Shown here: positions 1 to 51,995 of the stretch, piece by piece
Layout of the letters: every line of letters starts with the position of its first letter
Position numbering within the stretch: the stretch's first letter is position 1
Assembly (NCBI GenBank): GCA_016212825.1
Contig: JACRDS010000084.1
Location: 1 to 51,995 of the forward strand
Origin: Elusimicrobiota bacterium
GTDB lineage: Bacteria; Elusimicrobiota; Elusimicrobia; UBA1565; UBA9628
Direction: 5' to 3'
DNA length: 51,995 nt
Notes under the pieces: generated by a model
Database searches by the model: none
Told to the model about the DNA's origin: nothing
What the model saw: the letters and a program-made list of their open reading frames with translations, nothing else
Translations under genes and position numbers: made by a program

Positions 1-577
1 CCGGACCGTGGCTGGTGTCGGCGAGGGAAGCGCGCAAGGCCGGCCGCCGGGAGCCGGCCCTGCAGGCGCTGGCCGTGGCCGCGAGCCTGGAACTCGACGC
101 GGCGGCCGCGGACGGGGTGGCGCGGGAGTACTGGGATTTGGGCGAGCACGGCAGGCTCTTCGAGTTCCTGGGCCGGCGCGGGCGGCGGGGGCTGGCGGCC
201 GGATCGTGGCTGGTGTCGGCGAGGGAAGCGCGCAAGGCCGGCCGCCGGGAGCCGGCCCTGCAGGCGCTGGCCGTGGCCGCGAGCCTGGAGCTCGACGCGG
301 CGTCCGCGGACGGGGTGGCGCGGGAGTACTGGGAGCTGGGCGAGCACGGTCGGCTCTCCGAGTTCCTGGGCCGGTGGGGGCGGCGGGGACTGGCGGCCGG
401 GCCGTGGCTGGTGTCGGCGCGGGAAGCGCGCAAGGCCGGCCGCCGGGAGCCGGCCCTGCAGGCGCTGGCCGTGGCCGCGAGCCTGGAGCTCGACGCAGCG
501 GCCGCGGACGGGGTGGCGCGGGAGTACTGGGAGCTGGGCGAGCACGACCAACTTTCCGTGTTCCTGGCGCGGGAGAG
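1..577. repeat. Tandem direct repeat, 198-bp period, about 2.9 copies visible
   Basis: CCGG(A/G)(C/T)CGTGGCTGGTGTCGGCG..GGGAAGCGCGCAAGGCCGGCCGCCGGGAGCCGGCCCTGCAGGCGCTGGCC starts at 1, 199 and 397 with very few differences; copy 3 diverges after ~548. Confidence 0.95.
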
Positions 578-1427
578 CAAAAGGCACGATCTGGATCCCC
601 TGCCTTGGGAAGCGCGCGAGAGAGACGCGCGGCTGGCTGGAAGAGGGGAGGCTGCCCGCTCCGCCGCAGGCTGCGCCCGGGACCTGCGGGCGGCGCGGTT
701 CCAACGTCTGTCTTTGTCGAGGGCCGCCGCGCTGAAGGAGGGGGAGCCGCGGCGGGCCGGCGAGATCCTGGGGCAGATGCTGGCTTGTTGGCCGCGGGAC
801 GGCGGGCTCTGGGCGGAGCTTGGCCGGCTGGCTGCGGAGGTCGGGGCCGGCTCCGTCGTGGATGAGGCCCTGCAGCGGGCGCAGGGCGGCGAGGAGGCGG
901 CGCGCGACCGTGCCGCGGCGATGCGCCTCGTCTCCGATGTCGAGCGCGCCTCCGGCTGGGGCTTCGTCGGGGCGGGGGTCTGGTCGGGCCTGGCCGGCCT
1001 GGCCATGCGGGGAGGCGACGGAGCGCAGGCGCGGCTCTTCCTCCAGAAAGCGGAGGCGGAGGCGGGGGAGGCTCGCGAGCTCCGCGGCATCGCCCTGGCC
1101 TATCAGGACCTGCCTGACCGGGAGGCGGCGCTGCGCGTATGGGACCGCCTCATCTCGCGGCATGTCCCCGCCGAGCCGGAATGGCTCAGCGGCCGGGGGG
1201 TGCTCCAGGCCATGATGGGGAGGCGCGAGCAGGCCTTGACCGACCTGCGCCAGTCCATCGCTTCCGATCCGTCCTTCCTGTCCGCCTATCTGACGCTGGG
1301 TTCGTTGTACGTCGCCCAAGGGGACCGCGCTTCCGCCCGGCGCCTCTACGACCAGGCCTTGAGCCGGAGGGGCGCGGGACCGGAACAGGTCCTGCGGCTC
1401 ATCCGCCAGGAGCGCGAAAAACTTTGA
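3..1427 (+). CDS. TPR/helical-repeat protein, 5' end outside window
   Basis: Open frame runs off the left edge (..GPWLVSAREARK..). Three ~66-aa near-identical repeats are followed by a TPR-like C-terminus (WLSGRGVLQAMMGRREQALTDLRQSIASDPSFLSAYLTLGSLYVAQGDRASARRLYDQAL). Confidence 0.8.
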   Translation, partial: GPWLVSAREARKAGRREPALQALAVAASLELDAAAADGVAREYWDLGEHGRLFEFLGRRGRRGLAAGSWLVSAREARKAGRREPALQALAVAASLELDAASADGVAREYWELGEHGRLSEFLGRWGRRGLAAGPWLVSAREARKAGRREPALQALAVAASLELDAAAADGVAREYWELGEHDQLSVFLARESKRHDLDPLPWEARERDARLAGRGEAARSAAGCARDLRAARFQRLSLSRAAALKEGEPRRAGEILGQMLACWPRDGGLWAELGRLAAEVGAGSVVDEALQRAQGGEEAARDRAAAMRLVSDVERASGWGFVGAGVWSGLAGLAMRGGDGAQARLFLQKAEAEAGEARELRGIALAYQDLPDREAALRVWDRLISRHVPAEPEWLSGRGVLQAMMGRREQALTDLRQSIASDPSFLSAYLTLGSLYVAQGDRASARRLYDQALSRRGAGPEQVLRLIRQEREKL

Positions 1428-1449
1428 GTCCCGGCCCAGAGGGCGTTCG

Positions 1450-1478
1450 TTGACTGGGACCGGGTTTATTGCGAGAAT
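1450..1478 (+). promoter_or_regulatory. Sigma70-like promoter upstream of the GT4 gene
   Basis: TTGACT (1450-1455), 17-nt spacer, GAGAAT (1473-1478). Confidence 0.5.
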
Positions 1479-1505
1479 ACGGCGGAACATCGCCAGGAAC
1501 TGAAG

Positions 1506-2639
1506 TTGATTCCATCTCTATCGGTCTGGATGGTCAGCGCCGGCTTCCATCCCTATGTGGGCGGGGCTGAGAAGCAGGCTTTGGAGCTCTCCGTGGCGCT
1601 GCGCGCCCGCGGCGTCCAGGTCCGGGTCCTGACCCGCCGACTGCCCGGCCTCGCCGAGGCCGAGGAGGTCCACGGCGTGCCGGTGGAGCGCCTCTGGTGC
1701 GCGGGGGAGGGCTTCGTCAACGCGCTCACCTTCATGCTGTCCTTGACCCTGCGGCTCTTCGCGCGGCCGGAGGAATATTCCGCCATCCACGTGCATCTGG
1801 CCGGCTCTCCGGCCCTTCCTGCAGCCTTGGCTGGGCGCCTGCTGGGCAAACGCGTCCTGGTCAAGCTCGGCGGAGGCCGGGGCATCGGCGAACTCGCGGC
1901 ATCGTCCCGCACCGCGGGGGGGCGGATCAAGCTCCGGCTGCTCTCCTGGCTGAAGCCCTGCTTCATGGTCGTGACCAAGGACCTGGCGGAGGAGTGCGCC
2001 CGATTCCTGGGACCCGTGCCGGTGCAGGTGGTCGCCAACGGCGTGGATGCGGCCCGCTACCGTCCGGCCTCCGCGGAAGGCAAGAGGTCCCTGCGCCGCG
2101 AGCTCGGCTGGCCCGAGGGGCTCGGCTTCCTCTACGTGGGGAGGCTCGCCCCGGAGAAGCAGCTGGACAAGTTCCTGTCCGCCTGGAGCCGGGCCGCAGG
2201 CGGCGTCCCGGGATTCGCCGCTTTCGTGGGCGACGGCCCCGAGGGGGAGAAGCTCCGGGTCATCGCCGACGCAAGCCCGCTCAGGGAGCGCATCTTCATC
2301 CTGCCGGCCAGGGAGGCCATCCAGGAAGCTTACGCGGCTGCGGACGTCTTCGTCCTGCCCTCGGTCTCCGAGGGACTCTCCAACGCCCTTCTGGAAGCCA
2401 TGTCCAGCGGGCTCGCGGTCCTGGGCAGCCGCGTGGGCGGGACCGCCGAGGCGGTGGAGGAGGGCCGGACCGGCCTGCTCTTCGCGCCGCAGGATGGAGA
2501 CGAACTCGCCGCCAAGCTCAAGATGTTCCTCGAGGAGCCGGCCTTGGCCGGCCGTCTGGGCGCGGCGGCCCGCGAGAAGGCGGTCGCGGAGTTCACTCTG
2601 GAGCGCACGGCCGAAACCTACGAACGTCTTTACAAATAA
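1506..2639 (+). CDS. Glycosyltransferase family 4 (GT-B)
   Basis: N-terminal GGAEKQALELSVALRARGVQVRVLT; FLYVGRLAPEKQLDKFL; C-terminal DVFVLPSVSEGLSNALLEAMSSGLAVLGSRVGGTAEAV. TTG start. Confidence 0.9.
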   Translation: MIPSLSVWMVSAGFHPYVGGAEKQALELSVALRARGVQVRVLTRRLPGLAEAEEVHGVPVERLWCAGEGFVNALTFMLSLTLRLFARPEEYSAIHVHLAGSPALPAALAGRLLGKRVLVKLGGGRGIGELAASSRTAGGRIKLRLLSWLKPCFMVVTKDLAEECARFLGPVPVQVVANGVDAARYRPASAEGKRSLRRELGWPEGLGFLYVGRLAPEKQLDKFLSAWSRAAGGVPGFAAFVGDGPEGEKLRVIADASPLRERIFILPAREAIQEAYAAADVFVLPSVSEGLSNALLEAMSSGLAVLGSRVGGTAEAVEEGRTGLLFAPQDGDELAAKLKMFLEEPALAGRLGAAAREKAVAEFTLERTAETYERLYK

Positions 2640-2685
2640 GGGGACACCTCACTTAATCCGCCACCGAATTAAGTGAGGTGTCCCC
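2640..2685. repeat. Perfect 18-bp inverted repeat with 10-nt loop (REP-like palindrome / possible bidirectional terminator)
   Basis: GGGGACACCTCACTTAAT-CCGCCACCGA-ATTAAGTGAGGTGTCCCC, flush between TAA (2637-2639, + gene) and the minus-gene stop (2686-2688). Confidence 0.95.
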
Positions 2686-3210
2686 CTAATTCTTGATGAC
2701 CTTGAGGCGGAAGAAGAGGTCCCGGGCCGGAAAGATGAAGGCGAAGTATTTCTCGAACAGGTCGGGCGAGAGCACGGCGATGAGGCGGCCGGGCAGGCAG
2801 AGCAGTCCCAGGCCGAACTCGAGGCGCCGTTCCTCGATCTCGTAGCGCGCCGCGGCATAGTCATAGCGCGCTTCTTTGGTCACGTAGTCCATGGACCGGT
2901 AGCCCATGTGCAGGCAGTGCGTGGGGTCGGTCCAGGAGTTCATGGACGAGTAGTGCGGGGTCCAGACCAGGACCTGGGCGCCGGGCTTAGAGATGCGGTG
3001 GATCTCCTCCATGACCTTGAGGACGTCGCCGAGGTGCTCCAGGATGTGCGAGAGGCGCACCTCGTCGAAGGTCCCGTCCGGGAAAGGCCAGGGGAACCGG
3101 CGCAGGTCATGGACCACGTCCACGCCCGGGCCAGCCACCCGGTCCACGCCCACGGCGCCCGGCGTCTTCTGGGCGCCGCAGCCCAGCTCCAGGATCTTCG
3201 TCTCGGCCAT
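2686..3210 (-). CDS. Class I SAM-dependent methyltransferase (Methyltransf_11-like)
   Basis: KILELGCGAQKTPGAVGVDR; LSHILEHLGDVLKVMEEIHRISKPGAQVLVWTPH. Confidence 0.85.
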   Translation of the reverse strand: MAETKILELGCGAQKTPGAVGVDRVAGPGVDVVHDLRRFPWPFPDGTFDEVRLSHILEHLGDVLKVMEEIHRISKPGAQVLVWTPHYSSMNSWTDPTHCLHMGYRSMDYVTKEARYDYAAARYEIEERRLEFGLGLLCLPGRLIAVLSPDLFEKYFAFIFPARDLFFRLKVIKN

Positions 3211-3220
3211 GGCTCCTATT

Positions 3221-4605
3221 CTAACAAACCTGCGCCAAGCGCGGGGTCTGCGGGGCCGGCCGGCGCTCGGGCAGGCCGCCTTCAGCCGCGGGATCCCAGC
3301 CCTTGATGCTCCAGCGCAGGATGCGTCCCAGGTAGGCGAAGTTCACGGCCGCTGCGTAGGGCAGGCCGCGTGCGCCCAAGGGCCGCAGGGCCTGGCGCCA
3401 GAGCCGGCGCAGGATGCGCCAGGGCTGGTAGAACTCGCGGGTGAGCCAGTCATGGCCCGCCTGCAGGGACTCGGCGGTCATGCGCCGCGGCTGGAAGACC
3501 ACGTGATGGTAGTCGTAGTGGGCCCAGTTGCGGTCCAGGATGCGGCTCGCCATCTCCTTGAAGAAGCGCGTGCCGGGCAGGGGCGTCAGGACCGAGACCT
3601 GGATCATGTCGATCTCAAGTTCGTCGAGCAGGCGCAGGGTCTTGGCGAAGACCCCCGGACCGTCCGCGTCGAAGCCCAGCACCACGCCGGCTTCCACCGC
3701 GATGCCGTTCTGGTGCAGGATCCGGATGCGCGAGCGGTACTCTTCCACTTGATTGAAGCCTTTGTCCACGCTCTCCAGGGCCCGGTCCGAGAAGGTCTCC
3801 AGCCCGACGAAGACTCCCACGCAGCCGGATTCGGCGGCCAGGCGGATGAGCTCCGGGTCGTCCGTGGACTTGAGCGTGACCTGGCTGACCCAGTGCTTGC
3901 GCAGGGGGGCCAGCGCCCGGAACAGGGCCTTGGCGTACTCCGGCTCCGCCGCCAGGGAGTCGTCCACGAGCAGGAAGAACCGCTCGGGGAGGGCCGCGAC
4001 CTCGGCCGCCACCTCTTCCGCGGGTCGGCGCCTCTGGGCCGCGCCGTTGAAGGCCGAGACCGAGCAGAAGGCGCAGGTGTGCGGGCAGCCCCGCGTGGCC
4101 TGCACGGCCTGGACCGTGGCGTAGCTGGTGGTGGCAGCAGCTCCCGGAGCGGCCGGCGCAGTCCCTTGAGGCTGTGCGGGGCCGGGGCTTGGTAGATCCC
4201 GCGCAGGCGCCGGTTGCGGGCGTCTTCCAGGACCTTCTCCCAGACGCCTTCGACCTCGCCGCTCACCACAGCGTCGGCGTGGGCCAGGGCCTCCTGGGGC
4301 CGGAAGGTGGGATGCATGCCGCCCAGGACCACGGGGATGCCCCTGGCGCGGAAAGCGTCGGCCAGCTCGTAGGCGCGCGGCGCCACCGCGGTCATGGCCG
4401 TGATGCCCACCAGGTCGAAGTCATCGTCCCAGGGCACGTCGTCGACCTGCTCGTCGATGACCCGGATCGTGTGCCCCTTCGGGGTGGCGGCAGCCACAGT
4501 GAGCAGGCTCAGCAAGGAGAAGCGGAAGGTCTTGCCGTTGCAGAGCCAGGTCCGCCCTACGTTGCGCCAGCGCCCGCTAGACGGTGCGATGAGCAGGATT
4601 CTCAT
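3221..4605 (-). CDS. Cobalamin-binding-type radical SAM protein, reading frame apparently interrupted by a frameshift
   Basis: N-terminal half (MRILLIAPSSGRWRN..DLVGITAMTAVAPRAYELADAFRARGIPVVLGGMHPTF..) is in the frame of ORF 3604..4623. The radical SAM half (AVQATRGCPHTCAFCSVSAFNG..) is in the frame of ORF 3221..4105. The frames switch around 4124-4140. Confidence 0.75.
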
Positions 4606-4641
4606 GGCATGCCTCCTTGTCATAGGGTTATACGGAGACTT

Positions 4642-4923
4642 TCAGGGCGACGAAAGGGTGCAGGTGGAGGAAGAGACCGGTCCGCCCGGAGCCGCAATCA
4701 CCCCCGCCGGCTCCGGCACCGCAGCCGGCAGGAGGGGCTCCGCGGCGGGAGCGGCGTCGGGCGCCGCCGGGGCGAGCGGCGGGGTCGCGGCGGCCCGGAC
4801 TTCGACCATGGCCGCGGCCAGGGCGGGGGCGAGCATGGACCTGCTGTCGCGGGCCTGGCTGGTCAACAGCCAGGCTGCGCCGGCGATCAGGGCGCAGGAC
4901 ATGAGCGCAGTCTTATGCCTCAT
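4642..4923 (-). CDS. Small Ala/Pro-rich protein with N-terminal hydrophobic segment, unknown function
   Basis: 93-aa ORF MRHKTALMSCALIAGAAWLLTSQ.. immediately after the DUF2339-like gene (4913) with small overlap. Confidence 0.5.
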   Translation of the reverse strand: MRHKTALMSCALIAGAAWLLTSQARDSRSMLAPALAAAMVEVRAAATPPLAPAAPDAAPAAEPLLPAAVPEPAGVIAAPGGPVSSSTCTLSSP

Positions 4924-7159
4924 CGGAGTCCTCCTTGCCCGTGAACCTGACGTAGAGGTACGAAGACGCCACGAGCAGAGCGCCCAGCAGGGTGTAGCTG
5001 AGCACCCGGTAGGGCAGCTCCAGCCCGGTCAGGTCCACGAACAAAGCCTTGGCCACGCAGAGCCCCGCCAAGCCCAGGCCGGGCCAGCGCAGCGCCCGGC
5101 GCCGCAGGACCAGGCCGCCGAAGAGATAGGCACTGGCCAGGCCGGTCCACGCCAAGGTCATGTAGGCTCCGTCGGCCTGCTTGGCGATGTAGAGGGCGGG
5201 CAGGACCAGGCTCAGCAGGGCGAAGAGCTGCTGGCTCCCCGCCTCCTGCCGCCATTCCTGCGCGTCCGCGGCCCAAGGCAGCCAGGTCAAGGGCAGGAGC
5301 CATGAGACGGCGGTGACCCAGAAGACGAGGGCCGCGGCGCGGCCCTCCAGGGCCGAGCTTCCGGCCGGGAAGAGCAGGTAGGACCAGGTCCCGCAGACCG
5401 CGGCCGCCAGCAGGAAGAGGATGGCCTGCCGCCTCAGGCCGGCCGCCACGGGCCTGGCCTGCGGCAGGCGCGAGCGGCCAGCGGCGAGCAGGGCCAGTGC
5501 TGAGCCGCCCATGAGGGGTAGGCGCAGCTGCGGCCGGCTCTCCAAGGCGAAACCACGGGCCGCCACCGCGCTCATGAGCCAGGTCTGCGCGCCGCGCCAG
5601 CCGGCGTATTCCAGGCCCAGGAACTTCCCTTCCGGCGCCTCCCGGCCGAAGACCGCCGTGGCATAGCAGAGCGCGGCGGAGCCGGTGACCAGGCGGGAGG
5701 GGCTCAGCACGCCGAGCCAAGCCGGGTCGGCTCCATAGTCTATACAGAAGCAGTAGAGGCCGGCCGCAGTCTCGACCAGCAGAGCGTGGTCGAGCAGGAA
5801 GCCCGGGCCGAACTGGGCCGCGCCCCATTCCAGGAGCATGCCCAGGGCGAAGAGTGCTGCGGCGAAGGCCGCGGGGGAGAGGCAGGTCCAGGCTCCCAGC
5901 AGGAGGGCGGCCAGGCCCCCGTAGGCCCACGACCGGGTCAACCTCTGGTCCTCCAGGGGCGCGCCGCTGCGCAGGATGGCGAGGGCATAGGCGGAGGCTC
6001 CGAGATAGGTCAAGGAGAGCGCCACGGGAGCGCGCATCGACAGGCCCAGCGGCTGCTGGATGAGCGCATGCAGGAATCCCAGGGCCAGCATGGCCAGGCC
6101 GTATCTCTCGAAGGACCTGCGGTCGAGCCACAGGCCGAGTGACCCCAGGAGGCCGGGCGCCAGGGCCAAGCCCCAGGCGCGCTGAGGCAGGCTGGGCAGG
6201 GCGAAGACTCCGGCGGCCAGCGCCGCCGTGCCGAGCAGGGCCTGGACGTGGCTCAGGGCGGTGTCCGGCGCCGCGCCGCCGCGCGCCGCAGAGAGGCCGG
6301 TGAGCACCGCGGCCAGGGCCAGGAGGCCCGCCGCGGCCTGCCCGGCCCCGAAGGCGTGGACCTGGCCGTAGAAGGTGACGGCGTAGAGCATGGCGCTGAA
6401 GGACAGGGCGGCGTCGACCCAGGGCTCGGGCCGGTCCTCCCGGCGGACGGGGGTGAGCAAGGCGTAGGCGGCGTGGACCACGGCGGCCGCGGCCGCGCTG
6501 CGCCAGAAGTCAGCCCCGGCGCTGCCGTGGAGCACGGGGAGGTAGTTGAGGTAGAAGCCGGCGAGGTTGACGGCGGCGACCTCGGGGCTGTCCATGGGGC
6601 GGACGAGGGATGCCCCGGCCAGGGCCAGCACCGCGCAGACCGTGACGGTCTGCACCCCCAGATGCGTGAGGGCGAAGACGAAGTAGGCGGTCCCGAAGGC
6701 GAACACGGTCAGGAGGCGCGAGCGGGTGTTCAGGCTGTGGCCGATCATGGCGGCGGCCGTCGCGCAGAGGAGCATGACCTCCAGGCCGGTGGAGGCGATG
6801 ACCCGGGAGGCGGGCAGGTAGTGGGCCGCGAAGACCGTGTAGTAGACGAGTATCCAGCCGCCGCCGATCAAGGGGAGGCTGAAGGCCGCGCGGTCGGGTC
6901 TGCGGATGAGGCATTCACCTAGGGAGACCAAGGCCAGGCCCGAGACCAGCCCGATGGCGAGCTTGCCTGCGGGGCTGGCGAGGCCGTGGGTGTATTTCAG
7001 GAAGAAGGCGCCGCCCAGCACGATGAGGAGCATGCCCACATAGTTGAGGAGCTTCTCGCCGATGAGGCGTTCGGCCCCGCCTTTCCGAGCCGCGTCCATC
7101 CAGGCTTCGGAGAGGCCGGCGATGGCGCCGCTCAGCGCGGGTCTCTTGGTCGTCTCCAT
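4913..7159 (-). CDS. Multi-pass membrane protein, DUF2339-like
   Basis: 748 aa, many TM segments; GEKLLNYVGMLLIVLGGAFFLKYTHGLASPAGKLAIGLVSGLALVSLGECLIRR resembles DUF2339. SD AAGGAGG upstream of ATG. Confidence 0.75.
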   Translation of the reverse strand: METTKRPALSGAIAGLSEAWMDAARKGGAERLIGEKLLNYVGMLLIVLGGAFFLKYTHGLASPAGKLAIGLVSGLALVSLGECLIRRPDRAAFSLPLIGGGWILVYYTVFAAHYLPASRVIASTGLEVMLLCATAAAMIGHSLNTRSRLLTVFAFGTAYFVFALTHLGVQTVTVCAVLALAGASLVRPMDSPEVAAVNLAGFYLNYLPVLHGSAGADFWRSAAAAAVVHAAYALLTPVRREDRPEPWVDAALSFSAMLYAVTFYGQVHAFGAGQAAAGLLALAAVLTGLSAARGGAAPDTALSHVQALLGTAALAAGVFALPSLPQRAWGLALAPGLLGSLGLWLDRRSFERYGLAMLALGFLHALIQQPLGLSMRAPVALSLTYLGASAYALAILRSGAPLEDQRLTRSWAYGGLAALLLGAWTCLSPAAFAAALFALGMLLEWGAAQFGPGFLLDHALLVETAAGLYCFCIDYGADPAWLGVLSPSRLVTGSAALCYATAVFGREAPEGKFLGLEYAGWRGAQTWLMSAVAARGFALESRPQLRLPLMGGSALALLAAGRSRLPQARPVAAGLRRQAILFLLAAAVCGTWSYLLFPAGSSALEGRAAALVFWVTAVSWLLPLTWLPWAADAQEWRQEAGSQQLFALLSLVLPALYIAKQADGAYMTLAWTGLASAYLFGGLVLRRRALRWPGLGLAGLCVAKALFVDLTGLELPYRVLSYTLLGALLVASSYLYVRFTGKEDSDEA

Positions 7160-7213
7160 GGCATGCCTCCTTGTTATTGGTTTATATATGAACTAATAGA
7201 CACGAAAAAACGC

Positions 7214-7699
7214 TCAGCCCTGGGGAGACCCCCGGCGCAGGCGGCGGCGCAACGCCTCCAGGATCCGGCACAGGACGGCCCGGTCCGCGGGGGGGATGGC
7301 GCCGGCGAGCTCCTCGACGTGGCGCATGTAGACCTTCTCGGCTTCGACCAGGATCTTGAACCCTTTCGGGGTCAGACGCACGCGCTTGACCCGGCGGTCC
7401 TCGGGGTCCGCCGCGCGCTCCACGAGCTTGGCGGCTTCCATGCGGTCTAGGAGCCCGGTGACGTTGGAGCGGTTGACCACGAGCATGCGCCCCAGCGACT
7501 GGTGGTCCGGGCCGGGCTCGCGGGACTGGTAGCGCAGGAGCATGAGGATGTTGAGCTGGGAGCGGGTGAGGCCGAAGCGGGCCAGCAGGCGGTCGGCCTC
7601 CTTCTCCAGCATCTGGGCCGCGAGCACGACGCTGAGCAGGAGCTCATGATCCTCGGACACGATCTTGTGGGGGAGTCCCAGCTCGTCCTTGAGTCCCAT
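7214..7699 (-). CDS. MarR-family transcriptional regulator
   Basis: LLARFGLTRSQLNILMLLRYQ..GRMLVVNRSNVTGLLDRMEAAKLVERAADPEDRRVKRVRLTPKG, a winged-helix MarR pattern. Confidence 0.88.
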   Translation of the reverse strand: MGLKDELGLPHKIVSEDHELLLSVVLAAQMLEKEADRLLARFGLTRSQLNILMLLRYQSREPGPDHQSLGRMLVVNRSNVTGLLDRMEAAKLVERAADPEDRRVKRVRLTPKGFKILVEAEKVYMRHVEELAGAIPPADRAVLCRILEALRRRLRRGSPQG

Positions 7700-7786
7700 G
7701 GCACCCTCTCTGTTGCTACATGAATTGTACACTACTAAACTAATATTGTCAAGACCCACGGGGGCCTACTTGGTATCATTCATATG

Positions 7787-8971
7787 ATGGGTCGCATCCT
7801 GGGACTGCCCCTGCTGAGGGATCACCATTCGCACGTCTCCCTTTACGCGGCGCTGGAGGGGTGTCCCACCCTCCTGGGCCTTTCTAAGGAAGAGGCGCTG
7901 AGGCTCCTGCGAGCCCTGCCGGGGGAGGGGCTCTCCATCGTCCTGGGCTGGTACAGCGCCAAGCTGAGCTTCACGCCGCAGGAGCTGTCCTCCCTGCCGC
8001 CGGTCGTCATCCTCAACAATAGTCTGCACGGGATGCTGCTTTCGGTCCGGGCCAAGGAAAGGCTGCGGCCCACGGACCCGGAGCTGGTGGAGCGGCATGC
8101 GGAGGTGGAGTGGTGTGAGCGGCATCTGGCCGAGGTGCTGACGCTCTACAGCCGGTTGGCCAGCCCTTCGGTCGTGAAGATGGCGGCCTTGACGCGGCGT
8201 CTGGAGGCAGCGGGCGTGGGCGCGGCGGAGGACATGCTCATTCTGGACGAGCGGTCTTTGGATGTGGTCGGGAGGGACACGCTCTGCTGGGCTGACCCGG
8301 GGATATGGCAAGGCATGAGCGCGAAGGGGCGCTGCAGGGTGCACGGCTTCAAGCTGTTCCTGGACGGGGCGCTGGCCATGCGCACCGCGGCGCTGAGCGA
8401 GCCGTATCTGCAGGGGGGGGACGGCCTGCTCCTCTATGGGGACAAGGCGCTGGAGGAGAAGCTGGCGGGTCTGGTCCCGCACCAGAAGCCGGTCGCCATC
8501 CACGCCATAGGCGGCCGGGCCATTTCCCAGGCATTGGCTGTCCTTGAGAAGCTGCGGCTGCCGTGCGTGCGGCTCGAGCATGCGCAGTTCATCGACGAGG
8601 CCCAGGCGCGCCGGGCCAAAGACCTGGGTCTGGTCTTGTGCATGCAGCCGAACTTCAGCGTGGAGAGCCGGGACTACGCGGACCGGCTCCCGGAGAGCCA
8701 CCTGCACAGCCTCAATCCCTTCCGCATGCTCATCGACACGGTCGGCTTCCAGCCGGGCCGGGACCTGCTCTTCGGCTCGGATGGGATGCCGCACGGCGCC
8801 GAGGCCGCGTGGCAATGGGGGTTGTTCCCTCTGCACGAGGGGCAGAGGCTCTCTTCCGAGGAGCTGTCCCTGGGCTACGGCCCGTCCGCGCCCGGGACCG
8901 GGGCGTTCCAGCTCTCGATCGATGAGGGCCGCCGGCTGGTCAAGACGGTCAGCCGCCGTGATAGGTCTTGA
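7787..8971 (+). CDS. Amidohydrolase family protein (YtcJ-like)
   Basis: LRDHHSHVSLYA metal motif; VAIHAIGGRAISQAL; VRLEHAQFID; LLFGSDGMPHGAEAAWQWGLF. Adjacent ATG at 7784 is also possible. Confidence 0.8.
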   Translation: MGRILGLPLLRDHHSHVSLYAALEGCPTLLGLSKEEALRLLRALPGEGLSIVLGWYSAKLSFTPQELSSLPPVVILNNSLHGMLLSVRAKERLRPTDPELVERHAEVEWCERHLAEVLTLYSRLASPSVVKMAALTRRLEAAGVGAAEDMLILDERSLDVVGRDTLCWADPGIWQGMSAKGRCRVHGFKLFLDGALAMRTAALSEPYLQGGDGLLLYGDKALEEKLAGLVPHQKPVAIHAIGGRAISQALAVLEKLRLPCVRLEHAQFIDEAQARRAKDLGLVLCMQPNFSVESRDYADRLPESHLHSLNPFRMLIDTVGFQPGRDLLFGSDGMPHGAEAAWQWGLFPLHEGQRLSSEELSLGYGPSAPGTGAFQLSIDEGRRLVKTVSRRDRS

Positions 8972-10898
8972 ACAGGCTGGTCAGCAGCAGGAACTGCGCC
9001 GCGTGCGCGCCGGTCGGCAGCGAGACCGCGATGCGCGAGCGGTAGGCCGCGAGCTTCTCGCAGAGTTCCCGCGCCGCCGCCTCTTCCATGGTGCGCACCC
9101 GCGCCAGGTCCAGCACCAGCCGGCCCCGGGTCTGCTCCAGGTGCGCCTTGAGGCGCGCGGAGAGCTCCGCGCCGTGGGCGTGCCGCAGGATGCCGTCGAG
9201 GCGGACCAGCAGCTCACGGCGCGACGGTGCCGCGTAGGCGCGCAGGCTCAGGCCCTCCCACTTCTGGCCGAACCTCTCGTTGAGCCAGGCCGGGGCGAAG
9301 CCCTCGGGCGGCAGGCGGTAGGCGTGGCGCTCGAGCTTCGGATGCTGGAAGGCGTTGAGGCGCAGCTTGAGCCCGGTCCAGAGCGCCAGGCCGGCCGCGG
9401 CCCAGGCCAGGAGCCTCTCGGAGGCGGTCGGCCGCCCGAACTCGGCGTGCACGCGGCGCCGCAACGCGGCCACCCAGCGCCGCGAAGATGAGTTCGGGCC
9501 GAAGAGCTCTCCGGCCAGAAAGATCGGGTAGGCCTTGCGCAGCTCCTCCGCGAAGCGCGCGGCCTTGAGCCGCAGGAACGGCTGGGGCGAGTCCTTGTGC
9601 GCGAGCCAGCCGCGCAGCATGGTGTCGGCCACGCGGTAGATGGACGGGCCCAGCCGCGCGAACTCGGTCTTGAAGCAGCGGTCCTGGGCGCCCTCGATCT
9701 GCGCGGCCGACATGGTCGGGTGGCTGGTCAGGGACTCGAAGCCGCTGGCGTCGTGCCAGTACCGGGCCGGGTCCTGGGCGTAGTGCTCGCGCAGGGTGCC
9801 GCCGGCCTTGACCCGCTCGTAGAGCGGGGTGCCGGGGTTGGGGTTGTAGATCATGAACTGCGAGAGGTCGGGGCGCAGGGCCAGGAGCCCGGCCAGCTCC
9901 GAATCGATGACCGCGGGGGACTGGTAGTCGAAGCCCACGATCATGGAGGCGAGTATGGTGATGCCGTTGTCGTGGAGGCCGCGGAAGATCTCCTCGGGGG
10001 ATCGGCCCACGCGCTTGTCGTAGCCGGAGCGCGTCCCTTCGTAGCCGATCCAGACCCCGTCGATGCCCATGGCGAGCAGCTCCTGGGGCTCGTAGAGGCT
10101 CAACGCCTTCATGCTGGCGAAGACGAAGATGGAGAGGGCCTTGCCCCCGGCCGCGACCAGGTCGCGGAACTCCAGGGCCCGCCGCCGGTCGAGGAGGAAC
10201 TCCTCGTCGAGTATGGTGAACTGCGCCGCGGGGTTGATGGCCAGGTGCTCCTGGACCACCGCGTAGACCTGCGCGCCGGTCTCGAGCAGGGGCAGGTGCT
10301 GGCGCTTGAAGAAATGCGAAGTGGAGCAGAAATCGCAGCCGTTGGGGCAGCCCAGGCCGGCGAAGATCATCCCGGTGTAGGAGACGGTCTGGGAGAAGAC
10401 CTTCAGGCGGCTCTCCGTGACGGGGTGCTTGTGGCGCGCCAGCGGCGGCTGGCCGAGCAGTCCGCGCATGAAGGCCACGCCCTCGCCGCGGCAGACGTGG
10501 TCAGCGTAGGGGGCCAGGGCCTCTTCGGGCAGAACCGTGCCGTAGCCGCCCAGGACGATCTGGCTCTGCGGGGCGTGCTCGCGCACGAGCCGGGCCAGCT
10601 CCTTCATCTTGTGGTAGGTGACGACGATGAAGGAGATGCCCACGTAGTCATAGCCTTTCTTCAGCTCCCGGATGAACTCCTCTTTAGAGGGATAGTGCAG
10701 CACGACGGTCGGGTTCTCCAGGTTCTCGGCGATGTAGTCGAGCGAGAACTGCTTGTGGACGGCGCGCGGGGAGAACATGCCCTGGGCGCGGGTGACCTGC
10801 GCGTGCAGGAGCTCGTAGCCGACGCTCTCGGCGTCGCCGTAGGCGGTGCCCAACGGCCGCGCCACGCTGGTCAGCAGGAGTCTGGGTTCCATTCTCAT
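8949..10898 (-). CDS. Cobalamin-binding-type radical SAM protein with C-terminal STAS-like domain
   Basis: N-terminal KKGYDYVGISFIVVTYHKMKELARLVREHAPQSQIVLGGYG; GLGCPNGCDFCSTSHFF (CxxxCxxC); C-terminal LLVRLDGILRHAHGAELSARLKAHLEQTRGRLVLDLARVRTMEEAAARELCEKL. Confidence 0.85.
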   Translation of the reverse strand: MRMEPRLLLTSVARPLGTAYGDAESVGYELLHAQVTRAQGMFSPRAVHKQFSLDYIAENLENPTVVLHYPSKEEFIRELKKGYDYVGISFIVVTYHKMKELARLVREHAPQSQIVLGGYGTVLPEEALAPYADHVCRGEGVAFMRGLLGQPPLARHKHPVTESRLKVFSQTVSYTGMIFAGLGCPNGCDFCSTSHFFKRQHLPLLETGAQVYAVVQEHLAINPAAQFTILDEEFLLDRRRALEFRDLVAAGGKALSIFVFASMKALSLYEPQELLAMGIDGVWIGYEGTRSGYDKRVGRSPEEIFRGLHDNGITILASMIVGFDYQSPAVIDSELAGLLALRPDLSQFMIYNPNPGTPLYERVKAGGTLREHYAQDPARYWHDASGFESLTSHPTMSAAQIEGAQDRCFKTEFARLGPSIYRVADTMLRGWLAHKDSPQPFLRLKAARFAEELRKAYPIFLAGELFGPNSSSRRWVAALRRRVHAEFGRPTASERLLAWAAAGLALWTGLKLRLNAFQHPKLERHAYRLPPEGFAPAWLNERFGQKWEGLSLRAYAAPSRRELLVRLDGILRHAHGAELSARLKAHLEQTRGRLVLDLARVRTMEEAAARELCEKLAAYRSRIAVSLPTGAHAAQFLLLTSLFKTYHGG

Positions 10899-10904
10899 AC
10901 CCCA

Positions 10905-10934
10905 TTGTAACAACTCTGCGAGTCTTCATATCAT
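10905..10934 (+). promoter_or_regulatory. Promoter of asnB-like gene
   Basis: TTGTAA (10905-10910), 18-nt spacer, TATCAT (10929-10934), ATG at 10944. It overlaps a minus-strand TACAAT (10909-10904) for the divergent radical SAM gene. Confidence 0.5.
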
Positions 10935-10943
10935 TGCAGGAGC

Positions 10944-12845
10944 ATGTGCGGCATCTGCGGCATCGTCTATAAGGACGGCACTTCCCCGGACCAGGGACGG
11001 CTCAAGGCCGCCAACGACCGGCTCACCCACCGCGGCCCGGACGACGAGGGATTCTATATCGACGGCCCGGCAGGCCTGGGCATGCGGCGCCTGGCCATCA
11101 TCGACCTCAACACCGGCCACCAGCCCATCTCCTCGGCGGACGGCCGCTGCACCATCGTCTTCAACGGCGAGATCTACAACTTCCTGGAGCTGCGCGAAGA
11201 GCTCGAGTCCCAGGGCTATGTCTTCCGCACCAAGACCGACACGGAGGCCATACTCGCCCTCTACGAGAGGCTGGGCACCGGCTGCGTCAAGCGCCTGCGC
11301 GGCATGTTCGCCATCGCCATCTGGGACAAGAGCGAGCAGAGCCTCTTCATCGCCCGCGACCGCATCGGCAAGAAGCCCTTGGTGTACACGGAGCAGGGGG
11401 GCTTCCTCGCCTTCGCCTCGGAGTTGCGCTCCCTCTTCGTCTGGCCGGGCGTGCCGCGCGAAGTCGACCCCGAGGCCATAGACCTCTTCCTCTCCCTCCA
11501 GTACATCCCTTCTCCCAAGACCATCTACAGCGGGGTCAAGAAGCTGCCCCCGGGGCACTTCCTCCTCCACCGCAAGGGGAAGACCGTGGTCGAACGCTAC
11601 TGGGACATCCCCGTGGGCCAGCCCCCCATCACCGCGGACGTGGAGGAGGCCAAGCGCATCGTGGTGGACAAGCTGCGCGAGGCCGTGCGCCTGCGCCTCA
11701 TCTCGGACGTGCCCCTGGGAGCCTTCCTCTCCGGGGGGGTCGATTCCTCGATCATCGTAGCCCTGATGGCCGAGATGTCCTCCCAGCCGGTCAAGACCTT
11801 CTCCATCGGCTTCGACGAGGCCGAGTTCTCGGAGCTTCGTTTCGCCAAGGAGGTCGCCCGGCGCTACGGCTGCGAGCACACCGAGTTCGTGGTCAAGCCC
11901 GAGATGGCCGACGTGCTGCCCAAGCTCGCCTGGCATTACGGCGAGCCTTACGCCGACCCTTCAGCCTTGCCTTCCTATTACGTGGCTCGCGAGACCCGGC
12001 GCTTCGTCACCGTGGCCCTCAACGGCGACGGCGGCGACGAGAACTTCGCCGGCTACGTGCGCTACTTCGCCATGAAGCTGGCCCGCTATTTCGACCTCAT
12101 GCCCGGCCCGGCGCGCTCGGCGCTGCGCTCCGGCGCGGAACTCCTGCCCGACTGGCGCGCGCCCTACGGCTTCTCCTGGCGCCTCAAGCGCTTCCTGCGC
12201 TCCGCCCTCTTCACCGACCTGCCCCGGCGTCATCTCAAGATGATCTGCTACTTCACGGAGGAGGATAAGGAGGGCTTCTACTCTCCCGATTTCGCGGCCC
12301 GGCTCGGCGCGGCCCGGGGCGCGGCCCAAGGCTACATGGAGAGGGCTTTCGCCGCCTGCCCGGACGAGGACTTCGTCAACCGCATGCTCTACGTGGACTT
12401 CAAGACCTATCTCCCGGAATGCCTCATGGCCAAGATGGACATCGCGGCCATGGCCAATTCCCTGGAGGGGCGCTCGCCCTTCCTGGACCACGAGTTCGTG
12501 GAGACCGTCTTCCGCATGCCCGGGGATTGGAAGCTCCGGGGCCTGCGCGGCCACAAGTGGCTCCTCAAGGAGGCTTTCCGCGACAAGCTCCCGCCCCTCA
12601 TCTTCAACCGGGGCAAGATGGGTTTCGGCATACCCCTGGGCTCATGGTTCCGCGGCCCGCTCAAGGACTACTGGGCCGACCATGCGCTCGGAGCCAAGGC
12701 CTTGGCGCGGGGGTATTTCCAGGAGGCGGCCCTGCGGCGCCTCTGGGACGAGCACCAGAGCGGGCGGCGGGACCACGGCTACCGCCTCTGGGCCCTGCTC
12801 ATGCTGGAACTCTGGCATGAGGCCTGTCTCGAGAAGGGACAATAG
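10944..12845 (+). CDS. asnB: Asparagine synthase (glutamine-hydrolyzing)
   Basis: MCGICGIVYKDG (N-terminal nucleophile Cys), RLAIIDLNTGHQPISSADGRCTIVFNGEIYNF, LSGGVDSSIIVALMAE, SLEGRSPFLDHEFVE. Confidence 0.95.
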   Translation: MCGICGIVYKDGTSPDQGRLKAANDRLTHRGPDDEGFYIDGPAGLGMRRLAIIDLNTGHQPISSADGRCTIVFNGEIYNFLELREELESQGYVFRTKTDTEAILALYERLGTGCVKRLRGMFAIAIWDKSEQSLFIARDRIGKKPLVYTEQGGFLAFASELRSLFVWPGVPREVDPEAIDLFLSLQYIPSPKTIYSGVKKLPPGHFLLHRKGKTVVERYWDIPVGQPPITADVEEAKRIVVDKLREAVRLRLISDVPLGAFLSGGVDSSIIVALMAEMSSQPVKTFSIGFDEAEFSELRFAKEVARRYGCEHTEFVVKPEMADVLPKLAWHYGEPYADPSALPSYYVARETRRFVTVALNGDGGDENFAGYVRYFAMKLARYFDLMPGPARSALRSGAELLPDWRAPYGFSWRLKRFLRSALFTDLPRRHLKMICYFTEEDKEGFYSPDFAARLGAARGAAQGYMERAFAACPDEDFVNRMLYVDFKTYLPECLMAKMDIAAMANSLEGRSPFLDHEFVETVFRMPGDWKLRGLRGHKWLLKEAFRDKLPPLIFNRGKMGFGIPLGSWFRGPLKDYWADHALGAKALARGYFQEAALRRLWDEHQSGRRDHGYRLWALLMLELWHEACLEKGQ

Positions 12846-12855
12846 GGGCTCGGCC

Positions 12856-15270
12856 ATGGACGGATCCCTGGAACTGACGGTCCTCCTCCCGGCCCGCGAT
12901 GAGGGGGCGCACCTGGCCCAGGTCCTCACCGACGTCCGCGCCGCCGCGGCCCGACTCACCGGCTCTTTCGAGATCCTCGTGGTGGACGGGGGCTCCCGCG
13001 ACCAGACGGTGTCCGCGGCCGAGACCGCCGGGGCGCGCGTCCTGCGTCAGCGCGGGCGGGGCTACGGGCAGGCCGTCCGCGAGGGCCTCGACGCGGCGCG
13101 CGGGCGCTGGGTCCTGGCCATGGACGCGGACGGCTCCCACCCCGTGCGCTACTTCGCCGACCTCTGGGAACGGCGGGGAGACTGCGAACTGGTCATCGCT
13201 TCGCGCTTCGTGCCGGGCGGGGCGGCCCGCATGTCCTGGTATCGCTACGGACTGAGCCGCCTCCTCAATGCGGTGACCCGACGGGTCCTGGATTGGACCA
13301 TCCACGATTCTTCGAGCGGCCTGCGCCTCTACCGGCGCGAGGCGGCGGCGGGCCTGCCCCTGCGGGCCGAGGATTTCTCGGTCCAGCAGGAGGTCCTGGC
13401 GCATATCCTGGGCCGCGGCGGCCGGGCCGTCGAGGTCCCTTTCCTCTATGAGCCGCGCCTGAGCGGAGAGTCCAAGGCTGACGTGGCCCTTCTGGCGAGG
13501 CGCTATCTGGCCATGCTGGCCCGCCTGCGGGGCATGCGCGGCGGCTGGGCCGGCCCGGCCGCTCTTGTCGCTGCGCTGGCCCTGGGCCTGATCGCGGGCC
13601 TCATGGGCATCTCCTGGGGTCTGCCGGGGCCCCAGCGTTGGCGGGCCTTCCCCGAAGCCATGCGCAGGGACCCGGAGTCGGCACGCCGGCTCAAGGAAAG
13701 CTGGCAGAGGCTCTACGAAGGGATCGAGAAGACGCACCGCGAGGTCAAGGGCGAAGAGCCTGTGACCCGCGTGCAGGGAGTCGAGGAGATCCGGCCGGGC
13801 TGGAACTGGCCGCCGGACAAGCTCGTCAACTCCTACCGATCCTTGCTCATGCGCTCGGAGAACCCGGACGAGCAGAAGCTCTTCGTCATGCTCTCCCGGA
13901 TGCGGCCCTGGCGCATGGAGTTCCAGCCGCTCTACCTGCACTACGGCGGCGGCTTCATCTATCCGCTGGGCGTCTTCCTGGCCGCGGCCAAGCTCCTGGG
14001 CGCGGCGATGCTGGTCCCCGACCTGGCCCATTACCTGCTCCATCCGGAAGACATGGCGCGGCTCTACTTGCTAGGGCGCCTGTTCGTGCTCCTGTTCCAA
14101 CTGGGAGCGCTCTGGGTCCTTTACGACCTGGGCCGGCGGCTCTCCGGCCCGCTGACAGGTTTCTGCGCCGCGGCATTCTACACCTTGATGCCGTTGTTCG
14201 TCGGCCAGAGCCATACGGGCAAGCCGCATCCCTATTCCGCGTTCTGGGCCCTGGCCGCGGCGCGCGGCCTGTTCCTGGCTTTCGAGAGCGGGGCGCGGCG
14301 TCAGTATGTGTTCGCCGGCCTGTGCCTGGGCATGGCGGCCGGGGCCAACTCCTCCTTCGCCTGCCTGGCTTTCCTGCCCCTGCTGGTCTGGCTCCTGAGG
14401 CGCCAGGAGCGGCCCGGCGGCTGGCGCGACGCGCTGCTGGCCATGGCCGCGGCCGGCGGAGTCTACGCCGCGACCAATCCTTACGTCTTCATAGCCACGC
14501 GGGACTACCTCTGGGAGACCACGGTCTATCCGGGCAGCGTGCGCGACTTCAGCGGCAACCTCGCGTCCCTGCTGGGGCCCTGGTCCTGGGCCGGTCTGGG
14601 GCCGGGGCTTTACCTTGCCTGTGCCGCGGGGTTCTTCGTGGCGCTCCTGCGTCCGGACCCGAAGCGGCGCATGCTGGCCCTGTCTCTGGCCTGCGGCTTC
14701 GGGGTCTTATGGCTGTTCCTGGCTAAGTTCTGGGGATTCCTCAGCCCCTCAGGCCTGCGCTTCTTCATGCCCTTCTATGCCTTGGCCGGCCTTCTGGCCG
14801 CCGACTGCGTCTGCTCGCTCCGGAACCGTTGGGTCAAGACCTTGATCCTGATGCTCGTCTTCGTCGACTGCGGCCTGCGCTCCTGGGTCTATCTGCGCAA
14901 CTTCCAGCTCGACGCGGGCCCGCGCTCCACGCGGGAGCAGGCCGCGGACTGGATCGAGGCCAACATCCCCGCGGGAGCGACCGTGGGCCTGCCCCGCTAT
15001 CCTCAGCCCGCCCATACTCCGCCGTTCCGCTATGACCGCCACCGCCTGCTCATCTTCGAAAAGCCGGAGCTCCTCAAGCCGGCGCAACGTCCTGAGTTCC
15101 TGGTGACCGACGCTGCCAATCGGGCCGTACTCGGCTCTTTGACCGGAGCGGGCGGGTATCAGCTCATCCAGGGATTCCAGAGCTATCGCGCCGGCTGGGC
15201 GGATGTCCAGGACGATGATTTCCCCAACGCCGGCTTCTTCATCTACCAGAAGCAGAAGCCACCCCGGTGA
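12856..15270 (+). CDS. GT2 (polyprenyl-phosphate-sugar synthase-like) fused to GT-C-type membrane domain
   Basis: N-terminal LTVLLPARDEGAHLAQVL..VVDGGSRDQTV..AMDADGSHPVRY; C-terminal multi-TM region (WGLPGPQRWRAF..LYLHYGGGFIYPLGVFLAAAKLL..). 804 aa from ATG 12856. Confidence 0.82.
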   Translation: MDGSLELTVLLPARDEGAHLAQVLTDVRAAAARLTGSFEILVVDGGSRDQTVSAAETAGARVLRQRGRGYGQAVREGLDAARGRWVLAMDADGSHPVRYFADLWERRGDCELVIASRFVPGGAARMSWYRYGLSRLLNAVTRRVLDWTIHDSSSGLRLYRREAAAGLPLRAEDFSVQQEVLAHILGRGGRAVEVPFLYEPRLSGESKADVALLARRYLAMLARLRGMRGGWAGPAALVAALALGLIAGLMGISWGLPGPQRWRAFPEAMRRDPESARRLKESWQRLYEGIEKTHREVKGEEPVTRVQGVEEIRPGWNWPPDKLVNSYRSLLMRSENPDEQKLFVMLSRMRPWRMEFQPLYLHYGGGFIYPLGVFLAAAKLLGAAMLVPDLAHYLLHPEDMARLYLLGRLFVLLFQLGALWVLYDLGRRLSGPLTGFCAAAFYTLMPLFVGQSHTGKPHPYSAFWALAAARGLFLAFESGARRQYVFAGLCLGMAAGANSSFACLAFLPLLVWLLRRQERPGGWRDALLAMAAAGGVYAATNPYVFIATRDYLWETTVYPGSVRDFSGNLASLLGPWSWAGLGPGLYLACAAGFFVALLRPDPKRRMLALSLACGFGVLWLFLAKFWGFLSPSGLRFFMPFYALAGLLAADCVCSLRNRWVKTLILMLVFVDCGLRSWVYLRNFQLDAGPRSTREQAADWIEANIPAGATVGLPRYPQPAHTPPFRYDRHRLLIFEKPELLKPAQRPEFLVTDAANRAVLGSLTGAGGYQLIQGFQSYRAGWADVQDDDFPNAGFFIYQKQKPPR

Positions 15271-18167
15271 CTCCACGCAAAGCCCTGCTCAGCCGGGAAG
15301 TCCGGGAGAACTTCGGCGCAGCGGTCCTGTTCGGCGTCGCGGTCCTGGCCCTGGCGGGACAGCTCGGCCAATGGGCGGCTGAGCCAGCGGGCTGGGGCTG
15401 CGGGTCCGGCGATTCCCACGCCGCGCAGGGCGAGGCGCTCATCCACGGCCTGCCCGACGGACAGGTCGCGCAGAGCATGCCCGGCGCCAGCGTGCCCAAC
15501 GCCCTGCTCTGCGGCCATGCCGGCTTCGCGGTCCAGGTCGCGGCTCGCGGCCTGGGCCTGCTGGCCGCCGCGACCCTGGTCTTCGTCCTGGGTTGCCTGC
15601 TCCATTCGCCGCTGTGCGGCGGCCTGGTCGCGTTGGGATTCGCCCTCTCTCCAGCGCCGCCCCTTTATTGGGACCGCTGGCTCTACACCCTCCATGTCCT
15701 GCTCGTGGCCGGGGCCCTGGCTTGGCGCGCCCAAGCCCCGTCTTTCGGCCGCAGCCTCATCCTGGGCCTCGCGATCGGCATGAGCCTGTTCGTGCTCTCG
15801 CCCCTGTTCCTCCTGCCCCTGGTCCTGCTCTTCGAGGTCTGGCGGCAGAAGGGCGGCGGCCGTCCGGCGCAGGGGCTGGCGGTATGCCTCGCCCCGCTCC
15901 TGTTCCTGCTGCCTTGGGCGCTGATGAACCATCGCCTGGGCCACGGCTGGGTGTTCCTGGAGGCGGGCCGAGCCCGGGCGAACATCATCACCGGCGCTCT
16001 GGGTTTCGTGTCCACCGGGCAGACCGTCTGGAACGTGCTGCTGCCTGGCCGAGGGGGCGGAGACGGCGCCCTCGGCTGGGCCGTCTCCGAGGTGCTGAGC
16101 CGTCCCGGGGAATACCTGCCGGCCTGCGCGCGGAGGCTGGCCCTGGCGCTCTCCTACCATCCCATCCTGTGGGCCGGCGGCTTGGCCGCGCTCTGTCTCG
16201 GCTGGCGGCGCGACGGGCTCAGGCAGCTCGGCTGGCTGGCGCTTTACTTCCTCGGCATCCATTGCCTCATGCCAGTGGAGGAGCGCTACTTCGAGCCGCT
16301 GGTGCCGGTGCTCATGACCATGTCTGCCTGGGCGGTCCTTTCCCGGTTGCCGGCCGCAGCCCCCGCCGGGGGCCAGCGCGCGGCCGCGGCGGCGCTGGCT
16401 GGGGTCGGCGCGCTGCTGCTGGCCGTGCAGGTCTACGCGCAGGGACTGGTCCTCGCTTATCCTGCCCGGGCAGCCGGGCCCGACGCTTTTGGACGGGAGC
16501 TGGCGCGGCGCCCCGGCGAGGCTTGGCTGTGGTACGAGCACGGCCGCCGGCGCCTCGGCCGGGGAGAGGGCGGCGGGGCCGCCGAGGACCTGGGACGGGC
16601 CCTGGCGCTGTCGCCCCGGTGGGCGGAGCCGCGCCTGCCCTACCTCTGGGCGCGGATGCTCGGCCGCGGTCCGGGGACGGAGTTCTGGGCGCGCCTGGCG
16701 CCGGAGACCGGCGACCCGCTCGCCGCGGTGCAGGGCTACGCGGTGCGCGTCCTGCACGGCCTCGACAACGGCCGCGTCCCGGCGGCGCGTGAGGCGCGGG
16801 AACTCATGCGGGACCGGATCGCCGGCCTGGCGGCGTTCACGCGGGAAGCCGACCGGGCGCGTCTAGAGAGGCTGCGGGCCGATTGGGCGAGGTTCGAGTC
16901 GGAACGCCTGGAGGAGGCCGCCGTCCTGTGGCCCGAGGCCCGGCGGGCGGAGCTCTTGAAGCGGGCTCGTCCGCTCCTCGCCGAGCCGCCTCTGGCGCCG
17001 GCGCGCCGGGCCGGGCTGTGGTTGGGCGAGGCGCAGCGCTCCGCGCGCGCCGGCCTGCGCGAGGGGGCCCTGGTATCCCTGGAGGCGGCGCGGCGCCTGG
17101 GGCTGGCCCCGGCGCAGAGGCTGACTTGCGCGCGCCTGCTGCTGAGCCTCGGGGAATACGCGCGGGCGGCGCAGGTCCTGAGCCGTTCCGGGCCGCCGGC
17201 TCCCGCCGAACTCGACCTCCTCATGGAAGCGGCCCGGGCCGCCCGGGCCCAAGGCCAGGCGGTCCTGGCCGAGCAGATCCTGGATCTCTGCGACCGGGGG
17301 GCCGTCTCCGTCCCGCGGGCCCTCGCCGCGGCTGGGCTCTATCGGGACTGGGGCCGGCCAGCGGACGGAGTCGCGCTCCTGCGGCGGGCCTTGGCCGGGC
17401 ATCCCCGCGACGCCAGGCTACTGCTGGAGCTCGGCGCGGCCGAGGCGCGGACCGGACAGAGAGCGCAGGCTCGGGAGGCTCTGGCCGCCCTCGAGCGCCT
17501 CGACCTCGATGGGTCTCAGGCGTGCCGGGCGGCGCGCCTGGCCGTGGACCTCCGGGCCGCGGCCGCGGGCATGCTCGGGCGCGCCATGAAGAAGGGGCGC
17601 TGCGATGCGGGGCTGCTCCTGGACGCGGCCGCGGCGGCCCGGGACGCGGGCCGGCGGGCCGAAGGGCTGGAGGCCTTGAGGCTGACGGCCGGCATTGCGC
17701 TCACTCCGGAGCAGATCCTCTCGGCTGCCAGGCTCCATGTCGAACTGGGCGGACCGGCCCGCGCGGGGCGGGTGGAATCGGATGCGGAGGAGCGGTGGCG
17801 CGCGGCCATCGCGCATCAGCGTCTGGGCGAATACCCGCAGGCTCTGACGCTCCTGGACCGCCTGGTCCGCGAGCAGCCCGGCGGGGCGCGCTGGCTCGGC
17901 GATCGCGGCGTGCTCCACCTGCTTATGGGGAAGCGCGAGGCGGGAGTGCGCGACCTCCAGAAAGCCATCGCGCTGGACCCCGGCTTCCTGTCGCCTTACC
18001 TGAGCCTGGGGGGGCTCTATGAGTCCGAGGGACGGCGGCAAGACGCCCTGAGGCTCTACGAGGCGGCTCTGGCGCGGACCGTCCCTGCCGGGGCGCCCGC
18101 AGACCGGGGGCTCCAGGAGCGCATCCGTTCCGAGAGGAGACGGCTCCTCGCTGAGCCTCAACGGTAG
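15267..18167 (+). CDS. Multi-TM GT-C-like protein with long C-terminal TPR region
   Basis: GTG start overlaps previous stop (GTGA). N-terminal TM segments, then repeats ending DLQKAIALDPGFLSPYLSLGGLYESEGRRQDALRLYEAAL. Confidence 0.75.
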   Translation: MTPRKALLSREVRENFGAAVLFGVAVLALAGQLGQWAAEPAGWGCGSGDSHAAQGEALIHGLPDGQVAQSMPGASVPNALLCGHAGFAVQVAARGLGLLAAATLVFVLGCLLHSPLCGGLVALGFALSPAPPLYWDRWLYTLHVLLVAGALAWRAQAPSFGRSLILGLAIGMSLFVLSPLFLLPLVLLFEVWRQKGGGRPAQGLAVCLAPLLFLLPWALMNHRLGHGWVFLEAGRARANIITGALGFVSTGQTVWNVLLPGRGGGDGALGWAVSEVLSRPGEYLPACARRLALALSYHPILWAGGLAALCLGWRRDGLRQLGWLALYFLGIHCLMPVEERYFEPLVPVLMTMSAWAVLSRLPAAAPAGGQRAAAAALAGVGALLLAVQVYAQGLVLAYPARAAGPDAFGRELARRPGEAWLWYEHGRRRLGRGEGGGAAEDLGRALALSPRWAEPRLPYLWARMLGRGPGTEFWARLAPETGDPLAAVQGYAVRVLHGLDNGRVPAAREARELMRDRIAGLAAFTREADRARLERLRADWARFESERLEEAAVLWPEARRAELLKRARPLLAEPPLAPARRAGLWLGEAQRSARAGLREGALVSLEAARRLGLAPAQRLTCARLLLSLGEYARAAQVLSRSGPPAPAELDLLMEAARAARAQGQAVLAEQILDLCDRGAVSVPRALAAAGLYRDWGRPADGVALLRRALAGHPRDARLLLELGAAEARTGQRAQAREALAALERLDLDGSQACRAARLAVDLRAAAAGMLGRAMKKGRCDAGLLLDAAAAARDAGRRAEGLEALRLTAGIALTPEQILSAARLHVELGGPARAGRVESDAEERWRAAIAHQRLGEYPQALTLLDRLVREQPGGARWLGDRGVLHLLMGKREAGVRDLQKAIALDPGFLSPYLSLGGLYESEGRRQDALRLYEAALARTVPAGAPADRGLQERIRSERRRLLAEPQR

Positions 18168-18176
18168 GCGGCGGGT

Positions 18177-18193
18177 TCTCGGCTTCGCCGAGA
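18177..18193. repeat. Small inverted repeat TCTCGGC-TTC-GCCGAGA upstream of the 18199 -10 box
   Basis: 7-bp perfect arms, 3-nt loop, between two genes. Confidence 0.6.
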
Positions 18194-18214
18194 TGCGCTA
18201 TAATGGACAGCGTC

Positions 18215-19627
18215 ATGAAGGTCACCGTCCTCATGCCGGTCTACAACGAGCGCTGGACCCTGCGCGAGATCATGCGCCGGGTCTACGAGCAGAGCGCCCT
18301 GCTGCACGAGGTGGTGGCCGTGGACGACGGCTCCACGGACGGCAGCGCCGCGCGCCTCAAGGAGCTCGAGGCCCGCTACGCCGCGCACAAGGTCCCTCTG
18401 CGCGTCGTCTACAAGGGGAAGAACGAGGGCAAGGGCGCGGCGCTCAAGGCCGGGCTGGCCGCGGTGACCGGCGACGTGGTCATCATCCAGGACGCGGACC
18501 TGGAGTACAACCCCAAGGATTACGCCACGCTGCTGGCCCCGCTGGCCGACGGCCGGGCCGACGTGGTCTACGGCAGCCGCTTCCTGGGAGGCACCGCCCG
18601 CCGGGTGCTGCTGTTCTGGCATTCCGTGGCCAACCAGATTCTCACCGTCTTTTGCAACCTCTTCTCCGACCTCAACCTGACCGACGTCTGGACCTGCTAC
18701 AAGGTCTTCCCCGCGGCCATGCTGCGGCGCCTGGACCTCTTCTCCCGGGGCTTCGGCTTCGAGCCCGAGGTGACCATCAAGATCTCCCGGCTGGGCTGCC
18801 GCATCTACGAGGTCCCCATCGGCTACGAGGGGCGCACCGAGGAGGAGGGCAAGAAGATCGGGTTCAAGGACGCGGTCACCGGCACCTTGGCCATGCTCCG
18901 GGCCTGGCTGTCCTCGGGCGAGGGGCACCGGACCCACGGAGAGGCCACCTTGCGCATCATGGCCAAGGCCGGCCGCTACAACAAGTTCCTCTTCGAGCGG
19001 ATCGAGCCCTACCTGGGCCGCGAGGTCATCGAGGTCGGGGCCGGAACGGGCAACATCTCGCGCAACCTCCTGGACCGCGACCGGCTGGTCCTCAGCGACG
19101 CGGACGCCGGCTACGTGGAGATGCTGCAGAGGACTTACAAGGATTGGGGCTACGTGAAGACCATGGCCCTGGACCTGGCCCGCCCGCAGGCGCTCCCCGC
19201 GGAGCTGGCCGGGAACTTCGACAGCGTGGTCAGCTTCCAGGTCCTCGAGCACATCCAGGACGACGCCGCGGCGCTCGACGCCATGCGGCGGCTGCTCAAG
19301 ACCGGGGGGAGGGCCCTGCTGATGCTGCCCGCGCACCAGTCCCTCTTCGGCACCCTGGACCGGGAGCTCGGCCACTTCCGCCGCTACGACGAGGCCGGAC
19401 TGCGCGCCAAGCTCGCGGCCGCGGGCCTCGAGGTCGAGGTCCTGCGCTTCTTCAACCCCGTGGCCGTGCCCGGCTGGTGGCTCAACGGCCGCGTGCTCAG
19501 GCGCCGCCTCATCCCGGACTTCCAGCTGGCGGTCTTCGAGAGCCTCCACTTCCTGGTGCGCTGGCTGGCGCGCTGGGACATCCGCTTCGGGCTGGTGATC
19601 TTCGCGGTCGCCCGCAAGAAGGCGTGA
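18215..19627 (+). CDS. GT2 (dolichyl/undecaprenyl-phosphate sugar synthase-like) fused to class I methyltransferase
   Basis: MKVTVLMPVYNERWTLREIMRRV..VVAVDDGSTDGS..VVYGSRFLGG; C-terminal VIEVGAGTGNISRNLLDRDRLVLSDADAGYVEML..FQVLEHIQDD. Alternative ATG at 18203. Confidence 0.88.
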   Translation: MKVTVLMPVYNERWTLREIMRRVYEQSALLHEVVAVDDGSTDGSAARLKELEARYAAHKVPLRVVYKGKNEGKGAALKAGLAAVTGDVVIIQDADLEYNPKDYATLLAPLADGRADVVYGSRFLGGTARRVLLFWHSVANQILTVFCNLFSDLNLTDVWTCYKVFPAAMLRRLDLFSRGFGFEPEVTIKISRLGCRIYEVPIGYEGRTEEEGKKIGFKDAVTGTLAMLRAWLSSGEGHRTHGEATLRIMAKAGRYNKFLFERIEPYLGREVIEVGAGTGNISRNLLDRDRLVLSDADAGYVEMLQRTYKDWGYVKTMALDLARPQALPAELAGNFDSVVSFQVLEHIQDDAAALDAMRRLLKTGGRALLMLPAHQSLFGTLDRELGHFRRYDEAGLRAKLAAAGLEVEVLRFFNPVAVPGWWLNGRVLRRRLIPDFQLAVFESLHFLVRWLARWDIRFGLVIFAVARKKA

Positions 19628-21273
19628 GCCGCGGCCCGCGGCCGGCCGCGTGGCTCTGGGCCGCCCTGGCGGCGGCCGCGCTGATCCGTCTGGCGGGCAT
19701 CCAGTGGGGCCTGCCCGCCTTGTTCAACGCGGACGAGCCCCATGTCGTCAACCTCGCGGTCTCCTTCGGAGGCGGCTCCCTGAGACCCTACGCCTTCAAG
19801 TACCCCAGCCTCTGGCCCTACTTCCTGGCCGCCTGCTACGGCGTCTACTTCCTGGTCTGGTCCGTCATGGGCCTGCGGCACAGCGTGGCCGACTTCGTGG
19901 GGCTCTACGCCTGGCATCCCGAGGGCTTCTATCTCATCGGCCGGTCCCTCTCCGCCGGCTTCTCCCTGGCGGCGCTCTACTGGCTCTGGCGCGTCGAGAA
20001 GGATGAGGGGCGTATCCCGTGGGCGGCCCTGATGCTGGCCTTCGCTCCGGTGGCCAACGAAGCGGCGCATTCGTGCAAGCCGGACATGCTCATGTTCTTC
20101 TTCGCCTGCGCGGCCTGGCGCTTCGCCCTGCGGCTGCAGCGGGAGGGGGGGCGCGGGGACTTCCTCATCTGCGGCGCCATGCTCGGGCTGGCTTCTTCCT
20201 CCCAGTTCACGGCCCTGCCCGCGGCGCTGCTCCTGCCCCTGGCCTGGGGCCTGGCGCCGCGCCGCGCGCTGCTGCGCTGGCTCCTCGAGGGCTCGGCCGC
20301 CGCCGTCCTGGCCTTCTTCGCTGTCTCTCCCTACATCCTCCTGGATTGGCGCAACTTCTGGTTCTGGACCGGCATGCGCGCCCCCGCGGCTTTGGCCGTG
20401 ATGGGGGATTGGAGCCGCTGGGACGTGCTGCGCCAGGTGCTCTCCAACCTGTGGGGGTTCGCCGGGACCTGGTCCGCGGCCGGCGTCGCGGCCCTGCTGG
20501 GGCTCGGCGTGCTCCTGCGGGAGCAGCCGCGCCGCGCCGCCCTGCTGGGGCTGCCGGTGCTGACCTATGTTCTGGTCCTGGCCGCCAACCCGGACGGCGG
20601 CTGGCCGCGCTATCTTCTGGCAATCCTGCCCGGCTGGGCCCTGCTCGCCTCGGAGGGCCTGGCCCTGTGCGCGCGCCGCGCCGCGCCTTGGGGGCTTCCC
20701 CTGGCCGCGGCCCTGGCCTTGGGGCCCGGGTTCGCGCAATGCGCCCTGCAGGACCGCGACATGCGCCTGCCCGACACCCGCCAGCTCTCCCGCGCCTGGT
20801 TCCTGGAGCATGTGCCGCAGGGCTCCACGCTGATATTGGATCAAGCCAACGCTTCCCCCGACCTGGCCATGACGCGCGAGCAGATCGAGGAGCTGGCGCG
20901 GCGGACCGAGGCCGCGGGCTCGCCCAGGGCGAAGCTCTATAAAGGCATGGCGCGGTCGCATCCGGGGGGAGGCTACCGGATCTACCGCATCCTGCGCTCG
21001 GCGCGCGACCTGGGGACGTTCCATCCCGGGCAGGTGGAGCTCTCCCAGGCCGACTCCCCCGTGGTGGACCTGCGCCCGGGTCTCCCGGCCGCGCGCACTG
21101 TCAAGGCCGGCTGGGTCGTGGTCTCGAGCTTCGGGGCCTGGCCCGGGCGCGCCTCGGAGCTGAACGGCTTCTTCCAGGAGCTTCCCAAGAAGGCCAGACT
21201 GGAGGCCGAGTTCTCCCCCGTCCCGGGAAAGCTGGCCGGGCCGCGCCTGCGCGTCTACCGCCTGGCGGATTAG
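19624..21273 (+). CDS. GT-C-type membrane glycosyltransferase (PMT/ArnT-like)
   Basis: GTG start overlapping the upstream TGA. LIRLAGIQWGLPALFNADEPHVVNLA (acidic motif in first luminal loop), SFGGGSLRPYAFKYPSLWPY, multi-TM. Confidence 0.8.
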   Translation: MSRGPRPAAWLWAALAAAALIRLAGIQWGLPALFNADEPHVVNLAVSFGGGSLRPYAFKYPSLWPYFLAACYGVYFLVWSVMGLRHSVADFVGLYAWHPEGFYLIGRSLSAGFSLAALYWLWRVEKDEGRIPWAALMLAFAPVANEAAHSCKPDMLMFFFACAAWRFALRLQREGGRGDFLICGAMLGLASSSQFTALPAALLLPLAWGLAPRRALLRWLLEGSAAAVLAFFAVSPYILLDWRNFWFWTGMRAPAALAVMGDWSRWDVLRQVLSNLWGFAGTWSAAGVAALLGLGVLLREQPRRAALLGLPVLTYVLVLAANPDGGWPRYLLAILPGWALLASEGLALCARRAAPWGLPLAAALALGPGFAQCALQDRDMRLPDTRQLSRAWFLEHVPQGSTLILDQANASPDLAMTREQIEELARRTEAAGSPRAKLYKGMARSHPGGGYRIYRILRSARDLGTFHPGQVELSQADSPVVDLRPGLPAARTVKAGWVVVSSFGAWPGRASELNGFFQELPKKARLEAEFSPVPGKLAGPRLRVYRLAD

Positions 21274-21315
21274 GGCCTGACGGTCGGGGTCAGCGGCCGA
21301 GCCGGCAGCCGGGCC

Positions 21316-21480
21316 TCAGGGGTTCAGGGCGGGGCGTCCGCGGGAGGATTCGAGGCGGACGATGCGCTGGTCGTGGTCCTGCAGGCGGAGCTGGACTTCG
21401 GTGAGGATGCTGCCGTGCAGGGTCACGCCCCGGTTGTCGGCCTAGACGACCTTGGAGTCCACGGCGCCGATCTTGGCGTC
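21316..21480 (-). pseudogene. Relic of the heptad-repeat coiled-coil gene found at 42167-42655
   Basis: Minus-strand translation DAKIGAVDSKVV*ADNRGVTLHGSILTEVQLRLQDHDQRIVRLESSRGRPALNP* resembles NRADAIRGQTLIKVETMADDHERRILALESARPRPQAP; in-frame TAG at 21442-21444, no start codon. Confidence 0.6.
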
Positions 21481-21556
21481 TCGACCAACTCACCTGGCCG
21501 CATGTCCTGCAGGCGATCGGCTGCGCTGTCATGGCGGCTCGGGCCTGCCCGGCGGG

Positions 21557-22198
21557 TCATCTGGTCCCGGGCTTGCTCCCGGCGGGACTGAAGCGCAGGC
21601 TCATCAGATAGGGGGATGTCTTTCCGGCTTCCATGAGCGTGACCGTCTGGCGCTGGAAGATGCGGGCCTGCTCGGAGTCCCGTTCGCCCGAGATGACCTC
21701 GTCGGCCAGGTTGGCGGCCAGGAAGTTGAGCTGCTCGCTGGCGGAGCAGACGGAGAGCTCGTTGCGGGCGCGATTGGCCTCCACCCGGGCGTCGAAGCGC
21801 GCCAGTTCCCCGAATTTGTCCAGGGGGACCCGGTAGTCGACCGCCTGCTGCAGGAGGTCGTCTTCGCTCAGGCAGGACCGGCCGCGGGGGGCCTGCCGAT
21901 GGACCACGGTCCTCTTCCACGGACGGTTCTCCCGCCAGACCAGGGCGTCCTGGCCGAACTCGTCGGGCTCCCCGTAGGTGGCGATCGTGATGAGCGCGAG
22001 GACGCGTGATTTCTCGGGCCACCGCGCGATGATGGAGTCCACGGTGTCCAGGGTGGCGACCGGGTCCGCCCGCACCGCGGCCCGGGATCCGGCGTCCGCC
22101 TCGGCGGGAGCCAGGAAGTCGGCTCCCTGGATCCCGGAGGCCGGAGGGAGCAGCGCCGCGGCCAGGACCGCCGCCAGCATTCTCTTGTAGGTATCCAT
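21557..22198 (-). CDS. Hypothetical protein with putative signal peptide
   Basis: MDTYKRMLAAVLAAALLPPASGIQGADFLAPAEADAG..; about 213 aa; no family recognised. Confidence 0.6.
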   Translation of the reverse strand: MDTYKRMLAAVLAAALLPPASGIQGADFLAPAEADAGSRAAVRADPVATLDTVDSIIARWPEKSRVLALITIATYGEPDEFGQDALVWRENRPWKRTVVHRQAPRGRSCLSEDDLLQQAVDYRVPLDKFGELARFDARVEANRARNELSVCSASEQLNFLAANLADEVISGERDSEQARIFQRQTVTLMEAGKTSPYLMSLRFSPAGSKPGTR

Positions 22199-22288
22199 GG
22201 GCTCCTCCCGCACTCCCCGTGCCTGCGCTCCGTCGCCGCTGTGATGATAGTATCTCCCGTCGGGGTCAGGAAATGGTCAAGGGCCCGC

Positions 22289-22720
22289 TCAGCGACGAGC
22301 GGGGCCGCCCCTCCCGGCTGGAGCACTGCCTTCCTCGGGCAGGGCCTTCTCCAGGAGCGCCTTGAGGCGCGCCGGCTCGGTCACGCCGGTCGACCTGGCC
22401 ACCTCGCGGCCGCCTCTATAGACGATGACGGTGGATAGGTTGGCCACTCCCAGGCGGCTGGCCAAGGCGTCCGACCTGTCGAAGTCTACGACGAAGCCGA
22501 CGACTCCCGCGAAGCGGGGCCGCTTGAGCAGCGTCCCGAGGGCCGCCTTCTGCTGGCGACAGGTCGGACACCAGTCGGCGTGGAAGTCCAAGACCACGAC
22601 CTTGCCGGCCTGCTTGGCCTCGGCGAAGGCGTCGGCGTCGAAGCTCATCCACTCCCCTGCCGCGGCAGGCAGCGCCAGGGCCAGGAAGAATCCGGCGAGC
22701 AGCGTCGTGCCAGCGGTCAT
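22289..22720 (-). CDS. Secreted thioredoxin-fold protein (DsbD C-terminal-like)
   Basis: Signal peptide MTAGTTLLAGFFLALALPAAAGE; VVVLDFHADWCPTCRQQKAALGTLL (CPTC). Confidence 0.82.
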   Translation of the reverse strand: MTAGTTLLAGFFLALALPAAAGEWMSFDADAFAEAKQAGKVVVLDFHADWCPTCRQQKAALGTLLKRPRFAGVVGFVVDFDRSDALASRLGVANLSTVIVYRGGREVARSTGVTEPARLKALLEKALPEEGSAPAGRGGPARR

Positions 22721-22836
22721 ATGCGTCCCTCCTGCCCCCCCGTCCCCATCAGTGGTACGCGATTTGAGGTCTTTCGGATTCATGTCTGATACCCTTCTCT
22801 TCGACCATGCATCCGGACGGCGGCTGCGCGCGTACC

Positions 22837-23412
22837 ATGGATGGGAAGCCTGAGGCTGATGAAGCCGCCGGGCTGCTCCGGCGCATAGCCGGGGAGCGCG
22901 ACCCAGAGGCCTTCGCGAGGCTCTATGACCTCCACGCCCCGCTCCTCTTCGGCCTCGTCATCCGGATCCTGGCGAACCGCGGCGACGCCGAGGACGTGTT
23001 GCAGGAGGTCTTCTTGCAGGTCTGGGACAAAGCCGCGGATTTCGACGCGGAGCGGGGCTCGGCGCGGACCTGGCTCGTCGTGCTGGCGCGCAGCCGCTGC
23101 CTCGACCGCCTGCGCCGCAAGGGGCGGCGCGAGGGCCGTGAACTGCCCCTGCGCGAGGGCGGCGCGGAGCCGGCCGAAGCCCCCGTCGGCACCGGCGGAC
23201 TCGAGCTGAGCGAGGCCGGCCGGGCGGTGCGCCAGGCCTTGGCGGCGCTGCCCGAGCCGCAGCGCCGGGCCATCGCAGCCTCCTATTTCGACGGCCTGTC
23301 CCAGTCCGAGATCTCCCGCCAGACCGGGGAGCCGCTGGGCACGGTCAAGACGCGCATGCGCCTGGGTATGCTGAAGCTGATGGAACTGCTCGAGCCGTAC
23401 CGCGACAGATGA
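22837..23412 (+). CDS. ECF-type RNA polymerase sigma factor
   Basis: EAFARLYDLHAPLLFGLVIRILANRGDAEDVLQEVFLQVWDKAADFD..AIAASYFDGLSQSEISRQTGEPLGTVKTRMRLGMLKL (sigma regions 2 and 4). In-frame ATG at 22807 possible. Confidence 0.93.
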   Translation: MDGKPEADEAAGLLRRIAGERDPEAFARLYDLHAPLLFGLVIRILANRGDAEDVLQEVFLQVWDKAADFDAERGSARTWLVVLARSRCLDRLRRKGRREGRELPLREGGAEPAEAPVGTGGLELSEAGRAVRQALAALPEPQRRAIAASYFDGLSQSEISRQTGEPLGTVKTRMRLGMLKLMELLEPYRDR

Positions 23413-24170
23413 ACGAACCAGACCCGCTCGACCCGAAGTCCCTGGATCTGCCGGACTCGCGCGAGTTCGCCCAGACCGCGGCCCTGCTGGCCTTGGCCGC
23501 GGATCCGCTGGCTCCCCCCCCGGCGCTCAAGGCGCGCCTCCTGGCCGCCATACGGCCCGAGCCTGAGCCGCGCCGCGCGCGGCTGGGGTGGCTGCTGCCC
23601 GCCGCGGCCCTGGCCGCCCTGCTGCTGGCCCCGGTCCTGAAGCCGGCCCGCGCGCCGGCCGCGAGGCTGGTCTCGGCGCAGGGGGCGATTTCCATCGCGG
23701 GCCGCGCCGCGGCCGCGGGCGCGCCCCTGCGCGTCGGCGAGACCGTCGCGGTGGAGCCCGGAGGCGAGGCTCTGGTCCAGGTCGGCGGCGGCGCCGCGGT
23801 CCGCCTGACCCATGGCGGCCGCGCCGTGCTCAGGCGCGCCGGCTCGGACATCGAGGTCGGCCTGCTCGCCGGCTGGGCGCTCAGCGCCGTAGCCCCGGGC
23901 CGTCCCTACGCCGTGGTCACCGCGCACGGGCGCATCGCGGCCTTGGGCACCGTGTTCCTGGTGCGCGCCGGGCCCCGGCGCGACTATGTCTGCATCTGCC
24001 GCGGGCGCCTCCGGCTGACCGGCGGGTTCGGCGAGGCCGAGCTCGCCGCCGAGGGTCACCGCGACGTGTTCATCTCCGACGACGCGCCGCCGGTCCCGGC
24101 CGCAGGCCCCCTGGACGGCCACACGGACGCGGACATCGCCGCGGCGACGGCCGCGCTGTCGAGACCGTGA
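23409..24170 (+). CDS. Anti-sigma factor-like membrane protein with FecR-like C-terminal domain
   Basis: ATGA overlap with sigma gene; single TM RLGWLLPAAALAALLLAPVL; VSAQGAISIAGRAAAAGAPLRVGETVAVEPGGEALVQVGGGAAVRLTHGGRAVL is FecR-like. Confidence 0.75.
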   Translation: MNEPDPLDPKSLDLPDSREFAQTAALLALAADPLAPPPALKARLLAAIRPEPEPRRARLGWLLPAAALAALLLAPVLKPARAPAARLVSAQGAISIAGRAAAAGAPLRVGETVAVEPGGEALVQVGGGAAVRLTHGGRAVLRRAGSDIEVGLLAGWALSAVAPGRPYAVVTAHGRIAALGTVFLVRAGPRRDYVCICRGRLRLTGGFGEAELAAEGHRDVFISDDAPPVPAAGPLDGHTDADIAAATAALSRP

Positions 24171-24221
24171 ATCCGATCCGCCGCCCGCGGCGTAATCATG
24201 GCGGGACAGGGGAGGACAGCC

Positions 24222-25241
24222 ATGATCGAGAGAGCCGCCGCGAGCCTCTTGCTCCTCCTGGCCCTTCCGGCCGCGGGAGCGGGCGGGGCCGAGCCCCCGA
24301 GGCTCGAGAAGGCCACCTTCGCCGGGGGCTGCTTCTGGTGCATGCAGGCGCCGTTCGACCGCCTGCCCGGGGTCGTGGAGACCAGCGTGGGCTACACCGG
24401 AGGACAAAAAGCCGCCCCCACCTACGAAGAGGTGTCCTCGGGCCGGACCGGCCACGCCGAGGCGGTGGAGATCCACTTCGACCCGGCCCGGATCGGCTAC
24501 GGGCAGCTCCTGGACACGTTCTGGAGGAGCATCGACCCGACGCAGAGCCAGGGCCAGTTCGTCGACCGCGGCTCGCAGTACCGCACCGCGGTCTTCTATC
24601 ACGGCGAGGAGCAGAAGCGGCGGGCCCTGGACTCCAAGGCGGCGCTCGCCAAGTCGGGCCGCTTCGACGGCCCCATCGTGACCGAGATCGTGCCGGCGGC
24701 CCGGTTCTGGCGCGCCGAGGAGTACCATCAGAAGTACTATCTGAAGGCTCGGCGGGACTATGAGCGATATCGTACGGGTTCGGGACGCGACGACTACCTG
24801 AAGAAGACCTGGGGCGAGGCGGCCGCGCCGGTCGCCGAGACCGACTCCGAGTGGCGCAAGATCCTGAGCCCGGATCAGTTCTACATCCTGCGCAAGCGCG
24901 GCACCGAGCGGCCGTTCAGCGGGGAATACGTGCACCACGCGGAGCCGGGAATCTACCTCTGCGCCGCGGACGGCCACGCGCTGTTCGCCTCCGAGCAGAA
25001 ATTCGACTCGGGGACGGGCTGGCCCAGCTTCTGGGCGCCGATCCGGCCGGCCGCGGTCGTGACGGCGGAGGATGCCGGCTTCTTCACTCGGCGCACCGAG
25101 GTGCTCTGCCCGGTCTGCGGCGGCCATCTCGGCCACGTGTTCGACGACGGACCGTCTCCCACCGGCAAGCGCTACTGCATCAACTCCGCGGCCCTCAGGT
25201 TCCAGCCCGGGCCCCGGGAGCCCGCCGCGCGACGCCCATGA
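24222..25241 (+). CDS. msrAB: Bifunctional peptide-methionine sulfoxide reductase MsrA/MsrB with signal peptide
   Basis: MsrA: ATFAGGCFWCMQAPFDRLPGVVETSVGYTGG; MsrB: ERPFSGEYVHHAEPGIYLCAADGHALFASEQKFDSGTGWPSFW..CPVCGGHLGHVFDDGPSPTGKRYCINSAAL. Confidence 0.95.
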   Translation: MIERAAASLLLLLALPAAGAGGAEPPRLEKATFAGGCFWCMQAPFDRLPGVVETSVGYTGGQKAAPTYEEVSSGRTGHAEAVEIHFDPARIGYGQLLDTFWRSIDPTQSQGQFVDRGSQYRTAVFYHGEEQKRRALDSKAALAKSGRFDGPIVTEIVPAARFWRAEEYHQKYYLKARRDYERYRTGSGRDDYLKKTWGEAAAPVAETDSEWRKILSPDQFYILRKRGTERPFSGEYVHHAEPGIYLCAADGHALFASEQKFDSGTGWPSFWAPIRPAAVVTAEDAGFFTRRTEVLCPVCGGHLGHVFDDGPSPTGKRYCINSAALRFQPGPREPAARRP

Positions 25242-26185
25242 CCCTCCCCCTGCTCGCCGTGGCCGCCGGCCTCGCCCTTCCCGCGGGCGCCATGGCGCCG
25301 CCCTCCTCGGCGGTGAGCATCGCGCCGCGGACCTCCTTGGTGGGCTTCGGCAGCGTCTCGGGAGACGGCCTGGGGATCAGCATCCTCTCGCGCCGCATCG
25401 AGCGGGAGAGTCTGCGCTCGGGCTCCTCGGCCGCCCCCAATCCCGACCGGCAGCGGCAGCTGAGCTGGCGCAGCACCCTCCTGCTGGACTATCGCGTGGC
25501 GCGGCGCACCACGCTGATCCTGGCGGTCCCGCATGTCTACAACTCCGCCGCCTCCGACGTCCTGCCCCGCCAGACGGTCAACTCCCTGGGAGACATCGCC
25601 CTCTACGGCAAGTACGCCTTCTACCAGGACCGCAGCGTGCGGCCCACGCGGGAGCTCAGCGGCCTGGCCGGCGTCAAGCTCCCCTCGGGCTCCGCGGAGC
25701 TGCGCGACGCGGCCGGCAACCGGCTCGACGCCCCCCTGCAGCCCGGCTCGGGGAGCACGGACTTCATCGTCGGGGCGGCCGCGTCCTGGGGGCTGCCGCT
25801 GGCCACGGTCTACGGCGACTTCACCTACAAGTACAACACCCGGACCGCCTACACTTTCGGGGATTCCTGGGGGGGCAATTTGGGCGCCGCCGCGCCCTTG
25901 AAGCCGGCGCCGTGGCTGAGCCTCACCGGCGAGGTCAACGTCGAATCCTACGAGCGCGACCATTCCCTGGAGGCCGGCAGCGCCGCCGTTCTGCCCGGCG
26001 GCGCGGTGCGCGACACAGGCGGGCAGTACGTCTTCCTGACGCCGGGCATCCTGGTGCGCCCCATGAAGGGCCTGGCCGTGAGCCTGGGCGTCCAGCTCCC
26101 GGTCTATCAGCATCTCAACGGCACGCAGCTCGCCTCCGGGCCCAACCTCAACCTGGGCCTCTACACCAGGCTCGGCGGCCGCTGA
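25238..26185 (+). CDS. Outer-membrane beta-barrel-like protein
   Basis: ATGA overlap with msrAB; signal peptide; alternating strands (TTLILAVPHVYNSAASD..GDIALYGKYAFYQD..GLAGVKLPSGS..YTRLGGR) as in phenol-pathway MetA-like barrels. Confidence 0.6.
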   Translation: MTLPLLAVAAGLALPAGAMAPPSSAVSIAPRTSLVGFGSVSGDGLGISILSRRIERESLRSGSSAAPNPDRQRQLSWRSTLLLDYRVARRTTLILAVPHVYNSAASDVLPRQTVNSLGDIALYGKYAFYQDRSVRPTRELSGLAGVKLPSGSAELRDAAGNRLDAPLQPGSGSTDFIVGAAASWGLPLATVYGDFTYKYNTRTAYTFGDSWGGNLGAAAPLKPAPWLSLTGEVNVESYERDHSLEAGSAAVLPGGAVRDTGGQYVFLTPGILVRPMKGLAVSLGVQLPVYQHLNGTQLASGPNLNLGLYTRLGGR

Positions 26186-26259
26186 CCTTGGACCGCCGGC
26201 CCGGGAAAATGGTAGAAATTTCCCAGAAACGGGCGCAGTTAGGCCCGCGCCAAATTCGA

Positions 26260-26293
26260 CCGATTGCCAGCCCCCGAGGGGGCGGGCAATCGG
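26260..26293. repeat. Hairpin of the IS91-family relic
   Basis: CCGATTGCC-A-GCCCCC-GA-GGGGGC-G-GGCAATCGG (one mismatch). Confidence 0.85.
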
Positions 26294-26512
26294 AATGCGC
26301 GAGGCACGACAGAAGGGGCCAGCCGGCCGGGGGACTCCAAGCCGAGGCCGCAGTTGCGTGTGGTCGAGTGCTTCCGCAGGCATATCGAGAGCGGCATCCA
26401 TCCTGGCCCGGGGCGTGGAGTTCTTTCTCAGACGCAGATGCGGGAGGGGAGCCCGGCCAACATCTCCTTTGTCCAGCGGTTCGGCAGCCGCTTGCATCAG
26501 CGCATCCATAGC
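26260..26512 (+). mobile_element. Deleted IS91-family relic: terminal hairpin/3' end joined to internal transposase fragments
   Basis: GGCAATCGGAATGCGCGAGGCACGACAGAAGGG (26285-26317) is identical to 44302-44334. Downstream GGACTCCAAGCCGAGGC..CGTGTGGTCGAG..TTCCGCA..GAG(A/T)GCGGCATCCA and GCCCGGGGCGTGGAGTT..CCGGCCAACATCTCCTTTGTCCAGCGGTTCGGCA match the 42811-44205 transposase gene with an internal deletion. Confidence 0.85.
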
Positions 26513-26556
26513 CGGCGCGGCTGTAGCGCCGCAGGCGTCCGACGCGCCGGCGGGCG

Positions 26557-28101
26557 TCAGCGCGGGGACGCGGCCCCCTCCGGGAAGCTGCGCGCCCAGG
26601 AGCGCAGGCGCGCCGCGAGTCCGGGCAGCAGGCGGTCTCCCCGGCGCATCAGCAGGCGGTGGCTGCTCCAGGTCCCGGCCGGGACCCACTGCGGCGCGAG
26701 CCGGGCGGCCAGGTCCGGGCTGCGCAGGATGAGCAGGCGCGCCCCCTCGTCCTGCAGGCGGCGGCCGGCCGGGTCCTCGCGGTCCCAGACCACGCGCAGG
26801 GGGAAAGCCAGGGCTCGGAAGACGACGGGATCGTCGCTGAACTCTCCGGCCTGGAAGGAGCCCCAGGTCTCGACCACCACCGAGTCCGAGGGGGCGAAGC
26901 CTCCCTGGGAGTACTCCAGCAGGAGGCCGGCCAAGCGCCGGTTCGGCGGCCCAGGGTTGTGGGCGGGAGGACGGCGGTCCAGGCCCAAGCGCAGGGAGAC
27001 GGTGCAGGCCGTCACGAAGACCGCGGCCGCGGCCTTCATGCCGGTGCGGCGCAGGAGGGCGCCCAGCAGGGGCGCCAGGCAGGCCAGCAGGAGGAGCTGG
27101 AACACGGCCATATGTTCAGCGGCCACCGGATAGCCGTGCCAGGCCGCCAGGCAGGCGATGGCCAGCAGGGGCAGCCAGGCCAGGACCAGGAAATGACGCC
27201 CGAGGACTCCCCGGCGCATGACCCAAGCGCTGCCGCAGAGCACCGCCAGCCCGGCCAGGGACAGGGCCGCGGCCATCCCCTTCTCGAAGCGCAGGGGCGG
27301 ACCCAGCAGGACCGCGGCGGCGAGTCGTTCGAGGCTGCGCCAGTTGAAGCTGCCGGCCGCGGCCTGGGCGGTGCGGGAGATGTCGGACAGGAAGGAGAGC
27401 GGACCGTGGGGTCCGCACCAGCCGTAGCCCAGCCAGACGGCCACGGGCAGCAGGACCAGCAGACTCAGGCGCGGCCGGGGCAGGGACCGCGAAAGGGCGG
27501 CCAGGCAGGCCGCGAAGGCCCAGCCCTCGAAGCGGGTCAGGGCCGCGGCCGAGAAGAAGAGCACGCACAGCAGTTGGCCGGCCAGAGAGTCGCGCTCCAG
27601 CCGGCGCAGGTGGAGGAAGGTGCCCCAGAGCACGCAGCAAGTAAACAGGGCGTCTGAGCGCGCATAGAGCCCGTTCTCCACGAAAGCCTGGGAAAGCCCG
27701 GCCAGCGCGAGGAGAGCCAGGTTCTCGACGCTGCGCCGGGGGTTGAGGGACTCGAGGATGCCCTGCAGGGCGCGCAGGCCGGCCAGGCACAGCGCGATGT
27801 TGAGCGCCACATGGCAGAGCAGGGGCCGGCGCAGCAGGCGCAGCAGGCTGCCGTCGAGGGCGAAGAAGAGGGGCAGCCAGCCGCGGTCGTTGCCGAAGAA
27901 GGATTCCCTCGCCCAGAGGCGGCAGAAATAGAGCTGTTCCGTGGAGTCCCAGTCGAGCAGGGGCAGGCCCTCTTGGCGCAGCCAGAGGTGCCATTGCAGC
28001 AGGAGCAGGATCAGACCGACCGCGGCCAAGCCCAGGCCCGCGACCAGGCCGGGGCCCAGCCGGAGGCTGCGGGGCCGGGTCAGGGTCTGCGGCAGTTCCA
28101 T
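26557..28101 (-). CDS. Multi-TM GT-C-like protein, paralogue of the divergent gene at 28194
   Basis: MELPQTLTRPRSLRLGPGLVAG..QWHLWLRQEGLPLLDWDSTEQL..NDRGWLPLFFALDGSLLRLLRRPLL aligns with 28194..29798 from the start codon. Confidence 0.75.
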   Translation of the reverse strand: MELPQTLTRPRSLRLGPGLVAGLGLAAVGLILLLLQWHLWLRQEGLPLLDWDSTEQLYFCRLWARESFFGNDRGWLPLFFALDGSLLRLLRRPLLCHVALNIALCLAGLRALQGILESLNPRRSVENLALLALAGLSQAFVENGLYARSDALFTCCVLWGTFLHLRRLERDSLAGQLLCVLFFSAAALTRFEGWAFAACLAALSRSLPRPRLSLLVLLPVAVWLGYGWCGPHGPLSFLSDISRTAQAAAGSFNWRSLERLAAAVLLGPPLRFEKGMAAALSLAGLAVLCGSAWVMRRGVLGRHFLVLAWLPLLAIACLAAWHGYPVAAEHMAVFQLLLLACLAPLLGALLRRTGMKAAAAVFVTACTVSLRLGLDRRPPAHNPGPPNRRLAGLLLEYSQGGFAPSDSVVVETWGSFQAGEFSDDPVVFRALAFPLRVVWDREDPAGRRLQDEGARLLILRSPDLAARLAPQWVPAGTWSSHRLLMRRGDRLLPGLAARLRSWARSFPEGAASPR

Positions 28102-28155
28102 GGCGGGATACCCGCGGCCATTATAGCCCTTTGGCGGCCGCGCCGGCCGCATTCC

Positions 28156-28184
28156 TTGATGTGGGCTCGGGGCTATCGTAGAAT
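28156..28184 (+). promoter_or_regulatory. Promoter of the 28194 gene
   Basis: TTGATG (28156-28161), 17-nt spacer, TAGAAT (28179-28184), ATG at 28194. The -10 lies within the inverted repeat GGCTAT(28171-28176)..ATAGCC(28183-28188). Confidence 0.6.
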
Positions 28185-28193
28185 AGCCAGGTC

Positions 28194-29798
28194 ATGGACA
28201 TGCGGCAGACGCTGACGGCGCGCCGCCAGATCTCCCTGCGGCCCGGGCTCGCCGCGGCCGCGGGCTTCCTCTGCCTCGCCCTCCTGGCCGTCCTGCTGGA
28301 ATGGCGGCTCTGGCTGAGCAACGCTGGCATGCCCCTGCTCTCCTGGGAGGCCGCGGAGCGCCTGCTCATGAGCCTCCGCTGGTCGGAGCATCCCTTCCTT
28401 TGGAACGACCGCGGCTGGCTGCCCCTCTCCTTCGCGGTCCATGGGACCCTGCTGCGCCTGCTCGAACGGCCCTTGCTGGCGCCGGTCCTGCTCAACACCG
28501 CGCTCAACCTTGCCGGCCTCTGGGTCTACTGGCGGGTGGTCTCGCGCTTCGACGCCGGCGGCCTGCGGGGCCTGGCCCCGGTGGCTCTGTGCGGCCTCTC
28601 CCGGCTCAGCATCGAGAACGGCCTGTGCGCGGGGTCGGATCCCCTCTTCATCCTCTGCGTCTTCGCCGGGATCCACGGCTTCCTCCGTTGGGAGGAGACC
28701 GGTCGACTGCGCCACCAGGCCGCTTGCGCGGCTGCCGTGGCCGCGGCGTGCTGCACTCGGTACGAAGGCTGGGTCCTGGCCTTGTGCGTGATCGGCTTGG
28801 GCTGGAGCCGGCCGCGCGGCGCCTGGAACCTCCTCGTCCTGCTGCCACCCTTGGCCTGGATGTGGGGTTACTGGGCCGCTCCGTCCCACGACCCGCTGGC
28901 CTTCGTCCCATCCCTCGGACGCTACGGCCACCCCATGACCCACGGGCTCAACGGCGGCAACCTGGAGAAGTTCCTCTCCGCCGCGCTCCTGGGCTCTCCC
29001 GTGGATTTCTCGCGGCAGATCCCCGCCGCGCTGCCGCTGGTCGGGCTGGCGGTGTTCTGCGGCGGCCTGCTGCTGGGCCAGGAGGGACGGGCGGGTCCGA
29101 CGTACCTGGTCCTGGCCGGGATCCCGGCTGCGGCCATGGCTTACCTGGCGGTCGTGCACCACTATCCGGTGGACGCGGCGCACATGGTGGTGTTCCACAT
29201 GCTGGTCATGGCCTGCCTGGCCCGGCCCCTCGGCCGCCTTGGCCGCGCCGTGGGCATGCCGGCCGCCGCGCTGGCTCTGACCGCGGCGCAGAGCGTGGGC
29301 TTGGACCAGCAGCGCGAGGAGCTGCGGCCGGCCGTCTCCCAGACCCGCTTCGTCCGGCATGTGGCGCAGTTCGCCCTGCGCAACCTCCCCGCCGATGAAG
29401 CCCTCCTGATCGAGATCCGCACGCTCTGTCCGCACGGGGAGGCCTGCGACAACGCCATGCGGCTGCGCGCCTTGGCCTATCCCCGGCGCGTGCGCACCGA
29501 CCGAGAGGACCTCTCCTACCGCTTCCGCCCGGAGGGCCGCGTCCTGCCCGAGCAGGCCTCTCTGTTCGACCTGCCCGCGCGGGAGCTCGAGGAGCGCTTG
29601 CGCGAGCTGCGGGTGCGCCTGATCGTGGCGAGGACGCCGGCCGCCGCCGCCCGGCTGCGGCCCGCCTGGGAGACGGCCGGAGTTTGGGGGCCGTACCGCG
29701 TCCTGCTGCGGCGCGGCGACCGGCTCCGGCCCGGCTGCGCGGCCTTGATCCAGACCCTGGAGCGGGCCTTCGCCGACGAGGCGGCCCGCGTCCGTTAG
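28194..29798 (+). CDS. Multi-TM GT-C-like protein, paralogue of 26557-28101
   Basis: MDMRQTLTARRQISLRPGLAAAAGFL..EWRLWLSNAGMPLLSWEAAERL..NDRGWLPLSFAVHGTLLRLLERPLL. Confidence 0.75.
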   Translation: MDMRQTLTARRQISLRPGLAAAAGFLCLALLAVLLEWRLWLSNAGMPLLSWEAAERLLMSLRWSEHPFLWNDRGWLPLSFAVHGTLLRLLERPLLAPVLLNTALNLAGLWVYWRVVSRFDAGGLRGLAPVALCGLSRLSIENGLCAGSDPLFILCVFAGIHGFLRWEETGRLRHQAACAAAVAAACCTRYEGWVLALCVIGLGWSRPRGAWNLLVLLPPLAWMWGYWAAPSHDPLAFVPSLGRYGHPMTHGLNGGNLEKFLSAALLGSPVDFSRQIPAALPLVGLAVFCGGLLLGQEGRAGPTYLVLAGIPAAAMAYLAVVHHYPVDAAHMVVFHMLVMACLARPLGRLGRAVGMPAAALALTAAQSVGLDQQREELRPAVSQTRFVRHVAQFALRNLPADEALLIEIRTLCPHGEACDNAMRLRALAYPRRVRTDREDLSYRFRPEGRVLPEQASLFDLPARELEERLRELRVRLIVARTPAAAARLRPAWETAGVWGPYRVLLRRGDRLRPGCAALIQTLERAFADEAARVR

Positions 29799-29902
29799 CC
29801 CAAAGAAAGTGCGTGTGGTCCTTGATTGAAGCGTTGCAGGACGGGGTTATTTCTCCTGCGGCTTAATTGCTAGAATGAGCGCTCCTTGGAGAGCGCGACC
29901 TG

Positions 29903-32488
29903 ATGGCCGACCAGAAATCCGCCAAGAACCAGCGCCGGACCCCCGCCGCGGCCGCGGAGACCTTCGCGCACAAGGCCATCGTCTGGTGGCTCCCCATCCT
30001 CTACTGCCTCATCTCATCCCTGTTCTACCTGCGCACCTACGACTCGGCCCAGGTCAAGATCACGGTCATGCAGATGGGCGGCGCGGCCCTGCTGGCCCTG
30101 TGGCTGGCGCGGCTCCTGGAGGCCGGGCGCAAGGCCTTCAACAAGGACGACCTGGTGTGCCTCTCGCCGTTCCTGGCCTACCTGGCGGTCGGCGTCCTGT
30201 CCTTCCTCCACGCCCCTTACCACATGGCCAGCGTGGACTTCTTCCTGAGGCACTTCTTCTTCATGACCGCCGCCCTCATCGTCATCTACGAGTTCGAGGC
30301 CGGGGCCATGGACCGCCTCACCGACATCCTGGTCCTCACCGCCTGGATCGCGGTGGGCTACGGCTTCCTGCAGTGGATCGACATCAACTGGTTCCCGCAC
30401 GGGCCGGGCAACGGCATCGACCCCTTCATCTGGCGCGGCGCCTTCGGCAAGCGCATCTTCTCCACCTACGGCAACCCCAACTTCTTCGCCGACTTCCTGG
30501 TCATCGTCTTCCCCATCCTGCTGACCCAGTACATCAAGACCCGGCGCCTCAGCCTCATCCCCCTGATGGGCATGCTGGTGGTGGACCTGTTGATGACCGG
30601 CACCAAGGGCGCCTGGCTGGGCTTCGCCCTGGTCATCCTGCTCTTCGGCGTCATCGCCTTCATCTACTTCCCCGTGGCCGTGGCCCGCTACCGCAAGGCC
30701 GTGCTTTCGGTGGTCGCGGTCGGGGTCCTGGGCTTCGTAGGCTACGTGGCCAAGGACCTGCAGGCGCGCGTCGTCTCCGTCAATTTCCGGCTCTTTACCT
30801 GGGAAGCGACCTGGGAGATGATCCAGACCCATCCCTGGATCGGGACGGGAGTGGGCAACTTCCCTCCCATCTACCCCGCTTTCCGCCGTCCGCCCATATT
30901 CCACATCGAGGGCAAGCACAACACGGAGACCGACCATTCCGAGGACGAATACCTCGAGCAGCTCTTCGACAACGGCATCCTGGGCTTCGGCGTGTTCATC
31001 TGGCTGGTCTTGAGCACATTGGTCGTGGGTCTGCGCTCCCTGGGGCAGCTGACGGTGCTGGCCTCGAACAAGGACGGCCGGGCGCCGCCGCGCGCCTACG
31101 ACCTGGTCGGCTACATGATCGCCTTCATGGGCATGCTCGGCCACAACTGCTTCGATGTGAGCATGCGCTTCGTCTCCAGCGGGGTGTACCTCGGGCTCCT
31201 CTCCGGAGTGATCGTCAACCTCGCCCGCGGCAAGGCCCTTTACGAGCTCCACGAACTCCGGGGGGCCGCGCCCGCCCCGGCGCCGGAGCCGCCGCCCTCG
31301 TCCTGGAAGCTGCTCGGCGAGTTCCTCATCTGGCCGGCGCGCCTGGCGGCCTGGGGCGGCCTGGCCTACGCCGGCTTCCTGCTCTTCGCTGAGTTCGCCA
31401 AGCTGCAGGGGTCCGTCGGCCGCATGCCCATGGGCGGCGAGTTGCTGCAGTGGTGGCTGGCCTGGGGGGTCTTCGCGGCCAGCGTCCTGTCCCTGGGCGG
31501 GGTCTTCGTGTACCTCGTCTTCCTGTCGGAGAACCCGGTCGTGCCGCTGGTCATCGCCGGCATGCTCTTCCCCCTCTATCAGTTCTGGGGGTTCTTCAAG
31601 GCGGACGTGCACCACAACATCGCGATCTACTTCTCCAAGGAGCGGCGCTGGGACGACGCCCTGAACAACTATCTGACGGTCAAGAAGCTCAACCCAAATT
31701 TCGTGATGTCCATGTACTTCATGGGCAACGTCTACAACGACCGCTTCAACATGAACAAGGTCTACAACCCGGCCTGGGGGGACAAGGACAACGTGCCCCG
31801 GGACGACTACGAGCGCGCCCTGGACGCCTACGAGTACGTGCGCGGGCTCGCCCCCAACTACGTGCAGATGCACCACCAGGTCGGCAACCTGAACCTGCGC
31901 CGGGCGGAATGGGCCATGAACCAAGGGCGCGCGGAGGAGGCGGACCTCTTCCTCAAGAAGGCGCTCAAGCGCTACTACATGTACCAGGCCATCGACCCGG
32001 TCTTCGAGCCGAACTACTTCCGCATCGGCCAAGTCTACATGGTCTGGGCCCAGCGCGCCCAGGCGCAGGGCCGCCGGGACGAGGCCCGGGCCAACTTCGC
32101 CAAGGCCGTCGAGACCTACGAGATGCTCATCAACGCGCCCAGGTGCGTGGTGGACCGCAGTCTGCTCGACAAGGATTTCCTGCGCAAGAGCATCCTCTCC
32201 TACCAGACCTACGTCCAGGCGGGGGACGAGCCTCTCGCGCACAGGCATGAGTCCGCCGAGGCCTACACGAACCTGGCCAACGCCTACTTCATGCTGGAGA
32301 GGTGGAAAGATGCGGAGAAGGCCTACCAGCGGGCCCTGGCGCTCAAGCCCGACTTCGTGCAGGCCAGGACCAACCTGGCCGTGCTCTACCAGAAGATGCG
32401 CTTCGCGGGACAGCCGGCCCTGCCCCTGCCCGGCTTCCAGCCCGCCCCGGTCCGGCCGGGCTTCGAGATCATCCCTTCGAAGAAATGA
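29903..32488 (+). CDS. O-antigen ligase/polymerase (Wzy_C-like) with C-terminal TPR domain
   Basis: Multi-TM with GTKGAWLGFALVILLFG and TWEMIQTHPWIGTGVGNFPPIYPAFR..HNTETDHSEDEYLEQLFDNGILGFGVFIWLVLS; C-terminal AEAYTNLANAYFMLERWKDAEKAYQRALALKPDFVQARTNLAVLYQ. Confidence 0.88.
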   Translation: MADQKSAKNQRRTPAAAAETFAHKAIVWWLPILYCLISSLFYLRTYDSAQVKITVMQMGGAALLALWLARLLEAGRKAFNKDDLVCLSPFLAYLAVGVLSFLHAPYHMASVDFFLRHFFFMTAALIVIYEFEAGAMDRLTDILVLTAWIAVGYGFLQWIDINWFPHGPGNGIDPFIWRGAFGKRIFSTYGNPNFFADFLVIVFPILLTQYIKTRRLSLIPLMGMLVVDLLMTGTKGAWLGFALVILLFGVIAFIYFPVAVARYRKAVLSVVAVGVLGFVGYVAKDLQARVVSVNFRLFTWEATWEMIQTHPWIGTGVGNFPPIYPAFRRPPIFHIEGKHNTETDHSEDEYLEQLFDNGILGFGVFIWLVLSTLVVGLRSLGQLTVLASNKDGRAPPRAYDLVGYMIAFMGMLGHNCFDVSMRFVSSGVYLGLLSGVIVNLARGKALYELHELRGAAPAPAPEPPPSSWKLLGEFLIWPARLAAWGGLAYAGFLLFAEFAKLQGSVGRMPMGGELLQWWLAWGVFAASVLSLGGVFVYLVFLSENPVVPLVIAGMLFPLYQFWGFFKADVHHNIAIYFSKERRWDDALNNYLTVKKLNPNFVMSMYFMGNVYNDRFNMNKVYNPAWGDKDNVPRDDYERALDAYEYVRGLAPNYVQMHHQVGNLNLRRAEWAMNQGRAEEADLFLKKALKRYYMYQAIDPVFEPNYFRIGQVYMVWAQRAQAQGRRDEARANFAKAVETYEMLINAPRCVVDRSLLDKDFLRKSILSYQTYVQAGDEPLAHRHESAEAYTNLANAYFMLERWKDAEKAYQRALALKPDFVQARTNLAVLYQKMRFAGQPALPLPGFQPAPVRPGFEIIPSKK

Positions 32489-33009
32489 CGCCGGCGGCTT
32501 TCGGCCCGCAGGACATGCTCAAGCTCGCCCTCGACATCGAGGTCCGGGGCCGGGAGGTCTACGAGCGGCTCGAGAGCTCGGCCCGCGACGTGCAGGTCAA
32601 GGCGGTCTGGGCTTCCCTCAAGGCGCAGGAGTTCGAGCACTCCCGCGCCTTCGAGAGGCTCCTGCGCGCCGCGCAGTCGAGCCTTCCCGATGAATCCTCA
32701 TCGGCCCAGGTCTCGCCCTATCTGCGCGCCCTCGCCGCCGGCCGCGTGTTCGAGGAGGAGCGGCTGAGCCGCGTCCTGGCCGCGGGCGTCCGGTCGGACC
32801 TCGAGGCCCTGGAGCTCGCGATCGGCATGGAGCGGGACACCATCCTCGCCTACCTCGCCTTCAAAGAGCATCTCCTTGGCGACTCCGGCCGGGTCCTGGA
32901 GCGGATCCTGGAGGAGGAGCGGCGCCATGTCGTCGCCCTCACGGAGCTGTGCGGCCGGATCGCGGACCGGTTCCCCGAGTCGCCGCCGGACCTGCCGACC
33001 GGGCTCTAG
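32485..33009 (+). CDS. Ferritin-like / rubrerythrin-like protein
   Basis: ATGA overlap with upstream stop; DMLKLALDIEVRGREVYERLE..EFEHSRAFERLL..ALELAIGMERDTILAYLAFKEHL..ILEEERRHVVALTEL (repeated E, ExxH pattern). Confidence 0.7.
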   Translation: MTPAAFGPQDMLKLALDIEVRGREVYERLESSARDVQVKAVWASLKAQEFEHSRAFERLLRAAQSSLPDESSSAQVSPYLRALAAGRVFEEERLSRVLAAGVRSDLEALELAIGMERDTILAYLAFKEHLLGDSGRVLERILEEERRHVVALTELCGRIADRFPESPPDLPTGL

Positions 33010-34574
33010 CGGGCCTTCCCGGACCGCCTGGGCTCGAGCCGGTAGAACCCGAAGCGCACGACGTCGTTGGGCACCCGCATGAAGCCATCGGGGACGTTGG
33101 GGAACGCCTCCTCGACGACGGGATCGAGGCGGAAGCCCTTCTCGACGGCGCGGCACTCGGGCCGGACCCCGTCCGGCGCGGGAGCCTCCTGCTGGGCGAA
33201 GGTCTGGCAGCTGAGCCCGGAATAGAAGAGACGGGGCTCCGGCGCGGCTTGGGGCGCCTGCAGGAACCGGGAGAGCTGGACCAGCGTCCGTCCGCCCAGC
33301 CACCAGGTGGGGAACTCGGTGGAGAGCGCGCGTCCCGCCATGAAGCGGTCCGGCATGACGATGGTGCGCGCTGCGGGCAGGGAGGGCAGGCTGCGGCGCA
33401 GGAAGCCGTACTCGAGCTGGGCGTTCTGGGCCTGCCGCGCCAAAGGGACGCGCGCCCAGGCTCCGGCGGACAGCAGGGCGGCCGATAGGACGAGGACGGT
33501 CCGGCGCCAGCGCCCGGGCGCCAGCGCCTCCAGCCCGGCGGCCCCGGCCCCGGCCAGCAGCATGGCCAGGGCGAAGGACGGGCTCTGCAGGCGCAGGCGC
33601 TCGAACTCCCCGTTGTTCTGCACGAGGATCTGCCAGGCGACTGCCGGGATGCCGGCCAGCAGCGGCAGGAGCGCCCAGTGCCGCGCCTTCCAGAGCTGCC
33701 AAGCTCCGGCGGCGAAGAGCAGCCACAGGAAGGGCGGCGTCCAGCGCCGGTCGAGGATGACGGCGTCGCCGGGGAGGGCGACGGGCGCCGAGGCCGGGAA
33801 AAGGCGCTGGACGGTCGACCCCGGGTCCCCTGCTAGCGTGCCCAGCAGGGAGAAGGCCCAGGGCCCGGCCAGGACCGCGAAGCACAGGGCGCCCGCGGCC
33901 GCGCCGCGCAGGACCTCGCCCCGCGGCCTCAAGGAGAGGGGGAGGCACAGGACCAGCAGGATGATCCAGCCGAGCATGTCCGGCCGGGTCTGCATCGAGG
34001 CGCCCAGGCAGGCGGCGGCGAGGATGTGGCGGGAGAGCCCGCCTTCGCGCAGGGCCGCTAGCCAGGCCCACAGGGAGCCCAGGGCCAGGACGGTCGCCAG
34101 AGGGTACATGTCCTCGGTCCCGCCCAGACGCCAGAGCGGAGGGAACAGGGCGCAGGCCAGCGCCGCGGCCCAGGGCCCGATGCCTGCGCCCAGCAGGAGC
34201 CGGCCGATGGGCACGAGCAGGACCGCTCCCAGCGCTCCCAGCGCCGCGTTGGCCGTGAAGACCGTGTCCGGCGAGCGGCCGAAGAGGGCCGTCAGGGGGT
34301 GGAAGAAGGCGCAGTAGCCGGCCCCCTTATAGAAGCAGCCTTCCAGGGTGAAGGCGGAGCGCAGGTATTCGTAGCCGTGGGCGTTGACATGCAGGACAGC
34401 CCAGGGCGACGCCCACAGGCGTCCGGCCAGCGCGGCCGCGAACACCGCCGCGGCCGCCCAGCCGTCCGTCCTCAGGCCGGCGCGTGCCCGCCAGAGCTCG
34501 CGGGCCCCGAGCGCCGCGATCGTCAGGAGGCCGGCCCAGATGAGGACGATCTGCGGCAGGACCGGGTCAGGCAT
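33006..34574 (-). CDS. GT-C-type membrane glycosyltransferase-like protein
   Basis: 522 aa, multi-TM; LTIAALGARELWRARAG..NAHGYEYLRSAFTLEGCFYKGAGYCAFFHPLTALFG. Confidence 0.7.
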   Translation of the reverse strand: MPDPVLPQIVLIWAGLLTIAALGARELWRARAGLRTDGWAAAAVFAAALAGRLWASPWAVLHVNAHGYEYLRSAFTLEGCFYKGAGYCAFFHPLTALFGRSPDTVFTANAALGALGAVLLVPIGRLLLGAGIGPWAAALACALFPPLWRLGGTEDMYPLATVLALGSLWAWLAALREGGLSRHILAAACLGASMQTRPDMLGWIILLVLCLPLSLRPRGEVLRGAAAGALCFAVLAGPWAFSLLGTLAGDPGSTVQRLFPASAPVALPGDAVILDRRWTPPFLWLLFAAGAWQLWKARHWALLPLLAGIPAVAWQILVQNNGEFERLRLQSPSFALAMLLAGAGAAGLEALAPGRWRRTVLVLSAALLSAGAWARVPLARQAQNAQLEYGFLRRSLPSLPAARTIVMPDRFMAGRALSTEFPTWWLGGRTLVQLSRFLQAPQAAPEPRLFYSGLSCQTFAQQEAPAPDGVRPECRAVEKGFRLDPVVEEAFPNVPDGFMRVPNDVVRFGFYRLEPRRSGKAR

Positions 34575-36252
34575 TCCGGGTCCCCGACAGCAGTTCCACG
34601 GTGTCCGGGAAGCGGTCCATGTGGTACGGTCGGAAGCGGCTGGCCGCGGCGCGGAAGACGCGCCGGATGAGGGGCTTCTGCCCGTGCCCGAGCAGGCGGT
34701 AGAGGTGGAAGAGGAGGTGGGTGTGGTCGCGGTTCATGGCGCCGAAGGGCGCCACGTCCTGGATCGCGGCGGCCAGGGCCCGGGAGGAGCCGCGCACCTG
34801 GACCTGCTTGCGCGGCCAGGAGAGCCCGCCTTCCTCGTCGAAGGCTTCCGAGGTCTCCCCGGTCTTGCGGTCCGCGCAGGAGGCTTCCCAGCGCTCCTGG
34901 GCGTTGCCTGAGCGCAGGGACAGGCCGAAGCGCCCGGCCTGCCTGAAGAAGGGGGACTGGCGGTAGAGGGTGAAGGGGCTCACCGTGTACTGATCCACAA
35001 CTCCCGCCATCTCCCGGATGAAGTCCGTGCTCTGGCGCAGGTCGGCCGAGGTCTCCGTGGGCAGGCCGCCGATGAGCTCGATGTGGTTCCAGATGCCCAG
35101 GGCGTGGGACCGGCGCAGGAGGCGCTCGACGCGCTCGCGCGCGACCCCTTTGTGGATGTAGCGCAGCAGGCGCGGGCTGGCGGTCTCCATGCCGAAGGTC
35201 AGGCGCACCGCCCCGGCCCGGCGCATCTTCTCCAGCAGGGAGTCGTCGAGCTCCCGGAAGTTGACGCAGTCGCTCCACTGCAGCCCCAGACGGGCGCGGA
35301 TCATCCGGTCGCAGAGGCGCTCGGCCTCGTCGTAGTCGTTGTTGAAGTTGGCGTTGGTGAAATACACTCCGGTGACGCCGCGCGCGCGCAGGCGGCGCAG
35401 GTCCGCCACGATGCGCGCGCTGGCGTTGCGGTTGTCCGGGGCCGAGTTGTCGTTGGCGCAGAAGGCGCAGCCCGCGCGGCAGCTGGTGTCGAAGCGGTAC
35501 ATCACCACGAGCTGGGGCGGCCCCTGCCGCAGCCGGGCCCGGGCCGGCAGAGGCCCGTAGCGGGCGAGGAGCTGGTCCGGAGAGACGCGGTAGGGTTCCA
35601 GGGGATAGCCCGCGTAGTCCATGCCGCCGCAGCGCCGGTGCGCCAGCGGGGCCGCGTGCTCCCGGACGCGTCCGCCCTCCCGGGACAGGGTCTGGACCAG
35701 GGCCGCGTCCTTGCCGGAGAGGCGCTGCGCCAGACGCAGCAGCGGGAGCTCCCCCAGCGACCAGACGGCGTAGTCGAAGACGGGGTAGCGCTCCAGGATC
35801 TCGCGGTAGGCGCTGCGCGAGATGCCCTGGAAGCCCAGGACCACCGGGGCCTTCCAGCGCCGCTTGAGGGAGTGCGCGATGAGCGCGGCGGAATGCAGCA
35901 CGAAGCGGTTGCTCATCATGTCCACCAGGCTGATGCCGTAGAGGCCGCAGGGCTCCGGTACCAGGGCGTCCCAGAACAGGTCCTGGATGCGGCGCAGGCG
36001 CGCGGCCGCGGCGCCGCCCGGCCGGCCCCGGATGAAGCGCAGCACCGCATCCTGATCGGTCAGGAGGGAGAAGTCCAGGCCTGGATTCTCCGTCCGCAGG
36101 CGCCGGTGGAAGAGAATGTCCCCGTCGTAGAGACGCACCGCGTGCCCGCGGCCGCGCAGGAAGGCCGCCAGGGCCGCCAGCGAGATGCTGGGCATGGGGA
36201 AGCACTCCTCGTGGCGGCGGTCCGCCGGCGGGTAGATGAGGCCGACCTTCAT
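34567..36252 (-). CDS. B12-binding-type radical SAM protein
   Basis: MKVGLIYPPADRRHEECFPMPSISLAALAAFLRGRGHAVRLYDGD..; VVMYRFDTSCRAGCAFCANDNS (CxxxCxxC); LTFGMETASPRLLRYIHKG; HIELIGGLPTET. Confidence 0.88.
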   Translation of the reverse strand: MKVGLIYPPADRRHEECFPMPSISLAALAAFLRGRGHAVRLYDGDILFHRRLRTENPGLDFSLLTDQDAVLRFIRGRPGGAAAARLRRIQDLFWDALVPEPCGLYGISLVDMMSNRFVLHSAALIAHSLKRRWKAPVVLGFQGISRSAYREILERYPVFDYAVWSLGELPLLRLAQRLSGKDAALVQTLSREGGRVREHAAPLAHRRCGGMDYAGYPLEPYRVSPDQLLARYGPLPARARLRQGPPQLVVMYRFDTSCRAGCAFCANDNSAPDNRNASARIVADLRRLRARGVTGVYFTNANFNNDYDEAERLCDRMIRARLGLQWSDCVNFRELDDSLLEKMRRAGAVRLTFGMETASPRLLRYIHKGVARERVERLLRRSHALGIWNHIELIGGLPTETSADLRQSTDFIREMAGVVDQYTVSPFTLYRQSPFFRQAGRFGLSLRSGNAQERWEASCADRKTGETSEAFDEEGGLSWPRKQVQVRGSSRALAAAIQDVAPFGAMNRDHTHLLFHLYRLLGHGQKPLIRRVFRAAASRFRPYHMDRFPDTVELLSGTRNA

Positions 36253-37262
36253 GGACGGCTCGGCGAGAGCGCGCAGCGCAAGCCGATCGTCTCGGCCCGG
36301 CCTTCAGGGAAGAACCAGTCCCGGCTGGCGGCGCGGCAGGCGGGGGCGGGGCTCGACCAGGACCCGCCGCGCGCCACGCGCATCTCGCCCGAGGGCGGGC
36401 CCTGGGGGGATTCCGTCGCGGCGCCCGCGTAGCCCTCGGCGTACCAGTCCGCCACCCACTGGGCGGCGTTGCCGCCCATGTCGTAGAGGCCGTAGGGGTT
36501 GGCCAGCTTCTCTGCGACCGGATGGGTGCGTCCTCCGGAGTCGTTGGAGAACCAGGCGTGGCTGCTCAGCCTGACCTCGCTGTCCCCGAAGGAGTACTTC
36601 GCCGCGGAGCCGGCCCGGGCAGCCTTCTCCCATTCGGCCTCGCTTGGCAGCCGCTTGCCCAGCCAGGCGCAGTAAGCCTGGGCCTCGTTCCAGTCCACCA
36701 TCACCACCGGGTGACGGTCTCCGTTCCAGGCCGGCTGGGCCGGCATGCCGCGGCCCGTCGCCTGGGCGAAAGCGCGGAACTGGGCCACGGTCACCGGCTT
36801 GCGGTCGATATAGTAGGCCTCCAGGCGGACGGTCCGCCGCGGCCTTTCGGTGGGCTTGCCCTCCCCTTCCGGGGAGCCCATAGGGAACGGCCCGGCCGGG
36901 ACGAGGGCCATGTCGCGCGCGCGCCGCTGCTGTTCCGGGACGGCGGGGCGGGCCTCGACGGCCACGACGCAGCCTCCGCAGGCGAGGCTCGGATGGTCTT
37001 TCTCCACGTCCCAGGCCGCGCGCTTCTCGCCGGAGCCGGAGACCCGGCCGACGTCCCCCTGCGCCGCGGTCGGGACGATCGGGAAGCTGCGCCCGCCGTC
37101 GTCGGAGACGGCGAGCCCGACCTCCAGGGCCTCGGAGCCCCGGGCGTCGAGCCGGTAGCTCACCTGCACCAGCCCTTGCTCGTCCTGGGAGAAGCGCACG
37201 TCGGAGACCTCGGCGGCCCGCGTCCACCCGGTCAGCAGCAGGGCCAGCATCGCGTGTGGCAT
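36249..37262 (-). CDS. SUMF1/formylglycine-generating-enzyme-like protein, secreted
   Basis: MALVPAGPFPMGSPEGEGKPTERPRRTVRLEAYYIDRKPVTVAQFRAF..PVVMVDWNEAQAYCAWLGKRLPSEAEWEKAARAG..GLYDMGGNAAQWVADWY..VARGGSWSSPAPACRAASRDW. ATGA overlap with downstream gene. Confidence 0.9.
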   Translation of the reverse strand: MPHAMLALLLTGWTRAAEVSDVRFSQDEQGLVQVSYRLDARGSEALEVGLAVSDDGGRSFPIVPTAAQGDVGRVSGSGEKRAAWDVEKDHPSLACGGCVVAVEARPAVPEQQRRARDMALVPAGPFPMGSPEGEGKPTERPRRTVRLEAYYIDRKPVTVAQFRAFAQATGRGMPAQPAWNGDRHPVVMVDWNEAQAYCAWLGKRLPSEAEWEKAARAGSAAKYSFGDSEVRLSSHAWFSNDSGGRTHPVAEKLANPYGLYDMGGNAAQWVADWYAEGYAGAATESPQGPPSGEMRVARGGSWSSPAPACRAASRDWFFPEGRAETIGLRCALSPSRP

Positions 37263-37271
37263 GGCCGGCCC

Positions 37272-38750
37272 TCAGTAGTTGGGCTTGGCGCGCGAGGCCC
37301 GCGTGGCCCGGTCGAAGGCCCAGTCCCGGATGGCCTTGATCTGCTCGCTCATGGTCTTGGAGAGGGGCACGATCAGCCCGGCGTGGCGCTTGAGGTCGTC
37401 CGTGGTGACCTGGCGCTTCTCCTGCACCGCGTCGATGCGGGCGGAGATGATGAGCTGCTCGATCTCCGCGCCGGTCCAGCCCTGGGTGTGCACCAGGATG
37501 CGGTCGATCTCGATGCTCCTGGGGTCGACCCCGTTGAGGCCGAGGTGGATCGCGATGATGCTGCGGCGCTCCTCCTCGGTCGGGAGGTCGCAGAAGAAGA
37601 CCTGGTCGAAGCGGCCCTTGCGGATGACCTCCGCGGGCAGGGCCTCGATGCGGTTGGCCGTGGCGGCCACGAAGACCAGCGGGGGCTTCTCCTGCATCCA
37701 GGTCAGGAACGCGGAGAACATGCGGGATTGGTTCGAGCCCTCGTCCTTGGGGCGGCTCAGGGCCGCCTCCATCTCGTCGATCCAGAGCACGGCCGGGGCC
37801 ACGGCCTCAATGGTTTTTAGGGCCCGGTGGAACGCCGCCTCCGGGCTGCCGTAAAGGCCCGAGAAGACCAGGTTCATGTCCAAGCGGAACAGGGGCACCT
37901 TCCAGAGGCTGGCGATGGCCTTGGCCATCATGCTCTTGCCGCAGCCGCTGACGCCCATCATCAGCACGCCGCGGGGCACGGGCAGGCCCGACTTGACCGC
38001 GTCCTGGGTGAAGAGGGACCTGCGCTTGTCGGCCCACTCCTTGACGTTCTCCAGGCCGCCGACCCGGGCGATGTCGAAGGGCACCGCGATGTACTCCAGG
38101 AACCCCGACTTCTTGGCCAGGACCTTCTTCTCGGCGAAGACCTCGGCGAGCAGCTCCTTGGCGGAAGCGCCCTCACGGCCGAAGGCGCGGTGCATGACGT
38201 GCTCCGCTTCCTGAAGGGTCAGGCCGCGCAGGGCCATGGAGAGCTCGGGCTGCAGCTCCGGGGCGAGTTTGGCCCGGGGGTACTGCTTCTGGACCTGCAG
38301 GGCCTTCTGGATGAGCTCGTCCGGAGCCGGCATGTCGACCTGCACGAGGCAGAGCTCCTTCTCCAGGGTGGAAGGCAGGACGAGGTCCGGGGAGACGATG
38401 ACGACGCAAGTCTGGCCGGTCTTGACGAAGGCGCGGTAGGCATCGCGCAGGGCCCGGACCACGCGCGGGTCGTCCATGAAGGCGGAGAGGTCCTTCATGA
38501 CGTAGAACCCCTGCTGAGGGGAAGATATGATGGCCTCCAGGGCCCCGACGGGGCTGCGGGTGTCGTCGGCGGCCGTGCGGGGCGCCAGGCCCTGCACGCA
38601 GTCCCAGGTCGCCAGGGAGCCGCCCTTGAAGCATTCGGGCAGCAAGGCGCGCAGCGCCTCGATGACGCGGTCCTCTTCCGGGGTTTGGAGGTAGAGGATG
38701 GGATGGCGTCCGCGCAGAGCCTCGCGGATCTGTTCGACGAAGATGCTCAT
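37272..38750 (-). CDS. AAA+ ATPase, Ycf46-like
   Basis: MSIFVEQIREALRGRHPILYLQTPEEDRVIEALRALLP; Walker A GVSGCGKSMMAKAIA; Walker B VLWIDEMEAAL; VFVAATANRIEALPAEVIRKGRFDQVFFCDLPTEEER. Confidence 0.88.
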   Translation of the reverse strand: MSIFVEQIREALRGRHPILYLQTPEEDRVIEALRALLPECFKGGSLATWDCVQGLAPRTAADDTRSPVGALEAIISSPQQGFYVMKDLSAFMDDPRVVRALRDAYRAFVKTGQTCVVIVSPDLVLPSTLEKELCLVQVDMPAPDELIQKALQVQKQYPRAKLAPELQPELSMALRGLTLQEAEHVMHRAFGREGASAKELLAEVFAEKKVLAKKSGFLEYIAVPFDIARVGGLENVKEWADKRRSLFTQDAVKSGLPVPRGVLMMGVSGCGKSMMAKAIASLWKVPLFRLDMNLVFSGLYGSPEAAFHRALKTIEAVAPAVLWIDEMEAALSRPKDEGSNQSRMFSAFLTWMQEKPPLVFVAATANRIEALPAEVIRKGRFDQVFFCDLPTEEERRSIIAIHLGLNGVDPRSIEIDRILVHTQGWTGAEIEQLIISARIDAVQEKRQVTTDDLKRHAGLIVPLSKTMSEQIKAIRDWAFDRATRASRAKPNY

Positions 38751-38774
38751 AGGATGGCCTCCGCGGTCATCATA

Positions 38775-40166
38775 TCAAACTCCAAGACGGCGCAGGCCTT
38801 CGGCGGCCTCCGCCCGGCCCGGAAAGCGGCGCAAGACCTCCTCGTAGATGTCGCGTGCTTCGCGGGCGAGTCCGCACTCCTCGCAGACGCGGGCGTGCTC
38901 CAGGTAGAGCTCCGGCGCGTCGCCCAGGCCCACGGTGAGCTTGATGTGCTGGAAGAGCTGGCCCGCGCTCCCGATGTCCTTGAGCCTGCGGCAGGCCTCG
39001 AGGGCCAGGGCCAGTTCGGCGCGGCTCAGCGCCTCCAGGCGCTCCTCGCGCAGGGCGCGCAGCGCCGCCGCGTCCTCTCCCGCGTCCATGAGGGATTGCG
39101 CCAGGAGCGCCCGCTCCGCGTCCGGGACCGCGGCGAGGCCGATCTGTCCGATGCCCTCCAGCTCCTTGTGGCAGGCCACGAACAGGGCGTAGTCCGGGGC
39201 GTCGCGGGGCTGCTTCATGAGCACGAGCCCCAGAGCCGTCCCCGGGTCCTTGAGCTCGTGGAAGGCGCGGGCATAGGCCTGGTAGAACTGGGGGTGCTTG
39301 CGCGACCTGGCCACGGCCAGGAAGTCCGCGGCCCGGTTCGCGGCGCGGAACATGCCGGCCACGGCCCGGCAGTCGGCCGCGCTGCCCGCGGCTTTCTGAA
39401 TGAGCGCGGGGGAGAGCAAGGACAGGGCTTCGTCATGGGCTCCGCGCCGGGAGAGCTCCGCGGCCAGGAGCAGGGTCTCCGCGTAGACCTCTCCCGCGGG
39501 CCGGCCGCCGCGCGCGGCGGCCGCCGCCTGCAGGGATTGCATCAGCACCTGTTCGCGGGGGCTGCGCGCCTGCTTGGCCTGCAGGAGCGCGGCTGCGACC
39601 TCCCAGGCCCCGAGCTTCAGGAAGGATCCGGCGTAGGCCGCGAGGAAGTCGTCCGGCCGGCCCTGGCAGCGGGCGAGGAACTCCGGCGTCCGGCGGGCCC
39701 GCAGGATGTAGTCCGCGGCGGCGTCGCGTTTGGCTTCGTCGGCCGCGCCGGCCAGGAGCGCCGCCTCGTCGTCCGGCCTGGGGGGCGGGGGAGCCGCGGC
39801 CTTGAGGCGCGCGGCCTCGGCGGCGCGGCGGGCGGCTTCGTCCCGGCGCTTCTTCCAGACGGAGGCGGCGATGGCGCCTCCCAGGACGAGGACGGCTCCC
39901 GCGGCATAGAGTCCGTAGGGGGGGGCGGGGGGCGGCGGCGCGGGGGGCGGCGCAGGGGCCGGCGCGGGCGCGGTGGAGACGGCGGCGGGCGCCGTCGATG
40001 AGGGGACGGCGGCCTGGGCTTGCCGGTATCTTGCCGCGGCCTGGCCGTCGATGGGTCCGGGGGCGCTGACCGCGCGCTGGACGGGGGGCTCTTCCTGGGC
40101 CCGGGCCGCCGCGGCCGAGAGGAGGAGCAGCGCGGCCGCGCCCGTCAGGAGAGTGGCCCTGGGCAT
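38775..40166 (-). CDS. Membrane-anchored TPR-like repeat protein, unknown function
   Basis: Signal peptide plus one TM (GLYAAGAVLVLGGAIAASVWKKRRDEAARRAAEA), then helical repeats ending ARDIYEEVLRRFPGRAEAAEGLRRLGV. Confidence 0.7.
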   Translation of the reverse strand: MPRATLLTGAAALLLLSAAAARAQEEPPVQRAVSAPGPIDGQAAARYRQAQAAVPSSTAPAAVSTAPAPAPAPPPAPPPPAPPYGLYAAGAVLVLGGAIAASVWKKRRDEAARRAAEAARLKAAAPPPPRPDDEAALLAGAADEAKRDAAADYILRARRTPEFLARCQGRPDDFLAAYAGSFLKLGAWEVAAALLQAKQARSPREQVLMQSLQAAAAARGGRPAGEVYAETLLLAAELSRRGAHDEALSLLSPALIQKAAGSAADCRAVAGMFRAANRAADFLAVARSRKHPQFYQAYARAFHELKDPGTALGLVLMKQPRDAPDYALFVACHKELEGIGQIGLAAVPDAERALLAQSLMDAGEDAAALRALREERLEALSRAELALALEACRRLKDIGSAGQLFQHIKLTVGLGDAPELYLEHARVCEECGLAREARDIYEEVLRRFPGRAEAAEGLRRLGV

Positions 40167-40226
40167 GGTGCTGATGGTATCAAATTATGGGATTTCCCGT
40201 TTTTCAGTTCTCGGCAGGTGAAGCCG

Positions 40227-40255
40227 TTGACTTCCTGATGCGGGTGCAATACAAT
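40227..40255 (+). promoter_or_regulatory. Sigma70-like promoter placing the predicted TSS at the start codon
   Basis: TTGACT (40227-40232), 17-nt spacer, TACAAT (40250-40255); ATG at 40263. Confidence 0.7.
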
Positions 40256-40262
40256 CTGGTAT

Positions 40263-40790
40263 ATGCCGGTCATAATATTGGCCGTCGATGACGAGCTCGT
40301 CATTCTTCAGCTCTTGAAGGATTACCTGGAGGGAGTGGGCTACAGCGTGCTCATCGCCAGCGACGGCTACAGCGCCATGACCATGTTCGCTCAAGGCAAG
40401 CCCCAGCTCGTCATCCTCGACTTCAACATGCCGGCGGGCACGGGGGGCGACGTGCTCCAGCGCATCCGGGGGCGGGCGGACGGCGGCATGGTGCCGGTGA
40501 TCTTCCTGACCGCCGCCAACCTCATCGAGGTGCAGATGCAGGTGCTGCCCTCTCCTATCGTACGTTTCCTCAGCAAGCCCGTGAACTTCGCGGAGCTGGA
40601 GGCGGCCATCAAGGAGCTCCTGGGGCCGGCGGCGGTGCCCAAGCCGGCTCCTGCCGCCCCTCCCGCGGCTTATCCAGCGGGCTTCGTCCCGTCGCCGCCC
40701 CCTGCGTTCGACTCCGTGGACAAGGACCAGGGAGAGACCACGGTCCTGGACCTCGACGCGGACGACACTCCGCCGGCCGGGCAGAAGTAG
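40263..40790 (+). CDS. Response regulator receiver-domain protein with Pro/Ala-rich tail
   Basis: IILAVDDELVILQLLKDYLEGVGYSVLIASDGYSAM..QLVILDFNMPAGTGGDVLQRIR..VIFLTAAN..FLSKPVNFAELEAAIKELL. Confidence 0.93.
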   Translation: MPVIILAVDDELVILQLLKDYLEGVGYSVLIASDGYSAMTMFAQGKPQLVILDFNMPAGTGGDVLQRIRGRADGGMVPVIFLTAANLIEVQMQVLPSPIVRFLSKPVNFAELEAAIKELLGPAAVPKPAPAAPPAAYPAGFVPSPPPAFDSVDKDQGETTVLDLDADDTPPAGQK

Positions 40791-40828
40791 CCGGTCCGCG
40801 AAGGTCCCTCTTTTGCGATAATAGGGCC

Positions 40829-42148
40829 ATGGACAAGTCCGAGGAGCTCCGCCGGCGCATCCTGGAACTGGTGGAGCAGTACGCCCGCGAGGCGCACGTC
40901 CCGCGGCCCTTCGTCCCCGGCCGGGACTTCGTCAACTACGGCGGCCGGGTGTTCGGGGCGGAGGAGCTGCGCGGCGCCACCGAGGCCGTCCTCGACTTCT
41001 TCCTCACCGCGGGCCGTTTCGCCCAGCGCTTCGAGTCGGATTTCGCCGCCTATTTCAAGGTCCCCGGAGCCTTCCTGGTGAATTCCGGCTCCTCCGCCAA
41101 CCTGCTGGCCCTCGCCGCCCTGACCTCGCCCAAGCTGGGCGAGCGCCGGCTCAAGCCCGGCGACGAGGTCATTACCGTGGCCGCGGGCTTCCCCACCACC
41201 CTGGCCCCCATCATCCAGAACCGCCTCGTCCCGGTCCTGGTGGACGTGGGCGTCGGCGACTACACCGCCATCCCGGAGCGCATCGCCGGAGCCGTCGGCC
41301 CCAGGACCCGCGCCGTCATGATGGCGCACACCATGGGCAACCCCTTCGACCTCGACGCGGTCATGGCCGCGGTGAGGAAGCACGACCTCTGGCTCGTGGA
41401 GGACAACTGCGACTCCCTGGGCTCGACCTACCGGGGCCGGCTCACCGGGACCTTCGGCGCCCTCTCCACCTTCTCCTTCTATCCCGCCCACCATATCACC
41501 ATGGGCGAGGGCGGCTGCGTCATCGCGGCCGGGGAGCGCGCCGAGGAGTTGGGACGCATCGTGCGCTCCCTGCGCGACTGGGGCCGCGACTGCTGGTGCG
41601 CGGGTGGGAAGAGCAACACCTGCGGCCAGCGCTTCTCCCAGCGCTTCGGGTCTTTGCCCCTGGGCTTCGACCACAAGTACGTCTACTCGCACGTCGGCTA
41701 CAACCTCAAGCTCACCGACCTGCAGGCCGCCATCGGCTGCGCGCAGTGGCCCAAGCTCCCGGACTTCATCGCCCGGCGCAAGGCCAACTTCGCGTATCTG
41801 CGCAAGGCCCTGGCCCCCTACGAAGACCGCCTGGTCCTGCCCTTCGCCACGCCGGGCTCCGACCCGGCGTGGTTCGGCTTCGTGATCACGGTGCGCGAGG
41901 GCGCGGGCTTCTCGCGCAACGACCTGCAGAAGCACCTGGAGGAGCGCAAGGTCGAGACCCGCTCCCTCTTCGCCGGCAACCTGCTGCGCCACCCCGCCTT
42001 CCTCGACATCGAGCACCGGGTCTGCGGCGGCCTGGAGAATACCGAGCGCATCGCGGCGGGAACCTTTTTCGTGGGCGTGTATCCGGGCCTCGACCAGGCC
42101 CGCCTGGCCTATATGGCCGAGGCCTTCCGGGACTTCTTCAAGCGCTGA
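40829..42148 (+). CDS. rfbH: CDP-6-deoxy-D-xylo-4-hexulose-3-dehydrase (E1), RfbH/AscC-type, DegT/DnrJ/EryC1 fold
   Basis: FVNYGGRVFGAEELRGATEAVLDFFLTAGRFAQRFE; STFSFYPAHHITMGEGG (His in place of PLP Lys); RDCWCAGGKSNTC giving C-X1-C-X7-C iron-sulfur spacing. Confidence 0.92.
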   Translation: MDKSEELRRRILELVEQYAREAHVPRPFVPGRDFVNYGGRVFGAEELRGATEAVLDFFLTAGRFAQRFESDFAAYFKVPGAFLVNSGSSANLLALAALTSPKLGERRLKPGDEVITVAAGFPTTLAPIIQNRLVPVLVDVGVGDYTAIPERIAGAVGPRTRAVMMAHTMGNPFDLDAVMAAVRKHDLWLVEDNCDSLGSTYRGRLTGTFGALSTFSFYPAHHITMGEGGCVIAAGERAEELGRIVRSLRDWGRDCWCAGGKSNTCGQRFSQRFGSLPLGFDHKYVYSHVGYNLKLTDLQAAIGCAQWPKLPDFIARRKANFAYLRKALAPYEDRLVLPFATPGSDPAWFGFVITVREGAGFSRNDLQKHLEERKVETRSLFAGNLLRHPAFLDIEHRVCGGLENTERIAAGTFFVGVYPGLDQARLAYMAEAFRDFFKR

Positions 42149-42166
42149 GCCGGCCCGGGGCTTTTT

Positions 42167-42655
42167 TTACGGGGCCTGCGGTCGGGGCCGGGCGGATTCG
42201 AGCGCCAAGATGCGCCGCTCGTGGTCGTCCGCCATGGTCTCGACCTTGATGAGGGTCTGGCCGCGGATGGCGTCGGCGCGGTTGTAATGAACGGCCTGTG
42301 CCGTGAACTCGTCGAAGGAACGCATAAGCTGGTCGATCTGGCTCTTGGTGGACATCGTCTCCCGGACTTCCTGCAGTCCGGTCTGGGTCCGGATGATCTC
42401 CAGGGCCAGGGTCTTGGAAGTCGAGTCTATCTTCGCGTCGAGCCTGGCGATATCGGTCTTGAGGCCGCCGATGTCGCCCTTCATTTCGGTGACGTCGATC
42501 TTCAGCCCGGCGATGTCGCCCTTCATTTCGGTGACGTCGATCTTCAGCCCGGCGATGTCGCCCTTTATCCCGGTGATGTCTCCCTTCATTCCGGTGATAT
42601 CGGTCTTGACTCCGGAGATGTCTTCCTTCGTGGCCGGCAGGTCCTTCCTGTTCAT
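42167..42655 (-). CDS. Small heptad-repeat coiled-coil protein
   Basis: 162 aa: DISGVKTDITGMKGDITGIKGDIAGLKIDVTEMKGDIAGLKIDVTEMKGDIGGLKTDIARLDAKI, a 7-residue periodicity. Confidence 0.75.
   Translation of the reverse strand: MNRKDLPATKEDISGVKTDITGMKGDITGIKGDIAGLKIDVTEMKGDIAGLKIDVTEMKGDIGGLKTDIARLDAKIDSTSKTLALEIIRTQTGLQEVRETMSTKSQIDQLMRSFDEFTAQAVHYNRADAIRGQTLIKVETMADDHERRILALESARPRPQAP
42469..42552. repeat. Two perfect tandem 42-bp repeats inside the coiled-coil gene (each two heptads)
   Basis: CGATGTCGCCCTTCATTTCGGTGACGTCGATCTTCAGCCCGG at 42469-42510 and 42511-42552; weaker copies continue on both sides. Confidence 0.93.
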
Positions 42656-42810
42656 GGCTCGCTCCTAATTGTAGCTGTTTGCCCTGATTCCTGGTAGGGC
42701 CTCAGGGCCTAGGCTTCAGGGGCCCTACTTATATATACGAGCGACCCTTGAAATAGTTCCACTTTCCGTCGGGATGCGGAACTTCTCTTCTCCCTGTTCG
42801 TATGTAGAGC

Positions 42811-44205
42811 ATGGGGGAGTGGAGCGGGGGATTCCATTACCGGCCGCGGGAGCGGGTCAAGGGGCCGCTGTTCCGCGTGGTCCTGGACCACCTGGAGGAG
42901 TTCGCCATGCAGCTGGCCTGGCCGAGGGACTCCAAGCCGAGGCCTCAGCTCCGTGTGATCGAGAGGTTCCGCAAGTACGTCGAGTGCGGCATCCACCGCT
43001 TCGGGGTGGCGCGCTATCGCTGCCCGAAGTGCGGCGACGACGTGTTCGTGCTGTTCTCCTGCAAGATAAGGGGTCTTTGCCCTTCCTGCGACGCCAAGCG
43101 GGCGACGGTGACCATGGCCAACGCGGTGGACCGTCTCCTGCCTGAGCAGGGCTACCGGCAGTGGGTGCTGGTGGTGCCTAAGCGGCTGCGCTTCCTGATG
43201 GACATTCACTCGGAGCTGGCTGGGGAGGTCGCGACGATCTTGGCCCGAGGCGTGGAGCTTTTTCTCGAACGTCGGTGCGGGAAGGGCGCTCCGGCGAACA
43301 TCTCTTTTGTCCAGCGGTTCGGCAACCGCTTGAACCTGCACCAGCACATCCATGCGGTCATCTCGGACGGGGTGTTCTTCAAGGAACCGGGGCTGTTCGG
43401 GGACGTGCTGGGCTTCAAGCCTGCGGCGCATCCGACCGAGGCTGAGGTCCTGGCCCTGACCGAGTCTTTGCGGCGTAAGGCTCTTAGGCGCTTCAGGAAG
43501 CTGGGCTATCTTTCCGTCTTTGAGGTGGAGAAGATGCTGTCCTGGCCGCATTCGGGGTTCTCGGTGCATGCTCTGGCTTACGCCCCGCCCGGGGACCGGG
43601 AGGGTCTGCAGCAGCTCCTTTACTATTGCGGCCGGCCGGCGCTGTCGGTGAAGAGTGTGTCTTACTACGCGAAACAGAACCGGGTGGTATACAGAACCGA
43701 GCCGCGCGGGGGGGAATCTTGGTCGCTGAGCATGGAGCCTGTGGAGTTCCTGCGCAAGTGGGCGCTCTTGGTGCCGCCGCCGAGGAAGAATCTGGTGCGG
43801 TATTACGGGGCTTTGGGGCCGAATTCTCCGCTCAGGGAACTGTTGGTGGACGCGGCGAGCAGGGGGACGGCGCGGGCTCGGCTTAGGGAGAAGAAAGAGG
43901 CTGCCTGCGCGGAGCTGCGCTCATGGGCGGCGTGTCTGGCGCGGGTCTTCGAGGTGTTCCCTTTGGTCTGTCCGAAGTGTTCGGTGGCTATGGTGCCTGT
44001 GGCTGTGATCATGAACGACCGGGAATTGGTCAGGTTGCTGACTTATTTGGATCTACCGACGGAGTTCCCGAGGATGCTGCCGGCGCGCAGCCGGCCGCCT
44101 GAGGTCTACGACTGCGCGCCGCCGGGAGATGATGGGTGCCAGATAGACCCGAACGTGGACTTATACGAAGGCATCAATCCTCCCGGCTCCGATGAGCCGG
44201 CGTAG
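42811..44205 (+). CDS. IS91-family transposase (zinc-binding N-terminus, Y2_Tnp domain)
   Basis: YRCPKCGDDVFVLFSCKIRGLCPSCDAKRATVTMANAVDRLLPEQGYRQWVLVVPKRLRFLM..NISFVQRFGNRLNLHQHIHAVISDGVF; C-terminal CPKCSVAMVPVAVIMNDRELVRLLTYL. Confidence 0.93.
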   Translation: MGEWSGGFHYRPRERVKGPLFRVVLDHLEEFAMQLAWPRDSKPRPQLRVIERFRKYVECGIHRFGVARYRCPKCGDDVFVLFSCKIRGLCPSCDAKRATVTMANAVDRLLPEQGYRQWVLVVPKRLRFLMDIHSELAGEVATILARGVELFLERRCGKGAPANISFVQRFGNRLNLHQHIHAVISDGVFFKEPGLFGDVLGFKPAAHPTEAEVLALTESLRRKALRRFRKLGYLSVFEVEKMLSWPHSGFSVHALAYAPPGDREGLQQLLYYCGRPALSVKSVSYYAKQNRVVYRTEPRGGESWSLSMEPVEFLRKWALLVPPPRKNLVRYYGALGPNSPLRELLVDAASRGTARARLREKKEAACAELRSWAACLARVFEVFPLVCPKCSVAMVPVAVIMNDRELVRLLTYLDLPTEFPRMLPARSRPPEVYDCAPPGDDGCQIDPNVDLYEGINPPGSDEPA

Positions 44206-44274
44206 AGCGGCCTTTGCTTGGAGGCTGATCCTGCCTGCCGCGACGGCGTTCTTTCCTGGCTGATTGTGTTATTA

Positions 44275-44312
44275 TTCCGAGTGCCAGCCCCCTTGGGGGC
44301 TGGCAATCGGAA
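44275..44312. repeat. IS91-family terminal hairpin
   Basis: TTCCGA-G-TGCCAGCCCCC-TT-GGGGGCTGGCA-A-TCGGAA (17 bp paired, one mismatch). Confidence 0.92.
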
Positions 44313-44372
44313 TGCGCGAGGCACGACAGAAGGGACTAGCCGGCGGGGACGGACGAAGCGGGGTTGTTTCTC

Positions 44373-45305
44373 CTACGACTTGACGGCGTAGACTTCGATT
44401 GTGCCGCCCCGGCGCAAGAGAGCCTCCAGGACCGTGAGGAGCAGCGCCAGCCCCAGCAGGGGAAGCAGCAGGGCCAGGACCAGCAGGCAGGCCCAGGGAT
44501 GCTCCCGCGCGGTCCCGCTGCGCGCGCTGGGCGCCTTGAGCAGGTCGTAGAGCAGGTTCTCCGGGAAGCCCAGGGCGTTGTAGAGGCTCTGCAGCCAGCC
44601 GAAAGGGTTCTGCTCCAGGGAGAAGTGGTCGCTCTGCACCACGCGGAAGGAGTGCCGCGCCAGCAGCGTCTCCAGGGCCCGCGTCCCGACGTGGGTGTAG
44701 TGGCGGGGCACGTCGAGGTGGAACCAGTGCCGGCCGAAGAGGCGCGCCTGCAGGCTCTCGGAGTTGGGCAGGGCCACGGCCAGCAGCCCGCCGGGCTTGA
44801 GGATGCGGCGAGCGCGCGCCAGGGCTTGGCCGGGGTCCGGGAAGTGCTCCAGCGTATGCCAGAAGACCACGGCCGCGAAGCGCTCCGCTTCGGCGGGGCA
44901 GTCGAGGAACCCGCCGGTGCGCACGTCGAGCCCCAGGCGGTTGCGGGCGTGCCAGGCCGCGGCCTCGTTGAGCTCCACGCCGCAGGCGGCGTAGCCCAGG
45001 GCGCGCAGGCCTTCCAGCATGATGCCCCGGCCGCAGCCCACGTCGAGCACGGCCCCGGGCGGCACGCGCCGGCGCAGGACGCGCGCCCGCCGGCGCCGGA
45101 ACCAGCGGGTCAGCAGCTCGAAGAGGGCGTTGAAGCGCACGTTCTCCTTGCCGTAGTACGCTTCCGGGTACCAGCGGCCGATCTCGGTGGGCGGCACCGG
45201 CGGCGCCGTGAGGCCCAGGCCGCAGGTCCGGCAGCGCAGCACCTGGAACTCCCCGACGGAGAGACCCCGCTCGAGGCGTTCCCCGCCGCACGCGAGGCAG
45301 TTCAT
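44373..45305 (-). CDS. Class I methyltransferase (Methyltransf_23-like) with N-terminal Cys-pair zinc-ribbon
   Basis: MNCLACGGERLERGLSVGEFQVLRCRTCGLGLTAPP; AVLDVGCGRGIMLEGLRALGYAACGVELNEAAA; FWHTLEHFPDPGQALARARRILKPGGLLAVALPN. Confidence 0.88.
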   Translation of the reverse strand: MNCLACGGERLERGLSVGEFQVLRCRTCGLGLTAPPVPPTEIGRWYPEAYYGKENVRFNALFELLTRWFRRRRARVLRRRVPPGAVLDVGCGRGIMLEGLRALGYAACGVELNEAAAWHARNRLGLDVRTGGFLDCPAEAERFAAVVFWHTLEHFPDPGQALARARRILKPGGLLAVALPNSESLQARLFGRHWFHLDVPRHYTHVGTRALETLLARHSFRVVQSDHFSLEQNPFGWLQSLYNALGFPENLLYDLLKAPSARSGTAREHPWACLLVLALLLPLLGLALLLTVLEALLRRGGTIEVYAVKS

Positions 45306-46462
45306 GCCCGCCTCTGCCTGCGCTCCCAGGCCTCAGCCAGCACTGCGGCGGAGAGAGCGATGAGCGGCAGCATCATGGGCAGGCGGTAGCGCACGATGGC
45401 CGAGACCAGGGCGTAGACGCCGGTCCCCAGCAGGAGCATGGCCGCATAGAGCCGGACGTCTCCGCTGCGGCGCCAGAACAGGACCAGTCCCAGCAGCCCC
45501 AGTGGGATGAGCCAGCCGTCCGAGAGCAGGCTCGCGGCTTTGATGAGCCTGTAGGAGTGCGGGTACTGCCGGGGGTAAGGATAGAAGCGCCAGAGCTTGA
45601 CGGCCTGGCGCCCCGCATGGGCCAGGTACTCGCCGGGCCGGGCGCGGATGTGCTCCCGGGCCGCCTTCATGAACGCCTCCTGCTGGCGGCCGTCGTCCAT
45701 CGGATAGTAGAGGAGCATGTCCTGGGCCGCGCTCCACTTCGGGTCGCCGCGCTCGAACTCGATCTCCCGGGCGGTGCCCCGGTACTCTTCGGGGACGATG
45801 AGGGCGGTGTAGAAGTTGAAGCCGGCCAGGGTGCTGCCGGGGATGAAGCGGCCGAAGACCGCGTAGTTGCGCAAGGTCCAGGCGCCGGGGAAGAGCGCCC
45901 AGGCGCTCAGGAGCAGGGCCGCGGCCAGGCGCGCCCGGCGCAGGGCCAGCCCGGCGATGGCGAGGGCCAGGGCCCCGGTGATGAGGAGCCACGACGAAAA
46001 AGTCACCGCGCACAGCCCGGAGACGAGCCCGGCCGCGAGGGCCGCGGCCGGACGCGGCTCGTCCAGGAACCGGACCATGAGGAGCAGGGCGGCCGCGACC
46101 AGGAAGCAGGCCAAAGACTCGCGCAGGAAATAGGCGCAGTAGTAGATCCCGTAGGGATAGAACGCCGTCACGGCCACGGCGATGAGCTGGGCGCTCTCCC
46201 CAGCCAGGCGCCTGGCGAGCAGGCCCACGAGCCAGCAGGTCGCCGCGCCCAGCAGGCACTGGGCGATGAGCACAGCGAAGGGATGGACGCCGCAGACCAG
46301 GTAGACCGCGGCGATGAAGAAGGGGAGCCCCGGCTCCCGGGCCGCGGTGGGCACGCCAGGCTCGCGGTCCGCCCCGGGAACCTGAGGGTGGAAGAAATAG
46401 TAGTTCCCGCGCGCGACGATCTGCCGGGCGATGGTCTCGTACTCGTCGTTGTTGAACTGCAC
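45302..46462 (-). CDS. GT-C-type membrane glycosyltransferase-like protein; true start probably upstream of 46462
   Basis: MQFNNDEYETIARQIVARGNYYFFHPQVPG..EPGLPFFIAAVYLVCG, multi-TM; an upstream in-frame hydrophobic segment lacks an ATG/GTG/TTG. Confidence 0.75.
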   Translation of the reverse strand: MQFNNDEYETIARQIVARGNYYFFHPQVPGADREPGVPTAAREPGLPFFIAAVYLVCGVHPFAVLIAQCLLGAATCWLVGLLARRLAGESAQLIAVAVTAFYPYGIYYCAYFLRESLACFLVAAALLLMVRFLDEPRPAAALAAGLVSGLCAVTFSSWLLITGALALAIAGLALRRARLAAALLLSAWALFPGAWTLRNYAVFGRFIPGSTLAGFNFYTALIVPEEYRGTAREIEFERGDPKWSAAQDMLLYYPMDDGRQQEAFMKAAREHIRARPGEYLAHAGRQAVKLWRFYPYPRQYPHSYRLIKAASLLSDGWLIPLGLLGLVLFWRRSGDVRLYAAMLLLGTGVYALVSAIVRYRLPMMLPLIALSAAVLAEAWERRQRRA

Positions 46463-46560
46463 GGCGCCCCGGGACCAGGCGTGCGATGCGTAGCCGGCGC
46501 GCAGGAGGAAGGCTGCGCCCAGGAGCAGCCCCCACAGGAGCGGGCGTCTGAGCGCCGGGT

Positions 46561-47340
46561 TCAGGACGCTCTCCGGCAGCCGTCGAACATGGGGATCTTC
46601 AGCAGTCCCTTAGACCAGAGCCAGTAAGTGGTCATGGACTTGAGCACGTTGAGGCCGTAGCTGACCACGTTGACCCCGCACTTCTCCTTGCCATAATAGG
46701 TCGGGATGGGCATCTCCACGATGCTCAGGCCCAGGATTTTGAACTGGATGATGATGTCCGTGTCGAAGTGGTAGTCGTTGGAGCAGAGCTCGAAGGGGAC
46801 CTTGGCCAGCGCCGCGCAGCGGAAGACCCGGAAACCGGAGTGGAACTCGGTGAGCCGCATGCCCAGGATCCGGTTCTGGATGGCGGTGAGGAACTTGTTG
46901 CCCAGGAACTTGTAGAGCGGCATGCCGCCCGCCAGGGGCAGGCCCGCGATGCGCGAGCCGAAGACCATGTCCGCCTCGCCGTGCTCCAGGGGCTCCAACA
47001 GGTAGGGGATCTTCTCCGGGGCGTACTGGGCGTCGCCGTGCAGCATGACCACGATGTCGAAGCCGTTGTCTATGGCGTAGCGGTAGGCGAACTTCTGGCT
47101 GCCCCCGTAGCCGCGGTTGGTCTCGTTGCGGAAGACCTCCAGCTTGTCGAGGCCCTTGGCCTCCCGGTAGCCGATCCCGATGAGGTGGGTGTTGTCAGGG
47201 CTGGCGTTGTCCACCACGAAGATCTTGCGCACCTTCTCCTTGATCTCCGGCGGGATGCGGTCGAGGACCACGGGCAGGGTGTAGGCCGCGTTGTAGGCAG
47301 GGATGAAGATGGCGATCTTGAGGGGGTGGGGCTCAAGCAT
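46561..47340 (-). CDS. Glycosyltransferase family 2
   Basis: KIAIFIPAYNAAYTLPVVLDRIPPEIKEKVRKIFVVDNASPDNTH..VVMLHGDAQYAPEKIPYLLEPL..MVFGSR. Confidence 0.9.
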   Translation of the reverse strand: MLEPHPLKIAIFIPAYNAAYTLPVVLDRIPPEIKEKVRKIFVVDNASPDNTHLIGIGYREAKGLDKLEVFRNETNRGYGGSQKFAYRYAIDNGFDIVVMLHGDAQYAPEKIPYLLEPLEHGEADMVFGSRIAGLPLAGGMPLYKFLGNKFLTAIQNRILGMRLTEFHSGFRVFRCAALAKVPFELCSNDYHFDTDIIIQFKILGLSIVEMPIPTYYGKEKCGVNVVSYGLNVLKSMTTYWLWSKGLLKIPMFDGCRRAS

Positions 47341-48214
47341 GCTGGCGGAACCTCGCGGAGAAGAGCGTCAGGGCCTGCGGCAGGTCTGGCGGCGCCTCGC
47401 CCAGGGCCGAACGGAGCTTGTCCGTGGTGAGGCCGCCCTTGAGCGGCCGCCGCGCTTTCTGTCCGAGCACGCGCGTGGGCACCCCCCGGATGAGGCCGGG
47501 GTCCAGGGACATGGCCCTGGCCAGGGCTGCGGCCAGTTCCGAGCGGGTCATCCAATCCCGGCCCACGACGTTGAAGACCCCGTCCCTGCCGGACTGGACC
47601 AGGCGCAGGCAGGCTTCGGCCAGGTACTCGGCCAAAGTCGGGTTGCACCACTGGTCGTCGGGGGCCTGGAAGGCCTGGCCGGCGCGCAGGCGCTCATGGA
47701 CCTGCATGGCGAAGTTCTTGGTCCCCGGCGCCCAGCTGAACACGGCGGTGGTGCGCACGATGAGGGCGCCGTGAGGATAGGAATGGAGCAGGCGCTCCGC
47801 CTCGAGCTTGGCCTTGCCGTAGGCGCTGATGGGGCGGGGCGCGGCCTCCTCGCTGTAGGGGCCGGCCTCGCCGTCGAAGACGTAGTCGCTGGAGAAGAGC
47901 ACGATGCGGGCGCGGCGCGGCGCGGCCGCCTCCAGGACGTGGCGCATGCCGCCGACGATGACGGCCTGCGCCTGCTCGGGGTGCTCCTCGCAGAAATCCA
48001 CTCCGCCCGGGGCGTTCTGCGTCAGGAACACCAGGTCCGGAGCGACGGCATCGAGGCACCGGCGCACCGCGTCCCGGTCGCGGATGTCGAGCGGGAGGGA
48101 GCCGTCTTTGGGGCGGGAGCAGTGCGTCCCGGTCACGGAGACCCTGCGCTCGCGGAGCAGGGACGCGAGCGCGGCTCCCAGTTGGCCCGACGCGCCGACC
48201 ACCAGGGCCTTCAT
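47333..48214 (-). CDS. RmlD-like NAD(P)-dependent sugar reductase (SDR)
   Basis: MKALVVGASGQLGAALASLLRERRVSVTGTHCSR..FSSDYVFDGEAGPYSEEAAPRPISAYGKAKLEAERLL..VGRDWMTRSELAAALARAM. Confidence 0.88.
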   Translation of the reverse strand: MKALVVGASGQLGAALASLLRERRVSVTGTHCSRPKDGSLPLDIRDRDAVRRCLDAVAPDLVFLTQNAPGGVDFCEEHPEQAQAVIVGGMRHVLEAAAPRRARIVLFSSDYVFDGEAGPYSEEAAPRPISAYGKAKLEAERLLHSYPHGALIVRTTAVFSWAPGTKNFAMQVHERLRAGQAFQAPDDQWCNPTLAEYLAEACLRLVQSGRDGVFNVVGRDWMTRSELAAALARAMSLDPGLIRGVPTRVLGQKARRPLKGGLTTDKLRSALGEAPPDLPQALTLFSARFRQHA

Positions 48215-48675
48215 CCGCCGCCCCGCTCGGCCGCGCCCACGGCCCAGTCATAGGGGATGTCCTTGGAGAAAGGATCGATCCGGACGATCTCGGCCGGGTT
48301 GTGCGCCACCGTGGCGCAGTTGGCCACGATGGCTGGGAAGGAGGATATCCCCTGGAAGCCGTTCCAGACCCCCGGCGGGACCGTGACCAGGGCGTAGCGG
48401 TCCTGGCCCGTGGCGACGACCTGCACCCGGCCGCGGGTGGGGGACTTGGGCCGCGCGTCGTAGAGCACCAGCTTGATCTGGCCGCTGACCACCGCGTAGT
48501 TGAGAGTCATCCGCTTGTGCATGTGCCAGCCCTTGACCACGCCCGGGTTGACCACGGAGAAGTAGATCTCGCCGAACCTCTCGAACCAGGGGTCGTCGCG
48601 GCGCAGCATGCGCATGACCTTGCCGCGCTCGTCGACGATCTGGCGCAGGGGCCGGACGGAGACGCCCTTGATCAT
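48211..48675 (-). CDS. dTDP-4-dehydrorhamnose 3,5-epimerase-family cupin protein
   Basis: VRPLRQIVDERGKVMRMLRRDDPWFERFGEIYFSVVNPGVVKGWHMHKRMTLNYAVVSGQIKLVLYD..VTVPPGVWNGFQGIS. Confidence 0.85.
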   Translation of the reverse strand: MIKGVSVRPLRQIVDERGKVMRMLRRDDPWFERFGEIYFSVVNPGVVKGWHMHKRMTLNYAVVSGQIKLVLYDARPKSPTRGRVQVVATGQDRYALVTVPPGVWNGFQGISSFPAIVANCATVAHNPAEIVRIDPFSKDIPYDWAVGAAERGGG

Positions 48676-49658
48676 CGGGCCAGCCGGCCGCGGTACCAGG
48701 AGATGGTCTCGCGCAGCCCCTCTGCGAGGGAGTATTCCGGCCGCCAGCCCAGGACGCGGGACGCCTTGGCGCTGGAGAGGTACTGGTGCCGGATCTCGCC
48801 GCGCGCCGTGGCCCTGATGTCCGGCTTGAGCCGGCTCCCCATGAGGCGGCTTATCGCCGCGACCAGGGCGAGCACGGTCAGGGGACGGTTGGGTCCGAAG
48901 TTGAAGCATCCTCCGGCCAGCCTCCTGGGCTCCAGGGCGTCGGCCAGGAGCAGGTAGGCGCGGGCCACGTCCTTGACGTAGACGTAATCGCGCTTGTCGC
49001 GGCCGTCGCTGCGCAGGACGGGCCTCTCCCCGCGCAGCAAAGACCGGATGGTGCCGGGGACGATACGGCTCCAGTGCAGGTCCCCTCCGCCGTAGACGTT
49101 GCCGCAGCGGGCCACGGCCACGGGCAGGCCGTAGGCGTGGAAATAGCTCTGGGCCAGCAGATCGCCGCAGCTCTTGGACACCTCGTAGGGCTGGCGCCCG
49201 GCCAGGGGCGCGTCTTCCCCGTAGGGCAGGCGGCTCTGCTCCCCGTAGGCCTTGTCGCTGGAGGCGAAGACGATGCGGCGCACCGCCTTCCCTTCGGCCC
49301 GGCAGGCTTCCAGGAGGTTGTAGGTGCCGCGGATGTTGGACTCGAAAGTCTCCAGGGGGTCTTCCCAGGCCGGCTCCACCAAGGTCTGGGCGGCGAGGTG
49401 GAAGACGGTGTCGGCTCCGCGCACGGCCTTCGCGACGGCCCTCCGGTCCTCCAGCCGTCCCAGGACGATCGCGCAGCGCCGCGCGTCGCCGTCGCGGAAG
49501 AAGGGCGAGGCGGGGTCGCGCTCCAGGACCAGGGCCGTGACCCGGACGCCCCGCGCCAGCAGGTCCTTGACCAGCCAGGAGCCGATGAAGCCCGCGGCGC
49601 CAGTGACCAGGACGCGGCGTCGCGCCCAGTCTCCCCTCAGCGGCCGCGAGGCTGCCAT
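48672..49658 (-). CDS. rfbG: CDP-glucose 4,6-dehydratase
   Basis: RRVLVTGAAGFIGSWLVKDLLARGVRVTALVLERDPASPFF..FHLAAQTLVEPAWEDPLETFESNIRGTYNLLEACR..VFASSDKAYGEQSRLPYGEDAPL..PYEVSK. Confidence 0.9.
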   Translation of the reverse strand: MAASRPLRGDWARRRVLVTGAAGFIGSWLVKDLLARGVRVTALVLERDPASPFFRDGDARRCAIVLGRLEDRRAVAKAVRGADTVFHLAAQTLVEPAWEDPLETFESNIRGTYNLLEACRAEGKAVRRIVFASSDKAYGEQSRLPYGEDAPLAGRQPYEVSKSCGDLLAQSYFHAYGLPVAVARCGNVYGGGDLHWSRIVPGTIRSLLRGERPVLRSDGRDKRDYVYVKDVARAYLLLADALEPRRLAGGCFNFGPNRPLTVLALVAAISRLMGSRLKPDIRATARGEIRHQYLSSAKASRVLGWRPEYSLAEGLRETISWYRGRLAR

Positions 49659-50410
49659 GGCGCCTTGCCGCTCCGCCAGAGGTCTTCGAGGAGCCGCAGA
49701 TCGCGCATGGTGTCCATGCATTGCCAGAAGTCGCCGTGCTGGTAGGCCATGAGCTGGCCCTTCGCGGCCAGACGCTCGAGCGGAGCCTGCTCGAAGATCG
49801 TCCGGTCGCCCTCGATGTAGTCCGCGACCGCGGGCTCCAGGACGAAGAACCCGCCGTTGATCCAGCCCTCGCCGATCTGGGGCTTCTCCACGAAGCGGGA
49901 CACGCGGTTCTTCTTGAACTGCAGGCCGCCGAAGCGCGCCGGGGGCCGCACCGCGGTCACCGTGGCGGCCTTGCCGTGGCTGCGGTGGAACGCCAGGAGC
50001 TTCTTGAGGTCCACGTCGGAGAGGCCGTCGCCGTAGGTGAGCATGATGGTCTGGCCCTTGGCGTAGCGGAGCAGCCTCTTGACCCGGCCCCCGGTCTGGG
50101 TGGCTTCTCCCGAATCGAGCAGATGGACGGTCCAGTCCTCGGCCGGCCGGCCCAGATGCTCCACCCGGCCTTGGGCCAGGTGCACGACGAGCTCCTGGGC
50201 CCGGTGGTGGTAGTCGATGAAGTAGTCCTTGATGACCTCGCCCTTGTAGCCCAGGGCCAGCATGAACTCCTTGAACCCGAAGCGCGCGTAGTGCTTCATG
50301 ATGTGCCAGAGGATGGGCCGGCCGCCGACCTCCACCATGGGCTTGGGGATGCGGTCGGTCATCTCGGAGAGGCGCGAGCCCATGCCGCCGGCGAGTATGC
50401 CGACTCTCAT
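49637..50410 (-). CDS. rfbF: Glucose-1-phosphate cytidylyltransferase
   Basis: MRVGILAGGMGSRLSEMTDRIPKPMVEVGGRPILWHIMKHYARFGFKEFMLALGYKGEVIKDYF; LTYGDGLSDVDLKKLLAFH; GWINGGFFVLEP; FWQCMDTMRD. Confidence 0.95.
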   Translation of the reverse strand: MRVGILAGGMGSRLSEMTDRIPKPMVEVGGRPILWHIMKHYARFGFKEFMLALGYKGEVIKDYFIDYHHRAQELVVHLAQGRVEHLGRPAEDWTVHLLDSGEATQTGGRVKRLLRYAKGQTIMLTYGDGLSDVDLKKLLAFHRSHGKAATVTAVRPPARFGGLQFKKNRVSRFVEKPQIGEGWINGGFFVLEPAVADYIEGDRTIFEQAPLERLAAKGQLMAYQHGDFWQCMDTMRDLRLLEDLWRSGKAPWQPRGR

Positions 50411-50452
50411 GAGGCCAATGTTAGCAATTCTTCCCGGCGAAAAGAAGCGGCC

Positions 50453-51619
50453 TTAGCGGCGCGGACGGGCGGCCGTCACCGGCTCGATCCAGAGGGAATA
50501 CAGGTACCGGTCGTTGCGGCGGATGCCGCGGGCCGCCTCCAGGATGGCTTTGAGCTGGGCTTCCAGGGCGCGCGGCGGGGTGTCCGGCTTGATGTCCGCG
50601 CCGAGCTTCCAGGAATAATAGGAGCGCACCCACTCCGGGAGCAGCAGGTAGTCGGACCACAGGCCGCGGCCGTCCCCCAGGGCCGCGCGCGTCAGCGCGC
50701 GGTTGACGTAGGCCCAGAGCGGGGAGTTGCCGAAGCGGCAGGCCGCGTCGAGGTCGACGAGGGCTTCCCGGTGCCGGCCCATGAGGCGCCGGGCCTCTCC
50801 CCGCCAGATCAGGGCTTCCTGGTCCTCGGGATGCTCCTGGAGCTGGGCGTCGAGGTCCGCCAGGGCCTCCCGGAAGCGCTTGAGCTTGAGGAGGACGGCG
50901 CCGCGCCAGCACAGGGCCAGCGGCGAGCGGCGCGCGACCGCGGCGTCGAGGTCGGGCAGGGCCCGGCGGTATTCGCCGATCCAGAGCCGCATCTCGCCGC
51001 GCCAGCCCAGCACCGAGGTCCGGTCCGATTCCGGGACCTCGCGCAGGAGCCTGTCCATGGTCCGCAGGGCGCGGGCCTTGGCGCCCTGGGAGAGGTCGAG
51101 CTCGGCGAGCAGGGCGCGGGCCTTCCAGACCTGAGGGGAGCTCTCCAGGACCGCCCGGAACTCGGCCGCGGCCGCGTCCTTGTCCCAGTGGTTGTTGAGG
51201 AGCATGAGGCCGCGGTGCCAGCGCATCCAGCCGTAGCGGCGCGGCAGGCCGGAGAGTTTCTCGCTCTCGCGCAGGGCGTCGTAGGACCAGCGCAGGCGGT
51301 CCAGGAGCACGGTGTTGAGCAGCAGGTACCAGGCGCGCAAGCGTCCGCGGCCGGAGCGCTTGAGCGAGGCGCGCAGGAGGTCGTAGAACTTGGAGTCCGG
51401 GGCGGTGGACATGCCCCGGTCCACGGGGTACATGATGGCCTCCACGACCTCGGCGGGCGGCCGCGTGGCCATGATGCGCTCGCCGATGGCGAAGGCGGGG
51501 TCGAACTGCCCGGCCGCCACCAGGGCGCGCATGCGCTGGACCAGGAGCTTGAGCGCCTCGAGGCGCCGCGAGCCGGGCGGCAGGTCCCACGGGCTGGACG
51601 GTCTCTTGGTGGCGCTCAT
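50453..51619 (-). CDS. TPR-repeat protein
   Basis: KARALLAELDLSQGAKARALRTMDRLL..LGWRGEMRLWIGEYRRALPDLDAAVARRSPLALCWRGAVLLKLKRFREALADLDAQLQEHPEDQEALIWRGEARRLMGRHREALVDLDAA. Confidence 0.82.
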   Translation of the reverse strand: MSATKRPSSPWDLPPGSRRLEALKLLVQRMRALVAAGQFDPAFAIGERIMATRPPAEVVEAIMYPVDRGMSTAPDSKFYDLLRASLKRSGRGRLRAWYLLLNTVLLDRLRWSYDALRESEKLSGLPRRYGWMRWHRGLMLLNNHWDKDAAAAEFRAVLESSPQVWKARALLAELDLSQGAKARALRTMDRLLREVPESDRTSVLGWRGEMRLWIGEYRRALPDLDAAVARRSPLALCWRGAVLLKLKRFREALADLDAQLQEHPEDQEALIWRGEARRLMGRHREALVDLDAACRFGNSPLWAYVNRALTRAALGDGRGLWSDYLLLPEWVRSYYSWKLGADIKPDTPPRALEAQLKAILEAARGIRRNDRYLYSLWIEPVTAARPRR

Positions 51620-51645
51620 CGGGAGACATTATATACCATGTCCCC

Positions 51646-51995
51646 GTGGCCACGACCGCCGCCTCGGCCCTCTACGACAGCGTCGCGGACCGCTTCGCGC
51701 CGCAGTACGACATCACCAGCCTCCTGACCAACGTCAACCGGGAGCACGCGGAAGAGGAGCTCGACGCCGCGGCCATCCGCGAGGCCTGGCGCGGCCATGT
51801 CCGGCGCGACAAGGGGGGCGCCTGCCGCTGCGAGCTCTCCGCCTACATCCACATCCCCTTCTGCCGGCGGAAGTGCGCCTACTGCTGCTACTACTCCGTG
51901 CCCCTGGAGGAGAGCCGCTGGCTGAGCCGCTATCTCGCGGCCCTGGGGGAGCAACTGGAGTATTTCGCCCCGGCCTTCGCGGGCCGGCGCTTCGA
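51646..51995 (+). CDS. HemN-like radical SAM protein, 3' end outside window
   Basis: GTG start; translation VATTAASALYDSVADRFAPQYDITSLLTNVNREHAEEEL..CELSAYIHIPFCRRKCAYCCYYSVPLEESRWLSRYLAALGEQLEYF; CxxxCxxC. Not in the ORF track because it is truncated. Confidence 0.85.
   Translation, partial: MATTAASALYDSVADRFAPQYDITSLLTNVNREHAEEELDAAAIREAWRGHVRRDKGGACRCELSAYIHIPFCRRKCAYCCYYSVPLEESRWLSRYLAALGEQLEYFAPAFAGRRF

Follow-up and report, generated by a model that had tools for sequence, protein, structure and literature searches.

Leaderless genes of bacteria carry a recognizable signature, a TANNNT that lies approximately 12 nt ahead of the start; such genes were designated 'TA-led' by Zheng et al. 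in 2011 (PMC3160421). In the high-GC groups of that study, only positions 1, 2 and 6 of TANNNT were strong (PMC3160421). The leaderless phyla named by Zheng et al. do not include Elusimicrobia, and the group 'Other Bacteria' (8/20 genomes) was not itemised (PMC3160421). More recently, Zhong et al. (2025) reported TANNNT 6-7 bp before the open reading frame (ORF) in approximately one third of the genes of Deinococcus-Thermus, where the -35 element is mostly dispensable and a GGAG motif is found at other genes, and their domain-wide scan reports 'common phyla' only (PMC12340547). In addition, the Actinobacteria (for example, Mycobacterium), which also have a high GC content, produce up to 40% leaderless transcripts beside Shine-Dalgarno-led ones (PMC9581028). 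A full-text search of the main texts of openly available papers found no earlier report of leaderless genes in Elusimicrobiota; one match names the phylum only in a table of anti-Shine-Dalgarno sequences, and another deals with a chaperone of M. tuberculosis.

In this study, a window of 51,995 nt (contig C35, 70% GC) was taken from a 3.56-Mb draft genome (186 contigs, 85.7% complete), and the nearest rpsB relatives of this genome are uncultured Elusimicrobiota MAGs (87% identity and lower). The likeness to the TA-led genes lies in TANNNT approximately 12 nt upstream of the start beside genes led by Shine-Dalgarno sites, with positions 1, 2 and 6 as the strong ones, as in the high-GC groups. 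Zheng et al. described the TG extension for low-GC genomes, whereas it is strong in the present genome despite a GC content of 70% (PMC3160421). The promoter role of the motif was proven by mutation in Deinococcus, whereas in Elusimicrobiota, a different phylum, it is predicted from sequence (PMC12340547); likewise, transcription starts were measured in Actinobacteria, an unrelated phylum, but are predicted here (PMC9581028). The mechanism is very probably the TA-led leaderless mode described before (Zheng 2011; Zhong 2025). What is new here is the phylum, together with an extended -10 element in a high-GC genome and a pattern confined to certain lineages.

Boxes and start codons in the window

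A preliminary description of the window had listed 11 pairs of a -10 hexamer and a start codon. All of these hexamers and starts were recovered, and every start was ATG (Table 1). The gaps between hexamer and ATG were 5, 6, 7, 7, 7, 7, 7, 8, 9, 9 and 10 nt, and several of the listed examples would accordingly give leaders of 1-4 nt rather than of zero. The sequence check also placed TTGACT ahead of TACAAT at 40250, at a distance of 17 nt, and TTGATG ahead of TAGAAT at 28179. GATAAT at 40817 does not fit TANNNT, and the sequence overlapping TATAAT at 51628..51633 also yields TANNNT at exactly -12.

Table 1. Candidate promoter boxes and related features of the window
Feature	Position	Strand	Remarks
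-10 box TACAAT	40250..40255	+	gap 7 to ATG 40263; TTGACT -35, 17-nt spacer; predicted leader 0-1 nt
Response-regulator receiver gene, predicted leaderless start	40263..40790	+	
-10-like GATAAT, TTTTGC before it	40817..40822	+	gap 6 to ATG 40829 (DegT/DnrJ aminotransferase)
-10 box TAGAAT	28179..28184	+	gap 9 to ATG 28194; TTGATG -35
-10 box TATAAT	18199..18204	+	gap 10 to ATG 18215 (glycosyltransferase/methyltransferase)
-10 box TATCAT	7774..7779	+	gap 7 to ATG 7787; further ATG at 7784
-10 box TATCAT	10929..10934	+	gap 9 to ATG 10944 (asparagine synthase)
-10 box TACAAT	10904..10909	-	gap 5 to ATG 10898 (B12-binding/radical SAM)
Claimed -10 box TAGAAT	3218..3223	-	gap 7 to ATG 3210; weakest example
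-10 box TACCAT, TTTGA before it	40174..40179	-	gap 7 to ATG 40166; divergent from 40263
-10 box TAACAT	50418..50423	-	gap 7 to ATG 50410 (nucleotidyltransferase)
-10 box TATAAT	51628..51633	-	gap 8 to ATG 51619 (TPR protein)
Shine-Dalgarno AAGGAGG, contrast case	7160..7175	-	before ATG 7159 (DUF2339 membrane protein)

Two statements about these sites had to be narrowed. The first was that no Shine-Dalgarno site is visible at any of them, which does not hold for 10944 (GCAGGAGC-ATG) and 3210 (TAGGAGCC-ATG), where AGGAG precedes the start; at 1-2 nt from ATG, however, this motif is too near for a normal Shine-Dalgarno site. The second was that the boxes belong to non-coupled genes. The gene at 3210(-) is not a clean operon head, as it begins 10 nt past a same-strand radical-SAM ORF, and the TAG of its presumed box is the stop codon of that upstream ORF. 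The 3210 example is doubtful.

All start codons in this study are predicted. Genes were called by a dicodon model that is blind to promoter and ribosome-site motifs, and its start calls disagree with those of the preliminary description at 40263, 50410, 18215, 10898 and 7787. Competing starts lie close by for the ORFs at 10898 and 7787, and a second ATG at 18203 overlaps the TATAAT box of 18199..18204. The boxes might thus be real promoters followed by true translation starts further downstream and therefore by ordinary 5' leaders, and the many in-frame starts of GC-rich genes would favour such a reading. The N-termini of several proteins argue against it, and it is considered very unlikely. 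The start at 40263 is sound because the PF00072 domain of the response regulator begins at residue 5 with profile position 1, and the GT2 domain of the glycosyltransferase begins at residue 4 when counted from the start at 18215. The start at 50410 is also sound because homologs with 63-84% identity align from residue 1. Moreover, class II glutamine amidotransferases need Cys2 as their nucleophile, and the start of the asparagine synthase at 10944 is fixed because its N-terminus, MCGICGIV, holds this catalytic residue.

Position and anatomy of the boxes across the genome

The preliminary description had proposed positional enrichment of TANNNT at operon heads, compared with shuffled regions, as a check of its claim. 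This enrichment was found in both of two samples of the source MAG, which covered 839 kb (sample 1) and 807 kb of other contigs (sample 2) for a total of 1.65 Mb. Sample 2 served as a blind replicate with the gene-calling model fixed beforehand; it comprised all of C58-C122 (first 20 kb), and some of its stretches were initially picked knowing hits before the set was completed. In sample 1, TANNNT started at -12, which corresponds to a 6-nt gap, in 43/297 operon heads, whereas 300 dinucleotide-preserving shuffles averaged 3.45 and never exceeded 10. At -13, -14 and -15, the counts were 18, 13 and 11, respectively, over a background of approximately 3-6. The operon-internal genes of sample 1 had the motif at -12 in 2/252 cases, and sample 2 gave 38/289 heads versus 3/274 internal genes. 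When both samples were pooled, 81/586 heads carried TANNNT at exactly -12, a feature of the first genes of transcription units that is nearly absent within operons. Among control loci, 7/70 heads from Deinococcus-Thermus (the positive control) and 1/85 heads from mixed other phyla (the negative control) had TANNNT at -12. The boxes had been placed 7-12 nt before the start; the tail to approximately 12 nt was retained in these data, but the mode is sharper and lies at a gap of 6 (hexamer at -12..-7), followed by 7. Roughly 20-40% of the genes that lead an operon have a box 6-7 bases before the start.

The peak did not depend on gene calls. Within the 1.65 Mb, TANAAT-gap-ATG occurred 58, 35, 19 and 18 times at gaps of 6, 7, 8 and 9 nt and 15, 11 and 17 times at gaps of 10, 11 and 12 nt, with a mean of approximately 6 elsewhere. 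A peak at gap 6 was also seen for GTG (13 versus approximately 4), and no peak at this gap was found for TTG or CTG in the same gene-call-free counts. In the whole genome, 110 sites matched TANAAT-N6-ATG, whereas the reversed pattern had 5 matches and a gap of 4 had 12. The original examples were hand-chosen and degenerate hexamers are common, which could suggest chance and selective picking in an AT-poor genome; this explanation is refuted by the positional peak in the shuffle, blind-sample and gene-call-free tests, and its probability is negligible. Furthermore, a peak that is one nucleotide sharp relative to ATG and GTG and missing for TTG and CTG is not expected if translation truly starts downstream.

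The boxes resemble sigma-70 -10 elements, and their positions 3-5 favour T, A and A. In the genes with TANNNT at -12, the third and second bases ahead of the box are T (57%) and G (63%), respectively, which constitutes an extended -10 element. In 43% of these genes a T precedes the box at a distance of 23 nt, which indicates a weak -35 element with a 17-nt spacer. The base at -1 was a pyrimidine in 82/97 of these genes versus 318/492 unboxed heads (P 8e-5). The preferred transcription start site is a pyrimidine followed by a purine, and the pyrimidine at -1 therefore agrees with transcription starting at the A of ATG. TANNNT at -16..-11 was found in 157/362 divergent heads versus 30/224 co-directional heads that have 60 nt or more ahead of them.

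An AT-rich stretch before the start might also act as a translational signal, through low structure or bS1 binding, rather than as a promoter, and a later survey noted that an AT-rich bias at -20..-10 may also reflect S1 sites (PMC5397173). For the present boxes this is hardly credible. The motif is a sigma-70 -10 element in TG-extended form, preceded across a 17-nt spacer by a -35 T, it is found at operon heads and not at the internal genes counted above, where a translational signal would be equally needed, and the same motif in Deinococcus acts at transcription (PMC12340547).

Genome-wide leaderless and near-leaderless expression is, in our judgement, highly probable as the best explanation of the boxes. 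The widespread leaderless transcription that had been proposed is supported by the positional TANNNT peak and by the exclusion of Shine-Dalgarno sites, the start sites being inferred from sequence. In the proposed mechanism, RNA polymerase carrying the primary (housekeeping, sigma-70-type) sigma factor would bind the -10 box TANNNT, best as TATAAT or TAGAAT, usually with the upstream TG extension (consensus about ATTTGnTANNNT) and with only a weak -35 element. RNA would begin approximately 7 nt past the box, and for the most frequent gap this point coincides with the first base, A or G, of the start codon. It is very probable that many messages start directly at this codon, and a message of this kind would have no room for a Shine-Dalgarno site because its RNA starts there. 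The ribosome would then initiate on the 5'-terminal or near-terminal AUG or GUG, and the operon-internal genes and a minority of heads would rely on classical Shine-Dalgarno sites. Both the actual transcription start and the translation of a leaderless message are predicted steps of this scheme. Gaps of 8-12 nt, which make up much of the signal, would give leaders of 1-6 nt rather than true leaderless messages.

Several minor observations concern the arrangement of the boxes. The genes at 10898(-) and 10944(+) have two predicted back-to-back promoters within a 45-nt intergenic region. Boxed divergent pairs with 34-49 nt between the start codons were seen in the window (10899-10943) and at L206 897/947 and L258 2178/2213, and a box was present on both sides in 20/90 divergent pairs of sample 2. 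At -40, exactly 28 nt ahead of the -10 box, a GGCCC/GCCCC element was found in 13-14/43 boxed promoters of sample 1 versus 1/38 of sample 2 and was rejected as not replicated. Its variants GGCCC, GCCCC and GACCC occur in approximately one third of the boxed promoters of sample 1 (for example, L141 complement of 17559 and L004 complement of 10208), and 11 of the 18 genome-wide matches to GSCCC-N23-TANNNT-N6-ATG lie within sample 1. This element probably reflects chance in the sampling or else a regulon confined to that part of the genome.

Conservation in relatives and spread in Elusimicrobiota

The conservation of the promoters was tested on rpsB-region loci of relatives. The gene identified by its sequence as cdsA heads an operon and carries a box in 8 relatives, and its 6-nt gap is invariant. 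In these promoters, the block at -18..-7 (ATTTnG-TARAAT) is 89% identical, compared with 23% for the 6 gap bases and 32% for the 27 bases upstream. The conserved cdsA N-terminus, MLLPR, directly follows the box, which also argues against translation starts further downstream. The box is absent from relatives in which cdsA is apparently operon-internal. The 6-nt gap is likewise retained in several orthologs of the gene that precedes rpsB.

A survey of the gap-6/gap-4 ratio of TANAAT..ATG covered 199 Elusimicrobiota genomes, with the largest families summed in part. The ratio was 5.5 in the family of the window (14 genomes, one deviant genus set aside). A sister family, represented by one genome, had 4.8, two genera of a further family had 3.8 and the sampled part of family f3 had 1.7, whereas the sampled families of other classes had 1.1-1.2. 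The excess of the 6-nt gap is thus strong in the family of the window and in some related genera, and it is almost missing from other classes. Because the excess nearly vanishes in the other classes of the phylum, it is tentatively proposed that high-GC Elusimicrobiota moved many operon heads (up to approximately 40% of the divergent ones) to leaderless or 1-6-nt-leader expression from an extended -10 element, as a lineage-specific shift that was possibly independent of Deinococcota and Actinobacteria. The present findings would add a deep-branching and almost uncultured phylum to the bacteria in which leaderless messages are used extensively, which bears on whether leaderless initiation is ancestral or was repeatedly gained. 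Moreover, starts in these genomes may be misplaced by gene finders that depend on Shine-Dalgarno sites, and such starts can be corrected with the exact 6-nt rule. As a separate observation, the excess is almost gone in genus g2 (G071 and G095) of the window's family, though it is kept in the sister genera.

Shine-Dalgarno genes beside the boxed genes

The coexistence of two initiation modes had been suggested from a strong AAGGAGG at the genes 4605(-) and 7159(-), both of which carry ACAAGGAGGCATGCC-ATG, and the wider counts agree with this suggestion. Shine-Dalgarno sites precede approximately 28% of internal genes (149/526) and 26% of unboxed heads (128/492) versus 1% of the genes with TANNNT at -12 (1/97; P 2e-10 against unboxed heads). 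In the relatives, rpsB retains a GGAGG Shine-Dalgarno site. A 2024 survey gives the class Elusimicrobia with the anti-Shine-Dalgarno sequence CCUCCUUU (PMC10783764); a search of the source MAG found no 16S rRNA.

Furthermore, bS21 is encoded in the source genome (G000:C183:1831-1992), and no bS21 match was found in the control genomes of Thermus, Deinobacterium and Corynebacterium, all from groups in which leaderless genes are known to be abundant. The upstream regions of 4605(-) and 7159(-) are alike, with TATAAnCC-like boxes followed by the shared Shine-Dalgarno segment and ATG, and their proteins differ (B12-binding versus DUF2339). At 3221-4605(-) of the window, two overlapping frames of one strand encode a B12-binding domain (ORF 3607-4605) and a radical-SAM domain (ORF 3224-4105), respectively, which is probably one gene split by a frameshift that represents either an assembly error or a pseudogene.
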